A DNA stretch of 64,000 nt from IMG/VR virus record IMGVR_UViG_3300017917_001903, positions 1 through 64,000 of that record; one strand, 5' to 3'. Source of the DNA: a virus. The position numbers and the translations under genes were made by a program. Within the stretch, counting starts at the first letter, position 1; each line of letters opens with the position of its first letter. Below the pieces are notes generated by a model that was given only the letters and a program-made list of their open reading frames with translations, was not told where the DNA came from and searched no databases. Shown here in pieces: positions 1-64,000 of this stretch.

Positions 1-1205
1 AACCCTACAAACAAGCCGCATAAGAACAATGCACAAAGGCTCGTTTATGTCTAGTCAACAAAACACAAAGTTGTTCTTAATTGAAAGGACTAGAGCACAC
101 AAGCAATAAGAGTTTCGAGCTCTTTGCTGTACGGAGTATGTATAAAACATACAGGTGTGTTGGTTCTCGTCTCTCTCCCAACTCCGGGCAGTTTACTATT
201 TCTAGCACTCTGCCAAAACTTATTAAGAGAATACACTAGCCTGGACCACGCATCGTAGGTATCGGTCATCCCCCTACAGCTAATCACTAATGTATTCACT
301 TAATAAGTCATCTAACCAAGCCTGAGATTACAGCTTCGAGCGAGTGTCTTTGACTTGTACCCTGTCCCTTGCGAGGAAGGTTGAGCCGTTATCCACTAAG
401 GTCCTTGCGGATCACCTAGTAACACTCAGTGCTGCCTTTTTTGGAGAGTGGCGTTTCTCTCGTCGTATGTTGCTATTCGTCCATCTATCTTCCGCCAGCC
501 TTGCGAGCTGTTCGACTGCGCTAACAGTCTACGTCTTCTATCCGAACAATCACTTCTGCCTTGCGAGCTTCTGTGAACCCAATTCACTTGCGTGTCAGGT
601 ATTAAGCACCTTTCACAACATACCGGAGCAGTCTTTCGCTTTTTGTTACAAACTGGGAATTGAACCCAGATCGACTGTTTAAGAGACAGTTGCATTACCA
701 TTATGCAATTTGCGAACCTACCAAGATGTGCTGCTCCAGTTGCTCCATACCTTGTTAGATACAGAATACAACACACCTCATGCCTTTCCCCTTGCGAGGT
801 ACTAAACGGTTTTTCAAGTCTCCCCTCATCGGTTCAACTATCAAACTAGTACTCGGCCCTTCTGCGCGAACAGTCGAACCCTGTACCTACCTGTTGATCA
901 TCAACATTCACAAGTTTGGTATGTTATAGCTTGGCCACCACAGCCTCTTGGAACTCACCGACTGGCTCTGTTCCTATCCTTTCGGACTATAACACCTGCT
1001 TACTGTCTATCGCCAACCATTACAGTGACGAAGGTTGCTTTCGGATTACTCCGAGTCAACCCTGACCCAGGCTTGCATAAATGGACTCTTGCGAGCGCAG
1101 GTGCGTAGGCTTTCCTGCTTTAGCTACATTGCTGTAGTTACCCTAAGGACGTTATGCCGCCCAATTTTTACTTTTCAAAGAACGTTGCTAATTTCTTAGC
1201 TTATG
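1..1205 (-). ncRNA. Long structured noncoding RNA, GOLLD/ROOL-like candidate
   Basis: About 1.2 kb with no convincing gene, lying behind a near-perfect sigma70 promoter at 1211-1238. The octamer CTTGCGAG occurs five times (368-375, 500-507, 560-567, 791-798, 1088-1095). On the minus strand it reads CTCGCAAG, and in at least two copies (near 791 and 1088) it closes a short stem with a GCAA (GNRA) tetraloop. A tRNA-Lys lies in the middle. Giant ornate phage RNAs such as GOLLD and ROOL are known to sit beside or contain tRNAs, so that class is the best guess. I did not match a consensus, so the family is inference; the noncoding transcript is well supported. It may continue past the window edge. 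Confidence 0.5.
645..715 (-). tRNA. tRNA-Lys(CUU), embedded in the long noncoding RNA
   Basis: The cloverleaf is visible: T-arm CTGGG/CCCAG with loop TTCAATT, anticodon stem ACTGT/ACAGT with loop CTCTTAA, short D-arm GCAT/ATGC. The acceptor stem has one mismatch, and CCA is not encoded. It is the least canonical of the three Lys tRNAs, and its position inside the long RNA suggests it may be processed from it. Confidence 0.75.
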
Positions 1206-1210
1206 TTATC

Positions 1211-1238
1211 ATTATACACGAATTAAAATGTTTGTCAA
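1211..1238 (-). promoter_or_regulatory. Strong sigma70-type promoter for the long noncoding RNA
   Basis: On the minus strand TTGACA and TATAAT are both perfect and separated by 16 bp. Predicted start is near 1204, just upstream of the 1.2 kb noncoding region. Confidence 0.85.
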
Positions 1239-1272
1239 CTACTTTTTTAATTTTTTTCTACTCTTCATAATA

Positions 1273-1533
1273 TTAATTAAGTTGTCGATTTCTTTTTTGT
1301 TCTACGCTGTCTAAGTCTTCAATCATCTCTAGGTCACGTAAAATAGACTCACGTAAGTCATCGGGGAGATCATCAAAGTCTTCTTCAGTCATTTCCCTTG
1401 AATTTTCAAACAATGACCCGTCTCCGATCATGCCCTGAATCTGCTTTACTAGACTATCAAGCTCTTCCTGGCTACCGTCAAAATTATCAAAGCAGCCTGG
1501 CTGGAATACAATCTTAATTTCTCTGTCGGTCAT
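1273..1533 (-). CDS. Small acidic hypothetical protein (86 aa)
   Basis: I do not recognise this protein. It is strongly acidic with Asp/Glu clusters and no membrane segment or signal peptide. It lies alone between the tRNA-Thr/Asn pair and the promoter of the long RNA and is probably co-transcribed with the tRNAs upstream. A weak purine tract (AGAGAC) precedes the ATG. Composition is typical of small phage proteins that bind a host target, but no function can be assigned. Confidence 0.6.
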   Translation of the reverse strand: MTDREIKIVFQPGCFDNFDGSQEELDSLVKQIQGMIGDGSLFENSREMTEEDFDDLPDDLRESILRDLEMIEDLDSVEQKRNRQLN

Positions 1534-1552
1534 TATTGTCTCTTATGTGTGG

Positions 1553-1626
1553 TGCCCCAGCACGGATTCGAACCGCGGACCTACCGCTTACAAGGCGGTT
1601 GCTCTGGCCAACTGAGCTACTAGGGC
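1553..1626 (-). tRNA. tRNA-Thr(UGU)
   Basis: Full cloverleaf: acceptor GCCCTAG/CTGGGGC, anticodon stem ACCGC/GCGGT with loop CTTGTAA, T-loop TTCGAAT. CCA is encoded. Another Thr(UGU) gene lies at 56061. Confidence 0.95.
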
Positions 1627-1640
1627 AAAATTAAATCTGG

Positions 1641-1712
1641 CTCCCCAGGATGGGTTCGAACCACCGACCAGACGATTAACAGTCGTCTGCTCTACCACTG
1701 AGCTACTGGGGA
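1641..1712 (-). tRNA. tRNA-Asn(GUU)
   Basis: Acceptor TCCCCAG/CTGGGGA, anticodon stem GACGA/TCGTC with loop CTGTTAA, T-loop TTCGAAC. It is the first gene after the promoter at 1723-1750. Confidence 0.95.
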
Positions 1713-1722
1713 ATATTTTTTT

Positions 1723-1750
1723 ATTATACACTAAACAGCTAGTGTGTCAA
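1723..1750 (-). promoter_or_regulatory. Sigma70-type promoter for the tRNA-Asn/Thr unit
   Basis: Minus strand TTGACA, 16 bp spacer, TATAAT. Transcription would begin just before tRNA-Asn. Confidence 0.8.
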
Positions 1751-1757
1751 CCTATTA

Positions 1758-3053
1758 TTATTGGCGTGTTGTTTTTATACCGTCTGCTGTAGGGACTGTA
1801 TCAACAACGTCAATGTCTATAACTATGCTTTTTTGTCTTACGTAGTCTGCAAGTGTTGCATAATCTTTAGACGTGATATTTATAAGCGGATTATCTCCGT
1901 TGTCAAAATTAATGAAATAGTTTAAAATGCCTGTGTCTGTTTCTAACATGGTCTTGAAATGACCTGTTAACATTTTTATACCATCTACTCGAATCCAGTT
2001 AGTGTCTAATAGTCGACCAACGTAACGTATTTGATTGTCATGCAAATCAACAATATCACCGGAAGGAAACTGTACACCATTTGGGCGCTCAATTAAAAGC
2101 AAACCACTAGTGGAATTAACACTGTAGCGATAATGATGGTTTATGATATTAAAACGTTTATCGGTTTCTGACAAGTTGTTTATGTACCTAACTGCTAACG
2201 GTGGGCTAGCTTCAGTTAGACCGTAAATGTCAACTACTGTTTGAGCACCACCATCAAACAAATGCTCTAGCAACTTTGGTTTTAAATAATCGCCGCCAGT
2301 TGTAACATACCGTAGTTTGGTACACTTGGGCATTTTATGTGTGTCAACCATAGTGTAAAAAAATTGCGAGTGTGTTGCTTTAAGCATTTCACTTTCCCAA
2401 TTGTCGTGGTTAGCAAAACTTAAAACACTTGCACCAAACACAGCCGGTAATATGGCAGTAGAGTGAACCCCCACGTGACTCATACCATGTGAGAACACAC
2501 AATAGTCATCGGGCCGAATATATTCATCAATAGCAATGCGAATGCTTAGTGCATCGTATCCAACTGAAGTTTTAATTAATCTTGGTTTGCCAGTTGTGCC
2601 GCTGGAAAAACTATATTTGTAGTTATGTTCTCGGAAGGTAATATCTAAGCTATGCGGAACAGCGTATTTTGTTGCAGGATGTTGATCTGCCAATACGATT
2701 CTGTTACTGCCTCGAAAGTCTTCTTCGGGAATTTTGATATCATAACCAACAACAAAAACCTTACCAAAGCCACCAAAGTTAGTTTCAGCTGACTTTACAT
2801 AATCAATAATCGGTAGGTAAGGATCAATCTTAACGTAATCCTTTCCGTAATCGATCAGCGCCAACAGTACAGCAACAGACGAAAAGCTAGTTGATCCTCC
2901 AGCATATACTATGCCAAATGGGTATCCATTATCGTTGTCTGCAATAAACTGTTTCCAATAACCTACTGCCGCCGCTAACTGCTCACGAGTATATTCGCCA
3001 GCTGGGTCTCGGATAATTAAATTTTTACTTACTTTTAGAACTATATCTTCCAC
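1758..3053 (-). CDS. ANL-superfamily acyl/aryl-adenylating enzyme (acyl-CoA synthetase-like)
   Basis: This 431-residue protein has the adenylate-forming core motifs in order: a phosphate-binding loop SSGTTGKP at about 150-157, YGLTEA at 277-282, the GD motif at 332-333, and GRLLD...DGIKM at about 347-361. Family members activate a carboxylic acid with ATP and usually pass it to CoA or a carrier thiol. It is shorter than bacterial acyl-CoA ligases (500 or more), with little of the mobile C-terminal domain, so activity may stop at the adenylate or need a partner. The start is GTG, overlapping the upstream DUF6356-like gene by 29 nt; a hotdog thioesterase lies just upstream, suggesting a small acyl-modifying module. 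The substrate is unknown. Confidence 0.8.
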   Translation of the reverse strand: MEDIVLKVSKNLIIRDPAGEYTREQLAAAVGYWKQFIADNDNGYPFGIVYAGGSTSFSSVAVLLALIDYGKDYVKIDPYLPIIDYVKSAETNFGGFGKVFVVGYDIKIPEEDFRGSNRIVLADQHPATKYAVPHSLDITFREHNYKYSFSSGTTGKPRLIKTSVGYDALSIRIAIDEYIRPDDYCVFSHGMSHVGVHSTAILPAVFGASVLSFANHDNWESEMLKATHSQFFYTMVDTHKMPKCTKLRYVTTGGDYLKPKLLEHLFDGGAQTVVDIYGLTEASPPLAVRYINNLSETDKRFNIINHHYRYSVNSTSGLLLIERPNGVQFPSGDIVDLHDNQIRYVGRLLDTNWIRVDGIKMLTGHFKTMLETDTGILNYFINFDNGDNPLINITSKDYATLADYVRQKSIVIDIDVVDTVPTADGIKTTRQ

Positions 3054-3231
3054 GTGACGCTAACCTTGCTAATGCTATTGTTTTTCTATATGAGTACGAA
3101 GTAAACACATTGGGAAAAACTGCATGCATGAGGCTAGCAATACCAGCTTTAATAAGCACTATGCCGGCGCCAGCAGCAAATTTAAAATGCTGTCTATAGG
3201 AAGTTTGTTTTTCTTTGATGTGTTTGAACAT
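3025..3231 (-). CDS. Small DUF6356-like membrane protein
   Basis: About 68 residues. The pattern (HI..K..SY..H..FA...G, an aliphatic stretch with AGIASLMHAVFP, then a basic tail) fits the short proteins grouped as DUF6356, which have one hydrophobic segment; their role is unknown. ATG at 3231 is chosen over an in-frame GTG at 3240 because the late box at 3241-3248 would place the transcript start near 3235. The end overlaps the adenylating-enzyme gene, implying coupled translation. Confidence 0.65.
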   Translation of the reverse strand: MFKHIKEKQTSYRQHFKFAAGAGIVLIKAGIASLMHAVFPNVFTSYSYRKTIALARLASRGRYSSKSK

Positions 3232-3240
3232 AGCAAACAC

Positions 3241-3248
3241 TATTTATA
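3241..3248 (-). promoter_or_regulatory. T4-type late promoter, perfect TATAAATA
   Basis: Perfect match to the T4 late -10 box. Counting the usual five bases to +1 puts the start near 3235, only four bases upstream of the ATG at 3231. Confidence 0.7.
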
Positions 3249-3259
3249 TTCAGAGATGG

Positions 3260-3330
3260 CTGGCCCTCAAGGATTCGAACCTCGGCTGCCGGAATCAAAA
3301 TCCGGTGTCCTACCACTAGACGAAGGGCCA
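3260..3330 (-). tRNA. tRNA-Gln(UUG)
   Basis: Acceptor TGGCCCT/AGGGCCA, anticodon stem CCGGA/TCCGG with loop TTTTGAT, T-loop TTCGAAT, CCA encoded. Confidence 0.95.
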
Positions 3331-3335
3331 ATAAA

Positions 3336-3695
3336 TTATTTTGCTAAACTATGCTTGACGGGTTTACCGTCTTCATCGAGACACACAAAAACCATTTCGT
3401 CAATTTCAACTATGATGTTTTGTGTGGTTAAGTCTCGTACTTTTACTTCAATTGTTATGCTGGTGTTGCCAACTTTCTTAAGGGCTATACCAATTTCAAC
3501 AATATCACCTTGGCGTGCTGGTGCAACAAACTCAATTGCAGAAATGCTTTTTGTTACTACTTTTTTATGGCGTGCTTCGATGGCTGCATATATAACAGCT
3601 TCTTCATCTACCCACTGTAATAGCCTACCGCCAAATAGTGTGTTGTTAGCATTTAGGTCTTCGGGCTTTACTAATTTTCTCGTTAAAAACCGCAT
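3336..3695 (-). CDS. Hotdog-fold acyl-CoA thioesterase (YciA-like)
   Basis: A 119-residue single hotdog domain. The N-terminal pattern (NANNTLFGGRLLQWVDEEA, about 15-33) matches the YciA/acyl-CoA hydrolase group, in which the Asn and the GG..L...D helix form the active site; SAIEFVAPARQGD (about 52-64) fits the second half. Such enzymes release CoA from acyl-CoA. AGAGG lies 11 nt before the chosen ATG. The gene sits among tRNAs and close to the adenylating enzyme; together they could make and break an acyl thioester. The substrate cannot be read from the sequence. Confidence 0.8.
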   Translation of the reverse strand: MRFLTRKLVKPEDLNANNTLFGGRLLQWVDEEAVIYAAIEARHKKVVTKSISAIEFVAPARQGDIVEIGIALKKVGNTSITIEVKVRDLTTQNIIVEIDEMVFVCLDEDGKPVKHSLAK

Positions 3696-3723
3696 GCATT
3701 ATGTTACCTCTTATTGTGTATGG

Positions 3724-3797
3724 CGACCCGTAGGGGACTTGAACCCCTGGCCTCATGCGTGACAGGCATGCGATCTAACCAACTGATCTAACGGGCC
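3724..3797 (-). tRNA. tRNA-Asp(GUC)
   Basis: Acceptor GGCCCGT/ACGGGTC, anticodon stem CATGC/GCATG with loop CTGTCAC, CCA encoded. Confidence 0.95.
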
Positions 3798-3798
3798 A

Positions 3799-4016
3799 TG
3801 AAACTTGTTAGGTGTGCTGCTACTAGTCCCCACTGGCCCAGCACTGAGTTGTTACCCTGTCCACAAGTGCATTTCTAGGTCGGCACTTGAACGCCCGCGC
3901 AATGTTATCGAGTCACCCATGTTAAGCGGGTCTCTGCGGCAGATTGCTTCGCCGGTATCTTTATGGCATGATACGTCTGCCCACTTTCGTTACGCCCAAA
4001 GTGTAATGCGGGGTTC
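3799..4016 (-). ncRNA. Unassigned structured RNA between tRNA-Ser and tRNA-Asp
   Basis: Roughly 220 bases with no gene but several hairpins on the transcribed strand, for example CAAGTGC...GCACTTG (7 bp) and CACTTT...AAAGTG (6 bp). It lies inside a co-oriented tRNA run, so it is transcribed. No known family was recognised; it could be a spacer or a stable small RNA. Confidence 0.35.
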
Positions 4017-4019
4017 TGG

Positions 4020-4109
4020 CGGTGAGGGTGGGATTCGAACCCACGGTACGCCTATTAAGCGTACGACGGTTTAGCAAACCGCTCCTTTCGGCCTCTCAGG
4101 CACCTCACC
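4020..4109 (-). tRNA. tRNA-Ser(GCU)
   Basis: Class II tRNA with long variable arm; acceptor GGTGAGG/CCTCACC, anticodon loop TTGCTAA, CCA encoded. Its 5' part overlaps the 3' end of the upstream amidotransferase gene, whose stop codon lies in the anticodon region. Confidence 0.95.
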
Positions 4110-4739
4110 AACTAACTCATCTACAAACTGCAATAATAATTTATGATGTGCGGCATAATGCCAACTCTTTTTTAGATATTTTTTATTATACCAAAACTCT
4201 TCGCTTTCAGGATGACATCCTATTAGACCTATGTTACCTTGTATGATTGCCATTGGGTCGCTGTTAGCATAACTAGCAATAGTTTTATAACTACCAGAAC
4301 CAACAAATGTACAACCATCGTAAAAATACATAGGCATATATTGACCTTGCCAATTAACATTAGCTACAGTTGGGAAGCTTCTGCGTACATCGGCATTAGT
4401 TTGTTTAATATACTGCACTACTTGTATATTGTCAAGTATATCAAAATACCAATGCCCGGACCAATAGGCTCCCATGCATATGCCAAGATACTTTCCACCG
4501 CTGGTTACATAGTCTGCTATTTTATTTGATAACCTACGTGTAAAAAAATTATGGAAAGAATCGCTGTCGCCAATGCCGCCCGGAAACGCAACCGCGTCAA
4601 ACACTGCGAGATCCAAGTTAGTTAAATCTAACTCATTAAACGATATCAGTTGATATTTAGAAGATAATGCTGTAGTCATGCCCGATATACACTCTTTAGA
4701 GCATTCGGGGTGTCTTAAAAATACAGCGATCTTCTTCAT
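4071..4739 (-). CDS. Class I glutamine amidotransferase-like (BPL_N family) protein
   Basis: 222 residues starting at MKKIAVF, preferred over an upstream start because the conserved fold begins there. It shows the triad of the class I amidotransferase/DJ-1-like fold: a nucleophile elbow GICMGAYW with Cys88 and HPESEE with His176-Glu178; FPGGIGDSD (about 52-60) supplies the oxyanion-hole glycines. This arrangement resembles the N-terminal domain of eukaryotic biotin-protein ligase (BPL_N), whose reaction is unclear. The last ~13 residues (VGEVPERPKGAVC) are translated tRNA-Ser sequence, so the gene seems to have been fused to the tRNA by deletion or insertion. Confidence 0.75.
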   Translation of the reverse strand: MKKIAVFLRHPECSKECISGMTTALSSKYQLISFNELDLTNLDLAVFDAVAFPGGIGDSDSFHNFFTRRLSNKIADYVTSGGKYLGICMGAYWSGHWYFDILDNIQVVQYIKQTNADVRRSFPTVANVNWQGQYMPMYFYDGCTFVGSGSYKTIASYANSDPMAIIQGNIGLIGCHPESEEFWYNKKYLKKSWHYAAHHKLLLQFVDELVGEVPERPKGAVC

Positions 4740-4761
4740 TATGTACCAGCTGACAAATTGG

Positions 4762-4833
4762 CATACCCTCAAGGATTCGAACCTCGACCAGCGGTTTTGG
4801 AGACCGTTATGCTGCCGTTAACACCAAGGGTAC
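4762..4833 (-). tRNA. tRNA-Trp(CCA)
   Basis: Acceptor GTACCCT/AGGGTAT, anticodon loop CTCCAAA, T-loop TTCGAAT, CCA encoded. The outer anticodon-stem pair is A-C. Confidence 0.92.
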
Positions 4834-4840
4834 AAACTGG

Positions 4841-4912
4841 TGCGGGATGAGAGGGTCGAACTCCCGACATTCGCCGTGTAAAGGCGCTACTCTACCACTG
4901 AGTTAATCCCGC
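4841..4912 (-). tRNA. tRNA-Val(UAC)
   Basis: Acceptor GCGGGAT/ATCCCGC, anticodon stem core CGCC/GGCG with loop TTTACAC, CCA encoded. Confidence 0.94.
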
Positions 4913-4958
4913 ATAATATTACTTATGCTTAAACTTTCTATGTGCCATTAATGAATGG

Positions 4959-5033
4959 CCGGCCCTGAGAGACTCGAACTCCCGACCTTACGGTTCGTAG
5001 CCGTATGCTCTAATCCAACTGAGCTAAGGGCCG
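4959..5033 (-). tRNA. tRNA-Arg(ACG)
   Basis: Acceptor CGGCCCT/AGGGCCG, anticodon stem TACGG/CCGTA with loop CTACGAA, CCA encoded. The A at position 34 would need the host deaminase TadA to become inosine. Confidence 0.95.
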
Positions 5034-5037
5034 CTGG

Positions 5038-5111
5038 GGTGAAGGACGGGACTCGAACCCGCGACAACCGGTACCACAAACCGGGGCTCTACCAACTGAG
5101 CTACCGACACC
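5038..5111 (-). tRNA. tRNA-His(GUG)
   Basis: Anticodon stem CCGGT/ACCGG with loop TTGTGGT; C73 and an upstream G give the G-1:C73 pair expected of tRNA-His. The acceptor stem has two adjacent mismatches (positions 4-5), unlike its neighbours. One base separates its CCA from tRNA-Arg. Confidence 0.9.
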
Positions 5112-5120
5112 ATAATTTGG

Positions 5121-5193
5121 TAGCAACGGGCAGATTCGAACTGCCGACAGGCGGCGTATGAGACCGCTGCTCTACCAACTGAGCTACGTTGCT
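5121..5193 (-). tRNA. tRNA-Met(CAU), elongator type
   Basis: Acceptor AGCAACG/CGTTGCT is fully paired at 1-72, so it is not an initiator; anticodon stem GCGGT/GCCGC with loop CTCATAC. CCA encoded. Its first two bases overlap the stop codon of the SGNH gene upstream. Confidence 0.9.
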
Positions 5194-5608
5194 AAATTTT
5201 TGCTTTACTAACTAAATCTTTGTAACCTCGCCAGCTAGGATGAATCTTATCTGGCTGTACATATGGTGTGCTAATAACATCATCGTTATATAGTGTAGCC
5301 ATATGTTCGACTACTGCATTTACTTTAGGCTTACAAAATCCTTTGTTGCATGGAGGCATAATCCAAACCACACGCATTGACTTAATACGATAACGAATCT
5401 TGTATAATTCCTTAAAAGTATTAACGCCAGGATGATCATTTGTGCCAAGACTAATAACAACAGTCTTAGCTTCTAGCGGAGTCTTGCCCCACTTACGATT
5501 CCATTGCCAAGTATTATATCCACCTTTGGAATATGACACACATTCCTTAGGGGCAAACATCTTAGTACCAACGGCGATTGAATCGCCCATAATCAAACAT
5601 TCTAACAT
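5192..5608 (-). CDS. SGNH/GDSL-type hydrolase
   Basis: 138 residues with the compact SGNH layout: block I MGDSIAVG at 7-14 (nucleophile Ser), block III SLGTND at 53-58 (Asn), and block V DKIHPSWRGY near 119-128 with the Asp-x-x-His pair. These esterases and lipases hydrolyse ester or acetyl groups on lipids or glycans. There is no signal peptide, so it acts in the cytoplasm or on phage-modified glycans. The stop codon lies on the first bases of tRNA-Met. Three more SGNH-like genes occur in this window (12450, 13222, 57262). Confidence 0.85.
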   Translation of the reverse strand: MLECLIMGDSIAVGTKMFAPKECVSYSKGGYNTWQWNRKWGKTPLEAKTVVISLGTNDHPGVNTFKELYKIRYRIKSMRVVWIMPPCNKGFCKPKVNAVVEHMATLYNDDVISTPYVQPDKIHPSWRGYKDLVSKAKI

Positions 5609-5629
5609 ACTGCTCTCTTTCTAACCTGG

Positions 5630-5701
5630 TGCTCCCGGAAGGATTCGAACCTCCAACCTAACCGTTATGAGCGGTCAGCTCTACCATTGAGCTACAAGAG
5701 C
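5630..5701 (-). tRNA. tRNA with CAU anticodon (Met, or Ile2 if lysidine-modified)
   Basis: Acceptor GCTCTTG/CGGGAGC, anticodon loop CTCATAA, T-loop TTCGAAT, CCA encoded. It lacks initiator features. CAU could be Met or, after TilS modification, Ile for AUA; sequence alone does not decide. Confidence 0.88.
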
Positions 5702-5723
5702 TAACCAGGTAACTGGCGTTCTG

Positions 5724-5834
5724 GCGTTCCTTGTGGACTTGCACCACTGTACACCAAGGACAGGTTTGCAGAGCAGGTCATTAGCCTGTTACAGTGACCA
5801 GAGAGATCCTTGTGCCACCCTTTATGGAGGAACA
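5724..5834 (-). ncRNA. tRNA-like RNA (~110 nt), possibly a degenerate tRNA-Cys
   Basis: The ends pair like an acceptor stem (TGTTCCT with AGGAACG, followed by CCA). Next to them is a T-arm-like hairpin GTGG/CCAC with loop TGCAAGT, one change from the TTCRANY rule. Inside, CTGCAAA (5764-5770) is a perfect Cys anticodon loop (GCA), but the flanking bases do not form a normal anticodon stem and the molecule is about 35 nt too long. Cys is the only amino acid without a tRNA here. It is either a decayed or interrupted tRNA-Cys or a tRNA mimic. Confidence 0.45.
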
Positions 5835-5843
5835 TAAACTTGG

Positions 5844-5916
5844 TGGACTGTGTAGGGATCGAACCTACGACTTACTGATTAAGAGTCAGCTACTCTACCT
5901 ACTGAGTTAACAGTCC
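5844..5916 (-). tRNA. tRNA-Lys(CUU)
   Basis: Acceptor GGACTGT/ACAGTCC, anticodon loop CTCTTAA, T-loop TTCGATC, CCA encoded. This is the canonical CUU copy. Confidence 0.94.
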
Positions 5917-5925
5917 TAAAAATGG

Positions 5926-5998
5926 TGGACCCTCCGGGGCTCGAACCCGGGACCAATAGATTAAAAGTCTACTGCTCTACCTACTGAGCTAAAGGTCC
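5926..5998 (-). tRNA. tRNA-Lys(UUU)
   Basis: Acceptor GGACCTT/AGGGTCC, anticodon loop CTTTTAA, T-loop TTCGAGC, CCA encoded. Confidence 0.95.
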
Positions 5999-6005
5999 GT
6001 TAACT

Positions 6006-6185
6006 TTAATTTCCGTCTACATATTCGCCGGCTGCGTCCCACGCTTCATCTTCGGTGTTGTAGATCTTCTGCAAACGAACTTCGTTGCCTTCGCAAAACT
6101 TTACACGCCAAACCCAGCGCCACAGTGCCGCGGGTTCAACCAAGCATTCTGTTGCGACGTCTTTTTCAATCATTGCTGAACGCAT
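6006..6185 (-). CDS. Small hypothetical protein (59 aa)
   Basis: Last gene of a four-gene small operon (6006-6700). The N-terminal start is uncertain: the frame is open to 6236, but a GGGGG tract lies eight bases before the ATG at 6185, and the previous gene stops at 6200. The product is rich in Trp (LWRWVWRVKF) with an acidic C-terminus. No family was recognised. Confidence 0.55.
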   Translation of the reverse strand: MRSAMIEKDVATECLVEPAALWRWVWRVKFCEGNEVRLQKIYNTEDEAWDAAGEYVDGN

Positions 6186-6199
6186 TTGCATCACCCCCA

Positions 6200-6418
6200 T
6201 TACATCCATGCACTTCGTAGAGCCTGGCGCTCCCAACCATAACCATCTGCATCAGGATCCTCATCGTCGTAGATGGGAAAGTCATCTGGTGCAATGTCGT
6301 TATACTTTTCCATAGCTAGCTCTTCTTCAAGGCTAGCCTTCTGCCACGCATAGTATTCATCACCTCGCGGAGTCATAAACTTCTGCATACCAATATCGTT
6401 AAGAACCGGATCAAACAT
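6200..6418 (-). CDS. Small hypothetical acidic protein (72 aa)
   Basis: Start at MFDPVLND because AAGGA lies seven bases upstream; the longer open frame above it overlaps another real small gene. The protein has a central acidic tract (DDEDPDADGYG). The TAATG junction with the next gene suggests coupled translation. No family recognised. Confidence 0.6.
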   Translation of the reverse strand: MFDPVLNDIGMQKFMTPRGDEYYAWQKASLEEELAMEKYNDIAPDDFPIYDDEDPDADGYGWERQALRSAWM

Positions 6419-6428
6419 CTGTTGTTCC

Positions 6429-6602
6429 TTAGTCAAAGAAGTTACCCTTAGCCCAATAGTAATCTCGGATCGAACTGTTTGCGACCCAAGCACCTTGCGG
6501 TAGAGGACCAAACAGCTTATTAGCTTTGTCCATTGCTTCAAGCATACGATTAGCTTCAACTTCAATCCGCTTACCGGCGGCACTAAACGAATAAGTAATC
6601 AT
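6429..6602 (-). CDS. Small hypothetical protein (57 aa)
   Basis: Reads MITYSFSAAG... to ...WAKGNFFD. Its ATG overlaps the stop of the 32-codon gene upstream (TAATG) and is preceded by GAGGTGATGTA, a good ribosome-binding site. The stop lies 10 bases before the next start, so the unit is a tight operon. No known domain. Confidence 0.6.
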   Translation of the reverse strand: MITYSFSAAGKRIEVEANRMLEAMDKANKLFGPLPQGAWVANSSIRDYYWAKGNFFD

Positions 6603-6700
6603 TACATCACCTCGCTGGGCTGAAGAAGATAACCATCACTGTCTTCTCGAATGATCTGTATTACCGGGATCAACGCAACTGCAAGAGCAAACAAAAACAT
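6602..6700 (-). CDS. 32-residue membrane peptide
   Basis: Begins MFLFALAVALIPVIQII, one hydrophobic helix followed by a polar tail. GGAG seven bases upstream of the ATG and the TAATG overlap with the next gene support it. First gene after the promoter at 6729-6756. It resembles the very small membrane peptides of phage early regions; function unknown. Confidence 0.55.
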   Translation of the reverse strand: MFLFALAVALIPVIQIIREDSDGYLLQPSEVM

Positions 6701-6728
6701 CTAACTACTCCCTACTGCCTACATTTTA

Positions 6729-6756
6729 ACAATAGCAGGTTTTGGAGATAAGTCAA
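6729..6756 (-). promoter_or_regulatory. Sigma70-type promoter for the 6006-6700 operon
   Basis: Minus strand TTGACT, 16 bp, TATTGT. The first gene starts about 30 bases downstream. Confidence 0.7.
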
Positions 6757-6764
6757 CCAAAAAA

Positions 6765-6971
6765 TTAGTCGTACGGTACGTTTTTATCTTGCTTACGTCC
6801 CATGTAGTGATCGTCACTTACACAAACCATTTGCGTAGTCCAGCTACGCACAGGAGGACGAATATAATCCATTGCAATATAACATTGAGCTTCATCTGCG
6901 TAAGCAATTTCACGCTTGCCCATAAACTCACCGTTGGGTGCAATAAAGAAAATAATTAACCAAAACTTCAT
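6765..6971 (-). CDS. Small hypothetical protein, paralogue of the next gene (68 aa)
   Basis: Start MKFWLIIFFIAPNGEF overlaps the upstream stop as TAATG. It shares a spaced pattern with its neighbour: an N-terminal hydrophobic WLI run, NG.F, a QC pair, DY.R, then CVSD..Y. The two conserved Cys could form a disulfide if exported; the hydrophobic start is short for a signal peptide. Function unknown. Confidence 0.65.
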   Translation of the reverse strand: MKFWLIIFFIAPNGEFMGKREIAYADEAQCYIAMDYIRPPVRSWTTQMVCVSDDHYMGRKQDKNVPYD

Positions 6972-7168
6972 TAACCGCGATCCTGTTCCAAGCGATACTG
7001 TTCGTCGCTTACACAATGAAATTGTGCCTGCATCTGCGTATTGATAATAGTTCGAGTGTAATCGCCCGCAAACTTTTCGCACTGTTCAATGCCGGCAGTT
7101 TCGTAAATGTCTTTGGCTTGAAACTGACCGTTGACATCAAACAGGTAAACAATCAACCAATACGTCAT
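6971..7168 (-). CDS. Small hypothetical protein, paralogue of the previous gene (65 aa)
   Basis: Start chosen at MTYWLIVYLFDVNGQF to align with the paralogue at 6765; the open frame extends to 7267 but passes through the promoter. It keeps the EQCEKF...DYTR...FHCVSDEQY pattern. Tandem duplication is evident. No function assigned. Confidence 0.65.
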   Translation of the reverse strand: MTYWLIVYLFDVNGQFQAKDIYETAGIEQCEKFAGDYTRTIINTQMQAQFHCVSDEQYRLEQDRG

Positions 7169-7202
7169 AAAAATACAAGTCCGTTTTATCAACTTATATC
7201 TT

Positions 7203-7230
7203 GTTATAGCACACGTTGAGTATGTGTCAA
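7203..7230 (-). promoter_or_regulatory. Sigma70-type promoter for the tandem small paralogues
   Basis: Minus strand TTGACA, 16 bp, TATAAC, about 35 bases upstream of the ATG at 7168. Confidence 0.75.
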
Positions 7231-7284
7231 CCATAATATTGAATTTGTTAAGTGCCAGCCACCACATACATTGACTGCATTATT

Positions 7285-7442
7285 CACAAATTATGGGCCC
7301 TGTGATTTTGAGCTTGCGCTCTTAGGGTACGTTAGTGATAGAAACTACTTGACCGTTGCTAGTTTTACCTCACTTGCGGAGTCGCCTCACCACTGTGTGC
7401 CCACAGTCGGTTTTCGTTACATCTAACACACTTAACAAAACT
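7285..7442 (-). ncRNA. Unassigned structured RNA below tRNA-Ser(UGA)
   Basis: About 155 gene-free bases downstream of tRNA-Ser. The transcribed strand has a GAGC[GCAA]GCTC tetraloop hairpin and ACTGTG...CACAGT, and repeats the CTTGCG theme of the first kilobase. No family recognised. Confidence 0.35.
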
Positions 7443-7445
7443 TGG

Positions 7446-7532
7446 CGGAAGCGGTGAGATTCGAACTCACGGTCCCTTGCGGAACGTCGGTTTTCAAGAC
7501 CGGTGCAATAAACCAGACTCTGCCACACTTCC
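7446..7532 (-). tRNA. tRNA-Ser(UGA)
   Basis: Class II; acceptor GGAAGTG/CGCTTCC, anticodon loop CTTGAAA, variable arm closed by a GCAA tetraloop, CCA encoded. Confidence 0.95.
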
Positions 7533-7542
7533 AATATGCTGG

Positions 7543-7615
7543 TGCCGAAGACCGGGATCGAACCAGTGACACGCGGATTTTCAATCCGCTGCTCTACCAA
7601 CTGAGCTACTACGGC
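7543..7615 (-). tRNA. tRNA-Phe(GAA)
   Basis: Anticodon stem GCGGA/TCCGC with loop TTGAAAA; acceptor GCCGTAG/CTTCGGC with one T-T mismatch; CCA encoded. Confidence 0.94.
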
Positions 7616-7628
7616 ATTTAAGAAATGG

Positions 7629-7703
7629 TCGGGGTAGCAGGATTCGAACCTGCGACCTCCTGCTCCCAAAGCAGGCCGTCTAACCAGACTGACGTACACC
7701 CCG
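7629..7703 (-). tRNA. tRNA-Pro(UGG)
   Basis: Acceptor CGGGGTG/TACCCCG, anticodon stem CCTGC/GCAGG with loop TTTGGGA, CCA encoded. Confidence 0.95.
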
Positions 7704-7713
7704 ACAAAGATGG

Positions 7714-7786
7714 TTGCGGGAGAAGGATTTGAACCTCCGACCTTTAGCTTATGAGGCTAACGAGCTGCCGACTGCTCTATCCCGCG
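7714..7786 (-). tRNA. Initiator tRNA-fMet(CAU)
   Basis: The 5' CGCGGGA and 3' TCCCGCA give the unpaired C1:A72 that marks bacterial initiator tRNA. The D-arm AGAGCAG...AGCTCGT and T-loop TTCAAAT closely follow E. coli tRNA-fMet. The anticodon loop is CTCATAA, but the anticodon stem is TTAGC/GCTAA rather than the usual three G:C pairs. CCA encoded. Initiator tRNAs are rare in phages. Confidence 0.92.
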
Positions 7787-7797
7787 ATAATATATGG

Positions 7798-7879
7798 TGC
7801 CCTAGGAGAGACTCGAACTCTCACGATTTTACTCGCTGGAACCTAAATCCAGTGCGTCTACCAATTTCGCCACCAGGGC
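7798..7879 (-). tRNA. tRNA-Leu(UAG)
   Basis: Class II; acceptor GCCCTGG/CTAGGGC, anticodon stem CTGGA/TCCAG with loop TTTAGGT, CCA encoded. Confidence 0.95.
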
Positions 7880-7911
7880 CTAACTTTATTTAGTATAGTT
7901 TTAATCTATGG

Positions 7912-7985
7912 TGTCAGAAGGTGGACTCGAACCACCGACCTCTCCCTTATCAGGGGAGTGCTCTAACCAACTGAGCTATACTGAC
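7912..7985 (-). tRNA. tRNA-Ile(GAU)
   Basis: Anticodon stem CTCCC/GGGAG with loop CTGATAA; acceptor GTCAGTA/TTCTGAC with one mismatch; CCA encoded. Confidence 0.94.
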
Positions 7986-7993
7986 AAATATGG

Positions 7994-8066
7994 TGGAGAT
8001 GGACGGGATCGAACCGACGACATTTAGCTTGCAAAGCTAACGCTCTCCCAACTGAGCTACATCCCC
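7994..8066 (-). tRNA. tRNA-Ala(UGC), copy 1
   Basis: Acceptor GGGGATG/CATCTCC, anticodon stem TTAGC/GCTAA with loop TTTGCAA, CCA encoded. A diverged second copy is at 50733. Confidence 0.95.
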
Positions 8067-8076
8067 TTAAACTTGG

Positions 8077-8151
8077 AGCGGGTAGGGAGAGTCGAACTCC
8101 GCGATCTTCAGCTTGGAAGGCTGCTGGACGCCCCTTGTCCTGTCTACCCGC
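8077..8151 (-). tRNA. tRNA-Gly(UCC)
   Basis: Acceptor GCGGGTA/TACCCGC, anticodon stem core CAGC/GCTG with loop CTTCCAA, discriminator T, CCA encoded. Confidence 0.94.
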
Positions 8152-8158
8152 GTATTGG

Positions 8159-8242
8159 TGGGTGAGGATGGATTCGAACCAACTCAGCCGTAAGACAACA
8201 GATTTACAGTCTGCCGCGACTCTCCAACTTCGCCGCTCACCC
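8159..8242 (-). tRNA. tRNA-Tyr(GUA)
   Basis: Long variable arm; acceptor GGGTGAG/CTCACCC, anticodon loop CTGTAAA, CCA encoded. Confidence 0.94.
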
Positions 8243-8263
8243 AATACAAAATTTTTAAACTAT

Positions 8264-8426
8264 CCATGTTATAGTAAAGTATTGTCCGCATGCAAATTTT
8301 TCAGTCGATTGCAGTCGTGATAAGCCATTGCAAGAGTTATATCAGGACTGAGAGATGGCCCTACCCAGCCCGCCTAGTGTATGCGTCCATACACGCTACC
8401 TCTGACAATACTTTACTATAACATGG
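8264..8426 (-). ncRNA. Structured RNA closed by a perfect 23-bp stem
   Basis: 8264-8286 and 8404-8426 are perfect reverse complements (23 bp), enclosing about 117 bases that include a 7-bp hairpin GTGTATG/CATACAC with a GACG tetraloop. The right arm ends with the encoded CCA of tRNA-Glu, so the RNA starts exactly at a tRNA 3' end. RNase processing of the stem would free both tRNA-Glu and this RNA. Not a known family to me. Confidence 0.5.
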
Positions 8427-8499
8427 TACACCGTACGGGAATCGAACCCGTCTTTCCGCCTTGAAAGGGCAGTGTCCTAAACCGATAGACGAACGGTGC
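8427..8499 (-). tRNA. tRNA-Glu(UUC)
   Basis: Acceptor GCACCGT/ACGGTGT, anticodon stem CTGCC/GGCGG with loop CTTTCAA, CCA encoded. First gene of the downstream tRNA run. Confidence 0.95.
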
Positions 8500-8558
8500 A
8501 CAGTTATTTTAAATCCACAATGTTAAAGAGCAAGTGCCAAAACAGCACAACAAAACAA

Positions 8559-8587
8559 AGTATATTACACTTTGCTCTGCTTGTCAA
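8559..8587 (-). promoter_or_regulatory. Sigma70-type promoter for the main tRNA run
   Basis: Minus strand TTGACA, 17 bp, TATACT. It lies about 60 bases upstream of tRNA-Glu. Confidence 0.75.
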
Positions 8588-8646
8588 GTTCTTTTTTGTG
8601 GAACTTAACAGCACTATTTTGACCCGGAACCAAAAACTGGTCCCTT

Positions 8647-8671
8647 CATATACTGTACTTGACAGTATATG
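8647..8671. promoter_or_regulatory. 10-bp inverted repeat over a promoter -10 box (possible operator)
   Basis: CATATACTGT and ACAGTATATG flank a 5-base loop, and the right arm covers the TATACT of the promoter at 8664-8692. A second pair, ACTTGACAG/CTGTCAAGT, spans the same promoter. Such overlap suits a repressor site or an RNA switch. Confidence 0.4.
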
Positions 8672-8692
8672 ACAAAGGAATCATGCTGTCAA
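8664..8692 (-). promoter_or_regulatory. Second sigma70-type promoter upstream of the tRNA run
   Basis: Minus strand TTGACA, 17 bp, TATACT; placed in tandem with the promoter at 8559. Confidence 0.7.
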
Positions 8693-8701
8693 GTGATTTG
8701 T

Positions 8702-8878
8702 TTAGTCTCGAAACTCGTCGTCAGTGTTGCGAAAATGCGACGGCTTAATATTTTTTGCCGAGACGCGACTGTTGGGGCTATAGTCGCCCTGTCGCTTATC
8801 GAGTTCTTCCCAATAGGCTTCCTCGATATTCTCGTCGTCCAAATCTTCAAAATTATATTGATTTTTCAGATTCTTCAT
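8702..8878 (-). CDS. Small acidic hypothetical protein (58 aa)
   Basis: Reads MKNLKNQYNFEDLDDENIEE... to ...NTDDEFRD. AAAGG seven bases before the ATG and a late box GATAAATA upstream (8920-8927) support it. The protein is hydrophilic and acidic with no recognised domain. Confidence 0.6.
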   Translation of the reverse strand: MKNLKNQYNFEDLDDENIEEAYWEELDKRQGDYSPNSRVSAKNIKPSHFRNTDDEFRD

Positions 8879-8919
8879 AATATTACCTTTTCAAGACCTC
8901 CAAGTGGTATATGATCATT

Positions 8920-8927
8920 TATTTATC
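8920..8927 (-). promoter_or_regulatory. Late promoter GATAAATA
   Basis: T4-type late -10 box, about 40 bases upstream of the small gene at 8878, giving it a normal leader with a ribosome-binding site. Confidence 0.6.
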
Positions 8928-8944
8928 AAACTTATAAAAACCCT

Positions 8945-9241
8945 TTAGAAAAAGTGTGCATTTTCTAACGAGTCTTTACTTATTGATTGTAGCGGAAATT
9001 TTCCAAATGTCAACTTAAACATAGCCAAGTCGCTGGCATTGTCAAAATCTGCTGTAATAGCCAGACGTAAACTATACGTAGAAATATCTTCGTTTATGTG
9101 CTTTTCAAAAGACACATTGATATCGTTCTCTGCGGTCCATTGCCAGTATGGTGCAAGTGTGTTCTGAATTGCGTGGTCGTAGATGTGGCTGTAGTCAGCA
9201 TCATCAGTTATTGCAGTTTTTATAATAACCAGTCTATTCAT
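8945..9241 (-). CDS. Hypothetical protein (98 aa)
   Basis: Start MNRLVIIKT is chosen because its ATG overlaps the stop of the upstream gene by eight bases, the usual junction here. The protein has no membrane segment and ends in a hydrophobic patch. No family recognised. It is the third gene of an operon with two long paralogues. Confidence 0.6.
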   Translation of the reverse strand: MNRLVIIKTAITDDADYSHIYDHAIQNTLAPYWQWTAENDINVSFEKHINEDISTYSLRLAITADFDNASDLAMFKLTFGKFPLQSISKDSLENAHFF

Positions 9242-10190
9242 AAACATCAATTCCTGTTACATGAGGATACTTTGATAAGTTGTTATAGTAGTACTCAAAT
9301 GGTTTTGGATCAATCAAACCAATTCGGGCGCGACCCAATCTATAGCGCGGGGCCGTAAAATCATATCCATATTGGTCAGCTTTTACATCCATACACCATT
9401 GATAGTACCTTTTATAAAGTTTACCTTGGTTGGCTGCACCATCGTCTTTTAAATAGTTTACACGACTAAGTTCAAAAAAGCAAGCACCTGATATGTAGCT
9501 CTGTTGTTTAACTTCACGACTTGTGACTAATATGCGATCATCAGTGAAAAACGCTGTACCTAGATCCTTGCCCACCGTCCAAAAGTCACTATACAAGTGA
9601 CCATCTATATAGTTGGTTTGGAAACGCATGTAATCTTCATCATCGCATTCTGGAAACTGTATGCCTCCGTTATTGCGCACGACATAAAATTCTTTTTGAT
9701 CGTCACCAAACAAATGTTCGTTTTCGCAGGTGTGTACTAGTTTGTTTAACCGCTCAAGTGCAATCAGAAAGTCTGGCGTAGCAGTATCATTGGCTTGATG
9801 CTCGTACAACCTGTTTTCAAAAGCAAAATGAATAGCATTTAAACGCCTGTGCATTTCATCTATATCCATACTACTGTCTACAAAGTATTCAGGACCAAAT
9901 TGCACATAGCCATGTTGGTTACAATAGTTCAACTCGGCATTTAAATCAGCAATGACTTCATCTAGCACCAAGCCCGACTTGTATTTGTTCCATCGAATAA
10001 AACTTGCACGAGCAGGATCCTTTAATGCCAATACATTGTTGTAAAACTTGTCAGATGTACTATTATCCAACAAGGTCCACTCAATGGAAAACTCTCCAGT
10101 TTTATATTCTGGTTGCATTAGCAGACTAGTGCCATTAGCATCAGTTTCTCCAGCTGGACTACTGCCGAAATGTACTACACATTTTCTCAT
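9234..10190 (-). CDS. Hypothetical protein, tandem paralogue A (318 aa)
   Basis: Aligned with the next gene it shares long blocks: CVVHFGSSPAGE.D.NGTS near the N-terminus, DNSTSDKFY, RRLNAIHFAFE, LERLNKLVH, TVGKDLGTAFF.D, EVKQQSYISG and APRYRLGRARIGLI near the C-terminus. No catalytic motif of a known family stands out. The start overlaps the stop of the upstream paralogue by four bases. Even conservation suggests a folded globular protein; its role is unknown. Confidence 0.75.
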   Translation of the reverse strand: MRKCVVHFGSSPAGETDANGTSLLMQPEYKTGEFSIEWTLLDNSTSDKFYNNVLALKDPARASFIRWNKYKSGLVLDEVIADLNAELNYCNQHGYVQFGPEYFVDSSMDIDEMHRRLNAIHFAFENRLYEHQANDTATPDFLIALERLNKLVHTCENEHLFGDDQKEFYVVRNNGGIQFPECDDEDYMRFQTNYIDGHLYSDFWTVGKDLGTAFFTDDRILVTSREVKQQSYISGACFFELSRVNYLKDDGAANQGKLYKRYYQWCMDVKADQYGYDFTAPRYRLGRARIGLIDPKPFEYYYNNLSKYPHVTGIDVYE

Positions 10191-11131
10191 TCTTCAAACA
10201 CCTCTATGTTACAAACATGAGGATACTTTTTTAAATTTGAAATAAAATAATCTAAAGGTTGGTCCTCAATGACTCCCAAGCAGACGCGACCTAAGCGATA
10301 CCTAGGTTCTGTGTATGCATATCCTTTATCATGCGCACCTGCATTAAAACACCATGTATAATAATCTTTATAAAGTTCATTATACTCATGCTCGCTGACA
10401 GTCTGCAAATATGTTTCTGGGTTGAACTCTATGCACACTGATCCTGAAATGTAACTTTGCTGTTTTACTTCTTGCCGATTTACTAACTCAACATCGTTGG
10501 TATAAAAGGCTGTGCCTAGGTCCTTGCCTACAGTAAAGAAGTCTGCAAACAAATTACCATTGTTGTAGATAACTTCAAATCGATTATAGTCATCGTCATC
10601 GCAATGTGGATACTCGTCAAGCCCACTGTCACGAACCACATAAAATAGTTGGTTGGTTAAATGGTCACCTTCGCAGGCATGCACCAACTTATTTAGACGT
10701 TCTAGGCTGACTAAAAAGTCTTCAGTGGCGGTGCCGTTGGCTTGATGTTTATACAGCTCTGATTCAAATGCAAAATGAATTGCGTTCAATCTACGATGAC
10801 GTTCGTCCCAGTCCTGTGCTGGATACACATAAAAATCGTCTGTGAAATTAACGTAGCCTTTGTCGCGACAGTAATCCAGCTCAGAGTTCAACTGCTCTGC
10901 TGTGCGATCAAACTGCCCAGCTGACTCGTATTTGTTCCAATTAATGAAACGATTAGGTAGTGTCTTTTGTTGCTGTATTGTGCGATAAAACTTGTCGCTG
11001 GTACTGTTATCGTATAGCGTCCAAGTTATGGCAAATTCGCCTACAGGGAATTCAGTCAAGGTACAAGTCCCGTTAGGGTCAATCTTCCCCACGGGACTTG
11101 CAGTAAAGTGTATCCTACATTTTTTTGGCAT
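10187..11131 (-). CDS. Hypothetical protein, tandem paralogue B (314 aa)
   Basis: Shares the blocks described for the gene at 9234, roughly half the residues by eye. The ATG follows a late-type box TTTAAATA (11137-11144) by exactly five bases, so the predicted late transcript starts at the ATG and has no leader. It begins a three-gene operon ending at 8945. Function unknown. Confidence 0.75.
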   Translation of the reverse strand: MPKKCRIHFTASPVGKIDPNGTCTLTEFPVGEFAITWTLYDNSTSDKFYRTIQQQKTLPNRFINWNKYESAGQFDRTAEQLNSELDYCRDKGYVNFTDDFYVYPAQDWDERHRRLNAIHFAFESELYKHQANGTATEDFLVSLERLNKLVHACEGDHLTNQLFYVVRDSGLDEYPHCDDDDYNRFEVIYNNGNLFADFFTVGKDLGTAFYTNDVELVNRQEVKQQSYISGSVCIEFNPETYLQTVSEHEYNELYKDYYTWCFNAGAHDKGYAYTEPRYRLGRVCLGVIEDQPLDYFISNLKKYPHVCNIEVFEE

Positions 11132-11136
11132 ACACC

Positions 11137-11144
11137 TATTTAAA
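11137..11144 (-). promoter_or_regulatory. Late promoter box predicting a leaderless mRNA
   Basis: TTTAAATA, then GGTGT, then ATG at 11131. With the T4 geometry the first base transcribed is the A of ATG. Confidence 0.5.
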
Positions 11145-11148
11145 CTGG

Positions 11149-11454
11149 TTACACCAGCTCAAGCATGTTTCCAGGCACACGCCAGTTAGTGCCAAAGATG
11201 CTGTTGCCATTTGGCTGTTCCTTAACAATAATAAACTTACGATTGATCTTAGTCACTTCGCCAATAACCATACGGCCCTGGCGACCTACAAACTTAACCT
11301 TACTGCCCACAGCCATCTCACGCTTGTTAGCCTTGAGAATCTGATTGCGTCGGTAGGTAATTGCGGCACCAATTGAGCGCAACTGCTCGTCAGTGAAATC
11401 GCCAAACATGATAGCGGTGTTAACGTCATTAATAGAAATATTAGTCATTGTCAT
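11149..11454 (-). CDS. Small protein with an SH3/KOW-like barrel (101 aa)
   Basis: The middle (VGSKVKFVGRQGRMVIGEVTKI, about 49-70, in two halves) has the beta-strand rhythm of small barrels that bind nucleic acid or ribosomes. The N-terminal 45 residues look helical. It shares an early promoter with the gene upstream and lies 10 bases after its stop. The fold assignment is by pattern only. Confidence 0.6.
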   Translation of the reverse strand: MTMTNISINDVNTAIMFGDFTDEQLRSIGAAITYRRNQILKANKREMAVGSKVKFVGRQGRMVIGEVTKINRKFIIVKEQPNGNSIFGTNWRVPGNMLELV

Positions 11455-11463
11455 TTCTCCTAA

Positions 11464-11814
11464 TTAGGCAACCAACTGGTAGGGCTTGTTCCACTGCCCA
11501 ACATTAATGTCAACATAGTAAGCGGTATTGAAGTAGTCGGTCATTGCGTCTGACTCGTCATACCAATCTGCACTCTTGAGCTCTTTGATAGCCTGCACAA
11601 GGAACTCCTTGGCCTTGCCCTCATAATGCTCATGAGCCCAGTAGGTATTGACCTGAATGCGATCACCACCGAAGTCAATTTTACCGCTTTTGAGATTCAG
11701 CACAATGGTGCTGTGATTGCGAACTGCTAGCGAACCCTTGAGTCCGTACTTCTTCAGCAACGGCTTGATACGGGTTGCAATTTTCGCCTTCTTTTCCTGA
11801 TTCATGTAAGCCAT
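11464..11814 (-). CDS. Conserved phage protein, LPD29-like (116 aa)
   Basis: The N-terminus, with KAKIATRIKPLLKKYGLKGS and VRNHSTIVLNLKSG, resembles the widespread phage and mobile-element domain called LPD29. Its biochemical role is unknown. First gene after the early promoter at 11847-11874; purine-rich GGAG precedes the ATG. Confidence 0.65.
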   Translation of the reverse strand: MAYMNQEKKAKIATRIKPLLKKYGLKGSLAVRNHSTIVLNLKSGKIDFGGDRIQVNTYWAHEHYEGKAKEFLVQAIKELKSADWYDESDAMTDYFNTAYYVDINVGQWNKPYQLVA

Positions 11815-11846
11815 TTATCGCTCCTTATTTCTCATCCTACATATGT

Positions 11847-11874
11847 AGTATAGCATAAGGACAGAAAAGGTCAA
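11847..11874 (-). promoter_or_regulatory. Sigma70-type early promoter
   Basis: TTGACC, 16 bp, TATACT on the minus strand. It belongs to the recurrent TTGACC...TGCTATACTA family also seen at 41181 and 45468. Confidence 0.8.
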
Positions 11875-11899
11875 CCACTTTTTTTGGTCTTTTTAGGGG

Positions 11900-11925
11900 T
11901 AAAAATGTTGTTAAAAAACAACAAC
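11900..11925 (-). terminator. Probable intrinsic terminator
   Basis: GTTGTT...AACAAC hairpin followed by TTTTT on the minus strand, directly after the 36-residue gene. The stem is AT-rich, so strength is uncertain. Confidence 0.5.
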
Positions 11926-12036
11926 TTACACGCCCGTGAGCAGTTTATAGCCCCAAAGTAGGGCAACAATTATGCAGAAAAGCACCAATCTGCCCAGGGC
12001 GGTTGTAAGGATAAACTCTGCAAAACGCTCAAACAT
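11926..12036 (-). CDS. 36-residue single-helix membrane peptide
   Basis: MFERFAEFILTTALGR, then a hydrophobic helix and a short tail. A GGGA tract precedes the ATG. It follows the secreted-protein gene at 12052 in the same direction. Could be a small membrane regulator; no function known. Confidence 0.5.
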   Translation of the reverse strand: MFERFAEFILTTALGRLVLFCIIVALLWGYKLLTGV

Positions 12037-12051
12037 GGTTATTCCCATCTA

Positions 12052-12453
12052 TTATCTAATACGATAGTTGAGGTGATTAAAACATTTAATATTAACAGGG
12101 GTAGATTTATTACAGCGATATAAATTATGTATATAATTAAGATTGAGGTTATCGGTAACTACAGCACGGTTTTTTGTAACAGTACCGTTATATCTGATAT
12201 TCCCGTGTTCAGTATAAACTATTGCAGTAAATCCTCGGTCGTTGACATTTATACTATTTAATTTAAACCTAGTACACCCGCCTTCGCAGATTAAAATCTC
12301 CCCTCGGAGACCGTTGCTAAAATCAAATAAGAAACTGAGTCCGCTACGATCACCGGTAGTACCACTTACCTCAATATTTGAAAACTGAGTGGTCTGTGCC
12401 ACTGCTGGTGTTGCTACTAGTGCGAAGGCTAGCAAAAGATATTTCAGTCTCAT
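12052..12453 (-). CDS. Secreted/periplasmic hypothetical protein (133 aa)
   Basis: The first 20 residues form a clear Sec signal peptide (MRLKYLLLAFALVATPAVAQ), cleavage expected after AVA. The mature part is beta-rich with four Cys able to form two disulfides. It starts in the stop of the SGNH-like gene (ATGA overlap). It may act on the host envelope; no family recognised. Confidence 0.7.
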   Translation of the reverse strand: MRLKYLLLAFALVATPAVAQTTQFSNIEVSGTTGDRSGLSFLFDFSNGLRGEILICEGGCTRFKLNSINVNDRGFTAIVYTEHGNIRYNGTVTKNRAVVTDNLNLNYIHNLYRCNKSTPVNIKCFNHLNYRIR

Positions 12454-13229
12454 AACAAAAATAATTTTCTATCGCTGTTGTATTGTTCAAATAATATAGC
12501 ACACTCTTGGGCATGTGTCAACGGTACATGATTATCACCAATATTTTCTGACCTAATTGCCATATGCCAAAAAGGTAGGTCAATTGCTGCCGTAATTGCT
12601 TCAACTTCCAAACTGTCTAATCCTGGGTTCAAGACAAAACAACAAGGAATGTTCTTAAATTGCATGAGCTTGTTAAAGTACTTTAGCGCCATCAAATTTG
12701 ATCTAAAGATCCATCTTGGGCTAGCACTTTCGTAGAATTTTCGTGCATGCTCAACCATTGAAATATCACGCGGATTCTTGTTGAGAATAAAGTTTTTCAG
12801 CATGTCAGGATCGTGATGCATAAGCCAGTAGAAACTTTGCACATGCTCTAAACCAAACTTTGAAGCATACTCGGGTAGCAGATCCTTATAGGCTTCGGTG
12901 TTGTTTTTTTGTGTTTCCACCAGCAATTCTTTGTTTTTCAAAAAATCGTTCATGAACACACTTCGATCAAAAGGATTCACAGAATCTGTAGTGACTAAAC
13001 TTGCTACTTCTGATCTAAAGAAATCGGGGACTTGAAAAAATACAAATTTAAAATTGTAAGGCTCTTTATAATAAATTTCAAATTCTGAAACAATGTTAAG
13101 TGCATTAGCACCGGGGTGAGCAAAATGTTCTACGTTCCAATCATACTTTTGTGCCCAAAGGTCAACCCAGTGCAGATGCTCCGGATCAAACTTTGCAAAG
13201 CTATCACCTATAACAAGAATGTTAGACAT
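12450..13229 (-). CDS. SGNH-hydrolase-like protein (259 aa)
   Basis: Begins MSNILVIGDSFAKFD with a GDS block I; HPGANA (about 38-43) fits block II. Toward the end GDNHVPLTHAQE resembles block V, although the spacing differs from classical members. Shares an operon and probably a fold with the next gene upstream; the start overlaps its stop. Substrate unknown. Confidence 0.65.
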   Translation of the reverse strand: MSNILVIGDSFAKFDPEHLHWVDLWAQKYDWNVEHFAHPGANALNIVSEFEIYYKEPYNFKFVFFQVPDFFRSEVASLVTTDSVNPFDRSVFMNDFLKNKELLVETQKNNTEAYKDLLPEYASKFGLEHVQSFYWLMHHDPDMLKNFILNKNPRDISMVEHARKFYESASPRWIFRSNLMALKYFNKLMQFKNIPCCFVLNPGLDSLEVEAITAAIDLPFWHMAIRSENIGDNHVPLTHAQECAILFEQYNSDRKLFLL

Positions 13230-14001
13230 CAATTCCGTTTCTTGCTAAAGCAGGCAATATTACCGAATGCATAAACTGTTGGTGCGCACTTGGGGTCGGA
13301 TGAAATCCATCTTCCAAAAATTCCGTTGGTAGTTTTCTACGAGTCCACTCGTACATACCTTCAAGATGTAATCTATTGTTTTGCCTTAGCATTGTTGCAA
13401 GATGATCAATGTGTATAGCTGATACAGATTTCTCAACACGATCCATTGTTTCTTGCATGTCATTGTTCATGGTCATCCAAAAATATTTAATGTTTTTAGA
13501 TTCGCAAAAACTTTGTACAGCAAGCATGTTCCACAGTGTGTTTTCTAGTTGTTGTAGCGAGTTATCGTAGTCAGTGTACCACCTGGCAATTGTAGGCTCA
13601 ACAAAGTTTGGATTGAACCAAATCCAACTTGGGGTGTTGCTATCTATGCAATTATTTGCATGATCAGTACCCTGAATAAACAACTTATTATCAGTGAGGT
13701 TCCGCATCACAGATGCAGTTAGTTTATTTGTTCTGTTGTCAGAGAGAAACGCTTTTCTTGCAAGCCCACTCCACATAACAATTAAAACAATTTCATCTGA
13801 AGGATAACGCTCTAATGCTTGTTGGCATGCAAAAATTGCACGTCGAGCAATTAGCTCATTTCCGGCACTGCCTGCACCGTAATTTAAATTGAATTCAGGT
13901 TTCTGATGTTCTTTTAAAAAGCCTGGCCAACACCTAGCTAGCGAAAACTCATCTAAGTGTTCGCTAAAACTACATCCTGTTGTTAGCAAGGCACGAATCA
14001 T
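13222..14001 (-). CDS. SGNH-like protein (GCSFSE type, 259 aa)
   Basis: TTGCSFSEH at 7-15 is the nucleophile block of a large phage SGNH-like group; GAGSAGNELI (about 42-51) supplies the Gly/Asn positions, MWSG (about 75-78) a strand end, and DGFHPTPSAHQQF (about 232-244) the Asp-His pair. A GTTAAATA box lies four bases upstream of the ATG, so the late transcript would be leaderless or nearly so. Role probably glycan or lipid de-esterification. Confidence 0.7.
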   Translation of the reverse strand: MIRALLTTGCSFSEHLDEFSLARCWPGFLKEHQKPEFNLNYGAGSAGNELIARRAIFACQQALERYPSDEIVLIVMWSGLARKAFLSDNRTNKLTASVMRNLTDNKLFIQGTDHANNCIDSNTPSWIWFNPNFVEPTIARWYTDYDNSLQQLENTLWNMLAVQSFCESKNIKYFWMTMNNDMQETMDRVEKSVSAIHIDHLATMLRQNNRLHLEGMYEWTRRKLPTEFLEDGFHPTPSAHQQFMHSVILPALARNGIDV

Positions 14002-14008
14002 CTATTAT

Positions 14009-14443
14009 TTAACCACGTCGCATGCGCGAAATTTCTTGTGCTTGTTCGTCGTTAATAACCGGCACAGCATTGCTCTTGTGCATAGTGGCAATACCTTTAA
14101 TGAGTGTACCCGTATACTTCTGTGGTTCTTTCTTGGCTGTACTACTAGCAGTACCAAAGCCATTGCCGCTGGGATACATTTCTTTGTGCTGACGAATACG
14201 GTCCATTGTTTCGTCGTGCTTTACCTGTAAAGGCACAAACTTTGGCCTGTCCGTCTTTACACGACCATGTAGCGCATCCACATATTCATCAAAGGTAGGC
14301 TTGGCAAGACCTAGGCGTTTGTTCTGCTTGCACTTCTCACGCCAGCCTTCCATCCACCGATTCATCTGCGCCTGTGTAACCTTAGTCTTACGCTTACGAT
14401 AATTAGTAGTTGTAAGATACGGACCTACAAGATGCATCGACAT
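14009..14443 (-). CDS. Conserved hypothetical basic protein (144 aa)
   Basis: Lys/Arg-rich, mostly helical protein with a Trp-containing segment (NRWMEGWREKCKQ). No motif recognised. It is packed between the SGNH-like gene and a small membrane protein gene in the same direction. Confidence 0.6.
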   Translation of the reverse strand: MSMHLVGPYLTTTNYRKRKTKVTQAQMNRWMEGWREKCKQNKRLGLAKPTFDEYVDALHGRVKTDRPKFVPLQVKHDETMDRIRQHKEMYPSGNGFGTASSTAKKEPQKYTGTLIKGIATMHKSNAVPVINDEQAQEISRMRRG

Positions 14444-14448
14444 AGTAA

Positions 14449-14706
14449 TTAATCCTTGTGGCCAAGTTTACGAAATGCAATATCAGTCTGAGTACGCTTG
14501 AATTCTTGAATAGATTCGTACAGACCTCCCATTGACCAACACATGAACATTACCGAAACAGTACCTAATGCATAGGAGATTGTTTGTACTGTAATATACC
14601 CATTGTCAACAAAAAAGGATACAACAAAATACAGTACAACAGCAGGAACCAAAAGGACTACGCCTGTTGCAATACGCTTGATTTCTTTAACAATATCAAT
14701 GGTCAT
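14449..14706 (-). CDS. Small membrane protein, two helices (85 aa)
   Basis: Two hydrophobic segments (about 13-33 and 43-62), with a charged tail. Starts inside the end of the DUF2061-like gene. No family recognised. Confidence 0.6.
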   Translation of the reverse strand: MTIDIVKEIKRIATGVVLLVPAVVLYFVVSFFVDNGYITVQTISYALGTVSVMFMCWSMGGLYESIQEFKRTQTDIAFRKLGHKD

Positions 14707-14908
14707 TTTTTAAACCCCATTTAATTTTTAGCCAAATACGCTCATGAATATAATAGTCAATACTGAGTAAAATATGCAGTGCCGTTGCAAAGCCTGTGGC
14801 ACTACCAATATCACCAGTGAACATGTATGTCCATAAGATTGTGAACAGCCAAGCCGTAATTCTGTAGCTGATCATTCTAATTATAGTACGAGTATGTGTT
14901 TCTGTCAA
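14696..14908 (-). CDS. DUF2061-like membrane protein (70 aa)
   Basis: Pattern RMISYRITAWLFTILWTYMF, TGDIGSATG.ATALHI, then YYIHERIW matches the DUF2061 family of small two-helix membrane proteins. Function is unknown. Overlaps both neighbours by a few bases. Confidence 0.75.
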   Translation of the reverse strand: MTETHTRTIIRMISYRITAWLFTILWTYMFTGDIGSATGFATALHILLSIDYYIHERIWLKIKWGLKNDH

Positions 14909-15165
14909 GACCTATCTCCAACTTTTCTTGTAATTGTATCTTCAAAACTTTTGGTACCAAAGGGATTTTGGTCATCACCGAATCTACTGCTACCTTCCGC
15001 TACAGCCATTTCCATATCCCATCTCCCAGGATAATGCCTGAGCAATCTACCGGCACGAACACGAATGTCTTTAGGTACACGTGGAGTCTTTTTTGGATCC
15101 ATTAAATCACGCAAAAAATCATAAGTGTAGTTAACTGCTCGTGTTCGCTCGCTAGGTATAGTCAT
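14905..15165 (-). CDS. BPSL0761-like small protein (86 aa)
   Basis: TIPSERTRAVNYTYDFLRDL, then P..TPRVP..IR..A..LLRHYP matches a small conserved bacterial family (BPSL0761). No biochemical role is known. ATG at MTIPSE is preferred because the conserved block begins there. Confidence 0.7.
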   Translation of the reverse strand: MTIPSERTRAVNYTYDFLRDLMDPKKTPRVPKDIRVRAGRLLRHYPGRWDMEMAVAEGSSRFGDDQNPFGTKSFEDTITRKVGDRS

Positions 15166-15166
15166 T

Positions 15167-15391
15167 TTAAACTCCAAAGTGTTGCTTTATAGCATCCTTG
15201 CTTTTACGAATAGTTGCTTTAAACTGGCCTTCGTCAAATGTAGTATACACATGAGTAGTATTTGTATTCTCAATAGCAATGTAACATTCGTTGATAATAA
15301 GATTTGCTAGCCGGTGTGCTTGCTCGATGCTGATCCATTTACCACTACTGTCTGTGCCAGCTTGTTTAATTAATGCGTCAATTTTGTTCAT
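15167..15391 (-). CDS. Hypothetical protein (74 aa)
   Basis: Helical, neutral protein starting MNKIDALIKQAG. GAGG lies at normal distance from this ATG, and the start lies inside the end of the phosphatase-like gene. Found between small conserved phage genes; no domain recognised. Confidence 0.6.
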   Translation of the reverse strand: MNKIDALIKQAGTDSSGKWISIEQAHRLANLIINECYIAIENTNTTHVYTTFDEGQFKATIRKSKDAIKQHFGV

Positions 15392-15851
15392 CATAGTCCT
15401 CATCGGTTTCGGTAATATCCTGACCTTCTAGGTACTGATTGTAACGCTTCTTAATCAAGTGTACTAGCTTGCGATCACGATATGGATATACGTCAGGTAG
15501 TTTGAGATTAACCACAGTCTTGCGAGTTAACCCAATATCCATTAACAAATTTTTAACTGTGATCTCATGCTCAGTATCGGCGCATACAATCTCATCTGCC
15601 CATTCGAGCAGTACCTGATCAATGAGATTAAGTGCATAGCTTTCGTCAATACCTACACTGCGAGTATTGTAATTATAAGGCTCGGCTGCTAGTGTATGAG
15701 CGATGGTAGGACTGCGAAGCAATCCGCCACTGCATACTGCTAGTACACGCTTGTATTTGCCTTGATATTTGTTTGACGCATTACCGATGCGTTCGCGTTG
15801 CCAGTAGCTGTCTGGCAGTTTATCATATGATGAAGTGTATGGTGAGTTCAT
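15378..15851 (-). CDS. Low-molecular-weight protein tyrosine phosphatase-like protein
   Basis: 157 residues. VCSGGLLRSP places Cys40 and Arg46 in a C-x5-R-S phosphate-binding loop, as in the LMW-PTP/arsenate reductase fold, and Asp120 or Asp126 near VYPYRD could be the general acid. The pattern LADEIVCAD (about 84-92) also fits. It could dephosphorylate a host protein or nucleotide; substrate unknown. Confidence 0.7.
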   Translation of the reverse strand: MNSPYTSSYDKLPDSYWQRERIGNASNKYQGKYKRVLAVCSGGLLRSPTIAHTLAAEPYNYNTRSVGIDESYALNLIDQVLLEWADEIVCADTEHEITVKNLLMDIGLTRKTVVNLKLPDVYPYRDRKLVHLIKKRYNQYLEGQDITETDEDYDEQN

Positions 15852-15852
15852 T

Positions 15853-16044
15853 TTACCAATGGTGAATTACGTTTGCAATAATAAAGAAGCAGGTTACAAT
15901 ATGTATTACAACCCAAAAGGTTTTGAGAAACAATGCTATTCGCGCTTCCCTTACTGTGAGAATAGGAACATCGGGTCTGTCATCGTCTGTGTGTCCCATT
16001 AAATGTCCAGTTGCTCTGGCCCAGATTTTTTCTAAACTGTTCAT
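15853..16044 (-). CDS. Small C-terminally anchored membrane protein (63 aa)
   Basis: Start MNSLEKIW is chosen because AAGGA precedes it and the cupin gene stops two bases away. A hydrophobic helix fills residues about 37-60. No family recognised. Confidence 0.6.
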   Translation of the reverse strand: MNSLEKIWARATGHLMGHTDDDRPDVPILTVREARIALFLKTFWVVIHIVTCFFIIANVIHHW

Positions 16045-16045
16045 T

Positions 16046-16468
16046 TTATCCTTTATAACGTTCTGCAATATATTGATCGTGCCGCTTCCATATACCCTTA
16101 TCAATGAAGCCCCATTCGCGTACAGTAGGGCCAGGAATGAACAGCGTCCATGTATCTACGCCTGGCTCTAATTCAACGCGGTGCAGTGATGTTGAACGAG
16201 CCCAATTGATTGTGCCAGCACCTCGCCAAAACTTGCCTTTAGGTGTGTGTTCCCAATATCCACCTCTGAGAATAATGGTAACAAATGGCCACGGATGATC
16301 GTGTAAATCATCAGGGTCGCTTTTGTGAAAGTTATGTAAAAAGATATTAAATGGAAACCACTTACGATCTTTTAGAAATAGATAGTAGCGTGTCAAGTAA
16401 GGTTCTTGACTTTCTCTATCTAAAATAACACGTTTGCGTCCAATACGCTCTAAGAGTTTTAGCATCAT
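16046..16468 (-). CDS. Cupin-fold protein (140 aa)
   Basis: LHDHPWPFVTIILRGGYWE (about 55-73) has the H-x-H and Gly positions of cupin motif 1, and the later LHRVEL (about 94-99) offers the motif 2 His; together they suggest a metal site. The start is unusual: the -10 box TATACT of the promoter at 16475-16503 lies six bases before the ATG, so the mRNA should be leaderless. Role unknown; such proteins can be dioxygenases or sugar isomerases. Confidence 0.7.
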   Translation of the reverse strand: MMLKLLERIGRKRVILDRESQEPYLTRYYLFLKDRKWFPFNIFLHNFHKSDPDDLHDHPWPFVTIILRGGYWEHTPKGKFWRGAGTINWARSTSLHRVELEPGVDTWTLFIPGPTVREWGFIDKGIWKRHDQYIAERYKG

Positions 16469-16474
16469 ACAGCA

Positions 16475-16503
16475 AGTATAACATCTTTTAAACCTGATGT
16501 CAA
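16475..16503 (-). promoter_or_regulatory. Sigma70-type promoter predicting a leaderless cupin mRNA
   Basis: TTGACA, 17 bp, TATACT, then six bases and ATG (16468). Confidence 0.75.
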
Positions 16504-16793
16504 CCGTTTATAATAAGTCTGATCAAAGCAAATGTATCGATAGTGGTTAACATTAAATAGTTGGCCAGCATGCCTGTGCTGCCGCGAGTATACGCACAGT
16601 AAGCAAATACTGCACAATGGCTAATGAATAATGGATACAATATTAAGAAGGGCGGATTGGGTAAGGTGAGAGCCATTACTACTGCACAACCAATGCTGGT
16701 AAACCAGGCAGTGACTTCCAATACTGTTCGTATCTTATTCTCTGCCCAGTCCTCACGGATATAATCAACAACTGAACTTATTAATGCTTTCAT
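16500..16793 (-). CDS. Membrane protein, three helices (97 aa)
   Basis: N-terminal amphipathic part (YIREDWAENKIRTVLEV) then three hydrophobic segments. The W.ENK.RT.LE start is shared by several small phage and bacterial membrane proteins of unknown role. Its stop codon overlaps the promoter of the cupin gene. Confidence 0.6.
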   Translation of the reverse strand: MKALISSVVDYIREDWAENKIRTVLEVTAWFTSIGCAVVMALTLPNPPFLILYPLFISHCAVFAYCAYTRGSTGMLANYLMLTTIDTFALIRLIING

Positions 16794-17008
16794 TCATTAA
16801 TTGGAAAATACTTCTTAAGTGCTTCCAACTTATCTTCGTATTCGGCGATGTGTGCCAGCTCAAGTTCAATCGCAGTCATGATGTCTGTGTGATCATGGAT
16901 AGCAATCGGGTTACTAAGGATAACTTCAACGTTCATCTTGTGCTTCTGTATATGTGATTCAAAATGAGCAGCACTGGCTCGAATTAAATTTTTCTTAAGT
17001 AGTTCCAT
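16790..17008 (-). CDS. Hypothetical protein with His-rich helices (72 aa)
   Basis: Helical, with spaced His residues (SAAHFESHIQKHK, AIHDHTDIM, ELAHIAEYEDKL) that could bind a metal. Overlaps the start of the gene at 16793 and the end of the nucleotidyltransferase gene. No family recognised. Confidence 0.6.
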   Translation of the reverse strand: MELLKKNLIRASAAHFESHIQKHKMNVEVILSNPIAIHDHTDIMTAIELELAHIAEYEDKLEALKKYFPINE

Positions 17009-17777
17009 AATATTCTAGCCTTTCAATGTCTTGTTCATTTGTTTCGCTGCCATATTGTATTTCAATGATGACTAAGTCGTCTTTGCTTTCGTTGTATAGC
17101 TGATGCCACTCTCCTACCTTAACAACAAAAATATCATGTTGGAAGATATCAATAAGCGCATAGTTCTTTAGTGGTTCTGAATCTTTAGAATGCTTTACAA
17201 CACCCTTGCCACTTTTAACAAACCAAACTTCGCTGCGCTTGTTATGCTTTTGATAGCTGATGCCTTGTCCGGGCTTAACAACAAGTTCTTTTACCTTGCA
17301 GCCTGTTGTGGTGTAAAGGTCAGCAAACTTGCCCCAAACACGTTCTTCTGTATGTGTAGCAAGTGCATCGCGTAAAATCCAACTGCTACTGTTGGCTTTG
17401 TGTGACCCACCTATGCCAAATGCAAAACTTATATCATTGACTTGCATTTCAGGAATGTTTTCTTTAGTGCGATCACCACCATTACAAAAAACTATTGGAT
17501 GGTTTGGATATAATGACTTCACACGTTCCAAACCATCAATAGCAGTATTATCCAAATCGTCAAACCCTAGCACCATAGTAACATTCTTGAAATTTTCTAA
17601 AATGTTTTTTCTTTCTGCAAAGGGCATGAAAGGCTTACCTTTTTTACGAGTAAGCCATTCATCACTGTTAAGCAATACAACAACTCTGCCAAGCGCGGCA
17701 GCTTCGTTGATCATGGAGATATGGCCGCTGTGGACGGGATCAAAACCGCCACTGACCACTGCTACAGTATAGGTCAT
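16995..17777 (-). CDS. Fusion: cytidylyltransferase-like domain plus cupin domain
   Basis: Residues 1-130 form an HxGH nucleotidyltransferase: VVSGGFDPVHSGHISM (8-23) holds the H16-x-G-H19 motif, as in RfaE/HldE-C and glycerol-phosphate cytidylyltransferases that make activated sugars. From about 145 a cupin follows (KPGQGISYQKH, RSEVWFVKSGKGVV) like the sugar-isomerase domain of bifunctional mannose enzymes. The fusion suggests synthesis of an activated sugar for the many glycosyltransferases nearby. Starts in the S21 stop codon (ATGA). Confidence 0.8.
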   Translation of the reverse strand: MTYTVAVVSGGFDPVHSGHISMINEAAALGRVVVLLNSDEWLTRKKGKPFMPFAERKNILENFKNVTMVLGFDDLDNTAIDGLERVKSLYPNHPIVFCNGGDRTKENIPEMQVNDISFAFGIGGSHKANSSSWILRDALATHTEERVWGKFADLYTTTGCKVKELVVKPGQGISYQKHNKRSEVWFVKSGKGVVKHSKDSEPLKNYALIDIFQHDIFVVKVGEWHQLYNESKDDLVIIEIQYGSETNEQDIERLEYYGTT

Positions 17778-18130
17778 TTCTTTTGGCGTTGTGCGTTTTC
17801 AAAAAGATTTGCGGCGTCCGATACTCTACGACGCTTACGCTTACTCTTCATGTACTTGGAATCTGCTGGTGGCTTAAGTGGCCATTTGCCTGCTAGCTTT
17901 GCGCTTAATACTTCTTTCTGCCAACGCTTTTTAGCAGCATCTTTAAGACGCTTACGCTTTACGCTGGGCTTTTCAAAGAATTCGTGCTTGGCTAAATCTT
18001 TTTGCCAGTTGTTGCGCTCTAGGATCTTTTTCATCCTGCGGAGTGCGCCATTTACGTCGTTGTTATAAACTTCAACTTTAGAACCCTTAATTACAAATTC
18101 GTCATTTGGATTCTTGTTCCACTTTTTCAT
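17774..18130 (-). CDS. rpsU: Ribosomal protein S21 with long C-terminal extension
   Basis: KVEVYNNDVNGALRRMKKIL (about 18-37) and HEFFEKPSVKRK (about 49-60) match bS21, the small-subunit protein that helps mRNA binding at initiation. Cellular S21 is about 60-75 residues; here 118, with a basic tail ending in ...SKRKRRRVSDAANLFEN. S21 is the ribosomal protein most often found in phages and may bias ribosomes toward phage messages. The start lies inside clpX (29-nt overlap) and the stop overlaps the next start. Confidence 0.92.
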   Translation of the reverse strand: MKKWNKNPNDEFVIKGSKVEVYNNDVNGALRRMKKILERNNWQKDLAKHEFFEKPSVKRKRLKDAAKKRWQKEVLSAKLAGKWPLKPPADSKYMKSKRKRRRVSDAANLFENAQRQKK

Positions 18131-19391
18131 GTGTTCCTCTGTATAGCTTGTATTCTATGTCTTCGCGTTGTGTGTTATCAGCAAAAACCAACGTTGGTTT
18201 GGTATTTGCTGTCACTGGATACTTATCAAATAAAATCTTTTGTACACCTAATTTCTTGAGTTCCGGGGCGCGATACATTACGCTAATTAGGCTTTGTTCT
18301 ACAATACCTTTAAGTGCTCTAGCACCTAGGTTCTTCTTTACAGCAAGTTCCGCTGCTGTATTAATATACTCATTGCTAAATTCTAAATTAATATTATCCA
18401 TCTCTAACAATTTCTTGTTCTGCTCTAGGATACTATTTTTTACAGATTTTAACACATGCACCATGTGCGTGGTATCAAGTTTCTCAAGTGTAGCAATGAT
18501 AGGTAAACGACCTACAATCTCAGGAATCAAACCAAACTCGATAACGTCTTCGGCACTGAGACTTTCCAGTAACTTATTTCGTTCCTTGCGATCAATTACA
18601 GTAGCGTTAAAGCCGATAGTAGTACTTTTCTTCAATCGCTTTTCAATGATTTTTTCTATACCAACAAATGCGCCGCCTAGAATAAACAGTACGTTAGTAG
18701 TATCAAAGTCGATATATTCTTCGCCAAACTTTTTACCGCTATTAATTTTTACTTTAGTAGTAGTGCCTTCAATTAGTCTTAACAGGGCTTGTTGTACACC
18801 TTCGCCGCTGACATCTCTGGTAGCTGTATTCGTTTCACTGCGTCTTGCTTTTTTATCTACTTCGTCGATGTAAACAATTCCTTTTTGTGCAGCGTCAATA
18901 TCAAAGTCTGCAACATTAAGCAATCTCTCTAATACGCTTTCAACATCTTCGCCTACATACCCAGCTTCAGTGAGTGTAGTAGCGTCTGCTATAGCAAACG
19001 GAACATTTAGTTTCTTAGCTAATGTTTTAGCAAATAGTGTCTTACCTGTGCCGGTTGAACCAATTAATAAAATGTTTGTTTTTTCTAGTTCAACATCATC
19101 GGATGAATTAAGCACACGTTTATAATGGTTATATGCACTAACACACATAAGTTCTTTAGCACTGTCGTGTCCTACAATGTATTGATCTAAGTGCTGACGA
19201 ATCTCAAGTGGGGTAGGAATTGCAGTATTTTCGCTGTCAATTTTTTCTTCATCGGCAGTTTTCTTAACAATATTATAGCTTAACGTGATACATTCATTAC
19301 AAATATAAACGCTTGGCCCAGCTATTAGTTTGTCAACTGCTTCTCTATTTTTACCGCAAAAACTGCATCTTAGGTTTTTCTTGTCTGTCAT
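18102..19391 (-). CDS. clpX: ClpX, AAA+ unfoldase
   Basis: 429 residues, full length. The zinc-binding domain has Cys9, Cys12, Cys31, Cys34. Walker A GSTGTGKT is at 110-117, the pore loop GYVG at 143-146, Walker B IVYIDEVD at 171-178, arginine finger Arg294 and sensor-2 GARALK at 355-360. The IGF loop that docks on ClpP is kept (258-260), so it should work with host ClpP. The substrate loop that in E. coli is RKH reads GKKF here, which may change tag selection. ClpX recognises ssrA-tagged proteins, and a tmRNA lies at 56832-57255. No ClpP gene is in this window. Confidence 0.97.
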   Translation of the reverse strand: MTDKKNLRCSFCGKNREAVDKLIAGPSVYICNECITLSYNIVKKTADEEKIDSENTAIPTPLEIRQHLDQYIVGHDSAKELMCVSAYNHYKRVLNSSDDVELEKTNILLIGSTGTGKTLFAKTLAKKLNVPFAIADATTLTEAGYVGEDVESVLERLLNVADFDIDAAQKGIVYIDEVDKKARRSETNTATRDVSGEGVQQALLRLIEGTTTKVKINSGKKFGEEYIDFDTTNVLFILGGAFVGIEKIIEKRLKKSTTIGFNATVIDRKERNKLLESLSAEDVIEFGLIPEIVGRLPIIATLEKLDTTHMVHVLKSVKNSILEQNKKLLEMDNINLEFSNEYINTAAELAVKKNLGARALKGIVEQSLISVMYRAPELKKLGVQKILFDKYPVTANTKPTLVFADNTQREDIEYKLYRGTHEKVEQESK

Positions 19392-20034
19392 GCTTTACCT
19401 ATATAACGTTTGTCTACTGTTGTGTCGCTTGGTTCATCGTTCTTTGGAAGAGGGATGGCCCAAAAACCTAACTTACGCTTAACATCTTCGTCAGATCCCT
19501 TCTTAAGTATATTAAAAATTTCATCTGCCGTCAAGTCCTCTTTATTTAACTCACTAGCGGCTAAAAGGCGTGCAGCCTGGCGTAAATCGCCTGTGGCAGC
19601 ACGTTCTACTTCCACAGGAACTTCTTTTTCAACTACTACTTGTTTTTCAACAACTACTTCTTTTTCAATTATTTCTGCTGGCTTTGATTCAAGCTCAACC
19701 ACACGCTTTTTAAGTTGGCGATTATCTTCTGTTAACTGCTGAACACGCCCGCTATCTTCAACCTTTACAATTCTTTCTACGGGCTTTTCTTTAATTACAT
19801 ATTCAATTGTAGGAACTTCTACCTGAACAATTCTCTCTGGTCCAGGTACTTCTCGGACAACTTCCACTTCTTTAATAACTTCAACAATCTTTTCAACAGG
19901 CTTTTCAATTATAACTTCTTTGATGATCTCTTGCGGTTTGCTGTTATTTTCTTTTTTGAGCTCTCTGACTTGTTTTTCGAGCTCGCGGATCTTTTTTTTT
20001 GAGCCGCTGTTTCTTCTATGCTAGCAAGTCGACT
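19388..20034 (-). CDS. C-terminal coiled-coil part of the split membrane protein (frame -1)
   Basis: From about 19988 to 19388 the frame is open with heptad-like sequence (KIRELEKQVRELKKEN) and Glu/Val repeats (EKPVEKIVEV, VEKEVPVEVE), ending in a globular tail. An ATG occurs only at 19867, within the repeats, and has no clear ribosome-binding site. The frame joins the upstream gene across a run of nine A (19992-20000), so it is best read as the second half of one protein made by -1 frameshifting, or as a result of a homopolymer error. Its stop overlaps the clpX start. Confidence 0.65.
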
Positions 20035-20994
20035 GTTGTCTTGTGGCTGGTCACTAGGTGGCCCAGACTGTTGTAGCAGTACACCATCTGTACTACTTGG
20101 TCTTGATTCAACGTTTTGAATGTTGTTACCTTCATCAAGGGTTCCTCCTTGGGATTGGTCTGTGGTTGGTGTGTTGGCGGAATCGTTGAGAGGCTCACTG
20201 GATTTATTTCCATGTGGATCGTCCTCTGGTTTTGATTTATTTTTGTGGCGGCTCAGTGATTGGTTGGCCGCAATAAGTAGTGCCACAGCAAGCGGATCAA
20301 ATACAATAACTAGTAGGATAATCATCCAACGTACTGCACGTTCCATTAAGTTAGCATCTGGGTTGTCGCCGTATATAAGTGCGGCTACATATTTAATTGG
20401 GCCAACTTCGCTTTCTACTTTCTTAAGCTCTACTGCTAGTGGCGCACGTTGCTCGTTCAGCTTTTGTATTTCTGCTTGTGCTGTGCTAATTTCTGTAACT
20501 AAACGCTGGCGGTCTCGGCTCTGGCTTCTACGTACCTGTAACGCACGTTCTGCGCCTTTGGCATCAGTGGTTCGACTTAGTGTTTGGTTAACCACATCGT
20601 CCATCTGAGCAATTACTTTTTGGTTAGTGTCAATAATCTCACGTTGATATTTGATCTTCTCATCAAACAGCGCAACTTGTTCGGCAGCGCCGCCCGACGC
20701 CAAACCTTGGTCACTGTGCGCTTTACTTAGGTAGCCAAAGATACCCAAGCTGGTAATAAACATTAACACAACCACGGCTGCTGTCAAATAACTTTTAAGC
20801 AACCATTTGGTTTCTTTCCAATTGCGGTAGAGCCAGCTAGCTGTAACTAGTTTACCTAGTTCTAAACTACCTGCCATAACAGCTACAGCCAATGCCGCGC
20901 CGCTGAAAATTGCCATGAGTCCGGCGATACTAAAGTATGCCGCAATACCCGCAATTAAAATTGATGTTATAAAAGTTATAATACCGGAAGCCAT
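19909..20994 (-). CDS. Membrane plus coiled-coil protein, zero-frame product (361 aa)
   Basis: Four hydrophobic segments lie in residues about 1-100 and near 220-245, with a long helical region (about 110-205) between them and a Pro/Ser/Thr/Gln-rich linker after. After A-A-Q-K-K at the nine-A run the zero frame gives a Lys/Ser tail (SASSKNKSESSKKK) and stops at 19909, while the -1 frame continues for about 200 residues. The late box GATAAATA five bases before the ATG predicts a leaderless transcript. Its topology suggests a virion or infection-stage membrane protein; no family recognised. Confidence 0.7.
   Translation of the reverse strand: MASGIITFITSILIAGIAAYFSIAGLMAIFSGAALAVAVMAGSLELGKLVTASWLYRNWKETKWLLKSYLTAAVVVLMFITSLGIFGYLSKAHSDQGLASGGAAEQVALFDEKIKYQREIIDTNQKVIAQMDDVVNQTLSRTTDAKGAERALQVRRSQSRDRQRLVTEISTAQAEIQKLNEQRAPLAVELKKVESEVGPIKYVAALIYGDNPDANLMERAVRWMIILLVIVFDPLAVALLIAANQSLSRHKNKSKPEDDPHGNKSSEPLNDSANTPTTDQSQGGTLDEGNNIQNVESRPSSTDGVLLQQSGPPSDQPQDNSRLASIEETAAQKKRSASSKNKSESSKKKITANRKRSSKKL
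19988..20004 (-). other. A9 slippery run, candidate -1 frameshift site
   Basis: In the zero frame the codons are CAA AAA AAA AGA; a one-base backward slip on A-AAA-AAA gives CAA AAA AAA AAG ATC and opens the downstream coiled-coil frame. It resembles the dnaX-type A-AAA-AAG site. A sequencing slip would look the same. Confidence 0.6.
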
Positions 20995-20999
20995 AGTAT

Positions 21000-21007
21000 T
21001 ATTTATC
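21000..21007 (-). promoter_or_regulatory. Late promoter GATAAATA, leaderless geometry
   Basis: GATAAATA, five bases, ATG at 20994. Divergent from the late promoter at 21042. Confidence 0.6.
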
Positions 21008-21041
21008 TACTTAAAAACTTACCATTGGCTATTATTTGACC

Positions 21042-21049
21042 CATAAATA
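21042..21049 (+). promoter_or_regulatory. Late promoter CATAAATA, leaderless geometry
   Basis: CATAAATA then TTGGT then ATG at 21055; no ribosome-binding site is visible upstream. Confidence 0.6.
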
Positions 21050-21054
21050 TTGGT

Positions 21055-22311
21055 ATGGTACACATAGAAAAACTTCAGTCACACCTTGATAAACCACACC
21101 TGACATTGGTAGACTTACTGCACAAGGATAACACAGATTCTGCTAACTATCTTGGAATTTATCCTGCAACACACCTATTAAAACCCTATATAAACACAAA
21201 ACTTGATAATATTGCCATTGGCGAGACTTACGGATATCGTGGTATATCAATAAATGAGTTACTTGCCGAAAACAAAAACATTATTGTTGAGACAACATAT
21301 CAGGACTTGCTAGGTTTACCAAAAGTCAAACAGGTTAGGCTATTAACAAACTACACTGTTATTCTTTCAGATTTAGAAGAAGGTGGTAGCTTCTTTGGTC
21401 ACATGGGGCCATGCTTATTAGGCCATATTAGAAAACTAGGAATAGTACCTAAAAAGATTTATTCCTTAAATGCCGGGCTATACCAACATGATTGTCCAGA
21501 ATTAAATATTCAATCAATTTATATTTGTTGTTGGGCTGCTTTTCCAGTTCTTGCCGAATCATATTATACTAATTTGCTATTCAACGAAGAAGCTAAACAA
21601 GAAGCCCAAAAGAAAATAGCATCCAACAATAAAACATTTGGATTGTATTTAAATAAAAAACCTAGATACAATCGAGTCAAATGTTTAGCAGAGCTGGATA
21701 AAAGGGGCATCTTAGATAAATTTGATTGGACATTGTTATATAGTGCTGAACCTCTTGGCAACGAAAATGACTACGGAAACTTTATTAAAAGCCCAAACAA
21801 CTTTAGATTTAACAAACAATTAAACTTATACGGCGATGAACACATGAATGTGTTTTTACAGAAATATAAATTTCCCAGACTTATGTCAGACTCAAAGCAA
21901 AGCACATATGGTGATTGCTTGGGGCCAGCGCCAAGTTGGCTAGGCAAATACAAATATTATATTAGCAATGAAACATATACCACTTGCATTCCTACTAGCT
22001 TAGGTACTACTGGTTTCCTAACGGAAAAAACATTCAAAGCTATGTGCATAGGAGCATACCCTTTTGTTATTGGTACTCCAGGTTCTGAGAAAAAACTATC
22101 TAGTTTAGGATTTCAACTACTGCCGCAGGACTATGACAGTTTAGCTGGCGGAGAACGTGTCAGTGCAGTATGCGAAATAATAGAATTGGCGACTAAGTCA
22201 AATTATGACGTAACTGAAATAGTTATGCATAATTTTAACTTAATCACCAATTTAGATTTTTTAGCTGGGCTTATTGCTAGCCCAGTAAATCAGATGTTTC
22301 AGCCTTCGTAA
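21055..22311 (+). CDS. Glycosyltransferase-like protein (GT10/fucosyltransferase-like C-terminus)
   Basis: 418 residues. The C-terminal block YYISNETY...GFLTEKTFKAMCIGAYPFVIG (about 302-344) resembles the nucleotide-sugar site of alpha-1,3-fucosyltransferase-like enzymes (Y.SNE ... TEK ... G..P...G). Two related proteins lie at 30585 and 31849. It probably decorates virion or host surface glycans; donor and acceptor are unknown. The tail overlaps the convergent queD-like gene by 13 bases. Confidence 0.65.
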   Translation: MVHIEKLQSHLDKPHLTLVDLLHKDNTDSANYLGIYPATHLLKPYINTKLDNIAIGETYGYRGISINELLAENKNIIVETTYQDLLGLPKVKQVRLLTNYTVILSDLEEGGSFFGHMGPCLLGHIRKLGIVPKKIYSLNAGLYQHDCPELNIQSIYICCWAAFPVLAESYYTNLLFNEEAKQEAQKKIASNNKTFGLYLNKKPRYNRVKCLAELDKRGILDKFDWTLLYSAEPLGNENDYGNFIKSPNNFRFNKQLNLYGDEHMNVFLQKYKFPRLMSDSKQSTYGDCLGPAPSWLGKYKYYISNETYTTCIPTSLGTTGFLTEKTFKAMCIGAYPFVIGTPGSEKKLSSLGFQLLPQDYDSLAGGERVSAVCEIIELATKSNYDVTEIVMHNFNLITNLDFLAGLIASPVNQMFQPS

Positions 22312-22859
22312 ACAGCACTGTTTGCACTGTGTTCGAACACTTCCGCACTACGTAGTTTTACACCTTGTCCGACCGGATAGCGACAAGTAAATGTCTTACC
22401 ATTGGGCAGTGTATAACTTTCACCACGCTGATAAGTTTCCAGAATGTCCTGCATAGTCTTGTATGCAAGCTCTGCAAACTTCTCACAGCCTACACCTTCA
22501 ACTAGACGCAGATCGCATACTGCACCACGTTCGTTTGGAATAGGGCTAGCGGGATCGTTGGTACTGTTAATAGTAACCAAATCATTCATCTGCTTGAAGA
22601 ACGGTAAGTGCGGATCGTCTTTGGCAATAATCATAGTGTGGTCGAACATGTATTCGCTCCACTCCTTGAATGCCTTAAGACCACCAAAGTCCATTACCCA
22701 GTTACGGTCATCTAGTGTTTCGCTCTCGAACACTAGCTTGATACCAATTGAGTAACCATGTAGTAAACTACAATGACTATGTGTGCTACGCCATTGTCTA
22801 AATGTGCAGCTGAGTCCGCGGTCGTTACCGTATGTTTTTGTTGACAAATATTTTGCCAT
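22299..22859 (-). CDS. queD: 6-carboxytetrahydropterin synthase-like protein (QueD family)
   Basis: 186 residues. THSHCSLLHGYSIGIKL (about 26-42) carries the catalytic Cys30 and zinc-site His of the QueD/PTPS family, VMDFGGLK (about 55-62) and FDHTMI (about 72-77) are the next conserved blocks, and AEVFEHSANS holds the C-terminal Glu. The second His of the usual HGH is Tyr, which may alter metal binding. QueD makes the queuosine/preQ0 precursor, which phages use for tRNA or DNA 7-deazaguanine modification. No other Que gene is seen here except a possible PP-loop protein at 60585. Confidence 0.82.
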   Translation of the reverse strand: MAKYLSTKTYGNDRGLSCTFRQWRSTHSHCSLLHGYSIGIKLVFESETLDDRNWVMDFGGLKAFKEWSEYMFDHTMIIAKDDPHLPFFKQMNDLVTINSTNDPASPIPNERGAVCDLRLVEGVGCEKFAELAYKTMQDILETYQRGESYTLPNGKTFTCRYPVGQGVKLRSAEVFEHSANSAVYEG

Positions 22860-22956
22860 CTCTTGCCTCTCCTTATGAGTAAGTTTGATGACACGCAGAA
22901 TATTTAAAGAGGGTTGAGCGTCCTAAGTCCTCTACTACTATTTAGATAGTCTTAGT

Positions 22957-22985
22957 ATAATACTACAATTTTATTGGTTTGTCAA
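22957..22985 (-). promoter_or_regulatory. Sigma70-type promoter for the queD-like gene
   Basis: TTGACA, 17 bp, TATTAT on the minus strand, about 100 bases upstream of the gene, which has a GGAGAG ribosome-binding site. Confidence 0.7.
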
Positions 22986-22993
22986 CAGGTAGA

Positions 22994-23437
22994 TTACTTA
23001 CACCAACTCTGTTTGGCTTCGCCGTAATACTCACGTGCATAGCCCTTGCTGATTAGCAGGCCACGTAGACTTTGTCCATCGATGATTACATCGCCTAGTA
23101 CACGACCACCATACTTGTCCCAATCCATTAGAACAATCTGTAGCTTCTTTGCACCGGCAATTGAATCTTTGGTAAACTTAGTTGCTTCTTGGCCACGTGC
23201 ATCTTCGCTAGGGCACATAGCTCTGTGGCCTTTTTCTGGTGTGTCTACACCAAACACACGAATGCTTAGTTCTTTCTTAAGAGGTTCAGGCAACCATGGC
23301 GCGGCAAACGCAACTGTGTCACCATCAATAACTCTTAGTATTGTAGCATCGTATGTTACACCTGGCTTCTGCTTCTGTGCGAATGCTGGTGTTGCTGACA
23401 CTAGTAGGGCCGCTACTAGCATAATTTGTTTGATCAT
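22994..23437 (-). CDS. Secreted thermonuclease (SNase family)
   Basis: 147 residues with a Sec signal peptide (MIKQIMLVAALLVSATPAFA). The mature part has SNase hallmarks: RVIDGDT (about 35-41), IRVFGVDTPE with the first catalytic Arg, and KYGGRVLGDV with the second. It would degrade nucleic acid in the periplasm or medium, perhaps to exclude rival phage DNA or recycle nucleotides. The start at 23437 has AGGGG seven bases upstream. That site lies in the 3' arm of a 14-bp hairpin whose loop contains a late promoter. Confidence 0.88.
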   Translation of the reverse strand: MIKQIMLVAALLVSATPAFAQKQKPGVTYDATILRVIDGDTVAFAAPWLPEPLKKELSIRVFGVDTPEKGHRAMCPSEDARGQEATKFTKDSIAGAKKLQIVLMDWDKYGGRVLGDVIIDGQSLRGLLISKGYAREYYGEAKQSWCK

Positions 23438-23441
23438 AAAA

Positions 23442-23486
23442 ATACCCCTGTGTGCTTTATTGTTATATTTATGCACACAGGGGTAT
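23442..23486 (-). promoter_or_regulatory. RBS-sequestering hairpin with an internal late promoter
   Basis: A perfect 14-bp stem (ATACCCCTGTGTGC with GCACACAGGGGTAT) encloses CATAAATA (23466-23473). RNA reading through from the SleB-type gene folds and hides AGGGG; RNA begun at the late promoter starts in the loop, lacks the 5' arm, and leaves the site free. The stem is followed by TTTTT, so it may also terminate early transcripts. T4 gene e uses the same logic. Confidence 0.8.
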
Positions 23487-23492
23487 CTAAAG

Positions 23493-24047
23493 TTAACTCA
23501 TCTTATGGAATGAGTGGTTTCCAATTGTAGCAGTTCTAATAAAGTGTCTGCTCCAATCCGGATTTACTATGTTATAATTAAAATAATGTGTTGCACCATG
23601 GGTAGGGTCGCGAGTCCTACCTGATAAAACTTGAAATGCAATACGCATACTTTTAATCCATTCGTCATGGCTTCTGATGCGATCAGAATTACCATCACAG
23701 ATCCAGCTGAATTGACAACTGCCTCCGATACGTTGGTAAACAACGCCACAAACTGATTTTGGAAATCTATGATGTGCTGCCCTGTTTAGTGTAACATGGG
23801 CTACAGCCTTCATTCCGCGCTCAGATTCGCCGCGGGCTTCAAAGTATACATTTTTAGCAAGACACATAAGTTGAGTTTTATCTATCGTGCTTACACTCTC
23901 ATTATTTTTTACCCTATTGGTAATGAGCCCTTGCTCTAACTCAACTCTAGTTTGAGCTATTGCTGGATCAATACCTTTAAGCATTAAAAATGACATCAAC
24001 GCGAATAACGCTACTGCTATTAATGCTTTTGTTCTTGACTTGGGCAT
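23493..24047 (-). CDS. SleB-type cell-wall hydrolase (Hydrolase_2 family)
   Basis: 184 residues. An N-terminal basic/hydrophobic segment (about 8-28) acts as signal or anchor. The catalytic domain begins near NVYFEARGES (about 66-75), whose Glu is the acid of the SleB/CwlJ transglycosylase family, and continues with AVAHVTLNRAAH.RFP and QFSWICDG. It cleaves peptidoglycan glycan strands and is a lysis candidate, alongside GH19 and M15 enzymes at 54775 and 55399. Confidence 0.85.
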   Translation of the reverse strand: MPKSRTKALIAVALFALMSFLMLKGIDPAIAQTRVELEQGLITNRVKNNESVSTIDKTQLMCLAKNVYFEARGESERGMKAVAHVTLNRAAHHRFPKSVCGVVYQRIGGSCQFSWICDGNSDRIRSHDEWIKSMRIAFQVLSGRTRDPTHGATHYFNYNIVNPDWSRHFIRTATIGNHSFHKMS

Positions 24048-24142
24048 AGTCCTACCTCCTTTCGACTTTGGGTCTACAATCGTTCTGTAACTATGTCTTA
24101 TGTCTACTACAAAAGTTTTCCTGTTAGTAGAGATACTGTATG

Positions 24143-24430
24143 TTAGACCATTTTAATTGAAGATGTAGCTTCAATAAAGGCCTTTGCAATCTGCTCTTGT
24201 GTATGACCGTATGTAATGATTGCAGACTTATTTAGTCGAATACGGTCGGGCAAACTGCTGATCATCCAGGGTACAAAACCCATACCCTGTGCATTTCCAG
24301 CAAGTGTTACTGGCTTGCTGACATAGAAGCTGGAATCATCCTCGCTATCAAAACGAGCGATTACTTCCTCGCCACTAAGTAGTTTAATGGTGATTGTGTC
24401 ACCATTAGAAATTGGTTTTTGAATTAACAT
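24143..24430 (-). CDS. Conserved phage protein with Sm-like barrel (95 aa)
   Basis: The first half (TITIKLLSGEEVIARFDSED, then FYVSKPVTL) has the strand pattern of LSM/Hfq-like proteins, though no RNA-binding signature is certain. Similar small proteins are common in T4-like aquatic phages. Expressed from the promoter at 24465. Confidence 0.6.
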   Translation of the reverse strand: MLIQKPISNGDTITIKLLSGEEVIARFDSEDDSSFYVSKPVTLAGNAQGMGFVPWMISSLPDRIRLNKSAIITYGHTQEQIAKAFIEATSSIKMV

Positions 24431-24464
24431 GCTATTTAATTACCTTTTTATGCAGTAAAGTTAC

Positions 24465-24493
24465 ATTATACACTGGTTTTTTTAAAAAATCAA
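24465..24493 (-). promoter_or_regulatory. Sigma70-type promoter
   Basis: TTGATT, 17 bp, TATAAT on the minus strand, about 35 bases before the gene at 24430. Confidence 0.7.
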
Positions 24494-24549
24494 CCGTTTT
24501 TTAGAAGAATTTTTGTTTTCTGTTAAATAATTGCGTGGACAGAATATGT

Positions 24550-24657
24550 TCAGTCTAACAATAAATGTTTTGCGTCCCTCTTAGTATACGCTATATAGTA
24601 GCCCAGTGCTGCAACTGACTGTCCTAATTTAATGAGTAGTTGGTAGGCGCCTACCAA
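24550..24657 (-). CDS. Possible 35-residue peptide (TTG start)
   Basis: An open frame reading VGAYQLLIKLGQSVAAL... to ...KHLLLD follows the glycosyltransferase gene by five bases. Only a TTG start is available and no good ribosome-binding site is seen. Overlaps an 18-base palindrome (TTGGTAGGCGCCTACCAA, 24639-24656). Uncertain. Confidence 0.25.
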   Translation of the reverse strand: MVGAYQLLIKLGQSVAALGYYIAYTKRDAKHLLLD

Positions 24658-24661
24658 ATAC

Positions 24662-25498
24662 TTACTTAAATTCAATATTGACTGGTGCACCAGTCAAGTC
24701 TTTTACTACGTTTACGGTAGAGAACTCAAACTCTTCTCCGGTAATTCTGCGCCAAAGTTCCCATTGTAGCAATAAAGTATTGGCTGCACCGCGGGTGCCG
24801 TGTAGATGCATGATTTTTGCATCATTCATATGAATACCATTCCAATTTTTTAGATATGCTTGTAGTGCAGGATTGTCTACATCACCAAATGGTACATTCA
24901 TTGCTTGGAAGTTCATATCAGGACGCAACCAAGTTTTTACATCGGGGTCTTGGCTGTACATCATGGCATTGAAAATGATCTGCTCAGTACCCCAAATATC
25001 GTAATCCCAATCTTTTGCATAACTCCACCCAAGGTCCCAAAGTTCCTTAGGCATGGTGCTTGGATAGTAGCGCACGCCAGCGTTGAAATAATGTTCATGC
25101 TGTAGGCCATATTTGTTGTTAGCATCATCGCCTGACAATGTCTTTGGGTCAGTGTAATTGAACAACTGGAACCTATCAAACTTACCAAATACCTCAACTG
25201 GTCCAACAACCAATGTGTCGCAGTCTAGGAACAGGATGTTGTGCGGACCATCCGCGCTGTTGAATTCGCTGTATACATGATCAAAGTTCTTGTGGAAGAT
25301 TTCCTGATAACTGTCAACTTCGTCTTGGAACACTACGTATTCAAAATCTTCTTGAATAAAAGTTTCAGCACTGTGAATTACAATCTCACTCATTGCCTGA
25401 TAAACTTTGTGTGTGTTTTCGGCCCCCAACTGTTTGTTATATTCTAACTTACCGTTGGGCTTGATTTTGCTCACAGCCATACATAAGATATTGCTCAT
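24662..25498 (-). CDS. GT-A glycosyltransferase-like protein (278 aa)
   Basis: ILFLDCDTLVVG (about 88-99) is the D-x-D metal/nucleotide-sugar site, followed by HYFNAGVRYYP (about 136-146) and IWGTEQIIFN (about 168-177), the layout of GT8-like enzymes that find a free water-facing sugar acceptor. The start has GGAG upstream and overlaps the stop of the methyltransferase. Likely acts with that methyltransferase on a phage glycan. Confidence 0.75.
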   Translation of the reverse strand: MSNILCMAVSKIKPNGKLEYNKQLGAENTHKVYQAMSEIVIHSAETFIQEDFEYVVFQDEVDSYQEIFHKNFDHVYSEFNSADGPHNILFLDCDTLVVGPVEVFGKFDRFQLFNYTDPKTLSGDDANNKYGLQHEHYFNAGVRYYPSTMPKELWDLGWSYAKDWDYDIWGTEQIIFNAMMYSQDPDVKTWLRPDMNFQAMNVPFGDVDNPALQAYLKNWNGIHMNDAKIMHLHGTRGAANTLLLQWELWRRITGEEFEFSTVNVVKDLTGAPVNIEFK

Positions 25499-26148
25499 AG
25501 AAATAACTCCGCTGGCATCAAATCAACCATACTAATATAATTTTGGTTAGCTGTAATAATCATTATGTTATTATCTGTTTTATTGCTGTTATGCTTTAGC
25601 TGTAGCAGTCTGGTAGAAAAACCTAAATCCGTTGCAATCTTTGCAAGCTCGGTTCTAAAGTAATTTAATTCATTGTTGGGGATATCTTCGATAATAAAAA
25701 TTCCCGTGGCACTAAGTTGTTTAAAACTATTTTCAAAAAATACTTTGTTGGCCTTGTATGTATGCAAGCCGTCGTCAATGATAATATCAAAATTATCCGC
25801 ACCTACCTGACTCCACATTTCACTAACAACAGCTGGGTTAGTTTGGTCAACGTAGAACTTGGTTATGCGTTCTTCTGGTTGAAGAATATCCTTGTCAATA
25901 TCTGCCGCGTAAATTTGTGCATTTGGAAAAAACTCTCGCCATCCACGTAGACTGCCACCGGGCGAATAAATCTGTTTCATATGGCTAGCGATTGAAGGGT
26001 TAACTGATCCAATTCCTAGCTCAAAAAGTTTTTTAACTTCGTTTCGCAAATTGTTAAACAATACAGAATAAATCTGCGTATAATTATGCCAATCATCGCC
26101 TTTATCACTGCCGTGATTTTTCATTATGTTACAAAGTTCTGTTTTCAC
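25495..26148 (-). CDS. Class I SAM-dependent methyltransferase-like protein (217 aa)
   Basis: FELGIGSVNPS (about 42-52) is the SAM-binding motif I, PGGSLRGWREFFPNAQIYAADID (in pieces, about 63-85) holds the acidic motif II, and FDIIIDDGLHTY (about 119-130) motif IV. Sequence resembles cephalosporin-hydroxylase/macrocin O-methyltransferase-type enzymes common in surface glycan clusters. A SAM-dependent O-methylation of a sugar is plausible. Confidence 0.7.
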   Translation of the reverse strand: MKTELCNIMKNHGSDKGDDWHNYTQIYSVLFNNLRNEVKKLFELGIGSVNPSIASHMKQIYSPGGSLRGWREFFPNAQIYAADIDKDILQPEERITKFYVDQTNPAVVSEMWSQVGADNFDIIIDDGLHTYKANKVFFENSFKQLSATGIFIIEDIPNNELNYFRTELAKIATDLGFSTRLLQLKHNSNKTDNNIMIITANQNYISMVDLMPAELFL

Positions 26149-26227
26149 GGAATTTCCTATAAGCCTAAATACTGTTTCGTTATTTAACTGCTAAAACCTG
26201 TCAAGCAGGCTATTACTGGCTGGGGCA

Positions 26228-26431
26228 TTAGCCCATTATTTCTAATATTTCAAAAGCATCTCGAGCCCACTGTATATCGGGCTCATCTATAAAACCATTG
26301 TCCGATACCATGACATCTCGGTAGAAACAACGCTGTAGCCAAACCCACTTTCCGGTAACAGTCTTGTGCGGAAGCACAGCAAATGTATGCTTCCAATCGC
26401 TAACTGCATATAGGTGCAAATACTCAGCCAT
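26228..26431 (-). CDS. Hypothetical protein (67 aa)
   Basis: Compact Trp-rich protein (DWKHTFAVLPHKTVTGKWVWLQR) with conserved-looking spacing. Overlaps the end of the next gene by eight bases. No family recognised. Confidence 0.55.
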   Translation of the reverse strand: MAEYLHLYAVSDWKHTFAVLPHKTVTGKWVWLQRCFYRDVMVSDNGFIDEPDIQWARDAFEILEIMG

Positions 26432-26654
26432 TCGTGTCTGACATAGCTAATATAAAGAATCCGGCATTTGCAGGAGTCATTGTGATAAATTCATGGCCGG
26501 GCCAACTTAGCATACGTACACCATAATGATGGCCTAAAAACCTGTCAACAATTTGTAGGCTAATGCCACGATACTTGAAATTATAGTGTTGCATCAACCA
26601 ATTTTCAAAGTTCTTAAACTGCGAATCAGTCAATTTAAACTTAGTTAGATTCAT
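26424..26654 (-). CDS. Hypothetical protein (76 aa)
   Basis: Start MNLTKFKLTDSQF overlaps the stop of the upstream gene, which favours it over an upstream ATG. Has a hydrophobic C-terminal strand (NAGFFILAM). No family recognised. Confidence 0.55.
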   Translation of the reverse strand: MNLTKFKLTDSQFKNFENWLMQHYNFKYRGISLQIVDRFLGHHYGVRMLSWPGHEFITMTPANAGFFILAMSDTNG

Positions 26655-26914
26655 CCCCACCTCAGAATAAACATAGCTAAGTCTTCTTTGCACTCAAAGG
26701 TCAACACCATGCCTTCATGCTTATAACGAGCACCAATACCAGTATCATCTAGCCATTCAACAATGTGTTCAACATTGTCAACCCACCAGCTAGCACTTTT
26801 GATAATAGCATAGTTGCCTATGCCTTCTAAATCGCCGACTAGGAAATGTCCAGCATTGTCACCCAGTGTAACTTCGCCCATACGATCAGTTACCTTAGCC
26901 TTTTTGCTGTGCAT
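26651..26914 (-). CDS. Hypothetical protein (87 aa)
   Basis: Begins MHSKKAKVTDRMGEVTLGDNAG and ends with DLAMFILRWG, an ending like those of the two smaller genes that follow (MFIL/FFIL), so the trio may be distant paralogues. Overlaps the uvdE stop by 20 bases. Confidence 0.55.
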   Translation of the reverse strand: MHSKKAKVTDRMGEVTLGDNAGHFLVGDLEGIGNYAIIKSASWWVDNVEHIVEWLDDTGIGARYKHEGMVLTFECKEDLAMFILRWG

Positions 26915-27920
26915 GTTCGTAGAGTGCAAAACTAGCAAGATTCTTGGCCTTGCTTTCGCACATGATATCAAAGTTGTCGCGGAAGGTTAAGGCCCAGTCG
27001 TTAACTGCACTGTTCCAGTAGTAGTCGCTGTGTGCGCGAAGTTTTGCTTTCTTATGCCCTTGTGCAAGCAGTGTGTCTAAGCACGGGCGGCTGACACGGC
27101 AGGCATCAGGTAGTTGGTCTTCTCTGCTGACACTATAATGTATGACAGGACGCACACCACGCCAACTATCAATAACCCTTTTAACACGGTCGTCATTTGC
27201 ATCTATGTACTCTCCATTTCTAATCCAGTGGTGGTGAATGTCCAGTACCAGCGCACAGTGGTCTACAAGCTCTAGGCTCGAATTGAGACCCCAGGACATT
27301 TCGTCGTTTTCGATTGTGAGGGTGTTTCTTGCTTCGGTGCTGAGTCTTGGGATAACTCGCTTGATACCCTCGGGGCCTTGGCGACCCGCGATGTGGACGT
27401 TGATTTTAAAGTCCTGAAACGATTTACCATACCCCATCCATCGCGCCATATCTGCATGGTATTCAAATTCCTCTATACTGCGGTCAACAATGTCTGGAGT
27501 GTCGCTTGCAAGTACACAAAATTGTCCGGGGTGAAAACTAAGTCGGACGCCGGTGTTTCGAGCGAGCTCACCAATAGCTGCAAAACGAGGTACCATAGCA
27601 TCAATGACATCCACACGATTCCAAAAATAAGACCAGCTAGGCTCAGTATAAACGGGAAGAATATCACTGCCAAGACGCACCATGCGAAGATCTTCAGGTA
27701 ACGTGGAAACATACTCAACTAATCTCCTTGCCGATTCAGTGTTATGTAACATAATATCCCAAAGACGCTGTTCGGCATCATCCCGGGATTGTCTATTTAA
27801 CCAGGCTACAGTTGTAGCTTTGGTGTTTAGAGGACGCTGTAATTCCTCTAAAATACGTTTGGGCTGACTCTGATCTGGGTGCATATATTTACATGCAAAA
27901 CCAATGCGTTTAACTGTCAT
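26895..27920 (-). CDS. uvdE: UV-damage endonuclease (UvdE/UvsE)
   Basis: 341 residues, TIM-barrel. GFACKYM (7-13), RLGSDILP (about 82-89), LSFHPGQFCVL (about 131-141), KINVHIAGR (about 178-186), TIENDEMSW (about 205-213) and LDIHHHWI (about 232-239) carry the His/Glu/Asp metal ligands of the family. The enzyme nicks DNA beside UV dimers and other lesions and starts an alternative excision repair. A logical gene for a phage of sunlit water. The start overlaps the small gene upstream. Confidence 0.93.
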   Translation of the reverse strand: MTVKRIGFACKYMHPDQSQPKRILEELQRPLNTKATTVAWLNRQSRDDAEQRLWDIMLHNTESARRLVEYVSTLPEDLRMVRLGSDILPVYTEPSWSYFWNRVDVIDAMVPRFAAIGELARNTGVRLSFHPGQFCVLASDTPDIVDRSIEEFEYHADMARWMGYGKSFQDFKINVHIAGRQGPEGIKRVIPRLSTEARNTLTIENDEMSWGLNSSLELVDHCALVLDIHHHWIRNGEYIDANDDRVKRVIDSWRGVRPVIHYSVSREDQLPDACRVSRPCLDTLLAQGHKKAKLRAHSDYYWNSAVNDWALTFRDNFDIMCESKAKNLASFALYEHAQQKG

Positions 27921-28173
27921 GTTTATTTCTCATCAAATCAAGGGCGGTGTCAATAGCGGCATCGTGGCGTTTATTATGGTCAAACTCGTTAATGTCTATT
28001 ACAGACTTTGTTAGGCTGCTAATACAGTATACTAGCATACTGGTTAAATCAGCAATAGATGCGCCCGAAATAACCAAATCATGTTTGGCTACAGGATTTA
28101 GATCTTCATCAAATTCAACAAGATATACACCGTATGTGCCAGTATCGTGTACAATTCTATAGTCTGTGATCAT
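27910..28173 (-). CDS. Hypothetical protein (87 aa), leaderless mRNA predicted
   Basis: The promoter -10 box TACAAT ends six bases before the ATG, so +1 should be the A of ATG. The protein alternates strands and helices and begins MITDYRIVHDTGTYGVYLVEFDED. No family recognised. Confidence 0.6.
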   Translation of the reverse strand: MITDYRIVHDTGTYGVYLVEFDEDLNPVAKHDLVISGASIADLTSMLVYCISSLTKSVIDINEFDHNKRHDAAIDTALDLMRNKHDS

Positions 28174-28179
28174 AGTTTT

Positions 28180-28208
28180 ATTGTACGACTAAACTTGAGT
28201 TTTGTCAA
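28180..28208 (-). promoter_or_regulatory. Sigma70-type promoter, leaderless geometry
   Basis: TTGACA, 17 bp, TACAAT, six bases, ATG at 28173. Confidence 0.75.
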
Positions 28209-28217
28209 CCAACATTT

Positions 28218-28225
28218 GATAAATA
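28218..28225 (+). promoter_or_regulatory. Late promoter GATAAATA for the virion-protein block
   Basis: Start of a plus-strand late unit; leaves a short leader with GGAG before the GTG at 28258. Confidence 0.65.
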
Positions 28226-28257
28226 TGTTTATAAAACTTACCTTAATGGAGAATGCT

Positions 28258-28884
28258 GTGGTAGCACCTGTCAATAACAAAATCAAAAAATACAACTTAG
28301 CAGGTTTAAATGCTAATGTTGAATTAGGCAAACAAGGTTCATATATTTCAGGCAACGCTAGCGCGATTGGTTTCTATACCAGCGCAGGCGCATTACAAAA
28401 GATTGCTATTGCTAACGCAACTGTAGGCAACGAAGCTGTTACAAAGGCACAATTAGATGCAGCCGCTGGCGAACTAGTACAGCATATTACTGTTGATGTT
28501 GATTACAACTCCGGTAGTGCTAACCTAGCAAGCATTGCAGCCGGTAGCAGAATTTTAAGTGTTACTGTTGATATTCCCGGTGCATGGGGCGGTACTGCTG
28601 ACAATACTACTACATTCATTGAAGTAGGTGATAGCAGTAACGGATCACGCTTTATCCGCGCACAGGACGTTGATGTATTGAAGGTAGGACAATACCACAG
28701 CCAATATCAATATGAATATACCAGTGCCGGCACATTAACATACAGTGTAACGCAAGGCAGTGCAAGTAGCGGTGCAGCTACAATTAGTGTTGTTCTAGCA
28801 AGTGACGCTGTAACTGTTACAGACTACGGTTCAATTAACCAAGCACAAAACAGCAACGGCGATTTAGGCAACATTACGCTTTAA
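28258..28884 (+). CDS. Virion decoration/fibre-like protein A (208 aa)
   Basis: The start GTG-GTA is chosen because its paralogue at 28897 starts the same way after the same GGAGA-type site. Both share KxYNLAGxNANVELGKQG near the N-terminus, a TxxQLDxxxG linker, D(Y/V)NSGS beta-strands and a SVTQGSASSGAA block near the C-terminus. Gly/Ser/Thr/Ala-rich, beta-sandwich-like and driven by a late promoter, so a head or tail surface protein is likely. Confidence 0.65.
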   Translation: MVAPVNNKIKKYNLAGLNANVELGKQGSYISGNASAIGFYTSAGALQKIAIANATVGNEAVTKAQLDAAAGELVQHITVDVDYNSGSANLASIAAGSRILSVTVDIPGAWGGTADNTTTFIEVGDSSNGSRFIRAQDVDVLKVGQYHSQYQYEYTSAGTLTYSVTQGSASSGAATISVVLASDAVTVTDYGSINQAQNSNGDLGNITL

Positions 28885-28896
28885 TAGGAGACCAGC

Positions 28897-29430
28897 GTGG
28901 TAGACTCAGTAAAACAATACAACTTAGCTGGCGTAGCTGCTAATGTTGAGTTAGGCAAGCAAGGTCCTGTTATTGATGGCAGTAACGCTAGTGTAATTGC
29001 TTTCAAAGACAAAAACGGTAATGCTAGTGTAATTACAGTAGCGGCAGGCACAGATCCTACTCATGCTGTCACATTAGATCAACTAGGCGACATCAGCGGC
29101 AACGCACTATCTTATGTAACTACTACAGTTAACTACAATTCAGGTAATGTTGTTGTAGGAAACATTAGTGCAGATAGCTTTGTTCATAGTGTGAGCGTAG
29201 AAAAGGGTGCCGGTAACTGGGCCGGTGCTGATGCAAATACAGAAATCACTGTAGGCGATACAGGTAGTGCCACTAGATTGTTTAGTGGGTTTGATACTTC
29301 TATGCAGGTCACACTTGATACAAAATACAAGTATGCAAGCGCCGACACAATTAGTATTTTTGTTACACAGGGCGGCGCAAGTTCTGGTACTGCAAAAGTA
29401 ACTATTTGGTATTCAGGAACTATTAACTAA
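28897..29430 (+). CDS. Virion decoration/fibre-like protein B (177 aa)
   Basis: Paralogue of the previous gene (YNLAGVAANVELGKQGPVI; NYNSGNVVVG; VTQGGASSGTAK). GTG start with GGAGAC upstream. Its stop overlaps the next ATG as TAATG, so the block is a translation-coupled operon. Confidence 0.65.
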   Translation: MVDSVKQYNLAGVAANVELGKQGPVIDGSNASVIAFKDKNGNASVITVAAGTDPTHAVTLDQLGDISGNALSYVTTTVNYNSGNVVVGNISADSFVHSVSVEKGAGNWAGADANTEITVGDTGSATRLFSGFDTSMQVTLDTKYKYASADTISIFVTQGGASSGTAKVTIWYSGTIN

Positions 29431-30341
29431 TGAAAATATACGATATTCTAGAAGGCAAGGGCGAAAACCGCGAACTGTGGGATCGCATCAAATCAAAAGG
29501 TGTAGTGCCCAGCATCGATCGCGAACGTTACACTGACATGTCCGGTGAAGGACTAGAAGGTCCGTTCCGTATGAAGAACGGACAAGTATTGTACTACGAT
29601 CCAAAAGAAGGCAAGTACTATAATCGAGATACAGATATGTACGTTGACTACGATGACTATCGTGCAATGAATGAAGAAGATGCATACGACAAAGATGTTA
29701 AACCTTCTGGCAAGCCACATGATAAAGAAGCGGCTGCAAAACGTGCTAAGGCAGCGGCATTGGCAGCAGCTAAAAAAGCCAAAGAGCAAGGTATGGCGGA
29801 AGCTAGCGGCGACCAAGTTAAAAAAGTGTTTAAGAAAAATGGCGAGCCAGTAGGCGAAGTTGGTATTGATCCAGAAGCAAGTCCTGGTAACGGTCAATGG
29901 TACATGAAGTGCTATGCTTACAATATAGACAATTCAGGCTACGACTCATACGAAGAAGCTGTAGAAGAATTAAAATATTGTTTAAAGCAAGGTGTAGCCG
30001 AAGGCGACAAGCGTCCAGACTACGTAGTTAAAGCCAGCGACAAACCAAAGAAGGTTAAGCCAAGCATGGGCGGATCAAGCCCCCATCCTTATCAGGGCAA
30101 GCTAGTAGGTGCCACAGAAGCAGAAGTTGGTAGCACAGACTATCAATGGACACACGGTAAAAAGCCAAGTGGTCAAGGTAGCTGGTTCTTTGTTGCACAT
30201 CGTGGCGGTGTTAACTTCTACAAAGATGTAGAGGGTGAAGATTACATTCAGCTACATGGCATGAGCTACGGAGAAGCAAAGAAAGCAGCCATCAAGTGGG
30301 CAAAGTCCAAAGGACACACAAGCCTATTTGTAGGAACCTAA
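29430..30341 (+). CDS. Virion/scaffold-like hypothetical protein (303 aa)
   Basis: Charged, low-complexity linkers (Lys/Ala at about 97-118) join small domains. Two short sites, KEQGMAEA (118-125) and KQGVAEG (187-193), resemble (hydrophobic)-x-Glu sites cut by T4-type prohead protease, which suggests a head-packaged protein. The C-terminal domain (WTHGKKPSGQGSWFF..) is compact. Inference only; no domain named. Confidence 0.55.
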   Translation: MKIYDILEGKGENRELWDRIKSKGVVPSIDRERYTDMSGEGLEGPFRMKNGQVLYYDPKEGKYYNRDTDMYVDYDDYRAMNEEDAYDKDVKPSGKPHDKEAAAKRAKAAALAAAKKAKEQGMAEASGDQVKKVFKKNGEPVGEVGIDPEASPGNGQWYMKCYAYNIDNSGYDSYEEAVEELKYCLKQGVAEGDKRPDYVVKASDKPKKVKPSMGGSSPHPYQGKLVGATEAEVGSTDYQWTHGKKPSGQGSWFFVAHRGGVNFYKDVEGEDYIQLHGMSYGEAKKAAIKWAKSKGHTSLFVGT

Positions 30342-30359
30342 CAATTTATTTTACAACAC

Positions 30360-30387
30360 AATGGGCCTTAATGGCCCATTTTTTTTC
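30360..30387 (+). terminator. Intrinsic terminator
   Basis: AATGGGCC...GGCCCATT stem with five-base loop and eight T, right after the gene ending at 30341. Confidence 0.9.
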
Positions 30388-30415
30388 GCCGTAAGTAACA
30401 CACAGGAGTAGTAAG

Positions 30416-30565
30416 ATGGCAAAAAAATCACTAGGCGCTAATACAGCACCACACGTAAAGATTGAAAAAAGAACCAGCCAGGGTAGCAAAAACCCAAAGC
30501 CCAAGACCAGTTCAATGAATAAGCATAAACGCAGATCATTTAAGAAGTACCGAGGACAAGGCTGA
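30416..30565 (+). CDS. Small highly basic protein (49 aa)
   Basis: Reads MAKKSLGANTAPHVKIEK... to ...FKKYRGQG with about 15 Lys/Arg. AGGAG upstream of the ATG is strong. Such short basic proteins are common in late regions of T4-like aquatic phages and may be packaged with DNA. Lies between a terminator and the glycosyltransferase-like pair. Confidence 0.7.
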   Translation: MAKKSLGANTAPHVKIEKRTSQGSKNPKPKTSSMNKHKRRSFKKYRGQG

Positions 30566-30584
30566 TCATAAGTATATTATACTT

Positions 30585-31865
30585 ATGGTTTCTGTTTATT
30601 ATAGTAATAACTCCACAGGCAATGAAGTTTACGATCTTTGTGTTTACAAAGACCCATCAACGTTGCCGTTCAATCTGCCGTTATATAACGGCAGCGGAAG
30701 ATACATCTATCCTATTCTCCTGAGCAGTCAAATTTGTACTAAATGGAATTCACACGTAACCGGTGCTGTTCCAAATATTGTTGAAAAAGAATTTGGCAGC
30801 TACGACAATTTTTTTATTGCCATTCCTGAAAAAGTACTCAGTGATGTTCGTAGCAACATTTGTAAAATTGTATTTGATTATTCCAACGAGCTAGCTGATG
30901 TTCTGCATGGTGCAGTTGGCGAATATGCTGTTCCTATCATTCAGAATACAATGAAAAAGTATAATCTGCATAAGGATCATGTTTTATTCTGTACAGGAAA
31001 CTACAAGTCGACCTGCGAACACGAATCATTTCATGTATGCATATTAAATGTATGCTGGCAAACTATACCTGTTAATCACCAACTAGTTGAAGAACAAAAA
31101 AAATTAATTTCTATATCGCATCAACGTAATAAAAAAATATTATGCTTGATGAGACTTCCGCATTCTCATCGTTTATTATTTGGGCAACTTATTCACAAGC
31201 ATCAGTTGTTATCAGATAACATAGTATCGTTGATGAATCCTAATCAAACAGTTAATATCAATGAAAAACTTTTCCTACAAAAAACACCATTCAACAAAGA
31301 ATTTATAGATAGCTTGCCATGGATTGCCGACATAGATCATAGAAATTATAAATTTGATCATAATAATATCTGGCAGCAAACTATTAAAGAAGTTCCTTGG
31401 TTTATTAATCGACCTGAGGAACAGCAACTATACTTGCAAACATACATGAACTGTGTGATTGAAACTGTGGTAGAAAGTACTACTGCCAGTTTAAATAATG
31501 TAGAGCTTGACTTTAGCGAAAAAACCTTTAAGCCAATTTCAACGCTGCAACCTTTTATAGTTTACGGACAACCAGGTATACTTAAATACCTAAGGGAACG
31601 CGGATACAAAACATTTGATCGTTGGTGGGACGAAAGTTACGATAGTACCTATCACACAAGATCTCGACAGTATATGGTATTTGAAATCTTTAAAAAATTC
31701 TCCAGCGCAAGTCATACTGAGCTTGCCAGTTTGTTAAATGAAATGTTGCCTGTACTAGAACATAACTTTGAACTGTTTGCTGATACTGTTGAGAATTATC
31801 GTTATCTAGATCATTTTAATCAAACCCTTAATACAATGTTTGGCAATTATGTACACAGCAATTAA
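30585..31865 (+). CDS. Glycosyltransferase-like protein, paralogue A (426 aa)
   Basis: The C-terminal third holds FSEKTFKPISTLQPFIVYG and GYKTFDRWWDESYD, blocks repeated almost unchanged in the next gene and partly in the gene at 21055. This (T/S)EK..KP....PF...G pattern occurs in phage proteins thought to be sugar transferases. A palindrome (ATAAGTATATTATACTTAT) overlaps the start codon and could hide it in RNA. The activity is inferred. Confidence 0.6.
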   Translation: MVSVYYSNNSTGNEVYDLCVYKDPSTLPFNLPLYNGSGRYIYPILLSSQICTKWNSHVTGAVPNIVEKEFGSYDNFFIAIPEKVLSDVRSNICKIVFDYSNELADVLHGAVGEYAVPIIQNTMKKYNLHKDHVLFCTGNYKSTCEHESFHVCILNVCWQTIPVNHQLVEEQKKLISISHQRNKKILCLMRLPHSHRLLFGQLIHKHQLLSDNIVSLMNPNQTVNINEKLFLQKTPFNKEFIDSLPWIADIDHRNYKFDHNNIWQQTIKEVPWFINRPEEQQLYLQTYMNCVIETVVESTTASLNNVELDFSEKTFKPISTLQPFIVYGQPGILKYLRERGYKTFDRWWDESYDSTYHTRSRQYMVFEIFKKFSSASHTELASLLNEMLPVLEHNFELFADTVENYRYLDHFNQTLNTMFGNYVHSN

Positions 31866-33036
31866 GCACACGCCTGGTCCAGCATCCGACGATAATTTTC
31901 GTTATTTGTATGATAAAAATCATTCGCCCGTATGGAAGCACTTTAGCGAGTACACCGGTAAAGGCAAATATCTTTATATCTACTTCATGCATAACGATGT
32001 CATGAGTAGAAAGAATGTGAGGAACATTTCTGTTGGTAAAGAAAATTACTTTTTACAACTTGATGATAAAATTGTCAATGACATAAAACATAATGTATGT
32101 AAATTAATATTTGAATACACTACTGAAGCACACGACTTTTTTTACAACACTGGCATAGATCTATCTTTGCACTATATACAGAATACAATTAAGCATTATG
32201 GGTTTGAAAAAGACCACGTGATTGTTTGCACAGGCAATTTAAAGGCACAGACTGAGAACTGGCCTTTCCATGCAACTGTACTTAATAGATGGTACCATTG
32301 TGAAGTTGCGCCAATGGGAAATAATTATGTTGAAACACAAACCCGTTTAATCAAAGAAAAAACTATTAGAAAAAACAAGCTATTATGTCTTATGCGTAAG
32401 GCACACTATCATAGACTATGGGCGGCAGAAAAGATATTTCTCAAAGGGCTAAAAGATGACAACTTAGTTAGTATGTCAGTTAACTCAAAGTTTGCCTGGC
32501 TTAAACAAAAATTTGACAATAACTTTATTGATTCGTTGCCCTGGCACTGTGATATTCCTACTACACAGGTGATACTGGATTTATTTAAACAGCCTGTATT
32601 TAATGTTGCAGAGAATCTGCACTTAGACACATATATAAATTTCACAGTTGAAACTTGGCTCGGGCATTCAGCTGTTGGGGATTGGGAATTAAATTTAACT
32701 GAAAAGGTTATTAAACCTATAGCAGCAATGCAGCCGTTCATACTAGCGTCCCAGCCACGTGCCCTAGAGTTTCTACGCGACGAAGGCTATAAAACGTTTG
32801 ATCGCTGGTGGGATGAAAGCTACGATACTGAGCTAGATCACTTCAGACGACTAGAATTGTGCGTTAACATTTTTGAGAAATTATCTGGTTTATCCCATAC
32901 TGAACTGGCACAAATGATGCACGAAATGCTGCCCGTGCTAGAGCATAATCAACAACTACATGCCGCTAAGTTCAAAGAACAACATAATTTTAAACAATTC
33001 CTAAATTTAGTGGACTATTGTTTCTCCACAAACTAG
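31849..33036 (+). CDS. Glycosyltransferase-like protein, paralogue B (395 aa)
   Basis: Tandem copy of the previous gene: LTEKVIKPIAAMQPFILA and GYKTFDRWWDESYD are conserved, as are DHV(I/L)(F/V)CTGN and an LCLMR block. ATG at 31849 is preferred to an in-frame TTG at 31840; it overlaps the upstream end by 17 bases. Confidence 0.6.
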   Translation: MYTAIKHTPGPASDDNFRYLYDKNHSPVWKHFSEYTGKGKYLYIYFMHNDVMSRKNVRNISVGKENYFLQLDDKIVNDIKHNVCKLIFEYTTEAHDFFYNTGIDLSLHYIQNTIKHYGFEKDHVIVCTGNLKAQTENWPFHATVLNRWYHCEVAPMGNNYVETQTRLIKEKTIRKNKLLCLMRKAHYHRLWAAEKIFLKGLKDDNLVSMSVNSKFAWLKQKFDNNFIDSLPWHCDIPTTQVILDLFKQPVFNVAENLHLDTYINFTVETWLGHSAVGDWELNLTEKVIKPIAAMQPFILASQPRALEFLRDEGYKTFDRWWDESYDTELDHFRRLELCVNIFEKLSGLSHTELAQMMHEMLPVLEHNQQLHAAKFKEQHNFKQFLNLVDYCFSTN

Positions 33037-33043
33037 ATAAATA
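33036..33043 (+). promoter_or_regulatory. Late promoter GATAAATA
   Basis: Precedes the gene at 33068 by 25 bases, overlapping the stop of the upstream gene. Confidence 0.55.
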
Positions 33044-33067
33044 GTTTTACTAAAAAAGGTACATGTC

Positions 33068-33469
33068 ATGAGAATTAACGATATTACTATTGTTGAAAGT
33101 CCGCAAGTAGGCGACTACTTTGATATAGAGTTAAACGAATCAGAGATAGCATCAACATGGATTCATTCTGTTAACGGCAATAATATTGTAATACACGCAG
33201 ACAATGAATTGTTTGAAGCTCTTACACAAGAAGCTGAATATCAAGGTCGCGACGTTCCGCTAGGTAAGCCTATGCAGGGCGATGTTAAGAAGTTTAAAGT
33301 ATATGTAAAAAATCCCAAGGGTAACGTAGTTAAAGTTAACTTTGGTGATCCTAATATGCGTATCAAGAAATCAAACCCCGCACGTCGTAAGAGCTTCCGT
33401 GCTAGACACAACTGCGACAATCCGGGTCCACGTCATAAAGCACGTTACTGGTCTTGCCGCAAGTGGTAA
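33068..33469 (+). CDS. Conserved phage protein with Cys/His/Arg-rich C-terminus (133 aa)
   Basis: The C-terminal end (ARRKSFRARHNCDNPGPRHK, then ARYWSCRKW) is a block seen at the C-terminus of several structural-gene products in T4-like aquatic phages. The N-terminal half is beta-rich and acidic. It may be a virion-associated or assembly protein. Late promoter at 33036. Confidence 0.6.
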   Translation: MRINDITIVESPQVGDYFDIELNESEIASTWIHSVNGNNIVIHADNELFEALTQEAEYQGRDVPLGKPMQGDVKKFKVYVKNPKGNVVKVNFGDPNMRIKKSNPARRKSFRARHNCDNPGPRHKARYWSCRKW

Positions 33470-34087
33470 ATGCTCAAACGGGCCAATACCCCCACTAGGT
33501 CAGACCCTATATGTTATCGCAGTGTAGATAACATAATTGTTACCGATTTCTATTACTACGACAAAGACGGGTTTGAGCTAAATCAGGCAGAGCAAAAATA
33601 TTATGCCGCAATGGGGCATCCTATAGATTATCCATGCTTGAATCATGTGTGCTGGCAAGAGCCTTGGTACTATTTAGAACCAAATGATTTACTGTTATTA
33701 GATCACAGTTTGGTCTTACATAGATGTAGATACGAAGGTGATGCAGCCAAGCAACTGCATGACATATCCAGATCAATACCATACGCACACTTACTATTGC
33801 AAACAAAACCTAAGTGGGGATTAGACTTTGCATTAGATGCAGTGTATGGAGACCACGTTTACGAAGTATTGCACATTGAATACGATAGCAGGGATTATGA
33901 TCAATTCTGTAATCAAAAAATAATACTAGAATATACTTTTAATCATATGGATTGGAATGATGCTGCCAGCCAGATATGGCAACATAGAAATGAATGGCAA
34001 CACCTTAAAGGTTACGATCAGAATCATTGGAAGGCCAAATATCTGCTGGGTTGGGACTACGCCGAACTTCTAGAAAAAGCAGGATAG
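33470..34087 (+). CDS. Hypothetical protein (205 aa)
   Basis: The ATG directly follows the previous stop (TAA-ATG). Rich in Tyr, Trp and Asp (CWQEPWYYLEPNDLLLLDHS), no signal or membrane segment. I do not recognise a family. Its place next to the hydroxylase suggests a joint task. Confidence 0.55.
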   Translation: MLKRANTPTRSDPICYRSVDNIIVTDFYYYDKDGFELNQAEQKYYAAMGHPIDYPCLNHVCWQEPWYYLEPNDLLLLDHSLVLHRCRYEGDAAKQLHDISRSIPYAHLLLQTKPKWGLDFALDAVYGDHVYEVLHIEYDSRDYDQFCNQKIILEYTFNHMDWNDAASQIWQHRNEWQHLKGYDQNHWKAKYLLGWDYAELLEKAG

Positions 34088-34092
34088 CATCA

Positions 34093-34100
34093 ATTAAATA
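34093..34100 (+). promoter_or_regulatory. Late-type box ATTAAATA, leaderless geometry
   Basis: ATTAAATA, GTGCT, then ATG at 34106. Confidence 0.45.
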
Positions 34101-34105
34101 GTGCT

Positions 34106-34666
34106 ATGGAATATGTTAGATTAATTGACACCAATATTGATGCTGACCTTCTCAAGGTTGAAGTATTTCAACTACTTAATAAACATTCACTGCTGGATAA
34201 ACAACAGATAAGTTTAACATCAATTACCGGTGACGATGACTGGGAGGCAGGTGTAGGGAAAATTGTAAATTTACCCAAACCCGAAAGACTATACAGTACA
34301 GTTATGCAATCTCTCAAGGGCACCTATATAGAGGAATGCATCCAACGCTACTCTAATTATTACAGGTGGCGATTATTAAAACTTGAAAGTCGTCAAACAT
34401 ATAGCGTACACTACGACGGCGACGGCGTTAATCAAAACTTTAGATTACACATTCCGGTAGTAACTAATCCAGATAGTTTCTTATGTTTTTTTGATCAACG
34501 TCCGCAGTCTGGCCAATCGGTTACACTAAGGCATGAGCATCTAACTGCCGGAAACAGCTATCGTGTAAACACAACCAATTATCATACGGCTGTTAATTAT
34601 GGACATGAAACCAGATATCACATTGTAGGAGTACGCTATGAAAATAGCAATAACAGGACACACTAA
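34106..34666 (+). CDS. 2OG-Fe(II) hydroxylase, aspartyl/asparaginyl beta-hydroxylase-like
   Basis: 186 residues. VHYDGDG gives His102 and Asp104, NYHTAVNYG gives His160, and ETRYHIVG gives Arg170, the 2-oxoglutarate-binding Arg; RLHIPVVTN (about 113-121) is the usual strand between them. Members hydroxylate protein side chains or small molecules. Four 2OG-type genes or candidates occur in aquatic phages of this kind, two more here at 57897 and 58388. Overlaps the next gene by 29 bases. Confidence 0.8.
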   Translation: MEYVRLIDTNIDADLLKVEVFQLLNKHSLLDKQQISLTSITGDDDWEAGVGKIVNLPKPERLYSTVMQSLKGTYIEECIQRYSNYYRWRLLKLESRQTYSVHYDGDGVNQNFRLHIPVVTNPDSFLCFFDQRPQSGQSVTLRHEHLTAGNSYRVNTTNYHTAVNYGHETRYHIVGVRYENSNNRTH

Positions 34667-35174
34667 AGGTATTGGTAAAGCAATTGCTGACTTATATTAT
34701 ACCGACGAAGTTGTAGGCTTTAGTCGTAGCAACGGATACGACATTGTTCATCCTGGTAATGTAGCACGAATAATTGCTGAAAGTGCCGAATGTGATATAT
34801 TTGTTAATAATGCTTATCACGACTTTGTTCAATGTGATTTGCTAGATGGGATATACGATTTATGGAAAAATGACCCAACTAAAACTATTGTTAACATCAT
34901 TAGCAGAGCACGTTATGGATTAGGCAAAGCAAAGTTCTATGGCCAGACTAAAATGGAATTATACAGCAAAGCTAAAACTATGATGTTTAGTGACAAACGC
35001 TGTCGTATTATTAACATTAATCCGGGTTATGTAAAAACAGATATGGTAGCACATGTACCTGACACTGTTAAGATGCTAACACCAGAACAGTTAGCAACTA
35101 TGATCAAATGGTGCTTAGACCAACCCCAAGGTGTTGAGGTTGGTGAACTAAGTGTTTGGTGTACTACTCTTTAG
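34638..35174 (+). CDS. Short-chain dehydrogenase/reductase (SDR), compact
   Basis: 178 residues. TGHTKGIG (6-13) is the NAD(P)-binding TGxxxGIG motif, NNAY (57-60) the NNAG-type motif, Ser89 and Y101-x3-K105 the catalytic set, and NPGYVKTDM (about 128-136) the PG motif. It is shorter than usual (about 250), as the segment around the second helix is reduced. Substrate unknown; a sugar or lipid step is plausible. Confidence 0.85.
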   Translation: MKIAITGHTKGIGKAIADLYYTDEVVGFSRSNGYDIVHPGNVARIIAESAECDIFVNNAYHDFVQCDLLDGIYDLWKNDPTKTIVNIISRARYGLGKAKFYGQTKMELYSKAKTMMFSDKRCRIININPGYVKTDMVAHVPDTVKMLTPEQLATMIKWCLDQPQGVEVGELSVWCTTL

Positions 35175-35553
35175 CACAACTGCACTTGGCTTCGTAGTCG
35201 CTGATTGCTGCTTTAATAGCATCCTCAGCTAGTATTGAGCAATGTATCTTTACCGGGGGGAGTGCTAGTTCTTCTGCAATTTGGGTATTTTTGATTGTCT
35301 TAGCATCATCTAGTGTACGTCCTTTAACCCATTCTGTAACAAGACTTGAGCTTGCAATCGCTGATCCACAACCATACGTTTTAAATTTTGCATCAGTAAT
35401 AATACCATCTTCAACTTTAATTTGAAGCTTCATAACGTCGCCGCATGCTGGTGCACCAACCATACCTGTTCCCACTGACGGATCGCCCTTTTCAAAACTA
35501 CCAACATTTCGGGGATTTTCGTAGTGGTCAATGACTTGATTTGAATAAGCCAT
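35164..35553 (-). CDS. iscU: Fe-S cluster scaffold protein IscU
   Basis: 129 residues matching full-length IscU. Cys37, Asp39, Cys62 and Cys105 form the cluster site (PACGD, YGCGSAIASS, KIHCS), and LPPVK (98-102) is the HscA-binding motif. IscU assembles Fe-S clusters and hands them on. A phage copy may supply host or phage Fe-S enzymes. ATG at 35553 follows AAGGATGG; a late box on this strand is at 35580-35587. Its end overlaps the convergent SDR gene. Confidence 0.93.
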   Translation of the reverse strand: MAYSNQVIDHYENPRNVGSFEKGDPSVGTGMVGAPACGDVMKLQIKVEDGIITDAKFKTYGCGSAIASSSLVTEWVKGRTLDDAKTIKNTQIAEELALPPVKIHCSILAEDAIKAAISDYEAKCSCAKE

Positions 35554-35579
35554 AACCATCCTTTCTAAAGTGATACAAA

Positions 35580-35600
35580 TATTTATCACAGTGATAAATA
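35580..35600. promoter_or_regulatory. Divergent late promoters as one palindrome
   Basis: TATTTATC (35580-35587, minus) and GATAAATA (35593-35600, plus) are perfect mirror images five bases apart. The minus one serves iscU with a leader; the plus one is five bases from the ATG at 35606 (leaderless). Confidence 0.65.
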
Positions 35601-35605
35601 CTAAT

Positions 35606-37279
35606 ATGAACAAAGTCGTTATATACCCGGGTAGATTTCAGCCTATGCTGAGTCACCATGCTGAAGTATTCAAACAACTACATGCACAATTCCCCGATGC
35701 AGAAGTGTACATAGGCACTAGCGATAAAGTAGAAGCACCAAAGAGCCCTTTTAACTTTAAGGAAAAGCAAGCAATTGCAACAGCACACGGTATTCCTGCT
35801 AACCGCGTTTTGTCAGTAACACGCCCATACCATCAAGAAGATTATGCAAAGTATTTTGATCCTAATAGCACTATAATTATTTTCGCAGTTGGCGAAAAAG
35901 ATCTAGATCGTTTTCCGTTTAACAATGTAGACCCAAACACAGGCCTAGATATGACGGTGCGCGGCGAAGCTAGACCAAAGTACTATCAGAAGATAAATAC
36001 ACTAAAGGCAGATCCTCGTCCTATGAGTGAGCGCGGTTATATTACACTAGCGCCAACAATTATGACAGGGAATGAAGTTGCTAGTGCAAGTGCTTTTAGA
36101 GATGCTCTAAAGTCTGCTCCCGATAAAGAAGCAGCCAAAGCGGTTTTCCAAAAGCAGTTTGGACAGTATGACGACAAGATTTTTAACCTAATTTATAGCA
36201 AGGTAACAGGTGCAAATATGAGCGAACAAATTAATATTCTAAGAAAGCTAGCAGGTCTTCCAGTTGCAGAAGCAGCACCTGTTGAATTTGGTGCAAATGC
36301 AGATGCTAAGTCCGCAAAGTTTTTACCACCAAGCCCATCCAGTGCTAAGATGAGCATTGCTAACCGTTTCCCCAAAGGTGCAGACGTTAACGATCCTGCT
36401 ACCAAGCAAGAGCAGTTCATCCAGGCATTGCTACGCTCACCTGAAGCACTAATTTCAGAATTCAGCGAGCGCCTAGATCCTAAAGATGACAACAGCCTAG
36501 CAGTTGGCCAAAAGCTAAGTGATATTGTTCAGCTTATGAACCAAAAGGACATTGGTGTTTCAGGCCTACCAAAAGACCTAAAGCAGTTTGTACTAGACCT
36601 AACAGTTAATGCTGTCAAGAACATGGATCTAAGTGCCGGCGATACAAGCCCAGCATACAGCGACATGGACGACGAAGATGAGTTTAACAAAGAAAGTGTT
36701 GACCTATCAAACATCCGCGGCGAATATGGTATTGAAGAATCAAAGCCAGACTTCTTAGACCTAGATGATGATGGCAATGAAGAAGAATCAATGAAAGACG
36801 CGGCAGCTGATGCTGAAGAAGATGATGTAAAGGAAGGATTCAGCAGTGAAGCTGATCAAGTCTTAGCACAGTGCGGTTCAGGTGAACTAGATTGCTACGA
36901 TGTGATGACAAGACCACAAGGCCCTGCACAAGAAGAAGCAGCCAAAGTTATCCAAGATATGTATGACGAAGTATCAATTGATCATCACTTACACCCAGAC
37001 GACGACTTTGAGCAGATCCTAGATATTGTTGCAGACCAACTAGCGGATCAATATGGTGACAGCGACGAAGATACTCTTGAAGCTAAGAATCCGTATGCAG
37101 TTGGCATGGCATCTGCTATGAAGTCAACTGGGGACGAGCCACCACTCAAGAAGTCAACAATTAAGAAGGCACATAAGATTGCCAAAGCTGTTGCCAAGAA
37201 TGAAGCAGTTGACGAAACAGTAAACAATGCAATGAGTGCTGCTATGGCAGAACTACGCAAACTAGCAGGTTTAAGATAA
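35606..37279 (+). CDS. Nucleotidyltransferase-like protein with long acidic C-terminus (557 aa)
   Basis: MNKVVIYPGRFQPMLSHHAEV resembles the GRFQP-x-HxGH start of NMN/cytidylyl-transferases, but the second motif reads SHHAE, so activity is uncertain; DKVEAPKSPFNFKEKQ (about 43-58) fits the family. From about 200 a different, acidic region with LRKLAG repeats (about 206 and at the C-terminus, AELRKLAGLR) looks like a virion or scaffold protein. The start follows the plus late promoter by five bases. The next gene overlaps the stop (TAATG). Confidence 0.65.
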   Translation: MNKVVIYPGRFQPMLSHHAEVFKQLHAQFPDAEVYIGTSDKVEAPKSPFNFKEKQAIATAHGIPANRVLSVTRPYHQEDYAKYFDPNSTIIIFAVGEKDLDRFPFNNVDPNTGLDMTVRGEARPKYYQKINTLKADPRPMSERGYITLAPTIMTGNEVASASAFRDALKSAPDKEAAKAVFQKQFGQYDDKIFNLIYSKVTGANMSEQINILRKLAGLPVAEAAPVEFGANADAKSAKFLPPSPSSAKMSIANRFPKGADVNDPATKQEQFIQALLRSPEALISEFSERLDPKDDNSLAVGQKLSDIVQLMNQKDIGVSGLPKDLKQFVLDLTVNAVKNMDLSAGDTSPAYSDMDDEDEFNKESVDLSNIRGEYGIEESKPDFLDLDDDGNEEESMKDAAADAEEDDVKEGFSSEADQVLAQCGSGELDCYDVMTRPQGPAQEEAAKVIQDMYDEVSIDHHLHPDDDFEQILDIVADQLADQYGDSDEDTLEAKNPYAVGMASAMKSTGDEPPLKKSTIKKAHKIAKAVAKNEAVDETVNNAMSAAMAELRKLAGLR

Positions 37280-37644
37280 TGAACGAGATTGAACGCTTAC
37301 AACATCTAGCTGGCATTATGCCAAGAACTATTGCCCTAGAAGCAGAAGAACCAAACACTGGCGATCAAGTTGTAAAAACTGTAGTTGGTCACGAAGACGA
37401 TGAACCTGGTATGATTCGTCAAGAGCTATTTAAGATTGGCAAGTATGCAGTTGAGCTTTACAAGATGCTAGGTACTGTGCCAGATGGAGACTTGCCACAA
37501 TGGTGGACTGCTAAGATTGTTAAGGCTGGTGAGTTCATGGATTCAGCTAAACACTATCTAGAAGCAGAACTCGAAGCACCTGATGCAGAAGTAAGTGTTA
37601 CTCCTGATGTAGAGGACAACACCGATCCTAGCGGTGTTAGTTAA
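37279..37644 (+). CDS. Small acidic virion-type protein (121 aa)
   Basis: N-terminus NEIERLQHLAGIM echoes the LRKLAG motif of the previous protein. Helical core (LFKIGKYAVELYKMLG) then an acidic Val/Thr tail. Translationally coupled to the gene upstream. Its end overlaps the convergent GH6-like gene by eight bases. Confidence 0.6.
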   Translation: MNEIERLQHLAGIMPRTIALEAEEPNTGDQVVKTVVGHEDDEPGMIRQELFKIGKYAVELYKMLGTVPDGDLPQWWTAKIVKAGEFMDSAKHYLEAELEAPDAEVSVTPDVEDNTDPSGVS

Positions 37645-38488
37645 GCCAACTAGTATTAAGAACTAATTGTTCAGCATAAACGGGCCAGAAGCGACCAGCT
37701 CTAGGCCCGTTATTTTTTCTCCCATCGCTTTCACCTGGGATTTTAATCCACAAGTAAGCATCGCATAGTGTATGCCCGGTATTAGTTGTTGGTGCTTGCC
37801 CAATAGCACGACCTGGTGGATTGCACCATTCATTACCATATGGGCCATTTCCATTGCGACTAGTATCTACTACATAGTGTTTGCAGTTAGCATATTCGCT
37901 TACACGCTCTGCCCACTTAACAGACTCTGCTGTGGTGCGGAAGTTACTTACATTAACGCTAAAGCCTCGCACCATAGGATTGCTGACTGTGTTCAACAGT
38001 TTACCTGCTGTTTCAGGATCAAGCCAATTGCTGTGGCCTATGTCTACATATACCAGTGCATTGGTACGCTCTGTGAGAATTAGCAATGCTTGACGCATCA
38101 GGTCGTAACGCCACAGTGCTTCAGCAGGATCCATCTCTGTACTGTGAGGTAACGCATCTGGTTCAAAGATAACAATGGGTGCAAGTTCTCCTACACCTAG
38201 TGCAAAACTTTCAATGAACTCTAAGTAACTGGCAGCACTGCCTGCGCCGCCTTTGCTATACTGCCCCATGTCTCGGTTAGGGAGGTTGTACAGCACAAAC
38301 ACAGGAAGGCTTGGCAATGTTCTGCGGAACAATCTTGCCAAGCTCTTTTCTAAATGTTTAACAGGTTTGCCGTTCCTTTGACCGTACCAGAATGCAACCG
38401 GATGCTTAAATATCTTTCTTACTAAAGGATACTTTTTGGCATGGTCTCGCACACGGTCAAAGTTGTTAACATAAAACGGATAGTCCAT
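37637..38488 (-). CDS. Glycoside hydrolase family 6-like protein (cellulase/cellobiohydrolase fold)
   Basis: 283 residues. VLYNLPNRDMGQYSKGGAGS (about 65-84), IVIFEPDALPH (105-115, Asp111 as the likely acid), YVDIGHSNWL (about 148-157), RGFSVNVSNF (about 175-184), HYVVDTSRNGNGP (about 207-219) and KIPGESDG (about 255-262) follow the GH6 order, including the second Asp. GH6 cuts beta-1,4-glucan. There is no signal peptide, so it may trim an intracellular or virion-bound glucan, or act after lysis. GH6 is very unusual in phages. Confidence 0.85.
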   Translation of the reverse strand: MDYPFYVNNFDRVRDHAKKYPLVRKIFKHPVAFWYGQRNGKPVKHLEKSLARLFRRTLPSLPVFVLYNLPNRDMGQYSKGGAGSAASYLEFIESFALGVGELAPIVIFEPDALPHSTEMDPAEALWRYDLMRQALLILTERTNALVYVDIGHSNWLDPETAGKLLNTVSNPMVRGFSVNVSNFRTTAESVKWAERVSEYANCKHYVVDTSRNGNGPYGNEWCNPPGRAIGQAPTTNTGHTLCDAYLWIKIPGESDGRKNNGPRAGRFWPVYAEQLVLNTSWLN

Positions 38489-38494
38489 TGCATA

Positions 38495-39085
38495 TTACTT
38501 TATGCGGCGCTCAATCTTTTTGAATCGCTTATCGCGCTTTTCCTTTGCACGACGAAGTTTGAAATCACTGACAATGTCAATAAAGTTTACACCTTGTAGG
38601 TGATCGTACTCGTGAAGGAAACAACGTGCATCAATCCCGTCCAACCACATTTCAACTTGAGTTTCACCGTCGTTTTTATAAAAACGAACTTTGATTTTTG
38701 CAGGACGTTTGATATGAATGTAGAGAAGTGGCCAAGTTAAACAGCCCTCCTCAATGTCTACTTCACCTTCAGTTTCTACAATCTCAGGCTTGTACACGCC
38801 AATGTCGCCCAAGAAGCTATGGCGCATAACAAACATATTGTAACTACTGCCCACTTGAGGTGCAGCCAAGCCTACACCTAGGTTAGCATGCATGAGCTTA
38901 ATCATTTCCTGTTCGCGATCAGCCCAATCAATGTCTCCCGAAAAAGGATCCACAGATGCACTCTTATGGAGGGCAGGATGATTTGGTTCTACCAAAGAAC
39001 ATTGCCAGTCCTCTACAAGGAAATCTCCTAGTGAGATATCTGAGCTACTAGCGTACTTATCGTAAGGGTTGTATTGTTTAATCAT
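38495..39085 (-). CDS. def: Peptide deformylase
   Basis: 196 residues. Motif I GVGLAAPQVG (about 71-80), motif II EEGCLTWP (about 112-119; the usual EGCLS has Thr) and motif III HEYDHLQG (about 158-165) supply the Cys and two His metal ligands and the catalytic Glu. It removes the formyl group from new proteins. Phages carry it to keep protein maturation going; here an initiator tRNA is also encoded. The ATTAAATA box five bases from the ATG predicts a leaderless late mRNA. Confidence 0.95.
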   Translation of the reverse strand: MIKQYNPYDKYASSSDISLGDFLVEDWQCSLVEPNHPALHKSASVDPFSGDIDWADREQEMIKLMHANLGVGLAAPQVGSSYNMFVMRHSFLGDIGVYKPEIVETEGEVDIEEGCLTWPLLYIHIKRPAKIKVRFYKNDGETQVEMWLDGIDARCFLHEYDHLQGVNFIDIVSDFKLRRAKEKRDKRFKKIERRIK

Positions 39086-39090
39086 ACGTA

Positions 39091-39098
39091 TATTTAAT
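39091..39098 (-). promoter_or_regulatory. Late-type box ATTAAATA, leaderless geometry
   Basis: ATTAAATA, TACGT, ATG at 39085. Confidence 0.5.
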
Positions 39099-39129
39099 GC
39101 TGTTGAAATCTAGAGCAATAAAATACTGA

Positions 39130-39480
39130 CTATACAATAACAGTTTTTTGTTTGCCCATGCCTTCACCAAATAGCTTAACGCCACGCTTACGGATCATAT
39201 CTGCACACATTTGTGGACTAGCTTCCCACATGTCGCGCCAATCCTGCTCAGTGATACCCGGGTCGCAGTCTACAGCATATACTTCGTAGAACCGTTGAGC
39301 ATTGAACCGAGCTCGCATGAGTATAGCATTGAGCGTACTGTTGAGTGGATTAGGCTTGGTACTCTTACCTTGTAGTACTTCAAACGCACATGTAGTTTCC
39401 CAATCCTCGTATTGTGTGATTGGGATAATGGCTTCAACGCCTGTGCAGTCCCAACTCATTAAGAAAGCATTAACAGTCAC
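39130..39480 (-). CDS. Hypothetical protein (116 aa)
   Basis: Mixed alpha/beta protein beginning TVNAFLMSWDCTGVEAIIP. Similar starts (MS.D..G.E.I) occur in small phage proteins of unknown role. Overlaps the next upstream gene by 11 bases. Confidence 0.6.
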   Translation of the reverse strand: MTVNAFLMSWDCTGVEAIIPITQYEDWETTCAFEVLQGKSTKPNPLNSTLNAILMRARFNAQRFYEVYAVDCDPGITEQDWRDMWEASPQMCADMIRKRGVKLFGEGMGKQKTVIV

Positions 39481-39679
39481 GATTTTTCCAAGTCATTGTA
39501 AAGAATGCCGCATCAGCACTAGAATCAAATTTATATACTGCTAGTTCATCAGCACTAGGACTAAATTCGTGTATGTCGCAAATAGTTACACCTTGATAGC
39601 TAGAGCAACAGTCCCGAGCCCAACGATCGGCAGCACCAAAATTTTTGCATTCGCCATCGTCTAAATATACTTCAATCAT
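39470..39679 (-). CDS. Hypothetical protein (69 aa)
   Basis: Five Cys including a CC pair (RDCCSSYQ) suggest metal or redox properties. It ends FFTMTWKNRDC. Overlaps both neighbours (four bases with the upstream stop). No family recognised. Confidence 0.55.
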   Translation of the reverse strand: MIEVYLDDGECKNFGAADRWARDCCSSYQGVTICDIHEFSPSADELAVYKFDSSADAAFFTMTWKNRDC

Positions 39680-39912
39680 TTATCTACTAACATCTTATTT
39701 GGATTTTTAACACACATAACTTCATACAGTTCGCGGTAGTCAGGCCAGCCCTTTTCTCCGTTGCTTTCCTTAAAGGCTTTTACATTATCGCAATAGACTT
39801 GTTCTTCGCGCTGTGCATCCTCGTAGTCTGTTCTACCAGCAAGCCCTGCTAGCATAACAAAAACAACAAAACCAACACCGACCCAAAACCAATTGATATT
39901 TTTATTAGTCAT
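39676..39912 (-). CDS. Membrane-anchored hypothetical protein (78 aa)
   Basis: One helix (about 9-27) followed by a soluble domain with two Cys. KGWPDYRELYEVMC echoes a tail seen in other small phage membrane proteins. Function unknown. Confidence 0.6.
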   Translation of the reverse strand: MTNKNINWFWVGVGFVVFVMLAGLAGRTDYEDAQREEQVYCDNVKAFKESNGEKGWPDYRELYEVMCVKNPNKMLVDK

Positions 39913-39924
39913 GTTTAATATCCT

Positions 39925-40317
39925 TTAAACCATTGTTAAGTGTTTACAGGTCTTACGGAAACCAAAGCCAGGACATGTGCAACTAGAGCGGCTTCCCTCC
40001 TTAATAACTGTATAAGTGTTACCCTTAGATCCTGCTACTGTACGCTCAATACGCTCCACCTTGGGCAGAGGTTTAAACTTTACTTCAGCACCATTTACCT
40101 CAAGAATGCGTTCGCGACGAATGCGTCGGAAAGGAAAGTCCGGGTTACCAGTTGTGATACCAATCTCATCATCAGCAAACCATTTCTCACGCATAATAGT
40201 GCCGGTATAGTAATTGTACTGCTGACTAACCACACCGGTAGCGTAAAGATGCCGGCTGGGCCAGAGAATGTTCTCTACCTTAATAGTAACAGTATTACCA
40301 ATTGCCAGCTGATCCAT
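39925..40317 (-). CDS. SWIM zinc-finger protein (130 aa)
   Basis: The C-terminal CTCPGFGFRKTCKHLTMV fits the SWIM pattern C-x-C-x(n)-C-x-H, a zinc finger for DNA or protein contact. The N-terminal part is beta-rich. ATG at 40317 is preferred over a TTG six codons upstream because AGGG lies at proper spacing. Part of an early operon started at 40840. Confidence 0.75.
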   Translation of the reverse strand: MDQLAIGNTVTIKVENILWPSRHLYATGVVSQQYNYYTGTIMREKWFADDEIGITTGNPDFPFRRIRRERILEVNGAEVKFKPLPKVERIERTVAGSKGNTYTVIKEGSRSSCTCPGFGFRKTCKHLTMV

Positions 40318-40321
40318 ATCT

Positions 40322-40462
40322 TTAGCCCTGTACAATTAATTCTGCTCGACGCACACCGGTGCTACGACTTATACGATTGTAAAAACCTTTTGCCGCTACA
40401 TAGGTGTCGAAGCTCTTGCTTTGACGAGCGTAATTGTAATAGCTGTATGTCACAGTATACAT
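40322..40462 (-). CDS. Small hypothetical protein (46 aa)
   Basis: Reads MYTVTYSYYNYARQSKSFDT... to ...RAELIVQG. Its ATG overlaps the stop of the upstream gene (TAATG) and its stop precedes the SWIM gene by a few bases, so it fits the operon. No family recognised. Confidence 0.5.
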   Translation of the reverse strand: MYTVTYSYYNYARQSKSFDTYVAAKGFYNRISRSTGVRRAELIVQG

Positions 40463-40809
40463 TATGCAATCTCCTTAAAGCCAAAACGGTCAACCATAAC
40501 ACTACGACCTTCTTCGTCAACGATAATGTCGCCAACACTCACGCTGTGCATGCGGGCAAGTCGCGTAATGCTTTCTTCGGGACCAATGTTACCAACGTCA
40601 AACGCACGGTTCAAGTTGTCTGCTTCAATGATGCATACGGGCTTGTAAAACTCACTGTACTCGGGCTTGTAACCATCACTGCCCTTGAACATTGTGTCCA
40701 TATATGCACGATATTCGGGGAAAGCCTGAGCCGCTTCTTCATGACCCAAACGGTTTACTTGGTCGTAAACGCGATCTGCGATCTGGATTTGCTTTACGGT
40801 GAATTTCAT
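40462..40809 (-). CDS. Hypothetical protein (115 aa)
   Basis: Start MKFTVKQIQIADRVY follows AGGGC and the early promoter at 40840. Contains a C-terminal small barrel-like part (VGDIIVDEEGRSVMVDRFGFKEI). Conserved-looking early phage protein; role unknown. Confidence 0.65.
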   Translation of the reverse strand: MKFTVKQIQIADRVYDQVNRLGHEEAAQAFPEYRAYMDTMFKGSDGYKPEYSEFYKPVCIIEADNLNRAFDVGNIGPEESITRLARMHSVSVGDIIVDEEGRSVMVDRFGFKEIA

Positions 40810-40839
40810 TTTCTGCCCTTTATCAAACACTATATGCAT

Positions 40840-40867
40840 ATAATAACATCTTATGCCCAATTGTCAA
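40840..40867 (-). promoter_or_regulatory. Sigma70-type early promoter
   Basis: TTGACA, 16 bp, TATTAT. The initial transcribed region ATGCATATAGTG resembles that of the promoters at 41181, 45177 and 45468. Confidence 0.75.
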
Positions 40868-40880
40868 CCATTTTTTGGTC

Positions 40881-41150
40881 TTAGGCTATTTCTTCGCCCC
40901 ACTCGTAAAACGTAACGCTGGGGTCGAGCTTCTTAAGTTGCTTTGCCGCACCCATTAGTTCGCGATAGCGACGGTTAACTTCTGCACGGGGCAGTTCGCC
41001 ATCACAGGTTAGGTTCTCGGGACTAAGTGCGGCATCGATCATATCAGCAACACGCTGGCGACCTTGCGCGGTCTTGATTTCGTACTGTTCGCCGTTGAAA
41101 AAGCTGTTCCAGTGATTTTTCTGGGCGATAAACGTTTGCAGTGCTTTCAT
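40881..41150 (-). CDS. Hypothetical protein (89 aa)
   Basis: Start MKALQTFIAQ has AAGGAG upstream. Helical with an aromatic N-terminus. It sits between two early promoters and is therefore a single-gene early unit. No family recognised. Confidence 0.6.
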   Translation of the reverse strand: MKALQTFIAQKNHWNSFFNGEQYEIKTAQGRQRVADMIDAALSPENLTCDGELPRAEVNRRYRELMGAAKQLKKLDPSVTFYEWGEEIA

Positions 41151-41180
41151 CTTTAACTCCTTATTTCTTACTATATACAT

Positions 41181-41208
41181 AGTATAGCACAAATAAGAAA
41201 AAGGTCAA
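41181..41208 (-). promoter_or_regulatory. Sigma70-type early promoter
   Basis: TTGACC, 16 bp, TATACT followed by ATGTATATAGT, nearly identical to the promoter at 45468. Confidence 0.8.
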
Positions 41209-41237
41209 CCGCCTATAAGTTGTTGATTTACAACAGA

Positions 41238-41294
41238 AAAACCCTGCTAAAAGTGTGGGTTTTTTACAAATAACCACAAAATAAGCAGGGTTTT
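41238..41294 (-). terminator. Probable terminator below speD
   Basis: AAAACCCTGCT and AGCAGGGTTTT (11 bp, perfect) enclose a second hairpin; on the minus strand the stem ends in TTTTT. Confidence 0.6.
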
Positions 41295-41299
41295 AACGT

Positions 41300-41674
41300 T
41301 TATGCTAGGGGAATTTCGATTAAATCATGTTCGCGATCAATATACTTCATCTGCACATTAACCGGATCAAACTCCTGGATAGCGTTAACTACATCATACG
41401 GGTCTAACGTACTACATGTATAAACATCTAGTTGCATTAGGGCAGGTTCTTCCTCGTCCCAAACATGCATTGCTATATGACTAGTCTCAATAATAGTTAC
41501 CGCTGTGAGTCCTCTGTTGCCTACCATTTCGCTGTAAACAGAATACGGACCCATTAAGATTTTCATATCAATTTTTGCTACTAGCGTTCTCATCCATTCA
41601 TTAATGGCTTCTGAACATTTTGGCGGATTATTCAATTCAGCACGTACAATTAAGTGCTTATGAAATAATGCCAT
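41300..41674 (-). CDS. speD: S-adenosylmethionine decarboxylase (SpeD)
   Basis: 124 residues, the usual size of the bacterial proenzyme. TIIETSHIAMHVWDE (about 60-74) contains the Ser65 that self-cleaves to form the pyruvoyl cofactor, with His70, and LDVYTC (82-87) holds the catalytic Cys87. The enzyme makes decarboxylated SAM for spermidine. speD is a frequent auxiliary gene of marine T4-like phages. Confidence 0.92.
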   Translation of the reverse strand: MALFHKHLIVRAELNNPPKCSEAINEWMRTLVAKIDMKILMGPYSVYSEMVGNRGLTAVTIIETSHIAMHVWDEEEPALMQLDVYTCSTLDPYDVVNAIQEFDPVNVQMKYIDREHDLIEIPLA

Positions 41675-41688
41675 CTACCTATACCTCT

Positions 41689-41871
41689 CTATTGATCAAT
41701 TTTTAGTAATTCAATATCACCCTTTACTCTACGCCACTTTACAAAATTATTCTTAATCATCAAGTCTATAGTAATTGATGAGCCGCGTCTAACACCGTAA
41801 CTAAAGCCAAAGTGTAAGCCTACTAGTGTGCCAACGATGTACCCAACAATTAATACTAGTTCTACAGACAT
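41689..41871 (-). CDS. Small membrane protein (60 aa)
   Basis: One hydrophobic helix with Gly (VELVLIVGYIVGTLVGLHFGF) followed by a basic tail. Upstream of speD in the same direction. No family recognised. Confidence 0.55.
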   Translation of the reverse strand: MSVELVLIVGYIVGTLVGLHFGFSYGVRRGSSITIDLMIKNNFVKWRRVKGDIELLKIDQ

Positions 41872-41906
41872 CAGTTAAATCCTTCAGTGAGTTTTATTTA
41901 TATCAT

Positions 41907-42656
41907 TTAGTCCCAGAGGTTCTCATAATAACGACCAAAAAGTCTAAAGCCATTGCTGATACGCTTCTGGTAAGCCTTCAGTCCCTTCATGTCAACCTTG
42001 TGTGTATCATTAGGTCCTTTGACCAGTTGATATAACTTAGGCTTGCCGTTCTCATCAAACTCAGTTGCTTTGCTAACAAAATCATACTCACCAGTGTAGA
42101 ACTGATCTTCCCATTTACCTTCATCTAGTTTACTGCGGAAGGCAAAGATCATTTCGTCAAGCACCCACTCCCAACGCTTAAAGTGCAAGTCATCTACAGC
42201 ACCACAGTCTTTGTCCTTTTCACTTAGTGGAGGTGCGCTGGTGCTACGCAATTCCTTGGGCACATCCTTGTCGTCTACAAAAGGTGCGCCATGCTTAGTC
42301 TTTTGCAGTTGCTCTAGCATAGGCAATACAATATATGCTAGAGTATGATCCATACTCCAGGTATCCCAACGGTCAATATGTACTTGTAACTTACGCTTCT
42401 TCTTGCTGTCCACCCATAGTAGAAACTTGTAAAGCCAAGTGGTTGGGCGATCGTCTCTCCATTGACTGATTGGATTCTCTGGTGTAGGGTCAGGTAGAAC
42501 GCTACCATGTGCAAGCCATTCGCCAAAGTCGTGAACCCAATCAGGCTTGCTTTCAATACCCCATTCGTCTTTGACTGGCTTGGCCCAGAAGCAGAGCAGT
42601 TCTGCTAGCTGGTATGGACCAAACCAATTCTTATATGGTCCAATTTTAACTTTCAT
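41907..42656 (-). CDS. Conserved phage protein (249 aa)
   Basis: Begins MKVKIGPYKNWFGPYQLAEL and has TTWLYKFLLWVDSKKKRK, VHIDRWDTWSMDHTLA and RWEWVLDEMIFAF. These blocks recur in a protein widespread in large phages whose function is not established. The second ATG is taken because it begins the conserved block and overlaps the upstream gene. Confidence 0.7.
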   Translation of the reverse strand: MKVKIGPYKNWFGPYQLAELLCFWAKPVKDEWGIESKPDWVHDFGEWLAHGSVLPDPTPENPISQWRDDRPTTWLYKFLLWVDSKKKRKLQVHIDRWDTWSMDHTLAYIVLPMLEQLQKTKHGAPFVDDKDVPKELRSTSAPPLSEKDKDCGAVDDLHFKRWEWVLDEMIFAFRSKLDEGKWEDQFYTGEYDFVSKATEFDENGKPKLYQLVKGPNDTHKVDMKGLKAYQKRISNGFRLFGRYYENLWD

Positions 42657-43110
42657 TTTGTTGTTCCTTAGTAAGTTTGCATACTGCAATGAAGTAGTCA
42701 AATGCATCACGTACATTAGGGTTCTGCATCAGCTTATTAGCTTCTTCCATCATTGCATCAATGCCAGCCTCTGCAATATCGCGCATACTTGAACCTTGCA
42801 GTGTAGCAAGTTCGTCGCCAAATGCTTCAGCAAGTTTCTTCCATGCACGTTGCTGTGCTGGAGTGATAGGTGTCTTAGCTGGACGAAGTTCGCTGGCCTT
42901 GTGCATAGCTTTACACATTGCATCTTCTGCAACACGGCCAGCGGCAATCATTGCCGCATAGTTAGGGTCAATGTTGAAACGACGACTTGATCCGCCTGGG
43001 TATACCATAACCAAATGATTACCCTTTGGAAACGCATCTAGAAGATCATTGTCATATTCGCTTACAGGAATATAACGACGACCCACCTTTTCGTAAAAAA
43101 TCTTTTTCAT
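42646..43110 (-). CDS. Conserved hypothetical protein (154 aa)
   Basis: Start MKKIFYEKVGRRYIPVSEYD. N-terminal small beta domain (GNHLVMVYPGGSSRRFNIDP) then a helical Ala/Met-rich part. Seen in this order beside the previous gene type in other phages as far as I recall; role unknown. Overlaps both neighbours. Confidence 0.6.
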   Translation of the reverse strand: MKKIFYEKVGRRYIPVSEYDNDLLDAFPKGNHLVMVYPGGSSRRFNIDPNYAAMIAAGRVAEDAMCKAMHKASELRPAKTPITPAQQRAWKKLAEAFGDELATLQGSSMRDIAEAGIDAMMEEANKLMQNPNVRDAFDYFIAVCKLTKEQQNES

Positions 43111-43120
43111 GTGAAACCCG

Positions 43121-43363
43121 TTAGGCATTTGTTAGTTTGAGATTTAATACAAAGTTTTCAACAAGTAGTTTAGTCAATGATGCAAGTGCAACAGTAAATT
43201 GTTCATCCTTGGGTACTTGGCTAAACAATTCTAGAAGATGTGAAGCCATAAGTGCATATGCTTCATCTTCGCCAATGTTGAGCATACCCCAATCAATGGG
43301 GTCTCCTAGTTCAACCTCTTTTGCAAGGCTTACTAAATCAGCTAATGTTAGAGGTTGCGACAT
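43121..43363 (-). CDS. Hypothetical helical protein (80 aa)
   Basis: All-helical, acidic; IDWGMLNIGEDEAY marks a central loop. Overlaps the upstream gene by 26 bases. No family recognised. Confidence 0.6.
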   Translation of the reverse strand: MSQPLTLADLVSLAKEVELGDPIDWGMLNIGEDEAYALMASHLLELFSQVPKDEQFTVALASLTKLLVENFVLNLKLTNA

Positions 43364-43652
43364 TGTTTTCCTTTGCTTTACGATTACGAACTGTCCACGG
43401 ATCTCGGGTTACTAGTAAACGATCAAACGCTTTGCGGACGATAGCATCCTGCTCTTGTTCGCTGTATTCGCCATTACCACGACGATGCGCATAACTCCAA
43501 GAGCAGATGTTTTTAATTAAATCACCTACTACTTCGTGATCCATGACTACTTCTGCATTCATTTGAATCTTGTGTAGCAGTTGTTCATAGACCTGTACCT
43601 TTTCACGTAGCTCTATGAGCTCACCTGCGTAACGTTCAAGCTCGAGGTTCAT
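43338..43652 (-). CDS. Hypothetical coiled-coil protein (104 aa)
   Basis: N-terminal coiled coil (NLELERYAGELIELREKVQV), then HRRGNGEYSEQEQDAIVRKA. Starts inside the 45-residue membrane peptide gene. No family recognised. Confidence 0.6.
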   Translation of the reverse strand: MNLELERYAGELIELREKVQVYEQLLHKIQMNAEVVMDHEVVGDLIKNICSWSYAHRRGNGEYSEQEQDAIVRKAFDRLLVTRDPWTVRNRKAKENNVATSNIS

Positions 43653-43773
43653 CGTCTGGCTTCCCGTAATGAAATCCTTTTTCGTCCTCGTAACCTTCGG
43701 GCGCACGGTAAATCAAAAAGATTACAAAGCCTGCGGCCAGTAAAAACATTCCAAGTGCAACTTCCCACATCAT
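43636..43773 (-). CDS. 45-residue single-helix membrane peptide
   Basis: MMWEVALGMFLLAAGFVIFL then a charged tail ending DDEPRA. Overlaps the next start by 17 bases and lies just after the previous stop. Likely real from context. Confidence 0.5.
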   Translation of the reverse strand: MMWEVALGMFLLAAGFVIFLIYRAPEGYEDEKGFHYGKPDDEPRA

Positions 43774-43774
43774 A

Positions 43775-43972
43775 TTACCAATTCTCCACTCCTGAGATTT
43801 CTACGCGAAACTCTCCCGCTGTATTATTAACTGTTAAAGGAAAGTCTGCCTCTAGAATATTGCCAATGCCATTACCTGCGCTTTGTCGCAGTGTAACAAA
43901 CTCGCTGTCAAAATCATTCATCAGCTTGATGATTTGCTCAAGCTCTGATTTTTGTAACAACATTTTTTTCAT
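43775..43972 (-). CDS. Small hypothetical protein (65 aa)
   Basis: Start MKKMLLQKSELEQII; the reading frame overlaps the upstream gene by 35 bases. Helix followed by beta-strands (EFRVEISGVENW). No family recognised. Confidence 0.5.
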   Translation of the reverse strand: MKKMLLQKSELEQIIKLMNDFDSEFVTLRQSAGNGIGNILEADFPLTVNNTAGEFRVEISGVENW

Positions 43973-44180
43973 TTGCGGCACTCATATATTTAGCGGTGAC
44001 ATACTTTGCAATCTTAGCATTAATCATTGCTGGGATTTCAATGTACGGAAATTCAATTTGAAACTTACAAGTCTCTAACCAACGACCTTGCTCTAAATAT
44101 ATAGCATACTCTTTCAAATGATCTTCATTTGCTGGGTCAAATTTAACTTTATTGCGGACTGCTAATGAACTATATGACAT
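43938..44180 (-). CDS. Hypothetical protein (80 aa)
   Basis: AAGGAGG lies six bases before the ATG, one of the best ribosome-binding sites of the window. First gene of the 42-44 kb small-gene operon. No family recognised. Confidence 0.6.
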   Translation of the reverse strand: MSYSSLAVRNKVKFDPANEDHLKEYAIYLEQGRWLETCKFQIEFPYIEIPAMINAKIAKYVTAKYMSAANEKNVVTKIRA

Positions 44181-44214
44181 ATGCCCTCCTTAGGCAGTTA
44201 ACTAACCTTTGTCA

Positions 44215-44241
44215 ATAAAAGTAAGGGGCGTTACCGCCCCC
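44215..44241 (-). terminator. Intrinsic terminator
   Basis: GGGGCG[GTAA]CGCCCC stem followed by a T-rich tract on the minus strand, below the gene at 44272. Confidence 0.8.
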
Positions 44242-44271
44242 TACCAGTTGAAGTAACGTCAGTGTCACTAA

Positions 44272-44592
44272 TTACTCAGTAACAGCGGTCTCAACAGCAG
44301 GAGCCTGCGTTACAGGAGCCTGGTAGGACGGGAAAGCACGGATTGGTGACTTCTTGTCCCAACGCTTACCCTGGCGAACTTCAACAGTTACACCGCGGTC
44401 ACGCTGTGTGTTGATATAGAGCGCCATATCAACATCTTCCTCAAGATAAGAGCTCTTGCCCTTAGTGTATGAGAACGCAGTAATCTTATCCGCGATACCG
44501 AGCTCAGCAAGCTCGCGGGTCTTTACTGCAAGCCAGCCGTGACCAGCATCAGAGTGAAAAAACTTAACAACATTTGCCTTAGACTTTGCCAT
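44272..44592 (-). CDS. Conserved phage protein (106 aa)
   Basis: VVKFFHSDAGHGWLAVKTRE and GKSSYLEEDVDMALYI are a block shared by small proteins of many large phages; function unknown. The Pro/Ala/Val tail is low-complexity. Single-gene early unit with its own promoter (44662) and terminator (44215). Confidence 0.7.
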   Translation of the reverse strand: MAKSKANVVKFFHSDAGHGWLAVKTRELAELGIADKITAFSYTKGKSSYLEEDVDMALYINTQRDRGVTVEVRQGKRWDKKSPIRAFPSYQAPVTQAPAVETAVTE

Positions 44593-44661
44593 GATGATAT
44601 TTCCTTTTAGGTTAAATTTAAAATTGTAACAACGTTACTTCAACTTCTCAACAACATACAT

Positions 44662-44689
44662 AGTATAGCACTATGTTTCTTTTTGTCAA
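44662..44689 (-). promoter_or_regulatory. Sigma70-type early promoter
   Basis: TTGACA, 16 bp, TATACT on the minus strand. Confidence 0.8.
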
Positions 44690-44694
44690 CCGGT

Positions 44695-45147
44695 TTAGGA
44701 ACCAGTTGTCAAAATCAGGTTATTGCCGTCCTGCACAAATCCTTCAATGAAGACGTGATGATCGTCTCCGCTTTGACGGATACATGCATTAGCGGCCATG
44801 TATATAGCGGCCCAAGTAGAACCGTATACTGCACAATGTACAGGCTTTTCGCCCCAGTGATCCTTGTACACAACAAACACATCACCAGCGAAAGGGTGGC
44901 GTTCGTTCAAATTCTCGATCTCGTAAACGCTCCAAATAGCGTCAAGACCAAGATCCTTGCGGACGCTTGCATAGTGATCTGACTTGCGCTCAAAGTCGCT
45001 ACGTTCTTGCTCGTATGCACCCTTGAGCGCACCGCGAATAGTCTCAACAAGCTCGCTTACCTTAGGATTGTCTAAACAATCCAAATAGTAGAGGCTGTTA
45101 TGGAGTGTCTTAAACTCTTCAGCTTTCAGTGTTACATCGCAGTTCAT
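44695..45147 (-). CDS. Hypothetical protein (150 aa)
   Basis: N-terminal helices (KVSELVETIRGALKGAYEQE) and a C-terminal alpha/beta part with conserved-looking Trp and Cys (HCAVYGSTWAAIYMAANACI). Single early unit from the promoter at 45177. No family recognised. Confidence 0.6.
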   Translation of the reverse strand: MNCDVTLKAEEFKTLHNSLYYLDCLDNPKVSELVETIRGALKGAYEQERSDFERKSDHYASVRKDLGLDAIWSVYEIENLNERHPFAGDVFVVYKDHWGEKPVHCAVYGSTWAAIYMAANACIRQSGDDHHVFIEGFVQDGNNLILTTGS

Positions 45148-45176
45148 ATCAGTCCTTTATCAAACACTATATGTAT

Positions 45177-45204
45177 ATTATACCGGAATTTCGCAAAAGG
45201 TCAA
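45177..45204 (-). promoter_or_regulatory. Sigma70-type early promoter
   Basis: TTGACC, 16 bp, TATAAT on the minus strand, followed by ATACATATAGTG. Confidence 0.8.
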
Positions 45205-45224
45205 CCACTTGTAAGTTGTTGTTT

Positions 45225-45437
45225 TTACACAACAATTTTAGCGACCCCGTACAGCAAAAAGCCCAAACATACAGCATTCACCAAAAAAAGTGCGGATTCG
45301 CGCATTTTGTAAGCAGCCACTAACCACAAAAACGTGCCCAGTGCGCCAGCAACAAGATCAATGTTATGGTACTCAAAAGCACGGGCGGCAGTAGCAACAA
45401 TAATCAGTGCCGTAGCACCCCACTTAATACCATTCAA
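45225..45437 (-). CDS. Three-helix membrane protein (70 aa, TTG start)
   Basis: The promoter rules out upstream starts; AAGAAGGAT lies seven bases before a TTG that begins MNGIKWGATALIIVATAARA. Three hydrophobic segments fill the protein, with layout like YgjV/PnuC-type small membrane proteins. Function unknown. Confidence 0.55.
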   Translation of the reverse strand: MNGIKWGATALIIVATAARAFEYHNIDLVAGALGTFLWLVAAYKMRESALFLVNAVCLGFLLYGVAKIVV

Positions 45438-45467
45438 TGCACTATCCTTCTTTCTCACTATATACAT

Positions 45468-45495
45468 AGTATAGCACATAGCAGGAAAAGGTCAA
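45468..45495 (-). promoter_or_regulatory. Sigma70-type early promoter
   Basis: TTGACC, 16 bp, TATACT followed by ATGTATATAGTGAG. Confidence 0.8.
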
Positions 45496-45501
45496 CCGGT
45501 T

Positions 45502-45545
45502 TTTGACCAAAAAGAAACCCTTGCAAATCAATGACTTACAAGGGT
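45502..45545 (-). terminator. Probable intrinsic terminator
   Basis: ACCCTTG...CAAGGGT stem then TTTCTTTTT on the minus strand, below the gene at 45571. Confidence 0.6.
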
Positions 45546-45570
45546 CGCTAAGTTGTTGATTTTATTAGGT

Positions 45571-45765
45571 TTATTTTAGCGGCTTTTTAAGCCCAATTTG
45601 TTGTGTTTTTACAACACGCATAATCAGGAAAAACGCTGAAATAAGCAATTGTAGCAGAACAAACCAACCAAACCCAATATGGAAACCATCAATAATCCAT
45701 ACAGCTAGTGCTACTGCTAAACTAACTGCACAGCTCTTGGCTAATATAGCCCACACTTCTTGCAT
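45571..45765 (-). CDS. Two-helix membrane protein (64 aa)
   Basis: Start MQEVWAILAKS lies five bases after the upstream stop. Hydrophobic segments at about 8-25 and 31-50. No family recognised. Confidence 0.55.
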   Translation of the reverse strand: MQEVWAILAKSCAVSLAVALAVWIIDGFHIGFGWFVLLQLLISAFFLIMRVVKTQQIGLKKPLK

Positions 45766-45769
45766 ATTA

Positions 45770-46588
45770 TTAAATCTCCAGTACTTCAAATTTGTCTAGG
45801 ATTGAGTAAAAGTTAAAATTGTAAAACTTGTGTTTCAACGGCTTTACACGACAACGTAGTGTAATTGGTCTAGATGCAATCACAGATAAGAACGGAATCA
45901 GCGAATTCTTAAGTTCTGTTGCCAACGAATAAAGATATCCGTTAGAATCAGTAAAATAAAATTGATGTACCTTTTGATGCCGCCTATCAACCTTAACTTG
46001 ATCAACTAGGTTAAGTGTAACTACCTTAAACTCAGATACATTGCCACTGTCGGTTTCTGCGGAAGATACACTCTTATACTCACTAGTGAGCTTTTCAAGT
46101 TTAATATCTTCATTATAGAAGCTGGGCAGTTTAATCAGCATTGGCATAAAACTGCGCTTAGTTTGGCACATGTCTAGCAGAGCTAGTGCCATGATAAGAT
46201 CGCTACGATAGTCACTGCGCCGACGCTTTGAACTAAGAGTGTCAGTGATAATCTTAGCCCTATAGTACTCTTTAATCTCATCAGCTAGCTTAATGTTATC
46301 CTCTGAAATCTTTAGATCAGTTACAGATTCAACATGCATAGCATCAACGATTTCCCAAGTCTGCCTACCATTTTCTAGTAACTGAAGGATGACTGCTAGT
46401 GGAGAAACAATATAATTAAGTACTGTTTCGTTGGTGTCTTTCTTACGTTTCCATGGCGATTCGTTTAGGATATCCCCTAGTGAAAATGTGTCCACAGTAT
46501 CAGACGATCCAAGAGTAATTGTATTCATGTTATCAAATACGATAGTAGGACTGTCGCTTATTGAAATAGTGTAATCGTCGTCACCCAT
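45770..46588 (-). CDS. Hypothetical protein (272 aa)
   Basis: Soluble, Ser/Thr/Asp-rich N-terminus (TISISDSPTIVFDN), helical centre, and a beta-rich C-terminus (HQFYFTDSNGYLYSL...). I do not recognise a family. It lies between tRNA-Leu(UAA) and a small membrane protein. Confidence 0.6.
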   Translation of the reverse strand: MGDDDYTISISDSPTIVFDNMNTITLGSSDTVDTFSLGDILNESPWKRKKDTNETVLNYIVSPLAVILQLLENGRQTWEIVDAMHVESVTDLKISEDNIKLADEIKEYYRAKIITDTLSSKRRRSDYRSDLIMALALLDMCQTKRSFMPMLIKLPSFYNEDIKLEKLTSEYKSVSSAETDSGNVSEFKVVTLNLVDQVKVDRRHQKVHQFYFTDSNGYLYSLATELKNSLIPFLSVIASRPITLRCRVKPLKHKFYNFNFYSILDKFEVLEI

Positions 46589-46616
46589 GTGTGTGTGTCC
46601 TATAAAATAAAAATGG

Positions 46617-46697
46617 TACGGATGGCCGGACTCGAACCGGCACGGATCAACCGAGGGATTTTAAGTCCCTTGCGTCTACCAATTTCGCCACACCCGC
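46617..46697 (-). tRNA. tRNA-Leu(UAA)
   Basis: Class II; anticodon stem AGGGA/TCCCT with loop CTTAAAA, acceptor GCGGGTG/CATCCGT, CCA encoded. Confidence 0.94.
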
Positions 46698-46715
46698 ATA
46701 TAAACATTCAACTCT

Positions 46716-46823
46716 TAAACTAGACCCCGCACTCGTTTTGTCGAGTTGTATCTACTGATACTGCACCTCACGAAGCCGCCCCTTTAAGAGGTTTTCAACA
46801 CTCTATCAGCCCCGTCTAGTTTA
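46716..46823 (-). ncRNA. Cloverleaf-like structured RNA between two tRNAs
   Basis: A closing stem TAAACTAGAC/GTCTAGTTTA (10 bp) encloses three hairpins: ACTCG/CGAGT (46731-46746), GTATC/GATAC with a tetraloop (46748-46761), and ACCTC/GAGGT (46765-46792). Length 108 nt. It lies in the tRNA-Arg to tRNA-Leu transcript. It is not a tRNA (no anticodon or T-loop pattern), and I recognise no family. Confidence 0.6.
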
Positions 46824-46851
46824 TGCCCTCGTCTTTCCCTCTGTAATCTGG

Positions 46852-46925
46852 CCTGCCGAGAGGGGCTCGAACCCCCGACCTAGAGCTTAGAAGGCTCTTG
46901 CTCTATCCAGCTGAGCTACCGGCAG
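46852..46925 (-). tRNA. tRNA-Arg(UCU)
   Basis: Anticodon stem AGAGC/GCTCT with loop CTTCTAA, acceptor CTGCCGG/TCGGCAG, CCA encoded. Confidence 0.95.
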
Positions 46926-46938
46926 ATATGTAACGCTT

Positions 46939-46946
46939 TATTTATA
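46939..46946 (-). promoter_or_regulatory. Perfect late box TATAAATA upstream of tRNA-Arg
   Basis: Late -10 box 14 bases before the tRNA, next to an early promoter; the tRNA unit could be expressed in both phases. Confidence 0.6.
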
Positions 46947-46951
46947 CCTTC

Positions 46952-46979
46952 ATTATACAAGGTTTTTAATTTTTGTCAA
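46952..46979 (-). promoter_or_regulatory. Sigma70-type promoter for the tRNA-Arg/ncRNA/tRNA-Leu unit
   Basis: TTGACA, 16 bp, TATAAT, all perfect. Confidence 0.85.
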
Positions 46980-46987
46980 TAAAAAAA

Positions 46988-48277
46988 TTAAATCTTTTCG
47001 CCTGGTGCAAATCCACGGAATCGAAGGAAACGTGGAAAACGCAAACTATAGCTACCATCCTGATTTTGTGTTACAGCATCAGCGCGGACTTCAACAATGT
47101 TACCAATACAGCTATCGCGGTGATTCCAAAAATCATCTCGATTAGCATCACTAAAGCCACTCCCAACATTGACAGTAATAGTTTTCCCGTCGTCAACTCC
47201 GGAGCAAACAAAAGCGCCAAGTCGTCCCACGTTTCTACCAGTGCCTTCTTCAACATGAGTTACCTCCAAAGAAACTTCAATGAAGGGCTTGAGCTTGAGC
47301 CAGGCTGTGCTACGCTTGCACTCATACGGAGCATTCAAGTCCTTAATCATGATACCTTCGTAACCATTTTCTACTGCACTCTTGTTGTACATAGAAAACA
47401 ACTTTTGTCCTTGATCCGTGTCGAGGTCAACTGTTGCATGATCAAGTACAGTTACGTTGGGCAACTTGGTCATGTTATCTTCGTACCATTGCTTAAGCCA
47501 AGCAGTACGTTCATGTTGCTTAACTGTAAACTTACCCTCTTGAAACTTATCAAGTGGAATAATATCAAACAAGTGCAACACAGCATCACCGGCTGTTACG
47601 TTTTCCTTGCGGTGAACCTGCTTCATCAGATCCTGGAAACTGCTGCTCATAATCTCCCCGTCGAAAACGGTCGGTGAGCTCAACTTGCTCGCTACTGTTG
47701 CGAACTGCTCTTTGATGTGTCCAAAGTTTAACAACTCCTTGCCATTGCGACTGAACTGGTCCACTCGCCCATCTGGATATACTACGGTCAAGACTCGCAC
47801 ACCATCCAGTTTTACTTCGATCATTTTCTTGCCGCATACTTTGCTTTCATGGTTAGCACTGTCATGACTTAGCTGACATTCAAAAATAGGGATAGCACCC
47901 TTAACTACTTTGTTGATAGTTTTTTCGCTTACGCCACAGCGTAGATCCTTAATAAGAATGCGACGATACCAATGATTCCACTGCTCTTGTGTAGCAGAGT
48001 TCATCATTGTTGTTACCATATCGCGAGCTGTATTGCCGGTGACGTTGCGAGTAACGAAACCAGTAAGAGCGAGAGTAAAACTATCCCAATCCAGACCAGG
48101 ACCATCTTCATTTGTTTTCTCCGGAATTTGTTTAAGCCCAAATGTAATCATTGGGTCAAGTGCTAGTCGGCAACCTTCTAAGAATAGGCTGTTGTCATGA
48201 TTAGCTTCAATAATCTGCTCCTTGTTGGTACGCAGATTGTGTTCTTCTAGGTCCTTGATAATTTGCCAGGGTTCCAT
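46988..48277 (-). CDS. ATP-dependent DNA ligase (T4 gp30-like)
   Basis: 429 residues from MEPWQII, with GAGGTAAT before the ATG. The adenylation site EVKLDGVR has Lys156; downstream are VFDGEIM (motif III), YEGIMIKD (motif IV) and WLKLKPF (motif V). An N-terminal helical domain (about 1-145) precedes the catalytic core, as in gp30. It seals nicks during replication and recombination. The upstream dexA-like gene ends two bases before. Confidence 0.93.
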   Translation of the reverse strand: MEPWQIIKDLEEHNLRTNKEQIIEANHDNSLFLEGCRLALDPMITFGLKQIPEKTNEDGPGLDWDSFTLALTGFVTRNVTGNTARDMVTTMMNSATQEQWNHWYRRILIKDLRCGVSEKTINKVVKGAIPIFECQLSHDSANHESKVCGKKMIEVKLDGVRVLTVVYPDGRVDQFSRNGKELLNFGHIKEQFATVASKLSSPTVFDGEIMSSSFQDLMKQVHRKENVTAGDAVLHLFDIIPLDKFQEGKFTVKQHERTAWLKQWYEDNMTKLPNVTVLDHATVDLDTDQGQKLFSMYNKSAVENGYEGIMIKDLNAPYECKRSTAWLKLKPFIEVSLEVTHVEEGTGRNVGRLGAFVCSGVDDGKTITVNVGSGFSDANRDDFWNHRDSCIGNIVEVRADAVTQNQDGSYSLRFPRFLRFRGFAPGEKI

Positions 48278-48278
48278 A

Positions 48279-48818
48279 TTACCTCGGTAGTACATTAAAA
48301 TGTTTAAAGGTTCGTTGTACGCATACTGCCTGCCAGTATGAGTCCTCGTCTGCACTGTGTAGGTTTTGCTGAATCTCTTTGCGAGGATCCTTCGGCATCA
48401 TATTAAAGATTGTGCGGCAATCACATACTTGCCAATACGCCCAGTTACGATGATGGTCAAACTGCCGGAACAGGTCTTCTAGGATCACCATGTCAAACTG
48501 TGGACCTTGGCACCAAATCTTATCTACACCAACTAGATAACGATTTAGGTCTTTAAAGAACATGTCAAGATCAACACGCCCAAATTCGCTAAATGCTTCT
48601 TCTCGAATATGTTCTGCTTGTTTGCCCCACCACTCTAGCGTACCTTGATCCACACTGCGATCAGCTTTTAACTGTTCATCTGCGCTAGGACGCCAAAGTG
48701 TTTTTGAGTGGGGCTCGTTAAGTGTATAAGGGTCAAACTTAACAGCACCAACACTAAGTACTACGCAATCTGGATTAGTACCTAATGTTTCAATATCGAT
48801 CATTGCATGTGTGGTCAT
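48279..48818 (-). CDS. dexA: DexA-like 3'-5' exonuclease (DEDD family)
   Basis: 179 residues. MIDIETLGT (6-14) has the DxE of motif I, QGPQFDMVIL (about 98-107) motif II, and HSADEDSYWQA (about 149-159) motif III with His and Asp. T4 DexA degrades single-stranded ends. The promoter TATACT lies six bases before the ATG, so the mRNA is predicted leaderless. Confidence 0.85.
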   Translation of the reverse strand: MTTHAMIDIETLGTNPDCVVLSVGAVKFDPYTLNEPHSKTLWRPSADEQLKADRSVDQGTLEWWGKQAEHIREEAFSEFGRVDLDMFFKDLNRYLVGVDKIWCQGPQFDMVILEDLFRQFDHHRNWAYWQVCDCRTIFNMMPKDPRKEIQQNLHSADEDSYWQAVCVQRTFKHFNVLPR

Positions 48819-48824
48819 ATTGCT

Positions 48825-48852
48825 AGTATAACACAACTGCAATGTTTGTCAA
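48825..48852 (-). promoter_or_regulatory. Sigma70-type promoter, leaderless geometry (dexA)
   Basis: TTGACA, 16 bp, TATACT, six bases, ATG at 48818. Confidence 0.8.
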
Positions 48853-48853
48853 G

Positions 48854-49711
48854 TCATAATGTGATAGTTTCTTCGTCTGCAATTCGATCTTTTTCAACTG
48901 CACCAAGCTGACCGGCTCCTTTAACGCCTTTGGCCCATTTCATTTTAACAAAAGGATCTTGCTTACCAGCAACAACATTGTCCCACCATGTGCTGTGTTG
49001 ACCAATTTTATCCAAGAACCATGCTAATTTATATGCCGTGGCTACTCGGGCTTGTTGCATAGTTGGATGACCAAAATCTTTAGGATCGCTCGGGTTACCT
49101 TCCATGTACTTGCGATTTTGGAAAGTTGAGTCATCGTTGTTGCCTGTAATGTCGGCACGGTCATGTGTAACATTTACATCTGTGCGTTCAAAGATGTCTA
49201 GCATATATGCAATGTGGCTTAGCCAAGCATCATTTTGTGCATTCTGGCTAAGATGATCTAACAACATATACCAGTCACGTGGAACAATTGGGAAAATAGC
49301 GTAAGGATGACCATTATGGTTATCAGTTGGTGCTAGTAACTTAAACTGCCCATCGTACCCGCGAATGATATCATCCCAACCTTCGCTGTTCATGATTGCA
49401 TCATCATTCCAAAAGAATAGCCAATCCCCGTTGCTGTATCCTGCTAGTGTATTAACATATGTGTGCAAGTTTTCATAACCAAGTGGTTTAAAAACATTTG
49501 CGCGGCACTCAACATTATACTTCATTAACATTGGTGCAATTTCTTTTTTAATGTATTCAGTTGTAGCTTGATCGTCGTCATCGAGGCCAAGTAACAGTTC
49601 AACACGGTTAGGCTGTGCAGCCTTTGTAATTAAACTTTCTAGACTATTCTTCAAGGTCTCAGTACGACCGCGAGTAGGGAGAAGAATTGAGATGATTGTA
49701 TCACTTGCCAT
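48854..49711 (-). CDS. Glycosyltransferase family 2-like protein (285 aa)
   Basis: ISILLPTRGR (about 7-16) is the N-terminal GT2 strand, LGLDDDDQ (about 41-48) and FFWNDDAIM (about 98-106) provide Asp-rich donor/metal sites. The start ATG overlaps the upstream glycosyltransferase gene by 11 bases. Likely modifies virion protein, DNA or surface glycan. Confidence 0.75.
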   Translation of the reverse strand: MASDTIISILLPTRGRTETLKNSLESLITKAAQPNRVELLLGLDDDDQATTEYIKKEIAPMLMKYNVECRANVFKPLGYENLHTYVNTLAGYSNGDWLFFWNDDAIMNSEGWDDIIRGYDGQFKLLAPTDNHNGHPYAIFPIVPRDWYMLLDHLSQNAQNDAWLSHIAYMLDIFERTDVNVTHDRADITGNNDDSTFQNRKYMEGNPSDPKDFGHPTMQQARVATAYKLAWFLDKIGQHSTWWDNVVAGKQDPFVKMKWAKGVKGAGQLGAVEKDRIADEETITL

Positions 49712-50639
49712 GCTTATTTTCACCTGTAAATAGTTTACGAATATTACCACGGAAGGTATAGTGACCAACGTGATTAAGTGCTGTGCGTGGATCCAAGTAA
49801 ACTTCGCCGCCCATCTGCTGCCACAAACGGCAGAACATATAATCTTCACTTAGATAACGTCTGCTCTCTGGGTCAATCATGGTATCAAACAGTGCATACA
49901 TATATGGCTCAAACTTATTATCAACGTTGATGTCGTTTACATACTTGAGTTCTGGATGAGCATCCATCATCTGTTGAATAACTTCTTTCTTGATGCACAT
50001 AAAGCCTGTACCAGCATCTTTAAGTCGTACTAGGTTATCTACAATCTGTACCTGTGGAGTACGGTTGCCGTTTTCATCTTTGAGGAAGTCAAAGTTTACA
50101 ACATAGTTTGAGCTGTGTCCTTCAATGGTATCCGGTGTCTCTTCGGGGATATTACGAGCAGCATGTACAATACTCTGCCAATTAATAGCCTTCTTAGGAT
50201 AAGCACCAACTACAATTGGCTTGTCATAAGCTACTTGACGTAGTAGGTCTTCTGGTTGGAATTCAATGTCAGCATCAATAAAGAACAAGTGTGTAGCATC
50301 CTTATTTTCCATAAAGAAACTAACAAGTGTATTACGTCCGCGAGTAATCAAACTTTCGTTTGCAAGTGTGCTGATGGTATACTTAATATCGTACTTGTTG
50401 CACAAAATAGCAAGCCTCATCATACTACGGAAATACGGTTCGCCAATCTGGCCGCCATAACACGGAGTAGCAATAAAGATATGTTTTGACCGTAATAGTC
50501 CAATTGGAATTTCAATTTTAGCATCAAGTAGACGATACATGACATCGTCTGTAGGTGCAGTATTTTCCGTTGATGCAGCAACCGGATTGGATTGCTTTTG
50601 TGATTTGGCAGCAACTCTGCGTTGATTTCTGTTTGACAT
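49701..50639 (-). CDS. GT-A fold glycosyltransferase-like protein (312 aa)
   Basis: HIFIATPCYGGQI (about 53-65) begins the GT-A fold and LFFIDADIEF (about 118-127) is the D-x-D site; YLSEDYMFC (about 262-270) resembles the acceptor-side ED motif. A low-complexity Gln/Ala/Thr N-terminus precedes it. Pairs with the gene at 48854. Confidence 0.75.
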   Translation of the reverse strand: MSNRNQRRVAAKSQKQSNPVAASTENTAPTDDVMYRLLDAKIEIPIGLLRSKHIFIATPCYGGQIGEPYFRSMMRLAILCNKYDIKYTISTLANESLITRGRNTLVSFFMENKDATHLFFIDADIEFQPEDLLRQVAYDKPIVVGAYPKKAINWQSIVHAARNIPEETPDTIEGHSSNYVVNFDFLKDENGNRTPQVQIVDNLVRLKDAGTGFMCIKKEVIQQMMDAHPELKYVNDINVDNKFEPYMYALFDTMIDPESRRYLSEDYMFCRLWQQMGGEVYLDPRTALNHVGHYTFRGNIRKLFTGENKHGK

Positions 50640-50732
50640 AATAATCCTGTATCTGTGTGTTATGTTTTCTACACTTGAAAAACCCGCATATTGCGCATCG
50701 TTGAGAGGCTTTTTGGGTGTTGTTAAACTTGG

Positions 50733-50805
50733 TGGAGGATAACGGGATCGAACCGTTGACCTATAGCTTGCAAAGCTACCGCTCTCCCAGCTGAGCTAAT
50801 CCCCC
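50733..50805 (-). tRNA. tRNA-Ala(UGC), copy 2
   Basis: Acceptor GGGGGAT/ATCCTCC, anticodon stem GTAGC/GCTAT with loop TTTGCAA, CCA encoded. Differs from copy 1 at many stem positions, so it is not a recent duplicate. Confidence 0.95.
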
Positions 50806-50843
50806 AGTCACTAATATATATCTTTAGCCACAGGATAGTAACA

Positions 50844-51509
50844 TTATTCTAGGCTATTATAAATTTGAAAATCTAGATCATAAAACTTGTATATGCGATC
50901 TAGTGTATGTGCAGGTAGTTCAGGCAAAGTAACTGCGGATGATCTCAGAGAGTAACTTGAGAAGTCGTCAACGCTGTCAATGTTATAGTAGCCTGCAATA
51001 GATTTTACCATATTCTTTATATCATGATATTTATAAATCTTATTAATACGCTGCCCATTAAATAATAGCCAGTTTGACTGTGGATACAATTTGTCAAAGA
51101 CAATGTCTGAGTAAACAATGTATTCTAAAAACTGTTGTTGCTTTTTAGGACTACTAACCTCAACTTTATAAAAATTATGTAACTGCCTGCAAAAACTTTT
51201 AAAGCGGTCTACTGGATCTCTGCATATTGCATATATGCTGTAATCCTGCCAATTGTGCTCTAACATGCCGTGTGCAATTATCTGCGGCAGAGTAAGATGC
51301 TGTGTATCAACATTGTTTATATTGTTGATATTTTTTGAGGGTAGCAGAAGATCTTCTACGTTTAAAGTACCAACAGAATCTGCTTCGAGTCCTGCATGGA
51401 TAATGCTATCTTCTAAATTAAGTCGATCGTGAATATACGATGTTACTGAAGTTGAACCAGTTCTGGGTACTCTTAAGTAAATGTACTTGTGTTTGTTACT
51501 GATAATCAT
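50844..51509 (-). CDS. Sulfotransferase-like protein (221 aa)
   Basis: LRVPRTGSTSVTSY (about 12-25) is the 5'-phosphosulfate loop and ICRDPVDRFKSF (about 95-106) the 3'-phosphate loop of PAPS-dependent sulfotransferases. The enzyme moves sulfate onto sugars or proteins. In this genome it fits a surface-glycan programme with the glycosyltransferases. No PAPS-making gene is seen here. Confidence 0.78.
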   Translation of the reverse strand: MIISNKHKYIYLRVPRTGSTSVTSYIHDRLNLEDSIIHAGLEADSVGTLNVEDLLLPSKNINNINNVDTQHLTLPQIIAHGMLEHNWQDYSIYAICRDPVDRFKSFCRQLHNFYKVEVSSPKKQQQFLEYIVYSDIVFDKLYPQSNWLLFNGQRINKIYKYHDIKNMVKSIAGYYNIDSVDDFSSYSLRSSAVTLPELPAHTLDRIYKFYDLDFQIYNSLE

Positions 51510-51528
51510 TTACTATTCTTAGAACTGG

Positions 51529-51601
<73 letters not shown>

Positions 51602-51607
51602 ATACAT

Positions 51608-52234
51608 TTATTTATCCTTGGTAAATATTCGCCAATCGAAAACTTTGGGCAACTCTTTGTATTTAAATTTTGGTACTATATGATCGCATACAAAACCAAC
51701 TGTTGCTAACTTAGATTCTTCTTCACACATGTACGGATAAATTTTTGCGTAGTCATTGGAATTATTTTCAGCGATCCAAGTAGTATCATCAAACACTATC
51801 ATTCCATTTGGTTTAAGCAATTGATCTATCAATACAAATGCTAGTGCTGTATTATGAAAATCATGGCCGCCATCTATATAACAAAAATCAAAAATGGGTC
51901 CATCGTTATCTTTTATTAGTTTACCAAGTTCCCAATTAAAACTTTTTTCTGCTACTGTTTTTGTAACAAACTCTTCTAGATTAAAGAACTTTAATAGCTC
52001 GTCAACGTTAGGCTTTACTTGATTTTGTACTTTATCAAATGTATGTAAAGTACCAAATCCTTGCTCTTTTAATATTGCAGCGAGATAAGACGTACTCTTT
52101 CCATGATAATAACCTAGTTCACATAAACTGCTAAAACCATTAGAGAGTATTATGTCACGCAAGTATAGTGCATGATCATGAGTCATGTAGTTAAGATTAA
52201 TACATTTTCTAGATATTTGATTTATTAACAACAT
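51608..52234 (-). CDS. Class I SAM methyltransferase-like protein (208 aa)
   Basis: LCELGYYHGKSTSYLA (about 37-52) is motif I of the Methyltransf_24 type, and FDFCYIDGGHDF (about 115-126) plus GMIVFDDTTW (about 143-152) are motifs IV-V. Such enzymes methylate small molecules or sugars. An in-frame ATG at codon 17 is an alternative start. Confidence 0.7.
   Translation of the reverse strand: MLLINQISRKCINLNYMTHDHALYLRDIILSNGFSSLCELGYYHGKSTSYLAAILKEQGFGTLHTFDKVQNQVKPNVDELLKFFNLEEFVTKTVAEKSFNWELGKLIKDNDGPIFDFCYIDGGHDFHNTALAFVLIDQLLKPNGMIVFDDTTWIAENNSNDYAKIYPYMCEEESKLATVGFVCDHIVPKFKYKELPKVFDWRIFTKDK
51609..51616 (-). promoter_or_regulatory. Late box GATAAATA upstream of tRNA-Gly
   Basis: Would start transcription two bases before the tRNA 5' end. 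Confidence 0.45.
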
Positions 52235-52242
52235 GTCTCAGG

Positions 52243-52276
52243 TTTTAAAAACATCAGCGCACATAAGTACGCTGAC
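52243..52276 (-). terminator. Intrinsic terminator
   Basis: CGTCAGCG...CGCTGATG stem followed by TTTTT on the minus strand, below the EF-hand gene. Confidence 0.8.
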
Positions 52277-52288
52277 GTAATATAGTTA

Positions 52289-52543
52289 TTAAGATTTCTT
52301 AATTTCTTTTTGACAATCTGAAAACAAATAAGCCCTAGCTGTTCTCATCTCAGCTTCGCTAAGAACATTATCATTATCTTTGTCTGCAAGCTCAAACAAC
52401 TGTTTAGATACTTTGCATTTTGATACGAGCTCTACATAGTTTACATGTAGATCTTTGTCAATATCAAACTTTTTAACTCTTTCGGCTGCATCTACTGTCA
52501 TAGATGACAGTCCAACTATTACTACTGCTAATAAACGGTACAT
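52289..52543 (-). CDS. Secreted EF-hand calcium-binding protein (84 aa)
   Basis: Residues 1-19 are a signal peptide (MYRLLAVVIVGLSSMTVDA). Two EF-hand loops follow: DIDKDLHVNYVE (about 27-38) and DKDNDNVLSEAE (about 54-65), each with Asp at positions 1, 3, 5 and Glu at 12. Two Cys may form a disulfide. Would bind Ca2+ outside the cytoplasm. A 13-bp hairpin covers its ribosome-binding site. Confidence 0.85.
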   Translation of the reverse strand: MYRLLAVVIVGLSSMTVDAAERVKKFDIDKDLHVNYVELVSKCKVSKQLFELADKDNDNVLSEAEMRTARAYLFSDCQKEIKKS

Positions 52544-52546
52544 AAA

Positions 52547-52602
52547 ATTACCTGCTATCTTGCTTAACCCCTGTACAGGTTATGTACAGGATAGCAGGTA
52601 AT
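52547..52602 (-). promoter_or_regulatory. 13-bp hairpin over the RBS of the EF-hand gene
   Basis: ATTACCTGCTATC and GATAGCAGGTAAT pair perfectly; the 3' arm carries the CAGG ribosome-binding site and is followed by TTTTATG. A smaller hairpin CCTGTAC/GTACAGG sits inside. Reads like the hairpin before the secreted nuclease. Confidence 0.65.
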
Positions 52603-52609
52603 ATTTATG
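52602..52609 (-). promoter_or_regulatory. Late promoter CATAAATA
   Basis: Directly upstream of the hairpin; the predicted start is within its 5' arm, removing about five of 13 pairs. Confidence 0.5.
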
Positions 52610-52621
52610 ACTACTATGCAG

Positions 52622-53131
52622 TTATCCTACTAGAACTTTGCACACGCTGTTCATAACACTAGCAATGCGACCAATGTCTTTTAGCTGATCTAAACTATAA
52701 CCAGCTTCCTTAAGTGTATTAAAGTGACTCTTTACACAGAAGTGACACTTGCCCACAATGCTAGCTGCTAGGCTGTAGGCTTCAAAGTTTTCCTTTGAAG
52801 TACCACCATGTGTAGCAATAGCATTCATACGCAGTCCAGGACTCATGCCTTTGAACGCATCATCAACCATTTCATTATATGGGTACCAAATGTTATTTTG
52901 AGCCATGATACTAGCTGCTGTCATAGCAGCGTCGCGCTCTTGCTCGTTGGTCATACCACCTAAGATAATGCCAACGATCTTTCCGTTGCCTGTAGCAACT
53001 GCGGCAGCTAACGCACAACCTTCTGCAACAACTGGATCTAAACTTGAACGTAATAGTACACCATCCAAATTTAGTCTAGTATCTTTTGCGTAGTCGGGTA
53101 GAGCCAACTTAAACCCTTCTATCCAATTCAT
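52622..53131 (-). CDS. ahpD: Alkyl hydroperoxide reductase-type AhpD (CMD family)
   Basis: 169 residues. GKCHFCVKSHFNTL (about 127-140) gives the CxxC pair and the His of AhpD, which is a small disulfide reductase and peroxidase that reduces AhpC. Its place in one operon with ahpC and terC supports the pairing. The start overlaps the terC stop (ATGA-type). Confidence 0.88.
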   Translation of the reverse strand: MNWIEGFKLALPDYAKDTRLNLDGVLLRSSLDPVVAEGCALAAAVATGNGKIVGIILGGMTNEQERDAAMTAASIMAQNNIWYPYNEMVDDAFKGMSPGLRMNAIATHGGTSKENFEAYSLAASIVGKCHFCVKSHFNTLKEAGYSLDQLKDIGRIASVMNSVCKVLVG

Positions 53132-53721
53132 ATTGTTTCTCCTATAGGGGCATGTTCCATAAATGCCTCCTTGACAAACGGCTCGTTAACCATCATCTGA
53201 ATAGCAACAATAACTAACACGGCTGCACCAACCCAAATAGTCTTTGGCCAACGCAACATGATCTTAGATACCATTGTACTACCAAACAAGATGATTGGTA
53301 CACTAACCAATAATCCAAATATAATCAACCACCAGTTACCACCTGCGGCACCAGCAATAGCCAGTGCATTGTCTAATCCCATGACAGCGTCGGCCCAAAC
53401 GATAGTACCCATAGCACCCCAGAAGGTACTTGCGGCTGTGACATTGTGTTCACCATCTTCTGTGGTTACTAACTTGTAAGCAATGTATAACAATGCAATG
53501 CCACCAACAAGTCTAAGTCCAGGAATCATTAGCAAGTAAGTCAATGCCGCAACACTTAAGAAGCGAACAGCAACAGCACCAAATGTTCCCCAGAGCATAG
53601 CCTTGCGGCGCAACTCCGGTGGTAGCTTGTTAGCCGCCATAGCAATAACCAAAGCGTTCTCGCCGCCAAGCACCACATCAATTAAAATGATGGCTCCAAG
53701 AGCCCAGAGTAGTTCTAGCAT
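53128..53721 (-). CDS. terC: TerC-family integral membrane protein
   Basis: 197 residues with about six helices. DVVLGGENALVIAMA (about 15-29) and DAVMGLDNALAIAG (about 111-124) are the duplicated D..(L/M)G.(E/D)NA signature of TerC/YjbE proteins, which move metal ions such as Mn2+ and protect metal loading of exported proteins. One base overlaps ahpC. A phage terC between ahpC and ahpD suggests defence against peroxide and metal stress. Confidence 0.9.
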   Translation of the reverse strand: MLELLWALGAIILIDVVLGGENALVIAMAANKLPPELRRKAMLWGTFGAVAVRFLSVAALTYLLMIPGLRLVGGIALLYIAYKLVTTEDGEHNVTAASTFWGAMGTIVWADAVMGLDNALAIAGAAGGNWWLIIFGLLVSVPIILFGSTMVSKIMLRWPKTIWVGAAVLVIVAIQMMVNEPFVKEAFMEHAPIGETI

Positions 53722-54266
53722 TATAGTGTATCACCACCAATTGGACGGCTGCATGGGCATAGTTCGCCTGTCTGTAGTGCATCTAAAACACGAAGTGTTT
53801 CTTCAGGGCTACGACCAACGTCTAGATTGTTAACAGTTACGTGCTGGATAACATTGTCTGGGTCAACAATGAATGTTGCACGAAGTGCGGCGCCAGCTGG
53901 TGCATAGAAAATGCCTAGCTGATTAGCAAGACTTAATTCGTCACGAGCAACGTCTGCAAACATCCAACTGTTTGTCTTCTTTAGATCTTCATGGGCTGCA
54001 CGCCAAGCTAGCTTACAGAACTCGTTGTCTGTGCTGCCAACTAATAGTACCGCGTCGCGATCAGCAAAGTCACGGTTGAGCTTGTCGTAGGCTACAATTT
54101 CTGTTGGGCATACGAAAGTAAAGTCCTTTGGATAGAACACAATTACCTTCCACTTACCTTCAAAGCTCTTTTCTGTGATGGTCTCAAAAGCACCATCTGG
54201 TGTTAGTGCGCCTGGCTTAACACCTGTTACTGCAAAAGTTTCAATTTTATCACCAACTGTTTTCAT
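53721..54266 (-). CDS. ahpC: Peroxiredoxin AhpC
   Basis: 181 residues. FYPKDFTFVCPTE (about 44-56) holds the peroxidatic Cys, and GELCPC near residue 170 the resolving Cys, so it is a typical 2-Cys AhpC-like enzyme. It reduces H2O2 and organic peroxides. AhpD three genes on can regenerate it, replacing AhpF. GGAG precedes the ATG. Confidence 0.93.
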   Translation of the reverse strand: MKTVGDKIETFAVTGVKPGALTPDGAFETITEKSFEGKWKVIVFYPKDFTFVCPTEIVAYDKLNRDFADRDAVLLVGSTDNEFCKLAWRAAHEDLKKTNSWMFADVARDELSLANQLGIFYAPAGAALRATFIVDPDNVIQHVTVNNLDVGRSPEETLRVLDALQTGELCPCSRPIGGDTL

Positions 54267-54277
54267 TTAGTTTCTCC

Positions 54278-54625
54278 TTAATGTTTCTGTGCCTTACAAT
54301 TCGGACAGATCAGTACCAGGTTTTCCTCGGCACTGTTGTGAGTATTGCCATCAGCATAATCAATCGCTAATGGTATTTCCTTTCCGTTATGCGTTCTACT
54401 GCCACAGACTTGACAACTATGGCCTCTGACCTCAATGAGATATTTCTTAACCCATTCAGGTACCTGTCTCCACGCTGTAGTTTCAGGATGCTGTTTCCAT
54501 TCGTTAACTAATAGTCTGCTACGATGTTGCTGTTGGCAACTGTTGTTACAGTATTTGTTAGTATAACTGTGTCCTTTAACTGGGTTATTCTTACCACAGT
54601 TTAGACAGGTAAAGCAAGCGTTCAT
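54278..54625 (-). CDS. HNH endonuclease-like zinc protein (115 aa)
   Basis: An N-terminal zinc ribbon (CLNCGKNNP...CNNSC, about 7-30) is followed by CQVCG (about 71-75), a middle IDYADGN segment (about 88-94) and ENLVLICPNC (about 101-110). The order matches HNH homing endonucleases that keep C-x2-C pairs, though the catalytic His is replaced in I-D-Y. It is a likely mobile gene, sitting beside the ahp operon. Confidence 0.72.
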   Translation of the reverse strand: MNACFTCLNCGKNNPVKGHSYTNKYCNNSCQQQHRSRLLVNEWKQHPETTAWRQVPEWVKKYLIEVRGHSCQVCGSRTHNGKEIPLAIDYADGNTHNSAEENLVLICPNCKAQKH

Positions 54626-54630
54626 TGTGT

Positions 54631-54688
54631 CCTCTTTGTGTGCAGTAGAGCATATCGTAAAGCACTCTATATGTATTTATTGCTCTAC
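54631..54688 (-). promoter_or_regulatory. Hairpin with a late-box loop upstream of the HNH gene
   Basis: GTAGAGCA/TGCTCTAC (8 bp) enclose AATAAATA. Unlike the nuclease hairpin, the ribosome-binding site AGAGGA is just outside the stem. Confidence 0.4.
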
Positions 54689-54725
54689 AACAATATCAGC
54701 GAATAAAGTGGCAAATTTTAGTCAA

Positions 54726-54752
54726 AAAAATAGGGTACGAAGACCCTATTTT
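54726..54752 (-). terminator. Intrinsic terminator
   Basis: AATAGGGT...ACCCTATT stem with T7 on the minus strand, below the GH19 endolysin. Confidence 0.85.
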
Positions 54753-54774
54753 CTTTTTGTAGCGTTGGTATTGG

Positions 54775-55389
54775 TTATGCTAACCAACTAGCATACTTTT
54801 TAGTTTTTTCAGCACGATCGTCTAAACCGTGTGTTCCACCATTGATGCGCTTTGTTAGCTCTAGGATAGCGGCATCGTTTACACCTTTATCACAGATAGC
54901 CCATAGCTTATTTGTTTCAAAGAAGAACATAGCACTTTCAAAAGCATACTTAGATGCAACAACATCTGGATTAGTCATTACTTCTGGATCACCGATGTAT
55001 TTTGAAAACGCTTCGTAGTTGCTCTTACCTGTTAGCTGAATAGCACCTCGGCCGCGGAACTTGTAACCATCGCCTGATGCTTCCGGACCATTGCCCATTC
55101 TGCCACCGTATACACGGTTAGCAATCATTTCTGGCTTACGCTCATACTTAGCGGCTGTAGCGGCATCTGGAAAATACTTCTTAAAGATACCTAGTAAGCC
55201 TTGTGCGCCGTAGTTTAGGTTTTCGTTGAATGTTTTAAATCCGCCCGACTCATGAGCGCACTGTGCAAAGAAGTGTGCTGCTCTAGCATCACTTAGTTTG
55301 TAAAATGCTTGTGCAGCCTTTAGTGTACCAGGACCCCAAGCACCATCTGCTGTAGCACCAACTTTTTCTTGTAGAATTTTTACTGACAT
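54775..55389 (-). CDS. GH19 chitinase-like endolysin (204 aa)
   Basis: AHESGGFKTFNENLNYGAQGL (in pieces, about 45-65) holds the first catalytic Glu of GH19-type lysozymes, and FRGRGAIQLTGKSNYEAF (about 110-127) the second-half signature. It lacks a signal peptide and would need a holin or other exit. Cleaves peptidoglycan glycan strands. Lies directly after the M15 peptidase gene; both may act in lysis. Confidence 0.88.
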   Translation of the reverse strand: MSVKILQEKVGATADGAWGPGTLKAAQAFYKLSDARAAHFFAQCAHESGGFKTFNENLNYGAQGLLGIFKKYFPDAATAAKYERKPEMIANRVYGGRMGNGPEASGDGYKFRGRGAIQLTGKSNYEAFSKYIGDPEVMTNPDVVASKYAFESAMFFFETNKLWAICDKGVNDAAILELTKRINGGTHGLDDRAEKTKKYASWLA

Positions 55390-55398
55390 ATGTGCTCC

Positions 55399-55899
55399 TT
55401 ATAGCTTTTTCCAAGCATCTGTAGCATCAAAGTCATTGGTTGGTAGATACTTAGTTGATGAACCGTCTTTCTTAGCGATTAGTTTTTGTTTACGGTTTCC
55501 ACCACCCTTCTTAATAGATGCGTGTACCCACCCCGAGTTCTTATCACCCTCTACATAAAATTCTAGGATAACTTGGTCAAACTCTAGGTTTTCAGAAACC
55601 CAGTCTGCAACAACCTTGTTGCTGATGCCTTGGATTTCAAAGTCAACAGCTTCACCGTTAACGTGCTGACTTGTTGTTGAACCACCAACTGCCTTGTTTA
55701 ATGCTGGGCAGCGATAGCTTGAATTGATTGTTATTGGTTTACCAAAATGAGCGCGAGCTGGCTCAAGGATCTTCTCGCAAACATAACGCATGTTTTCGAG
55801 GTGTTCAGGTGTGGGTGTGTTTGCAATACCCTTAGCTTTTGCTGTTGGGCTTGCTGTAAGCTCTTCAACTGTGAAGTGTTCAGTTAATTTTGTAGCCAT
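55399..55899 (-). CDS. Peptidase M15 family (D-Ala-D-Ala/L-Ala-D-Glu-type) endolysin
   Basis: 166 residues. SYRCPALNKAVGGSTTSQHV, NGEAVDFE (about 61-88) and GWVHAS (about 123-128) provide the His-Asp-His zinc set of the M15A family. It cuts peptide cross-links. Late box CATAAATA at 55932-55939 and GGAAGGAA before the ATG. Confidence 0.88.
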   Translation of the reverse strand: MATKLTEHFTVEELTASPTAKAKGIANTPTPEHLENMRYVCEKILEPARAHFGKPITINSSYRCPALNKAVGGSTTSQHVNGEAVDFEIQGISNKVVADWVSENLEFDQVILEFYVEGDKNSGWVHASIKKGGGNRKQKLIAKKDGSSTKYLPTNDFDATDAWKKL

Positions 55900-55931
55900 T
55901 GTGTTTCCTTCCTGCTAGTGTTTATATACAC

Positions 55932-55939
55932 TATTTATG
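55932..55939 (-). promoter_or_regulatory. Late promoter CATAAATA for the lysin operon
   Basis: About 33 bases upstream of the M15 ATG, giving a normal leader. Confidence 0.6.
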
Positions 55940-55957
55940 AAAAGAAACACCAAAAAT

Positions 55958-56057
55958 AAGTACTCGGTTTATCTCCGTCCGGTCGACACGGACTTGATCC
56001 TACTCATTGCCATCGCTGTGCGACAAACCTTACACCGAAAGGTAGGGCGGCAAATTC
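55958..56057 (-). ncRNA. Unassigned structured segment below tRNA-Thr
   Basis: About 100 gene-free bases with GTCCG/CGGAC and TCGC/GCGA hairpins and a long-range CGGT...ACCG pairing. Transcribed with tRNA-Thr. No family recognised. Confidence 0.3.
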
Positions 56058-56060
56058 TGG

Positions 56061-56133
56061 TGCCCTCACCATGATTCGAACACGGGACCTACTGATTACA
56101 AATCAGTTGCTCTACCAGCTGAGCTATAAGGGC
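56061..56133 (-). tRNA. tRNA-Thr(UGU), copy 2
   Basis: Acceptor GCCCTTA/TGAGGGC, anticodon stem ACTGA/TCAGT with loop TTTGTAA, CCA encoded. T-loop TTCGAAT. Confidence 0.95.
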
Positions 56134-56167
56134 GATGCATTATTTATTGGTTAGCTATATAAAGAAT

Positions 56168-56192
56168 AAAAAAATAGGCCATATGGCCTATT
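56168..56192 (-). terminator. Intrinsic terminator
   Basis: AATAGGCC[ATAT]GGCCTATT stem followed by T7 on the minus strand, below the gene at 56214. Confidence 0.85.
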
Positions 56193-56213
56193 TGTTTTGC
56201 AAGTCAAAAAGTA

Positions 56214-56384
56214 TTACTTGCTTTCGTATGGTTTCTTGCTTACGAAATCATTTAGCTTTTCGGCTTCTTTAATAACATCTTCTGTGCTTGGCATATCTTC
56301 TGGATTTTTAGCACGGGCTTGCAAAATTTCTTTTGCTTCACGCACCAAGTCCAAGCGGATTTCATATGGTGTTTTATTTGACAT
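56214..56384 (-). CDS. Conserved small phage protein (56 aa)
   Basis: Reads MSNKTPYEIRLDLVREAKEI... to ...KPYESK. The TPYEIRLDL(V/L) start and helical body are found in small proteins of many T4-like aquatic phages, of unknown function. Ends at a clear terminator. Confidence 0.7.
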   Translation of the reverse strand: MSNKTPYEIRLDLVREAKEILQARAKNPEDMPSTEDVIKEAEKLNDFVSKKPYESK

Positions 56385-56454
56385 AACTGTTTAAATCCTT
56401 AATACTTTTGGTATTATATAGAAATATTTATCACAAAATGTACTAATCATTAAA

Positions 56455-56550
56455 ACAGTATATTGGCACTCTGGCCCAAATGGTAGCGAATCATTTGTTG
56501 CCCAGCAGTTCCCGCTGTTGACGCCCTGCCGCGAACGGTCCTAGGGACAT
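56455..56550 (-). ncRNA. Unassigned structured segment
   Basis: About 95 gene-free bases, GC-richer than the surroundings, with CAGC/GCTG and AAATG/CATTT hairpins. It lies between two small genes. Not a tRNA; no family recognised. Confidence 0.3.
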
Positions 56551-56565
56551 AATAGTATTTATAAA

Positions 56566-56588
56566 AAAAGGAGCATACGCTCCTTAAT
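56566..56588 (-). terminator. Intrinsic terminator
   Basis: AAGGAGC[GTAT]GCTCCTT stem followed by T5 on the minus strand, directly after the 56-residue secreted protein gene. Confidence 0.9.
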
Positions 56589-56589
56589 G

Positions 56590-56760
56590 TTACTTCTTAC
56601 CTTCTTCTTTCTTAGCTTCAGGTTTTTTAGCCTCAAGCTTCTTAGCGTCTTCCTTTTTGGCTTCCGCTTTAGCTGGTTTAGCTTCTTCTTTCTTAGCGTC
56701 CGCTGCAACTGCTGTTACTGCAAATAGTCCTACAAATAATGATGCTAAAATTGCTTTCAT
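56590..56760 (-). CDS. Small secreted Lys/Ala/Glu-rich protein (56 aa)
   Basis: A signal peptide (MKAILASLFVGLFAVTAVAA) is followed by repeats of AKKEEAK/EAKK type, giving a charged helix of about 36 residues. Perfect late box TATAAATA at 56807-56814, AAGGA before the ATG, and a strong terminator make it an isolated late gene. It may coat or interact with the envelope; function unknown. Confidence 0.65.
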   Translation of the reverse strand: MKAILASLFVGLFAVTAVAADAKKEEAKPAKAEAKKEDAKKLEAKKPEAKKEEGKK

Positions 56761-56806
56761 TTTTATTTTCCTTATTAAAAAGCAGAAGTATTAGTTTCTG
56801 CTAATA

Positions 56807-56814
56807 TATTTATA
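56807..56814 (-). promoter_or_regulatory. Late promoter, perfect TATAAATA
   Basis: Serves the small secreted protein at 56760; a short AGCAGAA/TTCTGCT hairpin lies in the leader. Confidence 0.7.
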
Positions 56815-56874
56815 GGGAAATTTTTACAAGTGCGATTTTTTCTGTTGCTAGGAAAAATCGCAAACCCCGGAGAA

Positions 56875-56922
56875 TTACGCTGCTAGAGCGTAATCACCAT
56901 ATGCAAAGTCATTATCGTTTGC
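56875..56922 (-). other. tmRNA tag reading frame
   Basis: GCA start (no initiation codon needed) to TAA, encoding ANDNDFAYGDYALAA. ANDN at the start and ALAA at the end follow bacterial tags; 15 residues is longer than the usual 10-14. Confidence 0.9.
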
Positions 56923-57001
56923 AGTTACTTTTTTTGGCACTTTGCCAGTCAATCAGTCTCGGCATTCCTATTCCGCGTCAATCGATCCTATTTCAGGCCC
57001 A

Positions 57002-57202
57002 TCATAAAAAAACTGCTGCTAGCGCAAGAAAAATAGCAAATGCAAGTAATGCTCTACCCCAATACTCTTGGTCGCTTTCATTGGGAATACTGCGACCATA
57101 ATATTTGTCTACTATCTTGTGCCATTCTGCTAATTCCTTGTCCGAGAGTGTCCCAGGAAAGTGATAGCCTCTCCAATATAAACGATTCTCTTCCTCAGTC
57201 AT
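57002..57202 (-). CDS. Small C-tail-anchored membrane protein inside the tmRNA intervening segment (66 aa)
   Basis: AAGGA seven bases before the ATG begins about five bases after the CCA of the acceptor piece, and the stop (TGA) ends one base before the 5' end of the coding piece. The protein starts MTEEENRLYWRGYHFPG and ends in one hydrophobic helix (ALLAFAIFLALAAVFL). No family recognised. It fills the sequence that is normally a short discarded spacer in permuted tmRNAs, so its mRNA would be freed by tmRNA processing. Confidence 0.65.
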   Translation of the reverse strand: MTEEENRLYWRGYHFPGTLSDKELAEWHKIVDKYYGRSIPNESDQEYWGRALLAFAIFLALAAVFL

Positions 57203-57261
57203 AGCAATTTCCTTATGGTGGACCTGCCCGGTACTGCCCCGGGGTCTTGCCGCTTTTATTG

Positions 57262-57900
57262 TCAGCTGTCAACAACTGATGTATTATTTAGTATTGTAAT
57301 TACGTCCTCAGCAAATTTATAGTGTGCAAGTTTTCCAGGATGCTCATTGTCTAACGCTGGAGAAAAATTAAGTGATATATCATTCATAAACACTTTTTCT
57401 ATTTTAGCTGTAGACCAACTAAATTTAACTATCATTCTCTTAGAAACTAAAAAGTGTAAAACTTTAATACCACGTTTTTTAAAATGTAAATCAGCATACT
57501 CAATTCTAGTATAAAGGTCAACGTTGGCATCATAGTCATCATATAGTGTATAAAAATGTTTAGTCGCTGGATCATCTGAATCAGCAGGAATGAAACGTTT
57601 AAATTTATTGGTAATGTGTGCATCTGCAGATTGTACAATGCAGGATCGTTCAGGGTACGTCCAAAGTATAACCACAATGTCATCATCTTGAAAAGCAAAG
57701 TTTTGTATCTTAAAAAGTATCTCTTTATTACTTGCGCCCGGAAAACTTGTGTTTATACATTCTCTTTTAAGATGCTTTGCAACCATAGCTGGCCAAGCAA
57801 ACGAACTAGGTTTACTAAGAGGCTTTTTTGCAACATGATCCCAACAGTCTGGTAAGCCGTGACCATATGTTAGACTGCATCCAAAGGTAATTAATCTCAT
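57262..57900 (-). CDS. SGNH-like protein (GCSLT type, 212 aa)
   Basis: FGCSLTYGHG (6-15) is the nucleophile block, NTSFPGASNKEI (about 50-61) the second, LWTYPER (about 79-85) the third, and DNEHPGKLAHYKFA (about 184-197) the C-terminal His block. Same type as the gene at 13222. Probably a glycan or lipid esterase. Its stop lies a few bases before the tmRNA acceptor piece, suggesting read-through into the tmRNA. Confidence 0.72.
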   Translation of the reverse strand: MRLITFGCSLTYGHGLPDCWDHVAKKPLSKPSSFAWPAMVAKHLKRECINTSFPGASNKEILFKIQNFAFQDDDIVVILWTYPERSCIVQSADAHITNKFKRFIPADSDDPATKHFYTLYDDYDANVDLYTRIEYADLHFKKRGIKVLHFLVSKRMIVKFSWSTAKIEKVFMNDISLNFSPALDNEHPGKLAHYKFAEDVITILNNTSVVDS

Positions 57901-58388
57901 GATTTGGTTCTGCTGTACGAATTGAGTTTATATGCCCATGGGTTGATTGCACAACTCATTCTCTCACCGGCAAACTTTTCAACTGCATGTTGTAAGCCCG
58001 GTGAAAATGCTATTAGTCTATTTTGTCTCGGTACTGCCAAGTGAGATTTAGTTACAAATCGTCCGCCGGACATGTTTTTAATATACGGATAATAAACAAT
58101 GCTACAAACAGGATGCTTTAATTCTTTAAGATCAGACCATGCTTCTTCATCTTTGTCAACATGCCAACTTGCTCTAGTATTAACATGCGACCAACATTCA
58201 TATCCAACAGCTTGACTTAGGTCAAATGTTTTAGATACTATATTGATAATTTTTTCTAGTGGGAAACTTACTTCGCTGCCGAGGTCTATCCAACTAGAGT
58301 TGCCGTTGCTCAACCCTAGAAAAAAGTTTCTAGTTGATTCCATCTCCTCCGGAGATAGTACATCGTCAACAACAAGAAAAGTAGTCAT
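57897..58388 (-). CDS. 2OG-Fe(II) oxygenase (prolyl 4-hydroxylase-like, 163 aa)
   Basis: SWHVDKDE (about 74-81) is the HxD motif, CSIVYYPY the following strand, SGGRFV (about 107-112) the GG turn, and LQHAVEKFAGERMSCAINPW (about 132-151) the distal His plus the 2-oxoglutarate Arg. Members hydroxylate proteins or small molecules. Tightly linked to another 2OG-type gene upstream. Confidence 0.8.
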   Translation of the reverse strand: MTTFLVVDDVLSPEEMESTRNFFLGLSNGNSSWIDLGSEVSFPLEKIINIVSKTFDLSQAVGYECWSHVNTRASWHVDKDEEAWSDLKELKHPVCSIVYYPYIKNMSGGRFVTKSHLAVPRQNRLIAFSPGLQHAVEKFAGERMSCAINPWAYKLNSYSRTKS

Positions 58389-59095
58389 CAGACAAATCTA
58401 ATCCAGCTACTCATTGGTTGGAGACCCAGTGATCTACGATTGTTAGGATCTTTGAATGTCATTAGGAAGTCGCCGGAAATACTGATGCGACGATTTTTAA
58501 GCACCTCAGGATCCTTACTAGTGTCATCAATTTCGTATGGTGAATTTGGCGAGATAGTTGCATGTCGAAGTTTACCAGGAAACATTAGTAAGTTTCCCTC
58601 TAGTGCATCAAATGCCGGTGACGAATTAAACTCGTTGCGCTCCAAGACACTTGATTCGCCAGCATAACTATCTTGAAACAATCCGCTGGTTAAATCATTG
58701 AAATGATTGTATGGTGGCAAAAAGACTAACTTGTTACTGTTAGCTGGCACATTCAGATAATATACAAACGACAAGTGTGCATCGCTGTGATCGTGTTCTG
58801 GTATGTTTGATTTTTCGTTTGAATTCCACCACGACTTGACAAGATGGTAAGCCCATACATTAGGGTCAACTCCTAATTTAGAAACATACTGCTTGGCGCA
58901 ACTTGCAACAAAGGTATAAAACGGATTGAGTTCTTCAAACTTGTGAAGTACTACTGTGCCCGATTCATCCTGTGTACCACTGTCGTAGGGCGAGATGTAT
59001 TTGTCAATGTTTTCAAAAAATATCTTTTTAAAATCGTCGTGATGCTGATAATCATAATCACATATTAAAATAGGGAACAGCCCAATTGCATTCAT
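58388..59095 (-). CDS. Putative 2OG-Fe(II) oxygenase (2OG-FeII_Oxy_5-like, 235 aa)
   Basis: PEHDHSDAHLSFVYYLNVP (about 99-117) has His/Asp candidates for the metal site and the strand usual after it; MFPGKLRHAT (about 171-180) the second His, and RRISISGDF (about 203-211) the Arg strand. Similar proteins are common in T4-like aquatic phages. One base overlaps the next gene. Confidence 0.75.
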   Translation of the reverse strand: MNAIGLFPILICDYDYQHHDDFKKIFFENIDKYISPYDSGTQDESGTVVLHKFEELNPFYTFVASCAKQYVSKLGVDPNVWAYHLVKSWWNSNEKSNIPEHDHSDAHLSFVYYLNVPANSNKLVFLPPYNHFNDLTSGLFQDSYAGESSVLERNEFNSSPAFDALEGNLLMFPGKLRHATISPNSPYEIDDTSKDPEVLKNRRISISGDFLMTFKDPNNRRSLGLQPMSSWIRFV

Positions 59096-59274
59096 GTCTC
59101 ACCGGTACTTTCAATTTTTGAGATGTGTAAGCAACCGTTAATGACTTCAACGTTTAATGTGTCGCCTTCCTTCCATCCTGTGCTATTAATTATTTCAGGA
59201 GGGAAAGTTAGTAGTATATTACCGGCGTCACCTTCAATTTCGCTGAATAGATCTTCAGACAGATAAGTCTTCAT
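59092..59274 (-). CDS. AbrB/MazE-like swapped-hairpin DNA-binding protein (60 aa)
   Basis: GNILLTFPPEIINSTGWKEGDTLNVEVINGCL (read in parts, about 18-49) has the strand-helix-strand pattern of SpoVT-AbrB domains (PPE...GW..GD.L.V). Usually these are antitoxins or transition regulators. No toxin gene lies next to it, so a phage regulator is more likely. ATG overlaps the SprT-like stop. Confidence 0.72.
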   Translation of the reverse strand: MKTYLSEDLFSEIEGDAGNILLTFPPEIINSTGWKEGDTLNVEVINGCLHISKIESTGET

Positions 59275-59743
59275 TTTCTAGCCCCATTTGTTTTTTGCAG
59301 TATCGCGCAAGTGCAAGCTCTTTGCTAAATGCTTCACGTTCCCACGGACTATCTCTGTACGGGTCAGCTTTTTTGCGTATGCGCCATATTTTCCCTCGCC
59401 ACGCATCAAAACCCCTAATCGTAGATATATCACGTTTTAGATACTGCTTTGCATGAATCATTTCGTGCGCAAGTGTACGTAGCATTAGTCCAAAACGCTT
59501 ACGTCTAGCTAACACTATGTCTATAGTCCAATACCCGTTTTTGAACTCACCAATGCAAGTACCTTGGGCATCACCGTCAATCCACTTATTTGTAACGCGA
59601 CCTAAACGAATGTTTAAAACACCGCGATGATAATTTAAGGCTAGCTTTTTGGACATTATATTTACAGCATGTGCGATACTGTTAGCCACCGTTTTACTGT
59701 ACGGTTTGCCTCCTCGCAACCCCTGTATTTTAACTGTGAGCAT
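59255..59743 (-). CDS. SprT-like zinc metalloprotease (162 aa)
   Basis: TLAHEMIHAKQY (about 91-102) is the HExxH zinc motif with the SprT-type environment, and WEREAF (about 133-138) lies where the third ligand region is expected. SprT/Spartan enzymes cut proteins stuck on DNA. Late box GATAAATA at 59773-59780; GCGGAGAG before the ATG. Confidence 0.8.
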   Translation of the reverse strand: MLTVKIQGLRGGKPYSKTVANSIAHAVNIMSKKLALNYHRGVLNIRLGRVTNKWIDGDAQGTCIGEFKNGYWTIDIVLARRKRFGLMLRTLAHEMIHAKQYLKRDISTIRGFDAWRGKIWRIRKKADPYRDSPWEREAFSKELALARYCKKQMGLENEDLSV

Positions 59744-59772
59744 ACGGTCTCTCCGCAGAATGTCCTCACTAG

Positions 59773-59780
59773 TATTTATC
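59773..59780 (-). promoter_or_regulatory. Late promoter GATAAATA
   Basis: About 30 bases upstream of the SprT-like ATG. Confidence 0.55.
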
Positions 59781-59792
59781 TGTTTTTATTGG

Positions 59793-59872
59793 TGCCCCAG
59801 GAGGGACTCGAACCCCCACCCTTTCGGAGCGGATTTTGAGTCCGCTGCGTCTACCAATTTCACCACTGGGGC
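59793..59872 (-). tRNA. tRNA-Leu(CAA)
   Basis: Class II; acceptor GCCCCAG/CTGGGGC, anticodon stem GCGGA/TCCGC with loop CTCAAAA, CCA encoded. Confidence 0.95.
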
Positions 59873-59875
59873 TGG

Positions 59876-59964
59876 TACCTCGGGCCGGAGTCGAACCGAC
59901 ATTGGCCAATTATCTGTTGCACACGGGATATAAATCCGCTGTTTTACCGTTAAACTACCGAGGC
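59876..59964 (-). tRNA. tRNA-Ile(UAU) with an oversized variable region
   Basis: Acceptor GCCTCGG/CCGAGGT, D-arm GTTT/AAAC, anticodon stem GCGGA/CCCGT with loop TTTATAT, T-arm GTCGG/CCGGC with TTCGACT, CCA encoded directly against tRNA-Leu. The variable region has about 22 bases (contains TTGGCCAA), abnormal for tRNA-Ile, and the anticodon stem has an A-C mismatch. Decodes AUA if charged with Ile; identity is uncertain. Confidence 0.75.
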
Positions 59965-60054
59965 ATAGAACTGCTACTTTAGAGTACTCTAAAGCAAACT
60001 TTTAGTTCATATTCGGTGAGTATTAACAGTCATCATCTTACTAGTATTTAGTAC

Positions 60055-60549
<495 letters not shown>

Positions 60550-60555
60550 AATGCT

Positions 60556-60583
60556 ATTATAGCAGATCTAGAACACATGTCAA
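60556..60583 (-). promoter_or_regulatory. Sigma70-type promoter, leaderless geometry (deaminase)
   Basis: TTGACA, 16 bp, TATAAT, six bases, ATG at 60549. Confidence 0.85.
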
Positions 60584-60584
60584 C

Positions 60585-61607
60585 CTAGAAATCAAATCTA
60601 TATAAATTACACGGTTCTAAATTATTATCAATTATCAATTTCTGGGCTTGATCAAGAATTTTAGAAATTTTACCTTTTTGGTGATCACCAGAAGTTTTAG
60701 TAGCTATGTTTTTAGCCCATGGTTGCGATAATATCAGATCATACAAAGGATGTCTATATAGCTTATCAAATTGATTGTAAATACCAGTTTCCTGTGCAAG
60801 CATCTTTTTAACTGTTTCAAACCCTGTTGCTTTATATAATGGCGGCATTAACTTAGCGCCTAACAGACTATAGTAATGTTGCTTGTATAGGTAGTTTGAA
60901 TCCTGATATGAGCTCAGTTCTGCAAAATAGGTATTGCACTGCTGAATTACATCTAAATTAAACTTTAGCGAAAGATAGTTAGTATATTGATCCATCTTAA
61001 ATGGATCCTTAATCACTGGTATATTACTTTCGACAGCAAAGTTGTAAAAAGCACATAAATTATTAACTATAAATCCTTTGTGAGAATTTACCAAAGACAT
61101 ACTGTTTTTAGCCAAGTCATATTTAACAATTGTAGGGTCACCTCCCAAGATGCACACATTGTTAGCAGCGAGTTCTAGCATCTTAATTTGTGCTGTAATT
61201 TGAGGGCTCCCTGTGCGGTATTTCAAACCAATGCTAACATATTCCTCGCTTTCAAACAGTTCTTTAAGATCAAGCACAAACATACGATATGTGAGATCGT
61301 TTAAATTAGCATATCGCTGAGCAGCCAAAACGTCGTGGGCATTTACAGTAACATCGCCCCAACGCATGTCACAGATAACTGTATCAATGCTGACCTTTAA
61401 TGTCTTTAAAAGATGTAGAGAAAATTGACTATCTAAACCCCCGCTTAAAAACAGTTGGCATTCTTTAATATTCTTGAACTTTTCAGCCCAAATATCATAC
61501 AGTGTTATATTGTTACCCGGGTCTGCATAAAAGGATACTACGCTTGTTGTTGAGTAATCTACTTGTATTGCAGCCGGATCACCAATTTGTAAGATATTGT
61601 TAGACAT
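60585..61607 (-). CDS. PP-loop ATP pyrophosphatase-like protein (340 aa)
   Basis: CQLFLSGGLDSQFSL (about 50-64) is the SGG-x-DS pyrophosphate loop of the asparagine synthase/QueC/NAD synthase superfamily, followed by a typical Rossmann-like half. C-terminal part is helical and unlike well-known members. It could be an amide-forming or base-modifying enzyme; a link with the queD-like gene (queuosine path) is possible but unproven. Stop overlaps nothing; the late region begins just upstream on the other strand. Confidence 0.7.
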   Translation of the reverse strand: MSNNILQIGDPAAIQVDYSTTSVVSFYADPGNNITLYDIWAEKFKNIKECQLFLSGGLDSQFSLHLLKTLKVSIDTVICDMRWGDVTVNAHDVLAAQRYANLNDLTYRMFVLDLKELFESEEYVSIGLKYRTGSPQITAQIKMLELAANNVCILGGDPTIVKYDLAKNSMSLVNSHKGFIVNNLCAFYNFAVESNIPVIKDPFKMDQYTNYLSLKFNLDVIQQCNTYFAELSSYQDSNYLYKQHYYSLLGAKLMPPLYKATGFETVKKMLAQETGIYNQFDKLYRHPLYDLILSQPWAKNIATKTSGDHQKGKISKILDQAQKLIIDNNLEPCNLYRFDF

Positions 61608-61636
61608 CAATTTTTCTCTCTCGCATGCGCTGATAT

Positions 61637-61644
61637 GATAAATA
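61637..61644 (+). promoter_or_regulatory. Late promoter GATAAATA for the subtilase gene
   Basis: Followed by a 38-base leader with GGAG before the ATG at 61688. Confidence 0.65.
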
Positions 61645-61687
61645 CTTATAACTGAACTGTAAAAGTTTAATATAATTTGGAGCTCAA

Positions 61688-63235
61688 ATGGCTAGATATA
61701 TCGTAACATTAGACCCTGCGATTCATGCTAATGAAACTGAGGCTGAAGCTGCTATAGCATCAGCCGGTGCTACATTGCTTAAATCCTTTAACTTTAACCA
61801 GACTTTCTTAATTGAAGCTTCTAACGAGCAGAAGTCTGCAATTGTTGGTTTAGCAAGTAGTGAATTAGCGGATTCCCCGTTGCAGGTTTCACTACAAGTG
61901 TTAAACATTGATCACTTGAAATTAACACTATTAAGTGATGATGGTGAGCTTGTTCCAGCAACGTACAACCCAATGAATAGAGGTGCCGGACAGCACATTT
62001 ATTTGGTTGATACTGGTGTTAGAGCAACACACGAACAATTCACCGGTGTATCTATTAATAACCTATATTCAAACTTTACCGGTAACGATGCATATGATGA
62101 GTTTGGTGACACAACAGGTCACGGAACTATTGTAGCTAGTGTGATTGTTGGTAAAGACTTAGGTCCAGCCAAAGATGCTACATTACATAACGTAAAACTT
62201 TTTAATTCTGGTTCTGACACTAGTACTGTTGTAGAGATTGTGGATGCGCTAGATGCTGTATTACAGCATCACTTAGCAAACAGCCCTTCTCAAGCAAAGG
62301 TTGTGTGTATGCCATGGATTGCAACAAGAAACGCATTCATTGATAGTAAGGTGCTAGAAATGAATTCGTCAAACCTTGTTGTAGTTGCTGCTGCCGGTAA
62401 TAATGGTGCAGACGTATCAGATTATTCACCGGCTGGTATCAGACAAATTATCACAGTAGGTGCGTTTGACAGCCAATTTGCTGTAGGCCCATTTGTTAAC
62501 ATGCCATGGGATAACACAAACGCTGTAACTACATATAATAACTACGGTGCCGAGATTGATATTTTTGCTATGGGTGTTAATGTGTATACCGCATCAGGTA
62601 CTTCTGACACAGCCTACTTAGATACAGCAACAGGTACCAGTGTCTCATCAGGTATCACTGCTGGTGTTGCTGCACAATATATTGCAAGGTACCCATCATA
62701 TAACTCAGCTAAAATCAAAGATGTCATGCTACAAGAAGGTCACCTCTTAGGTATGGACTTACTTGCGTTTAATCAAGTCCCAGCTGGTGTAGATTACACA
62801 ACAGTAAACAAATCTATTGTTGTATTTGATGAACTTAACGAAGAAATGCTAACTACTCTACCGTCAGGCAGAATTGCAACACTAGCAGTTGGCCAAACTA
62901 CAACTGTAAACTTAGGTTTAAATAGTTCAGCAACCGAAGTTAGTGCATTAGACTTTGCTCCGCTACCACCATTTGCTACATTTGATACAGCAACTGGTAT
63001 TGTTTCAATTAACACATCAACAGTTGATTCTAGCGTTGTACCAGGTTCATTTGTATTTGCTATCAAAGGCAAGATCAACGGTGTAACCAAAGTTGAAGAA
63101 TTTAGTATTGCAGTGTACAACACTAGCGAAACTGAAATTGAAGGTTCATCACAGTATTATTATGATGCTGACTCAAACGCATACGATCCTGTTGTTAGCT
63201 TCCAAGTAGCACCAGGAAACGTTGCTAAAAACTAA
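61688..63235 (+). CDS. Subtilisin-like serine protease (S8 family), probably virion-associated
   Basis: 515 residues. An I9-like prodomain (about 1-75) precedes the catalytic domain with Asp108 (YLVDTG), His145 (GHGT), oxyanion Asn238 (AAGNNG) and Ser318 (GTSVS). A beta-rich region (about 375-500) follows, like a fibre or decoration domain. No signal peptide, but a late promoter, so it may be packaged and process virion or host surface proteins. Ends at a strong terminator. Confidence 0.9.
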   Translation: MARYIVTLDPAIHANETEAEAAIASAGATLLKSFNFNQTFLIEASNEQKSAIVGLASSELADSPLQVSLQVLNIDHLKLTLLSDDGELVPATYNPMNRGAGQHIYLVDTGVRATHEQFTGVSINNLYSNFTGNDAYDEFGDTTGHGTIVASVIVGKDLGPAKDATLHNVKLFNSGSDTSTVVEIVDALDAVLQHHLANSPSQAKVVCMPWIATRNAFIDSKVLEMNSSNLVVVAAAGNNGADVSDYSPAGIRQIITVGAFDSQFAVGPFVNMPWDNTNAVTTYNNYGAEIDIFAMGVNVYTASGTSDTAYLDTATGTSVSSGITAGVAAQYIARYPSYNSAKIKDVMLQEGHLLGMDLLAFNQVPAGVDYTTVNKSIVVFDELNEEMLTTLPSGRIATLAVGQTTTVNLGLNSSATEVSALDFAPLPPFATFDTATGIVSINTSTVDSSVVPGSFVFAIKGKINGVTKVEEFSIAVYNTSETEIEGSSQYYYDADSNAYDPVVSFQVAPGNVAKN

Positions 63236-63260
63236 ACCAAAAGTTAAATTTTGATAGAAA

Positions 63261-63290
63261 AACCGCGCTAAATACTAGTGCGGTTTTTTT
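63261..63290 (+). terminator. Intrinsic terminator, late box in its loop
   Basis: AACCGC...GCGGTT with T7. The loop holds GCTAAATA, a weak late box, directly upstream of the next ATG. Confidence 0.8.
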
Positions 63291-64000
63291 ATGATCACAG
63301 TTGATATAACTACAAAGAATACAGTGTTTGATCCATTATCTGGGCAAGGTAGTTGGATTCAACATCGGTTTGGGCAAAGAAATTATCCTTGCTTAGATTT
63401 AAATCTCGATTGTATAACAGAAATTATAAATTCACATGATATAATATTTTTGCGATCTGTATACGGCGATCCGTTATGCCACCCTGAAATCAAAGAAATT
63501 ATTGGCGTCGCCAATAAGATGCGCAAAACTCTAATCATATTCTCTTATCTCAATACCAGCAACAGTGAGGTGCTAGATCAAATCCTACAGTCTGAAACTG
63601 TGTCTGTGTACGTGCCCGTAGATGGATTTGAGAATTATGGGTGTACAATACTAGATTCAAATAAGTCAACAGTGTTTGAAAATCTAATCAAATTAGGATC
63701 AAAAGCTACTGTTGAATTCTTATTATATAGTTACAATATCAATGATTTAAAAGATTTAAGAGAATTTTGTGATACTCACGGTTGTTTATTAAAAACTCAT
63801 CCTGGGAGAAACTTTGGGTTACCTGTTACATCAATTGTTAACAAAGACGGACATTGGTTATATGATGTGTTTCCGTTGACTTCAGAATTGGATGCAATTT
63901 GGGATAATCGTGTTAAAGAAAAAACAGTTGAAGGTTATAGATCACTACTAGACTACGTGGGTAAAATCGAGGGTATTTCAATATTGGATGATCCGGCTAT
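63291..64000 (+). CDS. Hypothetical protein, cut by the window end (236 codons seen)
   Basis: Open from ATG at 63291 to the window edge; reads MITVDITTKNTVFDPLSGQG. Contains HGCLLKTHPGRNFGLPVTSI (about 160-180, in part) and a C-terminal DNRVKEKTVEGY segment. No Cys-rich radical-SAM motif and no known family recognised. The ATG follows the terminator T-run with no ribosome-binding site. Confidence 0.65.
   Translation, partial: MITVDITTKNTVFDPLSGQGSWIQHRFGQRNYPCLDLNLDCITEIINSHDIIFLRSVYGDPLCHPEIKEIIGVANKMRKTLIIFSYLNTSNSEVLDQILQSETVSVYVPVDGFENYGCTILDSNKSTVFENLIKLGSKATVEFLLYSYNINDLKDLREFCDTHGCLLKTHPGRNFGLPVTSIVNKDGHWLYDVFPLTSELDAIWDNRVKEKTVEGYRSLLDYVGKIEGISILDDPA

Follow-up and report, generated by a model that had tools for sequence, protein, structure and literature searches.

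What does a perfect 14-bp hairpin do immediately in front of a nuclease gene in a phage? The structure lies on the minus strand at 23486-23442 of the window, that is, of the whole 64,000-nucleotide stretch analysed here (positions 1 to 64,000 of a virus record of 86,856 bases), and it ends 4 nt 5' of the ATG of an SNase-family nuclease gene. The original prediction was a translational switch of the T4 gene e type, with a possible second role in ending early RNA. The locus contains the following parts.

22994-23437, minus strand: SNase-family nuclease, 147 aa (PF00565; phrog_452; Staphylococcus nuclease structures)
23442-23455, minus strand: hairpin 3' arm GCACACAGGGGTAT, holding the SD AGGGG at 23449-23445 (from the fold and arm complementarity)
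23456-23472, minus strand: loop ATAAATATAACAATAAA (from the fold), with the predicted late start inside, near 23460
23466-23473, minus strand: putative T4-type late promoter box CATAAATA (from the box match and the strand bias of TAAATA upstream of genes in the clade)
23473-23486, minus strand: hairpin 5' arm ATACCCCTGTGTGC, missing from RNA begun at the late box
23493-24047, minus strand: cell-wall hydrolase gene upstream of the nuclease (PF07486; phrog_938 endolysin)

The nuclease matched PF00565 with 45.9 bits against a cut-off of 21, and its DGDTV, R...VDTPE and DKYG.R motifs align with the catalytic residues of Staphylococcus nuclease. Its N-terminus, MIKQIMLVAALLVSATPAFA, is signal-peptide-like: read by eye, it looks like a typical Sec-type signal peptide, and export of the protein is predicted. 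We rejected a GTG start at 23476, within the hairpin, since no SD was seen for it and the ATG at 23437 opens the signal-peptide-like stretch, which is conserved in relatives. The upstream cell-wall hydrolase gene is on the same strand, and its stop codon falls a few nucleotides 5' of the hairpin stem. This hydrolase has a hydrophobic start of its own, ALIAVALFALMSFLMLKGIDPAIAQ, which may be a signal or a signal-arrest-release sequence. The nuclease is followed by a QueD-like gene. Between the two lies a near-consensus sigma-70 promoter (TTGACA-17-TATTAT, 22985-22957, minus strand), which probably gives QueD an early promoter of its own. A search of phage DNA with the region gave no match, and literature searches on exported SNase in cyanophages and on the PeSL cassette turned up nothing that bears on it directly.

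The arms of the hairpin are 14 nt each and 100% complementary, with 17 nt between them. The minus-strand RNA folds at -41.4 kcal/mol, compared with -18.4 for shuffled sequences (z -7.9), and none of the 200 shuffles was as stable. The SD-like AGGGG lies within the 3' arm, with a spacer of 7 nt to the ATG at 23437, and the probability that it is free in read-through RNA is about 0.00. The predicted hiding of AGGGG by a perfect hairpin was thus borne out. So was the predicted placing of the late box between the arms: in CATAAATA, only the C belongs to the 5' arm, which it closes, and ATAAATA falls in the loop, so that RNA begun at this box lacks the 5' arm. By analogy with T4, the late start would be near 23460, the sixth base past the box.

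When the sequence 5' of the box was shuffled, 0.4-4% of cases per leader occluded the SD equally well, which means that the case rests on conservation and not on one sequence. Altogether 80 SNase relatives were examined, and the set from the same neighbourhood, extended via the neighbouring QueD gene, gave nine distinct leaders. Each of these nine syntenic leaders has the hairpin, its two arms flank TAAATA, and the SD is part of the 3' arm. The late box begins 34-35 nt 5' of the ATG in the six loci checked, and in 9/9 leaders the box and the predicted start hold their position, with the start 3' of the 5' arm. The sequences of the arms vary, for example CCTGGGTTG/CAACCCAGG in L001 and TCTCCTGTGTTGA/TCAACACAGGAGA in L054. 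Compensatory changes in related phages, which had been proposed as a check on the original prediction, did turn up. Because MAFFT misaligns the 5' arm of L001, pairs were also counted with the nine leaders anchored on CAGG, and two-sided changes were then seen at 9 of 18 stem positions. An RNAalifold consensus computed without guidance recovered this helix, and 5 of its 12 pairs were compensatory. Across the leaders, read-through RNA left the SD free with a probability of about 0.00 (0.15 in L001), and for late RNA this value was 0.40-0.83. Outside this neighbourhood the arrangement was not seen: SNase genes of other T4-like contigs, in different neighbourhoods, have ordinary leaders without a hairpin switch, and L301, which is more distant, combines a late box and an SD with no hairpin.

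Environmental contigs sharing many genes with the window form a clade (G028, G005, G009, G004, G001, G018, G011, G041 and G008), and two further contigs, G030 and G033, are collinear with the window at a median identity of about 50%. G030 encodes a T4-type terminase, UvsX and gp41 helicase; G031, which is more distant, encodes homologues of gp23, gp20, gp17 and gp18. By this gene content the phage is most likely a distant T4 relative. The window also carries a tmRNA gene (56784-57308, minus strand; tag ANDNDFAYGDYALAA) and 32 predicted tRNA genes.

Over the whole window, YATAAATA is about as frequent as chance predicts (11 versus 10.5 expected), so support for the late box comes from strand and position bias and from conservation. 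In 351 upstream regions of the clade, TAAATA was the most strand-biased of 2791 hexamers, with 103 sense and 37 antisense occurrences, a bias exceeding that of the SD and -35 hexamers. This pattern marks a late-box signal in the clade, and the ATAAATA box may be read by a late sigma. Searches with phrog_234 and phrog_12791 found no gp55-type late sigma on the clade fragments, which are incomplete; a weak match on G028 is broken by a stop and was taken as chance. A like search did turn up gp55 in other T4-like contigs, and none of 80 gp55-bearing contigs, checked through their flanking genes, was tied to the clade. Elsewhere in the window, a plus-strand hairpin at 63254-63292 (ATAGAAAAACCGCG/TGCGGTTTTTTTAT) has CTAAATACTAG as its 11-nt loop, and its T-run leads straight into the ATG of the next gene at 63291 with no SD. 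It resembles a terminator that encloses a late box.

For a switch of the predicted type, early RNA has to reach the hairpin from upstream, and a candidate source was found in the window.

24465-24493, minus strand: sigma-70-like promoter TTGATT-17-TATAAT (10/12 match), from which early read-through RNA may arise

Four of five relatives have TTGACA-17-TATAAT about 1.65 kb 5' of the nuclease (12/12 match, 11/12 in one), and by the same rule L006 has no sigma-70-like promoter upstream. The loci checked for promoters show one late box near the nuclease gene. No canonical terminator was found between the upstream region and the nuclease in six loci (the window and five relatives), by a scan that permits loops of 3-8 and did not call the nuclease hairpin with its 17-nt loop. 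Early read-through RNA would then cross the hairpin.

Can the same arrangement be recovered without knowledge of the nuclease? We scanned genomes by comparing the accessibility of the SD in read-through RNA with that in RNA begun at the box. As a positive control, the top six of the scan in T4 were gene 26, I-TevII, gene 9, I-TevI, gene 49 and gene e; all of these except gene 9 are listed in reviews among the genes regulated through the structure of their leaders (PMC3014915, PMC2988022). In G000, the phage of the window, only two matches exceeded 0.6, the nuclease and an M15 endolysin at 55899.

55399-55899, minus strand: M15-family endolysin under the candidate second switch (PF08291; phrog_894 endolysin)
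55901-55950, minus strand: candidate second switch, with arms 55950-55939 and 55912-55901, the late box CATAAATA at 55939-55932 within the loop, and an SD that falls in the 3' arm

The endolysin switch is present in L108 and absent in the close relatives L083 and L084, which makes it the less conserved of the two switches; its hairpin has no T-run. The endolysin leader of L083/L084 (near 4960-5000) has a late-promoter stretch, ATAAATATAACAATAA, in common with the window's nuclease leader (23456-23472), without a hairpin, and promoter pieces may have been shuffled between genes. Over the clade, strong switches numbered 8 for TAAATA and 0-1 for most permutations of its letters. The exceptions were ATAAAT (7), ATATAA (5) and TATAAA (4), which in our reading come from the same leaders, where they share bases with the late box or border on it. 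Most of the 8 TAAATA cases are homologous nuclease leaders and hence not independent.

Taken together, the compensatory changes, the fixed box position, the hiding and release of the SD and the recovery of the T4 controls uphold the predicted gene e-type reading, and the late-box signal of the clade and the early-type promoter upstream, with no canonical terminator between, lend it further support. We consider it very probable that the element is an early-off, late-on translational switch on the nuclease. Early RNA from the upstream sigma-70-type promoter would cross the cell-wall hydrolase gene and carry both arms; in this long RNA the hairpin would bury the SD, and the nuclease would not be translated. 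At late times, a T4-type late factor would have RNA polymerase start at the loop's ATAAATA box. The short RNA, beginning past the 5' arm, would leave the SD free for the exported nuclease to be made at lysis time. The anatomy, the occlusion and release of the SD in folding, the covariation, the fixed box position and the late-box enrichment are computed directly from the sequences. What is inferred is that a late sigma uses the box, where the late RNA starts, that early RNA reads through, and how strongly translation is repressed; our guess at the purpose of the repression is that the exported nuclease is held back until the cell is near lysis. Several observations count against this reading: the window's promoter matches at only 10/12 positions, L006 has none, and gp55 was not found on the clade's incomplete fragments. 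In addition, ribosomes finishing the upstream gene beside the stem could open the hairpin.

The hairpin might instead serve chiefly as an intrinsic terminator, stopping early RNA once it has passed the cell-wall hydrolase gene, with a late promoter inside and the hiding of the SD as a by-product. The stem contains GC and begins directly past the upstream stop codon, and in most leaders a T-run comes after it. Against this, 17 nt is a long loop for a terminator, and the scan for such elements, with loops of 3-8, makes no call. The TTTTT after the stem is poorly conserved, being lost or broken in L006 (TATTTCC) and L177 (GACTTTC) and separated from the stem by AG in L001, whereas SD occlusion and box position hold in 9/9 leaders; the endolysin hairpin, moreover, lacks the T-run. 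We therefore regard termination as the main function as unlikely. The milder suggestion in the original prediction, that hairpin and TTTTT can also end early RNA, agrees with the T-run in most leaders, and the broken runs and the long loop leave it weakly supported. Termination at the hairpin is possible and less conserved than SD occlusion. A hairpin that both terminates part of the early RNA and silences the read-through is a variant of the switch and not an alternative to it. The two functions are compatible and the spacer is T-rich in 7/9 leaders; such a spacer may only reflect a preference for unstructured spacers, and the long loop speaks against efficient termination, so we hold this variant to be conceivable, at rather less than even chances.

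The inverted repeat could also be read as DNA, namely as an operator for a repressor. I-TevI binds an operator over its own late promoter (PMC2988022), an autorepression that counts for such a reading, as do the perfect inverted repeat adjoining a promoter and the conservation of part of the stem core. Yet the arms change while their pairing is kept, as expected of an RNA structure and not of a sequence recognized by a protein, which makes an operator very improbable. That a chance hairpin happens to stand beside a chance TAAATA is in keeping with the chance frequency of YATAAATA over the whole window, but it is contradicted by conservation (the hairpin is kept in all nine distinct leaders, and its pairs show compensatory changes) and by the z of -7.9, and is hardly credible.

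If the switch reading is right, a mode of control described for only a few T4-type genes also operates, with broad comparative support, in a remote T4 relative known from environmental sequence only. It would also be a clue to the timing of an exported phage nuclease, which the phage probably needs, like the endolysin, only when infection is ending. A more speculative and rather doubtful extension is a small lysis-time regulon in this phage group, in which the exported nuclease and the endolysin are silenced by the same RNA design, the nuclease acts in the lysis phase, for example by cutting DNA released from the host, and the hairpin combines terminator, translational lock and frame for the late promoter.

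The mechanism itself is established in T4 (PMC3014915, PMC2988022). Early read-through RNA of gene e buries the SD in a hairpin, and an internal late promoter yields late RNA without the 5' strand (PMC3014915). The present leader has the same arrangement and was recovered by the same scan, and the endolysin gene of this phage also has a switch; the stem here is longer and more stable (-27 versus -13 kcal/mol in T4 over 78 nt), the arms enclose the box almost entirely, and the gene product is a nuclease predicted to be exported. The nuclease genes I-TevI, I-TevII, I-TevIII and segB of T4 and mobE of Aeh1 also have SD-sequestering hairpins, most of them with an adjoining late promoter (PMC2988022). 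Those are homing endonucleases, whereas the present gene is of the SNase family, with a signal-peptide-like N-terminus and no intron or homing context seen. The late genes 49 (endonuclease VII) and soc of T4 have inhibitory leader hairpins over the translation start (PMC3014915). In our locus, too, a leader hairpin is predicted to inhibit the translation start of a late gene; the difference is that gene 49 encodes an intracellular recombination nuclease and soc a capsid protein, with leader sequences unrelated to those here. This kind of switch is thus already known, including on nuclease genes such as I-TevI and gene 49. We know of no exported nuclease under such a switch; new to us are an SNase, predicted to be exported, under this control, the fact that an endolysin of this one phage is paired with it, and the finding of such a switch in a far relative of T4.

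Follow-up and report, generated by a model that had tools for sequence, protein, structure and literature searches.

Small protein genes in the intervening segment of permuted phage tmRNAs

Introduction

In permuted tmRNAs, the segment that lies between the acceptor piece and the coding piece (the IVS) is cut out and regarded as waste. According to the 2025 tmRNA database paper (PMC11915505), two-piece tmRNA arises by tRNA-type processing; the paper mentions homing endonuclease genes in group I introns only and, as foreign elements in a permuted IVS, one tRNA-Ala gene and one repetitive element. The two-piece tmRNA of the cultured phage Melnitz has been described (PMC9004378), and at least part of that paper does not mention the gene in its IVS. 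In the open-access literature we found no account of a tmRNA IVS that encodes a protein, in agreement with an earlier sequence-only reading of the DNA analysed here, which knew of no described case. Protein genes in the IVS of phage tmRNAs appear not to have been described previously.

Results

A permuted tmRNA in the window

The window, a stretch of 64,000 nucleotides of IMG/VR virus record IMGVR_UViG_3300017917_001903, carries a circularly permuted two-piece tmRNA at 56829-57277 of the minus strand, as identified by Infernal/Rfam and ARAGORN (Table 1). In the Infernal search, which the sequence-only reading had proposed as a check, the models tmRNA_permuted (RF04321; 56875-57277 minus, 91.6 bits, gathering cut-off 47) and alpha_tmRNA (RF01849; 56829-57315 minus, 85.2 bits, gathering cut-off 50) both match across the two halves, and the 86,856-base virus record that contains the window yields the same tmRNA match. 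ARAGORN also calls a permuted tmRNA and reads the tag ANDNDFAYGDYALAA, which has an ALAA-type ending. The pairing test finds acceptor strands that pair at seven of seven positions (one of them G-U) across the IVS, a T-stem paired at five of five and an encoded CCA. The earlier assignment of a permuted molecule with the acceptor half first, a CCA end at 57216, a coding piece starting at 57000 with seven-for-seven pairing and a correctly ending tag is thus borne out. Compared with the viral contig L001 (the same as L045), the two halves are identical at 68/75 and 139/159 positions. A group I intron within the tmRNA was considered and rejected: the insert lies between the CCA and the coding piece, the T-arm is intact, and Rfam gives no group I intron match at the window.

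In about half of 140 viral tmRNA loci (L003-L178) the CCA end is preceded, at a distance of 70-80 nt, by the exact T4 late-promoter octamer TATAAATA; in a control stretch the figure is 2/140. A sigma-70 promoter scan gave no convincing site directly upstream of the window tmRNA. The degenerate late-promoter-like site and the terminator-like hairpin on the two sides of the locus suggest that the tmRNA and the IVS gene are probably a single late transcription unit.

Table 1. Positions of features at the tmRNA locus of the window
Feature	Positions	Strand	Basis
Degenerate T4-type late-promoter-like CTAAATAA	57284..57291	-	Spacing at which many related loci carry TATAAATA; exact octamer absent at this site
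tmRNA acceptor piece: T-arm, 3' acceptor strand, CCA 57218-57216	57216..57277	-	RF04321 and alpha_tmRNA matches, pairing test
IVS, 215 nt, not in mature tmRNA	57001..57215	-	Covariance models, ARAGORN, pairing test
IVS closing helix, 5' strand TAAGGAAATTGC; contains AAGGA 57214-57210	57204..57215	-	12/12 pairs including G-U with 57016-57005
66-aa gene, family A, C-terminal hydrophobic helix; stop UGA 57004-57002	57002..57202	-	ORF, dN/dS 0.076 vs L001
IVS closing helix, 3' strand GCAGTTTTTTTA; also the gene's last codons	57005..57016	-	Sequence, helix survey
TGAT facing the ACCA end; provides the gene's UGA stop	57001..57004	-	TGAT survey of viral IVSs
tmRNA coding piece: 5' acceptor strand GGGCCTG, GAAATAGGATCGA, tag frame, 3' part	56829..57000	-	alpha_tmRNA match
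Tag reading frame ANDNDFAYGDYALAA + stop	56875..56922	-	Sequence, ARAGORN
Intrinsic terminator-like hairpin 3' of tmRNA	56781..56802	-	Sequence scan

The IVS gene of the window

The IVS holds the complete gene that had been read in its roughly 215 bases. Its AAGGA lies 7 nt upstream of the ATG at 57202, and its UGA ends one base short of the tmRNA coding piece; the sequence-only reading had likewise given the gene a ribosome-binding site, this ATG and a stop one base from the coding piece. The length of the ORF has a p of 0.013 in shuffles of the window IVS alone, and its support is raised far above this value by the comparison with L001. The phage of L001 is related to the window phage (many proteins are 65-98% identical), and it carries the same tmRNA–IVS–ORF module at another locus, with an IVS that has no indels relative to that of the window. 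The two IVS proteins are 82% identical, and the 43 differences between the ORFs fall on codon positions 1, 2 and 3 in the proportion 10/4/29 (chi-square p = 7e-6), with a synonymous divergence of 1.52, a non-synonymous divergence of 0.12 and a dN/dS of 0.076. By this predominance of synonymous changes, the kind of conservation that had been named in advance as support, the window ORF is a protein gene under purifying selection.

A second, divergent group of loci (L012 and others) has inside the tmRNA IVS a 53-aa ORF that is 41% identical to the window protein over the C-terminal half, and all eight of the family-A relatives found are located in a tmRNA IVS. The window ORF has no family match in PHROGs, Pfam or NCBIfam; annotated phages searched with the DNA and protein of the window locus gave no match and no ORF relative, and family A has no relative among the 84,980 genomes of bacteria and archaea that were scanned. 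The AlphaFold model of the window protein (pLDDT 82, from three sequences only) consists of three helices, of which the long C-terminal one (residues 42-65) is strongly hydrophobic. The C-terminal membrane helix proposed earlier agrees with this model, and the protein is likely to be a small tail-anchored membrane protein. Our best guess for its role, by analogy with other small phage membrane proteins, would be superinfection exclusion or lysis timing. A holin-like role for family A is unsupported: L001 has the module elsewhere, and there is no holin family match.

Viral IVSs house many unrelated genes

Pattern scans of viral contigs, mostly metagenome-assembled, that select one tmRNA signature gave at least 171 loci of permuted tmRNAs whose acceptor strands pair, comprising 138 distinct IVSs of 5-511 nt. 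Among those listed, 62 of the 138 distinct IVSs reach a length of at least 95 nt, and ORFs fill many of these. When ORF lengths were compared with dinucleotide shuffles and each family was represented by its worst-case value, 20 of 46 units fell below 0.05 (2.3 expected; Fisher p about 1e-14). The genes belong to at least six families that are mutually unrelated by BLAST (A-F), plus singletons. On this sequence survey the window arrangement, first noted as one without a described counterpart, recurs in viral tmRNA loci with many unrelated genes.

Family B (WHILLTVC...) is modelled as a beta-beta-alpha-beta fold (pLDDT 87), for which Foldseek gives no match at E <= 0.001, and family C is a membrane protein of 44 aa. 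In three IVSs (L134, L155, L167) a conserved acidic ORF of 23-25 aa precedes and overlaps the family-C gene. The dN/dS of families B, C and E is 0.08-0.31 in most pairs; within family B, two close pairs reach 0.5-0.7 on few changes, and more distant ones lie at 0.13-0.42. One of the singletons, in the 511-nt IVS of L021 (3205-3715), is a LAGLIDADG endonuclease gene (Pfam 24.2 bits, cut-off 23.1).

Scans with families B and C gave 190 and 221 relatives, of which, among the best 80 each, about 29 (B) and about 62 (C) are IVS-located. The other family-B members among the best 80 of 190 are mostly free-standing, some of them upstream of a tmRNA by a few hundred bases; since family B occurs in both settings, genes must enter or leave the IVS. 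No match was found in annotated phages searched with families C and E and the L100 ORF, and family C has one match in bacterial and archaeal genomes, on a MAG contig resembling a T4-like phage. In the cultured phage Melnitz (MZ577097, L346 at about 3247-3388), the 142-nt IVS has an unannotated 54-aa ORF that runs from its ATG into the coding piece. Melnitz also has a free-standing family-B gene just upstream of its tmRNA.

The closing helix and the signals of the gene

Viral IVSs have a conserved closing helix of 9-12 bp, in which nucleotide i pairs with nucleotide -(4+i) with clear covariation. Nine of its pairs are formed in 91% of cases, compared to 68% (sd 1.4) when the 3' ends are shuffled among sequences. 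In 95 distinct viral IVSs of at least 25 nt, the four bases that remain between the helix and the coding piece are TGAT, which faces ACCA. An SD motif is present in the helix region of 30/35 ORF-bearing IVSs, as against 2/21 long ORF-less IVSs (Fisher 2e-8) and 5/57 short ones (Fisher 5e-14). In 18 of 39 ORF-bearing IVSs the UGA of the TGAT terminates the ORF and leaves one base to the coding piece; in another 12 of the 39 the ORF runs on and stops within the coding piece. Energy models of the RNA, which contain neither ribosomes nor proteins, predict the SD to be unpaired at 0.21 in the full precursor and 0.52 in the nascent RNA (0.00 and 0.53, respectively, for the window).

Presence and absence across phages and bacteria

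The nearest tmRNA relatives of the window (L017 and L058) have a non-coding IVS of 71 nt, and in L017 the genes that neighbour the window tmRNA are present in the same order. The window gene is therefore not required for the tmRNA, and the short non-coding IVSs of such syntenic relatives imply that IVS genes come and go. The sequence-only reading had named, as what would contradict it, related phages with a short non-coding spacer and a decayed ORF; the spacer does exist, but no decayed ORF is seen, which points to gain or loss of the gene and not to decay. On a tree of the tmRNA body, the label 'has ORF' changes about 30 times, with at least 15 changes forced by well-supported branches. Clustering of IVS genes on this tree is no better than with shuffled labels, which fits fast turnover and also a weak tree.

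Among the genomes sampled from the alphaproteobacterial class, 105 of 115 have a match over the cut-off, nearly all of them short. Of the eight longer bacterial matches opened, the sole convincing ORF is on a MAG contig with T4-like phage genes. In this Rickettsiales contig (L353, PALK01000009.1) the IVS gene is of the L100 family, and ribonucleotide reductase, heme-oxygenase-like and Rieske-like ORFs recognised by eye make the contig look like a T4-like phage. As the convincing ORF of the bacterial sample is limited to a phage-like contig, IVS genes look like a viral phenomenon.

Other genes of the window phage

The window phage is of marine type and has more than 30 tRNA genes in the window. 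An Rfam COG2908 RNA match (56008-56052 minus, 70.3 bits, cut-off 58.7) adjoins tRNA-Thr, and an endolysin gene is located at 55399-55899. ClpX is the unfoldase that reads tmRNA tags. The 429-aa product of a clpX gene at 18102-19391 of the minus strand scores 523 bits against an NCBIfam cut-off of 359, and Walker motifs, a GYVG pore loop and an IGF loop are recognisable in it by eye; of 20 other viral records that bear a tmRNA, 3 contain the ClpX zinc finger. ClpP and SmpB were not found in the virus record of the window. The phage ClpX suggests an investment in tag-directed proteolysis.

Discussion

We consider it probable that the window contains a functional permuted tmRNA whose IVS has been colonised by a small gene, and that the transcript is first an mRNA and is then processed to two-piece tmRNA. 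Ribosomes would load on the nascent RNA before the 3' strand of the closing helix is synthesised and would read up to one base before the RNase P site. Once they are gone, the closing helix and the acceptor stem would form and conceal the ribosome-binding site, and RNase P and 3' nucleases would excise the IVS to give the two-piece tmRNA. Translation of the IVS would, we infer, precede or compete with tmRNA maturation, and in this way the IVS protein would be functionally linked to the processing of the tmRNA. The IVS would tolerate inserts because it is discarded, and phages could therefore repeatedly acquire, lose and swap small genes there.

One alternative is an ORF that arose by chance in a conserved non-coding spacer, and the shuffles of the window IVS alone are not extreme. 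However, divergence from L001 is biased towards synonymous changes and third codon positions, and homologues with 41% identity persist in divergent tmRNAs, so that chance is barely credible. The tmRNA could conversely be a relic, with the protein gene alone being of consequence: phage tmRNAs are dispensable in principle, and no SmpB gene was found in the record. The conservation of both halves in L001, the perfectly paired acceptor and T-stem and the intact, in-frame tag make this very improbable.

Slightly less than an even chance is given to a real gene that has no part in how the tmRNA is made, the IVS being an insertion-tolerant site and the position of the ribosome-binding site in the helix having no regulatory effect. 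It would account for the many unrelated families in the IVS, the LAGLIDADG endonuclease included, for free-standing family-B genes such as the one adjoining the Melnitz tmRNA, and for the short non-coding IVSs of close relatives. It sits less well with an SD that, with compensating G-U pairs, is placed in the closing helix far more commonly than in ORF-less IVSs, and with ORFs that so often stop precisely one base short of the coding piece, although compact space alone could explain both placements. A more far-reaching version of the mRNA-then-tmRNA proposal, in which IVS genes are regulated by and in turn regulate tmRNA maturation, strikes us as rather unlikely. The ribosome-binding site in the helix would make translation and RNase P cleavage mutually exclusive, and ORFs that stop in the coding piece would form a self-limiting loop; if so, maturation of these RNAs, that of Melnitz among them, would leave a stop-less message, the tmRNA's own substrate.

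Small genes under selection recur in the IVS of phage tmRNAs and escape annotation because the region is labelled tmRNA; their products are phage proteins that had not been listed before. Their turnover would offer a mechanism for gene exchange within an essential-type RNA gene, and the locus a testable case of a transcript that serves as mRNA before it becomes a ribosome-rescue RNA.

The window locus shares the order of acceptor piece, IVS and coding piece, the signatures, the tag and the acceptor pairing with the alphaproteobacterial permuted tmRNA (RF01849/RF04321), but in bacteria no convincing gene is present in the IVS among the longest matches opened. Melnitz (PMC9004378, MZ577097) is likewise a marine phage with a permuted tmRNA and an ORF in the IVS; unlike in the window, this ORF is of another family and terminates within the tmRNA. 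Group I introns with a homing endonuclease (PMC11915505) also place a protein gene in a removed part of the tmRNA transcript. They are self-splicing and interrupt the T-loop, whereas the phage insert is the IVS of the permutation, removed by tRNA-type processing, and its genes are mostly not endonucleases. The IVSs with a tRNA-Ala gene or a repeat (PMC11915505) similarly contain a foreign element, but these are single cases without a protein gene, whereas the phage IVSs carry many gene families under selection.
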